Origin: Ectocarpus siliculosus
Taxonomy: Eukaryota > Sar > Phaeophyceae > Ectocarpales > Ectocarpaceae
DNA length: 21,917 nucleotides
Assembly: GCA_000310025.1 (NCBI GenBank)
Contig: FN649746.1
Span: forward strand, 1,674,536 to 1,696,452
Reading direction: 5' to 3'
A model generated the notes under the pieces. The model searched no databases. It had not been told where the DNA came from and was given only the letters and a program-made list of their open reading frames with translations. Below, in pieces: positions 1 through 21,917 of this stretch (position 1 is the stretch's first letter; each line of letters begins with the position of its first letter). The position numbers and the translations under genes are program-made.

Positions 1-3000
1 ATACCCCTCGCGAAGGAGATTCTCAGCGCCACGGCGTCACCCCCCCCCGGCGGGGGGGGTACTACTACCTCTACGGCGGCCCCGCAAGACACAGACCTCC
101 TGCGCGGCAAGGCGATGGAGGCGATAGCGTTGATGGGACAAGCCGTCGGGTTGGAAGTGTTCCGCGAAGACGCTCACCAGGCGAGTCGTGTTGGCAGTCG
201 TCGCTGTCGTTGCCGCGACCGTTGTGCCGCCGTCAAATGTAGATATTGTGTCCGTTTTTTCTTTGCTTATATTGTCGGCAACGAACGGCCCGGTGACACC
301 TCGCTTTGAGCCCCGTATATTGCCACGGGCTCTCCTTAGTACGAGTGTATATATATTTCCCGTTTTGCCCGACCCCTCCATCGCAGCGGCACGGTTCGAA
401 CCCCCTAAATGGCAGCGGGCTCCCCTAACTTTTTTTTTTCCGTTTTTCCTAACTTTTTTTTGTTCGCGTTTTTTCGTACCCTTTTTTTTTCTGTTTTTAT
501 TCCATCGAAACCCGAAACGAAACCACAATCATCTGCAGGTGATCCGGCTGCTGCTGAACGAACAGGGGATGGTGGCCAGGGATCCCGCGAACCCGCAGTC
601 CACGTACACTCTTCAGGTGCAATCCTTGCCCAATTATGTTGTCCTTGTTTTTGTGAGTGTGCTGTGGATGGCATTAACCGCGCAAACCGGCTGGCAAATG
701 GAAATGCGCCACAATCGTTTAGCGGGATAACAAACACGAACACCCCATGTACGTGCGGAATGTTTATCGTCTCATTTTGGACAAGAGCAGTTTTAACCCC
801 CGTTCGGCCTTACTTTTTCTGGGCGCATCAGCCGAGATCACACGGGAAGAAGGCCAAACAGGATTCGTTTTCTTGTCAAACATGTGCTTCGAACGAATTA
901 GTTGTCAGAGCAGTGCACGGTCTACGCTGGGTGTCCGTATGTGTTGGAGTCGTCAGTTTTTTTGGGGGGGCTGGGAGGGGGCCTAATATTAGAAAGGTGG
1001 TGCCCATGCCGACGTTTTAAACGTGCTGGTAAACTTTGAGAACGCCACAACAACCATGAGTCTTGGACTCACTATCTATTTTCTTTTGTGGTATAATACT
1101 TCACGTGCAGAGCGTCTTCATGGGACGCGGGCAAAATACTCGGACGCCTTCATCATCGTTTACGAATTCTTCCCCCTCCCCATCAACTCCCGCAGTTCAA
1201 GACCTTTTTAACGTCTCCGGTATCAGCAGCCCAAAGCTCACTACCGGTAGCGTTAAGGTTGGTTTGGTTTTCATGAAAAGTCGCCCGGTGTCGGCAGCTG
1301 TCGTGCTATGCGTGCTCAGCAGTTTGAGATCCGAAGAAGCGTGCGTAAGTGCAGCCAGCCTTAAAGCTGATTGTATGGCGCACGTTGTACTGATGTCAAA
1401 ACGCGTTTGTACGATTTTTTGGATTTTTTTTCCTCGTCACCCCCTCCCCCCCTTTCTCCCCTGTCCCCCCCCCCCGCCCCCGCACCGCCCGGACGAATTG
1501 CGTGTAAATTTGGTTATTTTTCTCCCCTCGTCGCCCCACCACCACCACCAAAACAGTCGCTTGCACGAATGGCGGGGGTCCTGGTCGAAGAGTTCCTCCC
1601 CTACCTCAGCGAAGCCGTCAAGCCACTCCTGGTGGCCCTGTCCATCAACGCGGAGATCAAGCACTCCAACGCCCCCGACGCCGCCCTCGCGAAGGACGAG
1701 CTCGAGGCGGAGGGGCTTACCGCGATGGCGGTGGACCTGAGGGGCGTCGGCCGCCAGGTCTTCGGCGTGAACACGAGCCTCATGCAGGCCAAGGAGTCGG
1801 CCTGCAAGACTCTCTACCAGTACACGGAGGACCTTGGGGAAGGGTTCGCCCCCCACGCGGCAGAGACGCTAGCGGTCGTGATCCCGAACCTGGGGCCCCG
1901 TAATGCGATAGGGGTGCAGGTCATCAGCTCCGCGATCGTGCCGAAGCTGGTCGCCCTGGCAGAAGGCCGTGCCGCCGAAGCTGTGGCCGCGGGGGCGGGA
2001 GCGAAGGAAGTGCAGGAGGCGCAGGCCATGCTGGACGCTGCTGTAGACGCGCTTACGGAGAGGTTAAGCGGCGGCAGTGGGAACGACAGTGCCCAGCAGC
2101 AGCAGCAGCAGCAGCAGCAGCGAGAAGAGCCGTTGGAGCGGGGGGACCAGGAGCGACAGTGCGTCGCCGCGGATGCCCTCTCCGACCTCCTGGAGCGGCG
2201 CTGCGGGGGTGGCACGCAGCAGCAGAAACCGAGCGTGATTCGTCTCTCGGACGAGAGGCTCCTGAAGACGGTGACGGGGCTGCGAAATGTCGCCGCCGCG
2301 TCGATCGGGAGAACGAGGGCGGCATTGGCGGCGGCAGCGGCGGCGGCGGCGGCGGCGGGGGGAGGGCTCGGCGGACAGGGAGGGATGACGGGGGCCATTG
2401 ACGCGGCGGAACTCCGGGAGCTCGAGGACGGAGAGGAGGAGCTCCTCGTCTCGGTGGTCGACGCCACGGGGTGGATGATCAAGGGCCGAAAGGAAGCGTT
2501 CCTGCCGGCCTTCGAGGCGGTCATGAGGCCGCTCGTCCTGCAGCTCCTGGACCCCGCCGCCCCCGCCGCCGTGCCTCCATCGCACCGCTCCTTCGGGCTC
2601 TGCATGGCGATCGACGTCCTTGAGCACTGCGGGGAGGGGGGCCGGAACTCGGTATTCCAGGCGCCCCTCCTGCCGGCCCTCCTACAGGGGGCCCGCGGGG
2701 ACGATCCGGCGGCGGCGTCCACCAGACAGGCCTGCGCGTACGGCCTGGGCGTGGCCGCGGAGCTCGGGGGGCAGGACTTCGACGCCCACAGCGCGGAGGC
2801 TCTGGGGCTTCTGCTCGCGCTCGTCCGGAAGGACCCCGGCGGCGACAACGACGACGATGACGGTTGGGGAGAGGGTGCGGTAAGGGACAACGCCGTGTCT
2901 GCCGCGTTCCGAGTGTTGATCCACCGCCCTGGCCCGGTCTTCGCGGCGTTCCCCCCCGCCGTGGTGGGGTCCCTCCTGGACTCGCTGCCGATAACGGTGG

Positions 3001-3377
3001 ACGTGGCCGAGGGACAAGTGTGCCACCGGAGGGTCGTCGACCTCGCCTTCGCCCGCCACGAGCTGTTCTTCGGCGGCGGCGGGGACGGGACCTTCCACGC
3101 CGCGGCCGTTGTCCCCAAGCTCGTCACGGCCATCGCTGGGATGATGGAGTACCAGTCCCGGGGGGCCGGCGGGGACGGCTACGGCAGCCAGGAAGAGCTG
3201 TGGGAGCGACAGCTTGTCGACCGGGAGACGAGGGAGAAGGCGGAGGAGGTCGTGGCGGTGGTGAAGACGGCGTTTGCAGGGGGGTTCCAGAGGGCGTGGG
3301 AGGGGCTCGGGGAAGCGGGCCGACGGGCGTTGCAGACGCCCACCAGCAGCGTTTGCTCACGGGCGGAGGAGTCGTAG
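1..3377 (+). CDS. IPO5: Importin-5 / karyopherin beta-3 like nuclear transport receptor, C-terminal part (5' end outside the window)
   Basis: Three exons can be joined in phase 0: <1-180, 539-616 and 1557-3377 (stop TAG), giving 692 visible residues. Seen: exon 1 holds LLRGKAMEAIALMGQAVG and ends GLEVFREDAHQ; exon 2 continues VIRLLLNEQG; exon 3 continues SLARMAGVLVEEFLPYL. These line up without gaps at both joints with the human importin-5 segment around RGKTIECISLIGLAVG, DVMQLLL and ARMCKILG. Later blocks HRSFGLCMAIDVLEHC (about residue 428) and RQACAYGLGVAAELGG match the HEAT repeats before the importin-5 C-terminus, and the end GEAGRRALQ matches the family end, so the stop is real. Family role: Ran-dependent import of ribosomal proteins and histones through the nuclear pore. 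Odd: exon 3 carries Gln9 (2094-2120), a poly-Ala/Gly tract near 2330-2360 and an acidic DNDDDDGWGEG insert, all in loops between HEAT repeats. About 400 N-terminal residues should lie left of the window. Paralogues such as RanBP6 or importin-4 are less likely. Confidence 0.9.
181..538 (+). other. GC-AG intron of the importin-5 gene
   Basis: The exon before ends at a codon boundary (CAC CAG) and the intron opens GCGAGT, which is the usual form of the rare GC donor (AG|GC followed by AAGT-like bases). It closes ATCTGCAG at 538. Using this GC donor gives DAHQ-VIRLLL, which aligns residue for residue with DASD-VMQLLL of importin-5. The nearby GT dinucleotides (184 onward) would add residues and break the phase. 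The next intron (617-1556, 940 bp) is an ordinary GT-AG intron with a long T- then C-rich tract before its acceptor. Confidence 0.8.
2094..2120 (+). repeat. (CAG)9 microsatellite coding poly-Gln in importin-5
   Basis: Nine perfect CAG codons lie inside exon 3, in the loop after the HEAT repeat ending DALTERL. The tract is pure and in frame, so a change in copy number would only change the length of the Gln run. Confidence 0.95.
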
Positions 3378-3728
3378 CGGTGCTCGGCTGAGAGCAAGTC
3401 GGTGTGTCGCTAGATGGACTCGCTCTTTGGTTTGTGGTTTGAAGACTGGGGGTATTTTTTGTGAAGCCCGGTAGTTGTGTGTACTGACCCGTGTTGATGA
3501 AAAGAACCACAGCAGTTCGTACGTTTTTTTTTTTTTCGGGGCATTTGTTGCCGCTTTTGCTTTGCTCCCTACTGACTTATGTACGACTGGTTCTCTTCAG
3601 TGGGTACGTTGGATTTTCATCTCAGGGTTCCTTCCTTTGCCTATTTTCTCGCGCCTACCGCAGAACAGCGTGGTCCTTCTCTTGGTATGATACGCGTGCA
3701 TGTGCCTGTACTTGTAGTTCAGAAAGTG
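3378..3728. other. 3' UTR / intergenic stretch after importin-5
   Basis: No exon-like reading frame is seen. T-rich stretches (for example the T run near 3524-3536) suit a long 3' untranslated region, but no cleavage signal can be fixed from sequence alone. Confidence 0.4.
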
Positions 3729-4491
3729 CCGTAGATGACACAAGAAAGCAGACCCTGGTGATGAGATTTTTGAGTTTGTAAAGCTCATGACCGGGTGTGC
3801 TTTCCGGGAATGGGTGTGCTATCTTGTGTCACCGGTGTGATAACGTACACGTTGACGGAGCCCGCAATCAGGGGATGTGATAAGCCAAGTGGGTGCGAAA
3901 AAATAGTTGCCTGCTCCACCATTCCTTGAAGGGGTGTGATAAATGAAGGGGTGTGTGATAACACTCAGCAGACTCTGTTGCGGGGTTACCAACCGACTAT
4001 GTGATGCGGGCCTCGGCGGACGCTGTTGAGCGGGCTTTGGCAGCACTTGCAGTGGCAGGTGCTAATGGCGTCTCATCGTTTGGCTTGGCCGCGGGTTGCT
4101 TCGAGAAAAATGATGTGATCGCTCGTGGAGGCACCGGCGCAGACGTTGCCTTTGATGGCAACGTCTGAGGGACGTCACTTCCAGCAGGGTTGTTTCAGGA
4201 GGGTTGTCTACCTCCTCCACCTCCGTATTGTCCTTGTTTGCGTGCATACCAGCTGTGTGCCTCTGTTTGTGTGTGCACGTCGGGCTGTGCACATCTGTGC
4301 CACCAGCCACCAGCCACCAGGTGCGATAATGGGGGCTCCGTGATTGGAAATGCGGCGAGACTGTAGGGTGTGTGCTTCTTGATGTCGCCGGTGTGATAGA
4401 TTGGCGTTTTTTCAGAGTAAAACAAAAACATCGCTGGGTGTGCTTTCCTGGGGAGGTGTGGCGGGTGTGTGCTATCTTGTGTGACTTACGG
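3729..4491. mobile_element. Degenerate inverted-repeat element (MITE-like), same family as 19930-21868
   Basis: The left end reads CCGTAGATGACACAAGA. The right end, read on the other strand, starts CCGTAAGTCACACAAGATAG. Both match the terminal sequence CCGTAGACGACACAAGATA of the large element at the right of the window. The interior has the same GTGTGATAA-type motifs (for example 3936-3960) and GGGTGTGCTTTCC. No coding capacity. The flanking dinucleotides (TG and TT) are not an intact TA duplication, so this is an old copy or the ends are slightly misplaced. Confidence 0.55.
4140..4167. repeat. Perfect 11-bp hairpin
   Basis: CAGACGTTGCC, a six-base loop TTTGAT, then GGCAACGTCTG. It lies near the middle of the 3729-4491 element, where a stem could be the relic of an inner inverted repeat. 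Confidence 0.7.
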
Positions 4492-6290
4492 TTTGATGTT
4501 AGTCTCGTGTGGATAGTGTTTTTATGACAAGCCACAATACGACCCAACTCCTTGCACGTCACACCCCGCCAGGAGTAAAATCTGAAAACAAAGATTGTGG
4601 TTATTCTGTTGTGATGAATGGTGGATATCCGTTTGGGCGCTCTTCTTGACGGCACTACTAGTCGTCCTAAAGCACATGATGCGTAGTAGGCAAGATTTTG
4701 TGTAGGGGTCGCTCCTGGCCGGTCGTCAGTTCAGATCACGCATGTGGTGAAGCTGGACAGCTAGGTTTGTTAAAACGTCGTCCACGCTTTAAGGCTACTC
4801 TTGTTTTTTTCTCTACAACGTTGTCCGTAAAATTAGATCCCCCCTACCTTCTGCGGTGCACCATGCTCCTGAGAAGATGATGTGGGACATCTGTTGTCGA
4901 ATAGCAGTCGCCAAGCGAGTAGGGTAGCAGCTGATCCTCTCTCGTCCGGAGTACACGGCAACGTTAAATTCAGGAACCCACCAAACCAGACATGTTTTTT
5001 GTTTTGGTTTGGCGCCGCTCACCGCTTTCGAGGTCACCACCGTGTACCCGGGCAGCTCTTCGCTTCGAACCTACTACGCCGACGGGGTCCGCAGAGGAGC
5101 CGAATCCACCGATTGTTGCGCTTGGGTGTATCCCTGACTACTCTCCGCGGCTAATAGCGTACCAACGAGCTTTCAGCGGAGTGTTGTGGGAGTTGAGTAC
5201 AAGCGATCTGAACACTTAGAGCCGGGTGCTTTCCATCTGACTACTTTCAGCACGTACTGCTGCTCATGAGATTTACCAACAAGTGGGCCGTCATCAGGGC
5301 CTTCAGGGATTGCTACACGAGTACTGCAATCCCCAAAACAGGACCCTGCAGAGGGATCCTAGTCCAACATGCGGCACGCGACACCCTCCGCTCGGTGCTT
5401 CCGGGCTTCTTCTGGTATCGAAGCCGAGATCACACTATTAGCTGTTAGACAGACTAGTCAGCTTCGTCGGCTAGATAGACTAAGAGTTTGATAGTTTGAT
5501 GTCATAGGTCAGTAAAAAACAGTTAGGCTTGGGTCATCCGAACCCCACGACTAATTTTTACAGAGACTGAATCGCTGAATAAACTCACATGTAAATGGTT
5601 TGATTTCGGCTTCGAAAGGACACCGATAACTGCCTGCCAAAAACATGGTATGGTTTGGTATTACTGACCCGCTCCAACCTTGCTACGATTGGCAGTGGGC
5701 CGTCGCACCCAAATCTCTGACGAGAAACCAAGGCCAGCATCACACCTGGGGCTAACCCCCTGCCTGCTGATTCTTCTTAAGTCTACAACACGTTTCAACC
5801 CATGCTATTGCTTCCGCGGTGGCAATGCGCAAGGCAATCCGGGGAGATGGCTGTAAAGTTTTCTTGTTGCGCTTCCCCCGGCAGCGCATACAGCTTCACC
5901 CAACGCACGATCGAACGTGCGTTCACCCAGCCTCAACCGCGGACGGGCTCCCACGAAGCTAAGGCGAAAGGGAACAGCGTTCGCACGACGTAGCAGTCGT
6001 ACGTGCATGCTCCTCGAGTACAACGAGCTTACTCATTTCCCTCGAGGCTGAACAGCCGTTAAGTCCTCAAAACGGTAGCAATTATTAAAAAATAGGAATT
6101 TTCTTCGGTCCCCACCCAGAGCAATGCCCCGGCTGTGCGCCGTTTCGGCGCTTCCTGGGGGCACTCTGAAGTCAGTCTTAGAATACTTTCTGTCACCACG
6201 GGCGCTGCAACACCTCTTGGCATAGGTTCGTAACTAGCTCCTGAACACGGAACACTCAGCGGCGGTGGCGGCTATTCGACTATTTTTTTT

Positions 6291-6340
6291 GTCACGAAAA
6301 CCCTACCTCGCATGTTGTCACGAAACCATATCTCGCACAG
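6291..6340. repeat. Two-copy 24-26 bp tandem repeat
   Basis: GTCACGAAAACCCTACCTCG at 6291 is followed by the diverged copy GTCACGAAACCATATCTCGC at 6317. Confidence 0.7.
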
Positions 6341-6460
6341 TATAGTGTTCGCTAAAAAACATAGTCTAAACGTCTAAACCCTTCCACCAGATAACATGAA
6401 ACAACCCAGAACACAGACCACGCCACCAAATAGGGTACCTCTAATAAACATCAGAGACTG

Positions 6461-6535
6461 CAAACTATGCTCGCGGGAGTCTATACCTAAATCATGGTAC
6501 CAACTATGCTAGCGGGGTTCTATACCTATATCACG
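6461..6535. repeat. Two-copy ~38 bp tandem repeat
   Basis: The unit beginning CAAACTATGCTCGCGGGAGT (6461) is repeated with changes as CAACTATGCTAGCGGGGTTC (6501). Both copies continue CTATACCTA-ATCA. Confidence 0.75.
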
Positions 6536-7244
6536 CCGGGCAAGGTGGAACGTCGTCTCGCCGCAGGTCCCGAATACAAAAGGAACACCGACACTGAGAC
6601 GCATTCCAAGAACTTCGTTACCAAGGATGTACCCGGGCACACCTCACAACCTCCCTTTACGGACCAAGTGCCCACGTCTCGGAACCGTAGCGATATGCTT
6701 GCAAGGGCGCGCTCACGCACCCGGGATAGATGAAAACCGTATTCAATCCGCTGCGCCGATTGTCGATACACTTGTTACATGTCTACACCAGGCGGGCCTG
6801 AGTAGCAACTCGACCGTTGACCGTAACAACAACGGGGGGAACCATGAACACACAAGAACAACCGATGCACATACACATACACAGCACAAAAACACGAAGG
6901 GAAGGAAGTCAGCCAAAACACGACTACCACTGCCGAAACAACAGATTTGCCCAAACTGATGACAAACACGTAAAAAATATTCTACCACAGCACAAAACAG
7001 TGTGTCTGAGACTCATGGTTGTTGTGGCAGCTTGAAAACCAGCCCCCCCATCGCAGTTATCAATGCCACCATCTGTCCAGACGGGGTCGGCGGTGATATC
7101 CATCATCGACGGCCGCACAACGCCTGGCAAGTTCACCACAAAAAAATCGCACGTCTTTTCTTTGATCTGCTTAGTGTCGCCCTTTCTGTCGGCTAGCGCT
7201 GCCCCTCTGCTCTTCTAGCCATGTCATCTGCCTTCCGCCCGTCC

Positions 7245-7455
7245 TTAGCCTTGTTGTGGAAAAACGGGCCCGCCGCCTTGTGCAGGCCCGCCGTGTGGCC
7301 CCGCTGCCTCGAGCGACATGGCTTCCATCTCTCGTCGTTTTTCTGCCTCCTGCTGGGTGATCATCTGCCGTCCCGTGTGCGTCCACGCGAGCGGGTTTGG
7401 GATGCACGTGAGCTCGGTGTTTGTAGCACGCCACGCGATAGGTACGCTACATCAC
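7245..7455 (-). CDS. Candidate 3'-terminal exon of an unrecognised gene
   Basis: On the minus strand a frame opens after an AG acceptor (GATGTAG) and reads VPIAWRATNTELTCIPNPLA, then WTHTGRQMITQQEAEKRREM, then EAMSLEAAGPHGGPAQGGGP, ending VFPQQG and TAA at 7245-7247. The Glu/Lys/Arg helix-like segment followed by a Gly/Pro tail and the GC-rich third codon positions look like the end of a real protein, but no family is recognised and no upstream exon was identified. It could be an old gene fragment or chance. Confidence 0.3.
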
Positions 7456-7869
7456 GCTCCACGAAAAACGACACCATCTAGGGGCATCTTTGTATAGGAG
7501 CAAGGCGAAATGACTTAGTGGTCCCTGTGTGCCGGAAGTGGTCCCTGTACAATACCGGCTGCCCAATAACAAGGCCAGAAAATATCACCAGACGCAGATG
7601 GAATGTTCAATGCTGTCTCATACTACTCTGAATGGTGCCGGGTGCCCGGAATAAGACCGGCAAAATCCCTTGACCCAATGCGGCCAAATCCCTTGGCACT
7701 ACGCACCCTTGGCATTTGCAGCCCTACACAGGGACCATCGATGAAAAGAAACAAAACGACGACTAATCGTTCGTCTGGAAGGCGACAGACACCCAATACT
7801 TCCGCCTCGATTCCGTACCTCGTAGACCTCTGCAATGCCGGCCACGACACCATGTACCATCAACCTATA
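7456..7869. other. Non-coding stretch
   Basis: A short direct repeat AGTGGTCCCTGTGTG / AGTGGTCCCTGTACA lies at about 7517-7550. No exon or RNA gene is supported. Confidence 0.4.
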
Positions 7870-8081
7870 CCGTAGATGACACGAGATATCACACCCCCAT
7901 GCGCGGATTGTCAAAGCTCCATTTCTCCACAGAAGAAAGATTGGCGATGTCCAAAATAGTGGCGTTGGAACCGTCTTGCCGAGAGCTCTTCGAAAACGCA
8001 TCGTTTTAAGTTGTGCACCCTCTTGGCAATCGAGCCTGGAACATCGGTCCAGGCGGGGGTGGTATCTTATGCCGCTTACGG
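7870..8081. mobile_element. Short (212 bp) inverted-repeat element of the CCGTAG family
   Basis: The left end is CCGTAGATGACACGAGATAT followed by CACACCCCC, preceded by TA (7868-7869). The right end on the other strand begins CCGTAAGCGGCATAAGATAC then CACCCCC. The ends match each other and those of the 19930-21868 element. No coding capacity. The right flank is CA, not TA, so the duplication has decayed. It sits directly against the 3' end of the NYN gene on the minus strand. Confidence 0.55.
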
Positions 8082-8126
8082 CAATCTACATGCCCACCTC
8101 CGCATCGCTTGTCGTGTCGGGTGCTG

Positions 8127-8814
8127 TCAACAGCAAAAACGCAGCTAAAACAAATGTTAGGAGATAGGCATCCATCTGATCGGCACGAGGGTGCGGCTTA
8201 CCCTGATGAGGTTAGCTTCCGGATCTGGGATGAACTCGGCACGGGCGAAAGTGTAGCACACTTGGTGCTGAGCAAGGAACGCCTGAAGCTCTGCGGCGTT
8301 AAGTCCCAGAGCAGCTGCAACAAAGAAAGCGAGGCAACACACGAGCAACAGGACAAGACAAGGGCCAACGACGCAAGGGTACGCATCGGGCGGGGGGGCA
8401 CGAAAGAAGCAAACAGGGGGTGCGAGCAGCACTTGGACGCATGATTCGGCTCTCTGTGTATCTGTCTCTGTGTATCTGTCTCTGTCTGTCTGTCTCTCTC
8501 TTACTCTCTCTCTCTCTCCCTCTCTCCCTCCCTCTCGTCTCTTACTCTCCCTTTCCTGTTTATCTCTATCTCTGTCCCTGCCTCTCTCTCGTTTTGGCGG
8601 CATGCATCCATCAGCACCAAACGCCTCCGACCGCGCACCTACCTAGAGTTTGACTGCTTCGAGCGTGGTCGCGAAATTGGTCGTTGGAGACCACGTAGGC
8701 CTTCTTGCCAATGGCGTACCTGCAACCGCGGGGTAAAAACAGCCAACAGAGCAAGCACGGGTTACGGGCGACGTCATGAGAGTCTGGTTGTCGCATGCGC
8801 GTTGGTGGTGGGGG

Positions 8815-8847
<33 letters not shown>

Positions 8848-11434
8848 AGCTAGCGTTGCTGGTGTTCTCGTGCTGTTGCTGTTGCTGCTGCCATGAGCCC
8901 TCCCTTGTTGGTGGTGCTACTATTTAGCGTTGCCCGATTTGCTACTTCTGCTTCTGCTGCTGTTGCTGCTGCTGTCCTGGTCGCTTTGTCGTGTGGTTGC
9001 GGTCCTCTAGCCTCATTTTCACGATGTCGCCGTGCCCAAACCTCCGGCTGCCAGCCTTGCGGTCTATCACACCGCACGCAAAATAGCACTCAGTTGTGTG
9101 TTCTTCCACGAAAAGGGCTATCAATAACAGAACAACTCGTGCAACGGGGCAATGGGCAACCCTTCGAGGCACCCCGAATCGTCGTGTCTCCAAGTACCAG
9201 CATATCATGGCAACCAGTGTCCACGGCCAGGCGATTGCAGCGTGCGGCGGCAGTTGAGGGGGAGTACTCATGTAAACGCACGCCGTTGTTGTTGGACCAT
9301 TGACCTCGCATCTCTACAATGCCGGGACGGAGCGATATGCCGGATTTTCGCCGATCAAGACCACTAGTTGGGGGGGGAGGGGGTACTTATATTCGTGCAT
9401 ACCGTAGTCGTTTGACTATTGACCTCGCACACGTACAAAGCCGGGACGGGGGGTGGGGGTTCCAACTCACCGCAGGATGAACAAATCGTCGTTCTTATTT
9501 GCGGGGACCCTGCAGATCTCGCCGCTTCTCAGGGCCTCCTCAAACTCAGGGTAGCACTCTAGAGGTCGAACCGGGGGGGGCACAGCGGATCGCATTCCAC
9601 GGGTGGGTAAGGACTCATTGTCTGCTTGCCTGTTGTATGAGCATGCAGAACTGGTCTATTGGAGCGCCGATCCTACTCCCTGACGACACATCGATCGGCA
9701 ACACGAAGGTGCTCTATCGCTCTCTACACCAAGAAGTTCATTCTCATATGGTTGAAGGTCGAGCGAGTCAGGTACCTACGTGCCCGGCGGACCACCCGGG
9801 GTTGTTGTCCGTTCCAAAGATATATGTAAGTACTCCGAAGTGTACATTTTTTACGCCAGTCCTGGTTGTTTCCAAGAGGTCAACATCAACGGCGGTTTTG
9901 AGTGGCGTCCCAGTCACTACAACGCACACCTCCGTCAGGTCTACAACTGTTGTAGAATTATTTTCGACCCTTCGGGACAAAAATATGTTTTGAGCAGACT
10001 GTATGTACATGTCAATCACGTTCAAGAACACCAAACGACGAGATTCTCACCATCGTTCCGCGTTAAGGTGCTCATGCGCCAATTGGGGACAAAGATCACG
10101 CACGGAATCCCACGCCTCTTGAAGAACTGTTCCCAGAAACGTGGGACACAGAAACGGGCGCGCCGAGGGACGTACAGAGGTTCAAATCGACGGGATATTG
10201 TTTTAATAATATTTTTGAGCTACGCTAGAAAGCGGCGGAGCAGTCTTCAAATCACTATCCGCGTTTCACTGCTCCAACTCGCTACAAACCAGTGGTGATA
10301 GCGCACATGAGGCGCGAAGAATGCACGGGCGGGTCGATGCCGGTGTCGTCTGCCCGCAAGTGGAGCTACTGGTCTCACCAAATAAACAGCTTAGATTCGC
10401 CGCCTGTGGCTGTGTACGGGGAGCGTCGTAGCGTGGAATGAGAGCACACATACCGTGTTCAATCGCCGCAAGTTTTGCATGGCCTGTTTTCGCGAAACAC
10501 AAAAATCAGTTCTACCGATACCGAACACTTTTGTTTCGCGCCTATTGTACTGTCAAGAATAATCGACCGACCGGTCGTCATCGTGCACGGCGTGCAAAAT
10601 ACGTCCAATCTTTCGGTTCGCGAGAACAACTTGATCTCGACAAACAGTACGCGTGTACAAACACGCACACCAAGACTTTCATTGTTCAGCCGGTCAGTAG
10701 GGTCGATGCAAATAACAAAGACACACGCGCAGCGGTTGTTGTCGGGCAAAGCACTACTTATACATTCCTGCAGAGCTCACGACGACGAAAGCGACCGAGA
10801 TAAGCGTGCGGTTGCGTCCGGCCACACCTGGATAGCCGCCGAGGGCCCCCTGAACGACCACCGCTTCTCTCCCATGCTCCCGTCAGAGAAGGCGAAGGCA
10901 ACATTGCTCCCGTCTATCGCCACCAGCGTTGTTCCCGGCGAGGCTGAGACAGCATTGCTGCTAGTGCAACCAGCCGCAGCCGGAGGGACGGCATTGCAAC
11001 GGCGCTTGCGGTCGTTGTGGCTGCTGTCCTCGAGCGGCCCCTGGCTACTACCACCACCGTAGTCTCCTGCGGGGCGGCCGTGGGCACCAAGAACGCCTCC
11101 GCCGCCTCCGCCGCCGCCGCCGGCTTCGCGCCGTGCTTGTGGCGCCGTGGTATCCCCTTCCTGTCTTTGGGAGCTCTCTCTCTCGCCGCCGCCCCTCTCC
11201 CCCGCCTCCTGGTCCCCGCACGTTCGCCGGTCGCCCTGTCCCTGTCCACTCTCTCCGCTCCAACGACGGCCCCGATCGTCGTTATCGTGATCGTCCTCGC
11301 CGTTCGGCCGCTGCCCGCCCGGTGGTTGTCCCCCACCCCCGCTTCCTCCTTCTGGTCGCTGCCGTTTCTTCCCCGTACCTGCCGCTGCTGGGATTGGCGG
11401 TGGCGGTGGCAATGGCAGAGGTGTTGATGAGAGC

Positions 11435-11466
<32 letters not shown>

Positions 11467-12447
11467 CGGTGGAGGCGGCCTTGGTATCGATGATATAGAC
11501 GGTGGCGGTGGCGGCGGCGGTGGCGGCGGCGGTGGCGGGGGTGGCGGCGGGGTTGCCGGGGGCAATCGTGTTGTTGTTGTTGGTGCCAGCGGTGGTGGCG
11601 GTGGCGGAGGCGGTGGCGGTGGTGGCGGCGGCGGGGCCTGCAGCTTTGCCGGTGACGGGGGAGGCTGCAGCTTTGCCGGTATAGGCGTTGATGATAGCGG
11701 CTGCGGCGGCTGAGGTGGCGGTGGCGGTGGTGGTAGTTGTACTGGTGTTGGTGTTCGCGGCGGGGGCGATGGTGTTGGTGTTGGTGGTGGCGCCTGCAGA
11801 GGGATATGTTCATGCTCCTGCTCTGGCCGTTTTTCCCGCTGCTGCTGCTGGTGCTGCTGGTGCTTCTGCTGGTGCTTCTGCTGCTTCTGCTGCTGCGAAT
11901 CCTGCTGCTCATGATGATGATGATCTAGTTGTTGTTGCTGGTGCGAGCTGCCGCCTCCGCCATCAACGTGAGCAGATAACCCTGGTGGTGGTGGTGGTGG
12001 CGCCTGAAGAGGGAGATGCCCGTCCTCCTGCTCTCGTCGCTTTTCCCGCTGCTGCTGCTGCTTTTGCTGCTGTTGCTGCTGCTCATGATGATGATGATCA
12101 AGCTGTTGTTGCTGGTGCGGCCTATCGCCTCCGCCATCAACGGGAGCGGAGAATCTCGAACGGCGGACGGGCTCGGGAGGCGGCGGGTCCCACCTAGCTC
12201 TCCACCCAGCTCTAACAACGCCACCAGTCCGGGTTGGTAGGGGCTTCTCTTGGCCACCTTGGCATTTACCCTTTGTATCGGTCGATGCATGAGCCCCGGC
12301 GACGCCGCCGGCGCCGTCGGCGGACGTGCCGATATCATCGGCGGGCGTTTCGGGCGGCAGCGGAAAGGAGGACTCGCCGCCACCGCCGCCGCCGCTAGGT
12401 GATCGTTTCCACGTTAATCGTTCGTCCCGCCCAGCGGTAAGATACGC
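8127..12447 (-). CDS. Regnase/ZC3H12-type NYN (PIN-like) endoribonuclease with a long Gln/Pro/Gly-rich N-terminal region
   Basis: Exons rebuilt on the minus strand: 12447-10828, 10126-10051, 9558-9471, 8719-8643, 8314-8202 and a short last exon. Phases agree at each joint across the domain (0, 1, 2, 1). The domain reads TTLVAIDGSNVAFAF, then RGPSAAIQ-FFKRRGIPCVIF, VPNWR, EALRSGEICRVPANKNDDLF, AYVVSNDQFRDH and a final FARAEFIPDP. Known for the family: a four-Asp metal site (D141, D225, D226 and D244 in human ZC3H12A); the IDGSN, NDD and SND aspartates are all present here. Role: metal-dependent cleavage of RNA, usually mRNA decay in the cytoplasm. No CCCH zinc finger follows the domain, unlike ZC3H12A. 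The 540-residue exon holds a tandem Gln/His-rich repeat, poly-Pro runs and Gly-rich stretches but no in-frame Met before the domain, so translation starts upstream. The end is uncertain: a 57-bp intron (8201-8145, branch-like CTAAC) gives a stop at 8127; read-through gives TAA at 8157. Confidence 0.85.
8450..8592. repeat. Polypyrimidine microsatellite (TCTG/TCTC)n
   Basis: About 140 bases of degenerate TCTG, TCTC and TCCC repeats on the plus strand. It lies in the last full intron of the NYN gene (8642-8315), whose sense strand is therefore a purine (GA) tract. Confidence 0.95.
8815..8847. repeat. (TGC)11 trinucleotide repeat
   Basis: Eleven perfect TGC units inside the NYN-gene intron 9470-8720 (CAG-type on the sense strand). 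Further broken CTG/TTG units continue to about 8980. Confidence 0.95.
9256..9331 (+). repeat. Interspersed repeat 'B', copy 1
   Basis: The core is TTGACCTCGCAT, then CTACAA, GCCGGGACGG, preceded by a G-rich run and GTACTCAT. The core recurs at 9371-9450 and, inverted, at 19450-19525. It is intronic in the NYN gene. Confidence 0.75.
9371..9450 (+). repeat. Interspersed repeat 'B', copy 2
   Basis: G-run, GTACTTATA, TCGTGCATACCGTAGTCG, TTTGACTATTGACCTCGCA, then TACAAAGCCGGGACGG. It is closest to the inverted copy at 19450-19525 and lies 115 bases from copy 1 in the same intron. Confidence 0.75.
11782..12150 (-). repeat. In-frame tandem duplication inside the NYN-gene exon
   Basis: Two copies of about 58 and 65 residues: 12150-11977 and 11976-11782. 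Each runs SAxVDGGG, HQQQQLDHHHHEQQ, a Gln/Lys tract, QQQQREKR.EQE and PLQAPPP. The copies differ by in-frame Gln/His insertions, and the reading frame is kept across both, which supports coding use. Confidence 0.8.
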
Positions 12448-12895
12448 CTGTTACCAAAGGAACAGTCAAGTCATTGGGCAGAAATACACAGCGGTAACAG
12501 GTACGCCAATCAACACAGAGAAGCCATTGGAGGAAACACACAGTGGTAACGTGCCCCTATTCCAAAGGAACAGCAACGGCATTGGGCGGAAACACACAGT
12601 ACGCCTATTTCAGAGGTACAGCCAAGCCATTGGGCGAACACACAGTGGCAGAGGGTACGCCTATTTCAGGGGTACAGCCAAGCCATTGGGCGGAAAACAC
12701 GCAGCGGCAGAGGGGACGCCTATTGCAGAGGTACAGGCAAGCCATTGGGCGGAAAACACACAGCGGAAGAGGGCGCGACGTCTGTTTCAAAGGGGCAGCG
12801 AAACCATTGGGCCGAACACACAGCGGAAAGGAACGCCTGTTAAAACGGAACGGGGAAGTCATTGGGGGGAAACACACAGCAAGAGCGGGGCGGGA
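12431..12895. repeat. Minisatellite, eight units of 48-62 bp
   Basis: Unit centres on the plus strand are CATTGG at about 12472, 12525, 12580, 12628, 12684, 12743, 12805 and 12860. A typical unit is CCATTGGGCGGAAAACACAC, AGCGGCAGAGGGTACGCCTA, TTTCAGAGGTACAGCCAAG. Unit length is not a multiple of three and the frames drift, so it is not protein-coding. It adjoins, and slightly overlaps, the 5' edge of the large NYN exon; on that gene's sense strand every unit holds a CCAAT pentamer and most an acceptor-like pyrimidine-AG. Confidence 0.9.
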
Positions 12896-13447
12896 AAAAG
12901 TTGATAAAAACAGCGATGAACCATCGATCGAAGACAGACGCGGATCGGAAGAAGTGCCACCGCTCTGCTTTATCTTGTATCGTGGTGTTTGTTTGATACG
13001 TAGAGGGTCCGGTATCATGTTCAGCAAATGAGCTCAACGACCGCTGCTGCTGCTGCTGCTGCTGTGTGGAATAACCTCGACTCGGATCAAGACTGCCTTC
13101 TCATGTCCCGTCACAGCAAGGCCTGCAGGCGAGTGGGGACCGGCGTGGCGAACAAGAAATCTAAATTGCGGGTTTCGAAGTGAATGCGCGGTGCACGAGT
13201 AGGCAGGCATTGCTTCCTCTGTTATGCCGTACATGCTCATTTGTTTGCGCTGCGCACGCGTGAATCCGTTCGCCCGAACACGCCCTTCCTTGCGAGAAAT
13301 ATCTGTGCTCGCTCAAGACCAACGCTCGATACCCGTATCACAATGTTGTGCAGTACATCAACAGCGAGAAGATACTCGCCGCCAACGCTGCTGCTGTGTT
13401 GGTGTGACTGATGAAGTTGGTATGAGCACACAACATTCTATGTACGG
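12896..13447. other. Non-coding stretch
   Basis: Contains a short GCT repeat (13043-13066) and otherwise no supported gene. If the exon at 13939-14202 belongs to the NYN gene, this is intron. Confidence 0.4.
13043..13066. repeat. (GCT)n trinucleotide repeat
   Basis: Seven to eight GCT units in non-coding sequence. Confidence 0.9.
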
Positions 13448-13521
13448 TCGCCCCGGTGGTCTAGTGGTCACCTCGAGACCGCTAGTCGCAAAGGTCGTGA
13501 GTTCGACTCCCTATGGGGTGA
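13448..13521 (+). mobile_element. tRNA-derived SINE head or tRNA pseudogene
   Basis: A 74-base unit. Its ends TCGCCCC and GGGGTGA can pair as a 7-bp acceptor stem. TGGTCTAGTGG (13457-13467) fits the Pol III A box exactly and AGTTCGACTCC (13500-13510) fits the B box with one change. The anticodon and T stems do not pair properly and no sensible anticodon loop forms, so it is not a working tRNA. An A-rich tail (GAAAAAATG) follows. A SINE is favoured over a lone tRNA pseudogene because the promoter boxes are kept while the cloverleaf is lost; no second copy is visible here. Confidence 0.6.
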
Positions 13522-13938
13522 AAAAATGTTACATAATTTGCGGGTGAAAGCGAAAAATAGCTGGAAAAGCTCACGTGAGTACCAAACTTCGACGTTAGCA
13601 CCGTTGGCGAGGGAAAGGGACGGCTGGACCCTTCGCGATAAAAAAAAAACTCAGCACGCACCGCAGGACCAAGGTCGGGCACGAAACTAAATAAAAGAAG
13701 AAAAAAAACTCTGGTGTTTACCCCCTCCTGTGTGACCCTGGATGGTTGTAGTTGTACGAAAAAACACGCTGAAAAGTGTAGTACTCTACATGCACTGAAA
13801 GGTGGAGTACACGTCTCACAACAAAAAATGGGGGGACAGTCGCCATAATAAGTAGGACCAAAACACAACAAAACACAAACTATTGTTCTGAAGAGACCCC
13901 GCCGAGGGGAAAAAAAAAAAAGGGTACAATGCACGTAC

Positions 13939-14202
13939 CTCCTGGTCCGCCTCGGCCGCTAGGAGAAGCAGAGGCGGGTCGTGCAAAACGGCAGAATCGC
14001 GGGTTCCTTCGGTGCCGATGTCGCTGCCGGCCCGGCCATCGCTGCCGTTATTGCCGCCGTTGTGACCATCGTTACTCTGCACCGAAGCCGCCGTTTGCAG
14101 CGGGTGGCCCGTTTCTCCCTGGAGCTGCCATGCGGGACAGATGACGGGGCGTGGAGCTTGAACATCGAACGCAAATATTTTTTCTGGGTTTGCGGGCCGC
14201 AT
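13939..14202 (-). CDS. Candidate first coding exon, possibly of the NYN ribonuclease gene
   Basis: From ATG at 14202-14200 the minus strand reads 88 codons, starting MRPANPEKIFAFDVQ, through a Gly/Asn-rich part (SNDGHNGGNNGSDG), to LLLLAAEADQE, ending at a strong donor GAG|GTACGTGC. The end is phase 0, which fits an acceptor at 12448 (GGTAACAG) and the large NYN exon. The low-complexity Gly/Asn style resembles that exon. The alternative is that it is a downstream exon of the importin-type gene at 16548-18467; nothing in its sequence decides this. The frame also continues upstream of the chosen ATG, so the start is provisional. Confidence 0.4.
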
Positions 14203-14426
14203 GCCGCTTGCAAACCGCAAATACACGAGAATACAAAAAAATGTCCGAAGCTCAAGCTCAACCTTCGGCATTGCTCCGCGCCTCTTCTGTCACTACGTGT
14301 GGGATAGCTGGCTCGCAGACGTACCTCTCCAGGAACCATAAGACTGTTTTTGTGCCCTATAGTGATGATTCATGCTGACTTTTCATTCGCGTATATACTT
14401 CATTCTCAATTTCACGACTATCTTGC

Positions 14427-15790
14427 GGTTCACGTTCATCAGCGAACGGGCCGTAGGGATCAAATTCGCAGTCGAAGCAGCCGCGGCGGCTTCAAAGCCT
14501 GGTTTCATGAACGTTTCCATCAGTTTCATGGACGGTTTCATCAATGGTTTCATCGGGTGTAGTCACAGGGGGAGCTCACGATAATCAGCAAGCACGCCGT
14601 CTTAGTAGCCTTGGCGACGCTGACTTCTGATTTCATTGCACGGTTTCATGAACAGTTTCATCGTGTGTACTGTAGTCACAGCTGAAGTTCACGTTCATCA
14701 GCAAGCAGGTCGGCAGAGTAGCGTCGGCGACATCAAAGTCTGATTTCACGATCAGCAGTTTCATCCATTTCATCATTTTGATGGTCACAGGTGACGTTCG
14801 CATTTTCCCAGCGAGCGGGGCGTAGGCATCAGTTTCAGCGTCGAAGCAACCCAAGCGACATCGAAACCGGGCTGTTCATGAACAGTTACATCGGATTCAC
14901 TAAGGATGTCATTTACAGCTTCATGGTTTCGTGCAGACAACAGGTGTGGTTCAGGTCCATCAGCCATCAGCGAGCAGGACATTGGGATCAAGTTCGCCAT
15001 TGAAGCAGCCTCGGCGACGTCGAAATCGGTTATCATGAACAGTTTCATCGGTTATCATGAACAGTTTCATCGGTTTCATGAACGGTTTCGACAGTTTCAT
15101 CAACGGTTTCGACAGTTTCATCAACGGTTTCATCTTTTGTAGTCACAAGTAACGTTCGCGTGCACCTGCAAGCAATGCCGTTGGGATCTGATTCACAGCC
15201 GAGGCAGCCTCGGCGATGTCGATTTCGGATTTCATCAACGGTTTCATCGGTTTCGTCAACGATTCCATCCGTTTCACCAAAATGTTCAACAATTCCAGCA
15301 ACGGATTTCAGGAACGGTTTCATACGTTTGAAGCCACGAGTGACGTTCGCGTGCATCAGCGAGCAGGTCAATGATAGGTGATTCACAGTCGAGGCAGTCT
15401 CGGCGACGTCGAAAAAAACAAATTAAGAAAACAAAACTGAATGAACGGTATCATCGGTCTCAGCAACGGTTTCAACAATTTCATCAACGGTTTCATCGTT
15501 TGTAGTCGCAAGCGACGTTCGCGTCCATCAGCAAGCCGGCCGTAGAGATCTGATCCACGTTGGAGGCAGCCTTGGCGACATCAAAACATGATTTCATGAA
15601 ACGGCTACATCGGTTTTCGTCAACAGTTTCATCGGTTTCATCAACGGTTTCAGCAACGGTTTCAGCAACGGTTTAATCATTTGTAGTCACAGGTGAGGTT
15701 GGCGTGCATCGGCGTCAAGCCAGCCTTGGCGACGTCGAAATTGGATTTCACTTAACGGTTTCATGAACGGTTTCAAGAACGGCATCATCG
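14427..15790. repeat. Higher-order satellite: about 85-bp heads alternating with arrays of a GGTTTCATCAAC 12-mer
   Basis: About nine imperfect units. Heads start near 14427, 14559, 14672, 14783, 14929, 15139, 15330, 15502 and 15682 with GTAGTCAC, then GTGACGTTCGCGTGCATCAG, CGAGCAGG and GCAGCCTCGGCGACGTCGAA. Tails are runs of GGTTTCATCAAC and variants of different length, so spacing varies from 111 to 210 bp. On the minus strand pieces read (DETV)n and DFDVAEAAS, but stops and frame changes between units argue against a present-day protein. Confidence 0.85.
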
Positions 15791-16547
15791 TGAACGCAGG
15801 GGTGATCGCACGCCCCCCAAACCGACTTTAACAGCTCGATTGCTCCACAACCGAGAGACTGCCAGTGCCGAAAAGGATGGTTTGGGAACGATCTCATCGA
15901 GAGCTTCCTCGCACAAATCGCTTGGTTTGAGACAGCAGGCTCTTGGTTGCGCATAATCGAGCTGTTGAACATTAGTCCAGGGGGTGAGCTGTGATCACTG
16001 GCACTTGCACGGTAGCACGCACGTTAGTGGAAGTTGTGGGTACAGGTCAAATGGGGACATTTTTTTTTGTTGGCGTATAGGAAAAATACCACATCAGCGT
16101 AATCATCGTCGTCGACAACGGCATCGTCGCGCATGTACGCCGTCATCAATAGCAACCGCGACATCGCTGCGCACGGAAGATGCCGTCGCGAATGCACGCG
16201 CGAAGAGCATGACAGAAGCTAGAGGAACTCTTGTTTCGTTGCACCAGTACGAGAACCTGAAACGAACGGCCGGAGCACATCAACCTGCGTGCGTCTGTTT
16301 ATCGTCAAACCTTAGGGTGAAAACGACATGAATGAACGCGACCGAAGACAAGACGTATCAAATAGTCAGGCATTCCTCCGTCATCATCTCTTCCTCCTTG
16401 CCCGAAGTACACTTGAAGGCTGATCGACCCCACACAAGCCTCGCAAGCACGGTTCGGTTGGAAGTTGGTCGACAACACAAAAGCCTCGCAAGCACCGGTA
16501 CAGACCGAACCATCAACACACACAAACAACTGCTCTCTCTCTCTCAC
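15791..16547. other. Stretch without a firm gene; searched for the next importin exon
   Basis: On the minus strand an acceptor-like GTGCGCAG near 16178 precedes MSRLLLMTAYMRDDAVVDDD, which loosely resembles an acidic importin loop, but no exon of matching phase links it to 16548. A diverged direct repeat around AGCCTCGCAAGCAC lies at about 16436-16496. Otherwise nothing. Confidence 0.3.
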
Positions 16548-18467
16548 TTCTTCCAGGGTGGGGCCGCTCGTTTCGATGCTGGTCCCCTCTGCGTGCCCCC
16601 CGGCGGCCCCGGACTGCTCGATGGTAATCCCGTCGACCGCCTCCCGTGCTTCTTGGGCAGCGACTGGATCCCCGGAGTTCGCCGCGGCCTGCGTACGGTG
16701 CGAGAAAGGCAACATGCCCAAGAAAACGAAGAACAAATCCGGCAAGCAGGTTAGATTAGTGTACACGCGGGAGTTTCGTTCCGTTCGGTTTCCGCCGCGT
16801 CGTATTCTGTTCTGTTCCATTCTGTTTTCGTTCCATATCGTTCCGTCCCGTTTAGTTCGTTTCATTGCCTACGTTACGTTCTGTTTCGTCCTTTCTTGTC
16901 GTTTCGTTCCTGTATTCAAATTTCACAACTCACCTCCTTTTCAACACTGAAAACCAAACGCCATGTCGTCCCGGATTATTATCCAGCAAGCACAACAATA
17001 CTCATACTTAGAATAAGTGAGTCTCACTTTGAGAAAAAAAGAAAAACCACCCACCTCCACGACGGACATCATCTTCGGCCACAGAGAAGAGGACGCGGCA
17101 GCACCTGACGGTCCTGAGATCAGGAGGCCATTAAATGATGAGCCGTTGGCATGCGCACGAGGGGGAGGAAGAGGCGGCGAGGGGTCCATCCATTGGTTGC
17201 CGTGACTAGCTCGACGGTTGACATTTGTCCGTTGCCCACGAACGCGAAGACGACGAAGCACGGTTGGTTGCTCGTCCAGATGGACACATTCAGAATTCGG
17301 AGGTCCATAATAAGCTTGTCGCGCTTTACCATTCGGAGGTCCATAATAAACTTGTCGCGCTTTACGAATGGACGGAGGAGCGTCCGGTGCTTCAAGTCTT
17401 CAGCTGCATGAAGTTCGAGGACTAGTGAGTTTAGAGGCAGGCGAGACAGGGACACAGCAGACTGATTGGGGTTGTCACGAAGATAGGACACCACATGCCA
17501 TGTTTACCATGGCAATAGCGCCATGATGACCATGGAGTACACTTATTTCCGTGTTTTTCCGTGTTTGGCTCGGGGTGACCAACAACACAGTCCACGACCA
17601 CAGCTGTGGCAAACAACGCAGCAACAGCCGGTAGCATCGGGAATCAACCAGGTTAACGACGTCAACACACGACGAGAGTGATAGGCACAACCGCGACAGC
17701 AACAGCACCGCATCGCGTCGACCATGGCCCTATTGGAGGGCGTGCAATCCACCGCGACCTCTCCCGCCACCACCACAACCCAACATAGCAACAACAACAC
17801 GGCATTTGAGGCATTGAGCATGTGGCCGAGGTGCAACAACAAGTGTTACACACCCGGAAACAAGCGCTGGAGGTAGGAACAGGCCGCCTTCAAGGCCGCC
17901 ACCCTCACGCCGATGTCCGCGTCTTCGAGGGAGTACGCAAACATCTGCAGGCCCATTAGGCCGCCCCAAGAAACACACACGCGTTGGCAACACCGAGCAG
18001 AGCACACGGCACAGGGATATCAGAAAGGAGAGCGCCACCATAACAGCAATCACAGCAATCACAGCGCAGGTTGGGAAAGGAAGCTAAATATTGTCGGGGA
18101 GGGGGGGGGGGGAAATGCTGCTACCTGCAGATCGCGCCAAGTGCCATCCCGCGGCAACCCCCCCCCTCCTTACGACAGAACCAAAAACCACAACCAACCT
18201 GCCCCAACTTGCGCTAAAACGGCGACACCGTCCCTTCCGCAGCATCTCCTTTTTCTTACAAGAAAGTATGCACACGTCCACACAAAGACCCTTTTCTTCT
18301 TCTTCAAAACCTCGAGATACCTGGAGCAAACCGTCCTGGTGGGGAGACATCATCCCCGGGTAGCACGCGGTGAGTATGCTGACGAGACCGAGACCGACGA
18401 CCTTCAGCTCCGGAGAAGGCTGCGCCGCGTCGCAGAACGCCGCCGCCATCTCCATCAGCTCCGGCCA
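16548..18467 (-). CDS. Importin-beta family (IPO4/IPO5-like) HEAT-repeat protein, N-terminal portion, incomplete
   Basis: Four exons on the minus strand join in phase: 18467-18321 (147 bp), 17944-17854 (91), 17113-17055 (59) and 16688-16548 (141). Acceptors are CAG, donors GTATCT, GTGTGT, GTGGGT and GTGAGA. The product reads WPELMEMAAAF, PELKVVGLGLVSIL, FAYSLEDADIGVRVAALKAA, SLWPKMMSVVEAAANSGDPV and AAQEAREAVDGITIEQ. This follows the order of human importin-5 after QWPEALKFLF (residues about 120-250): WPE helix, HEAT pair, VR/ALKA helix, L-P-M-L helix, then EAL helix. Role by family: binding Ran and cargo for nuclear import. About 120 residues should come before and several hundred after; neither was found (upstream to the window edge, downstream to the satellite). 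The gene may continue across repeat-filled introns, or be a broken copy. The exons themselves have no stops or frameshifts. Confidence 0.7.
16770..16912. repeat. Degenerate (GTTCYRTT)n pyrimidine-rich repeat
   Basis: Many loosely periodic GTTCCGTTC / GTTCTGTTCC units on the plus strand. It lies in the intron 17054-16689 of the importin-type gene. Confidence 0.75.
17295..17366. repeat. Two 36-bp tandem copies
   Basis: ATTCGGAGGTCCATAATAAG (17295) repeats at 17331. The copies differ at only two positions, so the duplication is recent. Intronic in the importin-type gene. Confidence 0.95.
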
Positions 18468-18936
18468 CTGATTTTTTCGTTTGCGGTGGTCGTGGGGTTG
18501 GGGGTTAGGGATGTAGCGCCATGCCTAAAGTTGGTGCTTCTTGGGGGGTAGTGCTGGTGTTGTCGTCGTCGTCTTTGGCAATTTTCGTTTGAGGGGATCG
18601 CGGTCATTTTTGAGTGGCGTTCAAGTTGTTTGAAGGGGTTGCTGTCGCCTCCGTCGCTTTGTCGATTTCTCGGGTGCGGTGGTCATGGTGGTGGGGATCA
18701 AAGTTGCTATTAGTCGCCACCGACGTTGTTGCCGGTGATACGGCGGTGTTGGTGTTGCTAGCGCGATATTGTCGTCGTGTCGTGCAGACAGAAGAACGAG
18801 GAAAAGCGAAAGCATTCGCCCACACAAACAAACCACGAAAGGAGCGATACATAAACACCGGACCACGTGTTTTCCTGATTTCATGCTCATTCACGGACGA
18901 CTCTCTTGCCGGGGTGTCCTATTAGTCCCCCCCCCC
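18468..18936. other. Stretch upstream of the importin-type exons, no exon recognised
   Basis: Searched on the minus strand for the preceding importin exon (family order predicts a helix pair before WPEL). Only low-complexity GTTGT/GTCGTC-rich sequence was seen. Confidence 0.4.
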
Positions 18937-19376
18937 GGTGCCGCCCCCCGGTGTTTGCCATCGGGGTTTGGGTTTTCGTCGCTTGGCAACGACGTTGTAA
19001 AACAAGCCCCCCACTCGGTGTTTGCCATCGGGATTGGGTTTTCGTCGCTTGGCAACGACGTTGTAAAACAAGCCAATTCACTTCGTTTTATTTTTTTACC
19101 TCGTTTTTTTTTTTGGCGGTAACCAGAATGGTGGTCGAGTAGATCATGTTGTGCGGGGTCGAGAACCCTCTCTCCGCGCAACGGGGGATGATCGCACCAC
19201 GTTGTGTTAAAATGGTCAAGCTTCCTCGAGGCAGTTACACAGTGCTTACAACTGTCTCTGGAAGTGAAAGCACCAGAAAATAAATTAAGATATATGCATA
19301 CGCAGCTGTCATCCGTACGCAAGGAAGTAAGCACAAGATGCCCAACACCCTTAGGAGGATGCAGCTCACCCTTCAT
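18937..19376 (+). repeat. Segmental tandem duplication, unit 1 (uninterrupted)
   Basis: It starts GGTGCCGCC, holds two ~57-67 bp copies of a module with CGTCGCTTGGCAACGACG (a hairpin), then a conserved body including GTAGATCATGTTGTGCGGGG, and ends GCAAGGAAGTAAGCACAAGA through CACCCTTCAT. The same order recurs at 19540-19927 and resumes at 21871. The TA at 19328-19329 marks the site occupied by the transposon in unit 2. Confidence 0.9.
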
Positions 19377-19449
19377 GCGACTCGCCAAATACCTCACGGC
19401 GCTTCGCGCTTGGTGATGTGAGAGCCTGGTCCGGTGAGAACCCGGCGTG

Positions 19450-19525
19450 CTCCGTCCCGGCTTTGTAGGGATGCGAGGTCAATGGTCAAACGACTACGGC
19501 ATGCACGACTATGAGTACACCCCCC
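19450..19525 (-). repeat. Interspersed repeat 'B', copy 3 (inverted)
   Basis: On the minus strand it gives GTACTCATAGTCGTGCATGC, CGTAGTCGTTTGACCATTGA, CCTCGCATCCCTACAAAGCC, GGGACGGAG. It lies between the two duplication units, next to a C run of about 20 bases (19520-19539), mirroring the G run beside the other copies. Confidence 0.75.
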
Positions 19526-19539
19526 CCCCCCCCCCCCCC

Positions 19540-19927
19540 GGTGCCGCCATCGGGGTTGGGTTTTCGTCGCTTGGAAACGACGTTGTAAAACAAGTCCCCC
19601 CCCCGGTGTTTGCCATCGGGATTGGGTTTTCGTCGCTTGGCAACGACGTTGTAAAACAAGCTAGTGCACTTCGTGAACTCGGCAACCAGGTTGCCGCTTT
19701 TTTATTCACCTCTGTTTTTTTTCGCGGTAACACGATAGTGGTCCAGTAGATCATGTTGTGCGGGGTCGAGAACCCTCACTCCGCGCAAGGGGGATAATCG
19801 TACCACGTTGTGTTACAATGGCCAAGCATCCTCGAGGCAGTTACACAGTGCTTATAACTGTTTCTGGAAGTGAAAGCACCAGAAAATAAATTAAGTCATG
19901 CGCAGCTGTCATCCGTACGCAAGGAAG
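19540..19927 (+). repeat. Segmental tandem duplication, unit 2 (left part)
   Basis: Same order of modules as unit 1 with small changes. It is cut after GCAAGGAAG by the transposon, and the matching right part (AGCACAAGATGCCGAACGCC to CACCCTTCAT) continues at 21871 to the window end. Confidence 0.9.
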
Positions 19928-21870
19928 TACCGTAGACGACACAAGATAACACACCCCGGTGATAACATTTTTGGGTTTGAAACTTTATCACCGGGTGTGG
20001 TATCCTGTGGGGGGGGGGTGTTATCTTGTGTACCCCGGGTGATAAAGTGCGGCTCGCTTGGGCCCTTAAGGGGGTGTGATAAACCAGGGGGTGTGATAGC
20101 ACTTCCGAACACGCACAGAGTGTGTTTGGGGTGTAATAAAGGAGGGGGTAAGGGGGTGTGATAGCGCGTCCGAATACCCACAGGGTGTGTTTGGGGTGTG
20201 ATAATGAGGGTGTGTGATAAAAAGGTGTTAAAAACACTTCTTGTAGAGTTGAACCGCTGTTGCCGCACACTTGAATGGTATTGCGGGGGGGTGGTAGCAA
20301 CGCCTGTACGAACCCTTCATGACTTGTGGTTCTGCGGATTGTGGTAAAACAAAGAAGTTCAACGGAGGTGAAGAAGTTCCTGAGCACATGACTCGGTGGC
20401 CACAGAGTGCGCCATCCGTCCTGCCCCCTCACACAAAAAAGTAGGCTCCTGCATACCTTGCTATTGGGTACGACCAAACAAGTTACGCAGATGTTGTGTG
20501 TGTGAGATACAGTGATGGATATTGGGCATCGAAAATCGATTCAATACTGATATATATCGGCGACACGCGGTATCGGTATTGCCGATTTCCACGCCGATAT
20601 ATGTCGATACGAATCGGTATCGGTATCGATATGTGTGAGATACAGTGATGGATATTGGGCATCGAAAATCAATTCAATACTGATATATATCGGCGATACG
20701 CGGTATCGGCATCGATATGTGTGAGATACAGTGATGGATATTGGGCATCAAAAATCGATTCAATACTGATATATATCGGCGATACGCGGTATCGGTATTG
20801 CCGAATTCCACGCCGATATATGTCGATACGAATCGGTATCGGTATCGATATCGGTATTCGATATTCGATATTTTGGCCCCCTTTTTTACTGGGGAGGGTC
20901 GCTTTCCCAGCTGTCGACTCCCTATTTTCGCTCCGGCACCTACTCCTGTCGCTCCCCACTGCCATCACAATCACACACACACCAGCCACCAGCCACCCAC
21001 CACACAAACGGCGCCTGCGCACCATTTCCTTTTCGTACATCCTTTTTTCGCAAGGTTTCTTCTTTTGTTTCCTTTTGTTCTTTTGGGTGCCTAGAGTTGA
21101 CACTCGCTCACGTTTTTTTGTCATGAAATCCTGCTCGCAGGGGCACAGCTGAGCTTGCACTGATTCGATCGCAACAGTAGAGTATACACACATGCACACT
21201 GACTGGCTGTAAAATGAAGTAATATACATATATCGGGTCGACACAGCTACACAACCACTCTGCCTCTCGCACGATGCAGTTTTCTATATACGCAACATCA
21301 CACCACAGCGTGTGCCCCCTGTTGTGCTCGTCATGTCCAATTGCACACACCTGGCACACACCGCTACAATTTACTACTACTTCAATACTTCCATGCCGCC
21401 GGGCCATGCGCGCACCTTGCACACTGCTGAATACTTCCGATAGGGTTTGCGTGTGCCAGGGTAAGTGTCGTTGCGTAACGCTCGCTCTTCTTGCTACCTG
21501 AGGCCTTCAAAACAGCCGTATCGATATCGAGTATCGATACTCGATACGTACGAGCCATTTTCAGATTATCGAACAAAATATCGGTATTTGCGTTTTTTTC
21601 TCGATACGGCGGGCGTATTGTATCGAACCCTTCTTCCGGACCAACATCCATCACTTGTGAGATACCCACATGCCGACGGGGCAGATGGTGTATCACCCCG
21701 GTGATAGAAGGAGGAGCCTGCGGCGCAACCTCAAGGGGCGTGTTATCTTATGTAGCCCCTTTGATAAATCGATGGTTTGTCAGAAACGCCGAAAATTATC
21801 ACCGGGGTATCGTATTCTGTGGGGGGGGTGGTTTCTTATGTGGATGTGTTATCTTGTGTCGTCTACGGTA
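19928..21870. mobile_element. 1.94 kb non-autonomous DNA transposon with terminal inverted repeats and TA target duplication
   Basis: The element is 19930-21868, flanked by TA (19928-19929) and TA (21869-21870). With the TA included, the first 26 bases are the exact reverse complement of the last 26: the left end starts CCGTAGACGACACAAGATAA and the right end finishes TTATCTTGTGTCGTCTACGG. Further in, both ends keep CCCCGGTGATAA-like blocks after an indel. Family knowledge: TA duplications are typical of Tc1/mariner-type elements. No transposase-like reading frame with a DDE/D pattern was recognised, so it would need a transposase in trans. The interior holds GTGTGATAA motifs (20075-20220) and a 133-bp tandem repeat (20500-20851). 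Confidence 0.88.
20500..20851. repeat. Three tandem copies of a 133-bp, TATCG-rich unit
   Basis: Units start GTGTGAGATACAGTGATGGA at 20500, 20633 and 20719. The middle copy is 86 bp because of an internal deletion of about 47 bases. Each has GATATATATCGGCG and runs of (GGTATC)n. Related TATCGATA-type sequence reappears near 21519-21606. Confidence 0.9.
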
Positions 21871-21917
21871 AGCACAAGATGCCGAACGCCCTTAGCAAGA
21901 TGCAGCGCACCCTTCAT
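21871..21917 (+). repeat. Segmental tandem duplication, unit 2 (right part, cut by window end)
   Basis: AGCACAAGATGCCGAACGCC through CACCCTTCAT matches unit 1 at 19330-19376 with five differences. It is the downstream flank of the transposon insertion. Confidence 0.92.

Follow-up and report, generated by a model that had tools for sequence, protein, structure and literature searches.

Is the 1939 bp insertion with perfect inverted ends in this part of the Ectocarpus siliculosus genome a single large transposon, and do its surroundings reveal when it arrived? The insertion lies near the end of the window, the whole 21,917-nucleotide stretch of DNA that was analysed. The original prediction, made from the letters alone, was of one TA-duplicating element without a transposase, recently moved, that had entered one of two locally duplicated units. 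The features that delimit the insertion and its target are these:

19928 to 19929, no strand: TA target duplication, left (sequence)
19930 to 21868, no strand: the whole composite, an outer TA-transposon broken by a hAT-type element (genome search and end comparison)
19930 to 19953, forward strand: outer left terminal inverted repeat, 24 bp (end comparison; family-wide)
21845 to 21868, reverse strand: outer right terminal inverted repeat, 24 bp, perfect (end comparison; family-wide)
21869 to 21870, no strand: TA target duplication, right (sequence)
19319 to 19342, forward strand: intact counterpart in unit 1, a paralogous empty site (sequence; genome matches)

The anatomy of the outer boundaries was as predicted. 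The inverted ends (CCGTAGACGACACAAGATAACACA) are perfect over exactly 24 bases, with 26/27 bases pairing when they are extended; TA stands on both sides, and the unsplit counterpart GCAAGGAAGTAAGCACAAGATGCC is present in unit 1. We searched the 189.5 Mb genome with the 26-mer formed by TA and the end, allowing up to 3 mismatches, and observed 1,434 matches (715 forward, 719 reverse), a count that covers elements of all lengths. The reversed control of the 26-mer gave 0 matches. The 26-mer is therefore the end of a large transposon family and not a chance resemblance. None of the composite's four frames of 120 aa or more had a Pfam match at E ≤ 0.1, consistent with the predicted lack of a transposase. 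Frame 1371-3377 of the window, which by eye had looked like a genuine gene, also matched no Pfam family, and no Rfam result for the window reached the gathering score.

We sampled 20 other copies of the outer element by similarity to its interior, and these were 716-820 bp long. TA was exactly adjacent at 32/40 of their ends, and on both sides in 13/20 copies, which supports a TA-duplicating transposon whose ends are fixed to the base. The expectation that the flanks of other copies carry TA thus held at most ends, with a minority (8/40) lacking an exactly adjacent TA. These exceptions affect at least one side in 7/20 copies: in the orientation of the element, the right end of L001, L006, L007 and L019, the left end of L009 and L018, and both ends of L008. 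For L001 and L018, TA lies a single base away; the L007 end is indistinct.

The same ends also bound elements of other lengths. Several pairs about 220 bp apart, among the matches listed, carry the variant TACCGTATACG, one base from the window end; at C5:1816367-1816588, a short form of the end family, 218 bp lie between the TAs. Perfect pairs at L034, L035 and L036 span 974, 853 and 862 bp. Six perfect ends that appeared unpaired (L037-L042) were fetched as possible long elements. Four of them pair on closer look (L038, 770 bp; L039, 766 bp; L041, 831 bp; L042, 215 bp), and L040 pairs at 481 bp with a 4-mismatch partner. L037 (C23:2279300-2283600) has one end only; by similarity, it is a copy of the outer element with its own insert of about 1 kb.

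Comparison of the composite with the genome separated it into two parts. With 40/284 candidates scored, which makes copy numbers taken from DNA similarity minimum values, many loci showed positions 1-581 of the composite joined directly to positions 1727-1939 with an overlap of about 10 bp, and a separate set of loci matched the middle alone. A junction of this kind indicates an insert with a target duplication. The parts of the composite are as follows:

19930 to 20509, forward strand: left part of the outer element, ending in the 8 bases of the hAT target duplication (in other copies, joined without a break to the right part)
20502 to 20509, no strand: 8 bp target duplication GTGAGATA, left (copy comparison; site unbroken in 19/20 outer copies)
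20510 to 21656, no strand: inner hAT-type non-autonomous element, 1147 bp, with ends CAGTGATGGATATTGG and (inverted) AAGTGATGGATGTTGG (ends of relatives)
20633 to 20744, forward strand: two extra left ends of the inner element, at 20643 and 20729 (sequence)
21657 to 21664, no strand: 8 bp target duplication GTGAGATA, right (copy comparison)
21657 to 21868, forward strand: right part of the outer element, beginning with the other 8 bp copy of the hAT target duplication (continuous with the left part elsewhere)

Without the insert and one copy of the duplication, the outer element is 784 bp long. The preinsertion site of the hAT-type element is recognisable and unbroken in 19/20 other outer copies (at most 6 edits in a 30-mer), so both insertions have an unbroken counterpart in the genome and both carry a target duplication of their own kind. 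Within the 1939 bp, a hAT-type element of 1147 bp has split a non-autonomous transposon of 784 bp. In a rival reading, the whole is one large non-autonomous transposon moving as a unit; the perfect outer ends, each flanked by TA, would fit this, and transport of the entire composite by a transposase is conceivable in principle. This reading is very improbable: among the 40/284 candidates scored, the window alone holds positions 1-1939 in one piece, other copies cross the hAT site unbroken, and the inner 1147 bp has its own family, its own ends and its own 8 bp duplications. We consider it very likely that the locus is a nested insertion of known kinds of element and involves no new kind.

Nesting also accounts for the length that had seemed large for a MITE, as 1147 of the 1939 bp are a hAT-type insertion, to which its 8 bp duplication is added. 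The 716-820 bp copies themselves are short, have no coding capacity, occur in many copies and share common ends, as MITEs do. Their length lies at the upper end of usual MITE usage. A separate question is whether the composite, with its hAT passenger, has moved as a unit at least once by means of its pogo-type ends. One composite copy was found with 40/284 candidates scored, and we regard such a move as improbable; if true, a transposase of another superfamily brought the hAT element to a new locus.

Elements of the hAT superfamily make 8 bp duplications. We fetched 13 loci of the inner family and observed perfect 8 bp duplications in 6/9 copies with both ends recognisable; the other 3/9, and a further long copy on C30, were without one. 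CAGTGTTGGATATTGG or a close variant stands at both ends of most relatives fetched; in the window copy, the outermost right base departs from the family. Both termini of a relative of 8,006 bp, at C16:6744988-6752993, are exactly the family end CAGTGTTGGATATTGG. This relative is flanked by a perfect 8 bp duplication (ATTTGCGG) and encloses a match to the hAT dimerisation domain (PF05699, E 5.8e-9). These shared ends, the duplication and the domain match identify the inner element as a non-autonomous hAT. An open frame of 447 aa runs over the dimerisation-domain match in the C16 relative. The window contains the left end of the inner element three times (20510, 20643 and 20729), and GTGTGAGATA, from the neighbouring part of the outer element, accompanies every one of them. 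This pattern suggests that the extra ends arose by local duplication once the hAT-type element was in place.

The original prediction called for a search for a full-length relative with a DDE/D transposase. The Tc1-type domain DDE_3 (PF13358) was rejected as the transposase source, with 0 matches in a genome search that may miss weak ones. The pogo-type domain DDE_1 gave 94 genome matches, and 20 of these 94 places were fetched. Five of the 20 are elements with ends of the window element's type, with TA at 10/10 ends:

C1:2225829-2230504, 4,676 bp: full-length relative, close (DDE_1, TA at both ends)
C43:274451-279693, 5,243 bp: full-length relative, close (DDE_1, TA at both ends)
C75:80938-85250, 4,313 bp: full-length relative, close (DDE_1, TA at both ends)
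C340:41490-45854, 4,365 bp: full-length relative, more distant (DDE_1, TA at both ends)
C98:138444-142803, 4,360 bp: full-length relative, more distant (DDE_1, TA at both ends)

The search thus produced five such relatives of 4.3-5.2 kb, each enclosing a DDE_1 match (E 3.1e-15 to 3.6e-18). When frames were scanned, DDE_1 was matched in C43 (E 1e-16), C1 (E 2.8e-17) and C340 (E 4.7e-18). For the CENP-B/Tc5-type DNA-binding domain, HTH_Tnp_Tc5 matches were weak and under the curated cut-off in C43 (E 4.3e-4) and C340 (E 0.0068), and the C1 frames scanned gave none. The elements on C1, C43 and C75 are 81-85% identical to the window element on the left and 77.7-78.5% on the right, and differ from it at 2-4 of the terminal 24 bases; the first ~296 bp of the outer element are 85% identical to the left ends of C1 and C43. 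C340 and C98, which are 97.8% identical to each other, differ from the window at 6/24 terminal bases, and their extended similarity to its element, 75.8% over some 160 bp, is confined to one end. The target sequence of the dispersed repeat is present in one copy within C43.

Aligned with C1, positions 1-548 of the outer element fall within positions 1-732, and positions 586-784 correspond to 4457-4676. This piecewise alignment suggests that the outer element arose by an internal deletion in which about 3.7 kb were lost, the DDE_1 frame included. None of the five full-length relatives is its direct parent. No full-length relative among the 20/94 DDE_1 places fetched carries the exact 24-base end of the window, the closest being the right end of C75 (2/24 bases differ).

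The remaining fetched places were mixed. One end of this type was present at each of L070, which holds 100 N, L073 and L081, where the end is one base off TA. L072 has similarity to the window element, and its end was not recognised. Three loci (L043, L052 and L053) were set aside because they carry other ...TACAGT... ends, that of L052 lying outside its own inverted pair, and L049 because it has a TACAGTAGCGGC... pair instead, its 6-mismatch hit being discounted. No such end was found at L044, L047, L048, L050, L082, L083 or L084; L082 contains 988 N and L084 1,282 N.

We propose that the locus was built in three steps, an order that we infer from the nesting. A dispersed repeat of about 550 bp (unit 2) would have arrived first. 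The 784 bp non-autonomous transposon would then have entered unit 2 at a TA and duplicated it. In the third step, the 1147 bp non-autonomous hAT-type element would have entered the outer element with its 8 bp duplication, and local triplication of its left end would have come later. The 784 bp element would be related to a pogo-like (Tc1/mariner-type, DDE_1) transposon of 4.3-5.2 kb and would have lost internal sequence; it possesses ends and no recognisable gene. The putative transposase of such a relative would move it in trans by cut and paste.

The units that contain the empty and filled sites belong to a dispersed repeat, with these parts in the window:

18941 to 19530 (approximate), forward strand: unit 1, a young repeat copy with C-runs at both ends and leading ~66 bp repeats (copy comparison)
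19531 to 19929, forward strand: left part of unit 2, a more diverged repeat copy and the target of the outer element (copy comparison)
21871 to 21917, forward strand: continuation of unit 2 after the second TA (sequence)

The unsplit 24-base site had 2,115 genome matches at up to 2 mismatches, and its control had 0. A search with positions 19075-19530 of unit 1, in which the best 40 of 2,545 candidates were scored, gave 41/45 match rows (window included) at 96-100% identity and the remaining rows at 94, 89, 89 and 92% (the last over 38 bp). Copies of the repeat (window 18941-19929; L058-L069) have a variable number of leading ~66 bp repeats and C-runs at both ends. Among the eight loci L058-L065, a more diverged repeat tail lies upstream in L058, L059 and L065. 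The flanks of L066 share TACCAGTGCC, a possible 10 bp target duplication. Directly beyond the window end (21917; L057 from 154), inside unit 2, the genome reads N, either a gap or a stretch that was withheld.

Had a local segmental duplication made units 1 and 2, with the transposon entering unit 2 afterwards, as originally predicted, the units should resemble each other more than they resemble copies elsewhere. They do lie head to tail, as do units at four other loci (L066-L069) that were fetched for showing this arrangement. We observed that unit 1 differs by 1.4-2.3% from 12/16 dispersed copies, and by 3.0%, 5.0%, 9.1% and 9.5% from the other four, all of which are in L067-L069. It differs from unit 2 by 10.0% over 279 sites. 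Unit 2 in turn differs by 8.2-9.4% from 14/16 dispersed copies and by 11.0% and 15.2% from the other two; the 16 copies were taken from the best-scored unit 1 matches, a choice that favours low differences for unit 1 and does not favour them for unit 2. As unit 2 is no closer to unit 1 than to dispersed copies, the two are best read as separate copies of the dispersed repeat, unit 2 probably being the older, and a segmental duplication here is highly improbable. Gene conversion of unit 1 is possible. With separate copies there is no local duplication to date against, and the dating proposed for the insertion falls: the outer insertion is datable only as later than the arrival of unit 2.

The perfect ends had also been taken to suggest recent movement. 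We observed 0 mismatches in the 48 end bases of the window copy. Ends were perfect in 5/20 other outer copies too, yet the 20 copies differ from the window copy by 7.6-12.9% (median 10.3%), the nearest sampled sibling being 7.6% different. At the 38/40 ends that could be aligned, 29/912 bases (3.2%) differ from the window end. The two ends omitted from this rate, the right ones of L007 (14 mismatches) and L017 (10 mismatches), would need gaps to be aligned; including them brings it to 53/960 (5.5%). Set against the whole-length median, the 3.2% would agree with a recent insertion, as much of the divergence among outer copies may predate the individual insertions. The contrast between ends and interior rests largely on leaving out those two right ends, and the mean pairwise difference was 0.091 in end columns versus 0.108 in the interior. 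The outer element has since been struck by the hAT-type element, the left end of which was then triplicated and the last base of which departs from its family. Judging by the hAT insertion and the local duplications that followed it, the outer element has occupied its site for some time. Taken with the perfect ends of other copies and the distance to the nearest sibling, these data make a recent outer insertion unlikely.

This locus illustrates how raw sequence can mislead: nesting made an insertion look like a MITE of unusual length, and what seemed a segmental duplication was a pair of copies of a very common repeat. For two DNA transposon families, ends fixed to the base and full-length relatives have been obtained, which should aid the annotation of this brown algal genome.

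Known pogo-derived MITEs, such as Emigrant/Lemi1 of Arabidopsis and MER2/Tigger of humans, combine TA duplication, pogo-type ends and a deleted interior. The outer element is like them in all three respects and differs in host lineage and end sequence. The pogo family is placed within the TA-duplicating Tc1/mariner group in a published account (PMC7325037). The inner element can be compared with Mar of Drosophila, given as a hAT MITE in the summary of its description (PMC3517528); both are non-autonomous members of the hAT superfamily, and they differ in end sequence and host.

Within the brown algae, excerpts from a description of Ectocarpus sp. 7 transposons (PMC12477816) present TcMar-N1_Ec32, a MITE of 217 bp, and its 4.4 kb autonomous partner TcMar-2_Ec32, which carries an EsV-1-7 domain. 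Likened by description, this Mariner-Tc1-type pair resembles the ~218 bp high-copy form and the ~4.36 kb transposase-bearing relatives observed here. The 4.36 kb element on C98 likewise encodes an EsV-1-7 motif (PF19114, E 8.2e-9; L056:3290). The motif pattern was not found in the C340, C1, C43 and C75 loci; for C98, the Pfam match to PF19114 is the actual test. The same EsV-1-7 stretch occurs at L081:642, beside a pogo-like transposon end. Unlike the described pair, the window element belongs to a 784 bp subfamily, and its closest full-length relatives (C1, C43 and C75) are of another subfamily than C98. The same excerpts present RTEX-N1_Ec32, a non-autonomous retroelement of ~600 bp with over 6,000 copies, which the dispersed repeat of the window resembles, again by description, in size, abundance and dispersal. 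As far as these excerpts of PMC12477816 extend, elements comparable to those at this locus are already in print for Ectocarpus.
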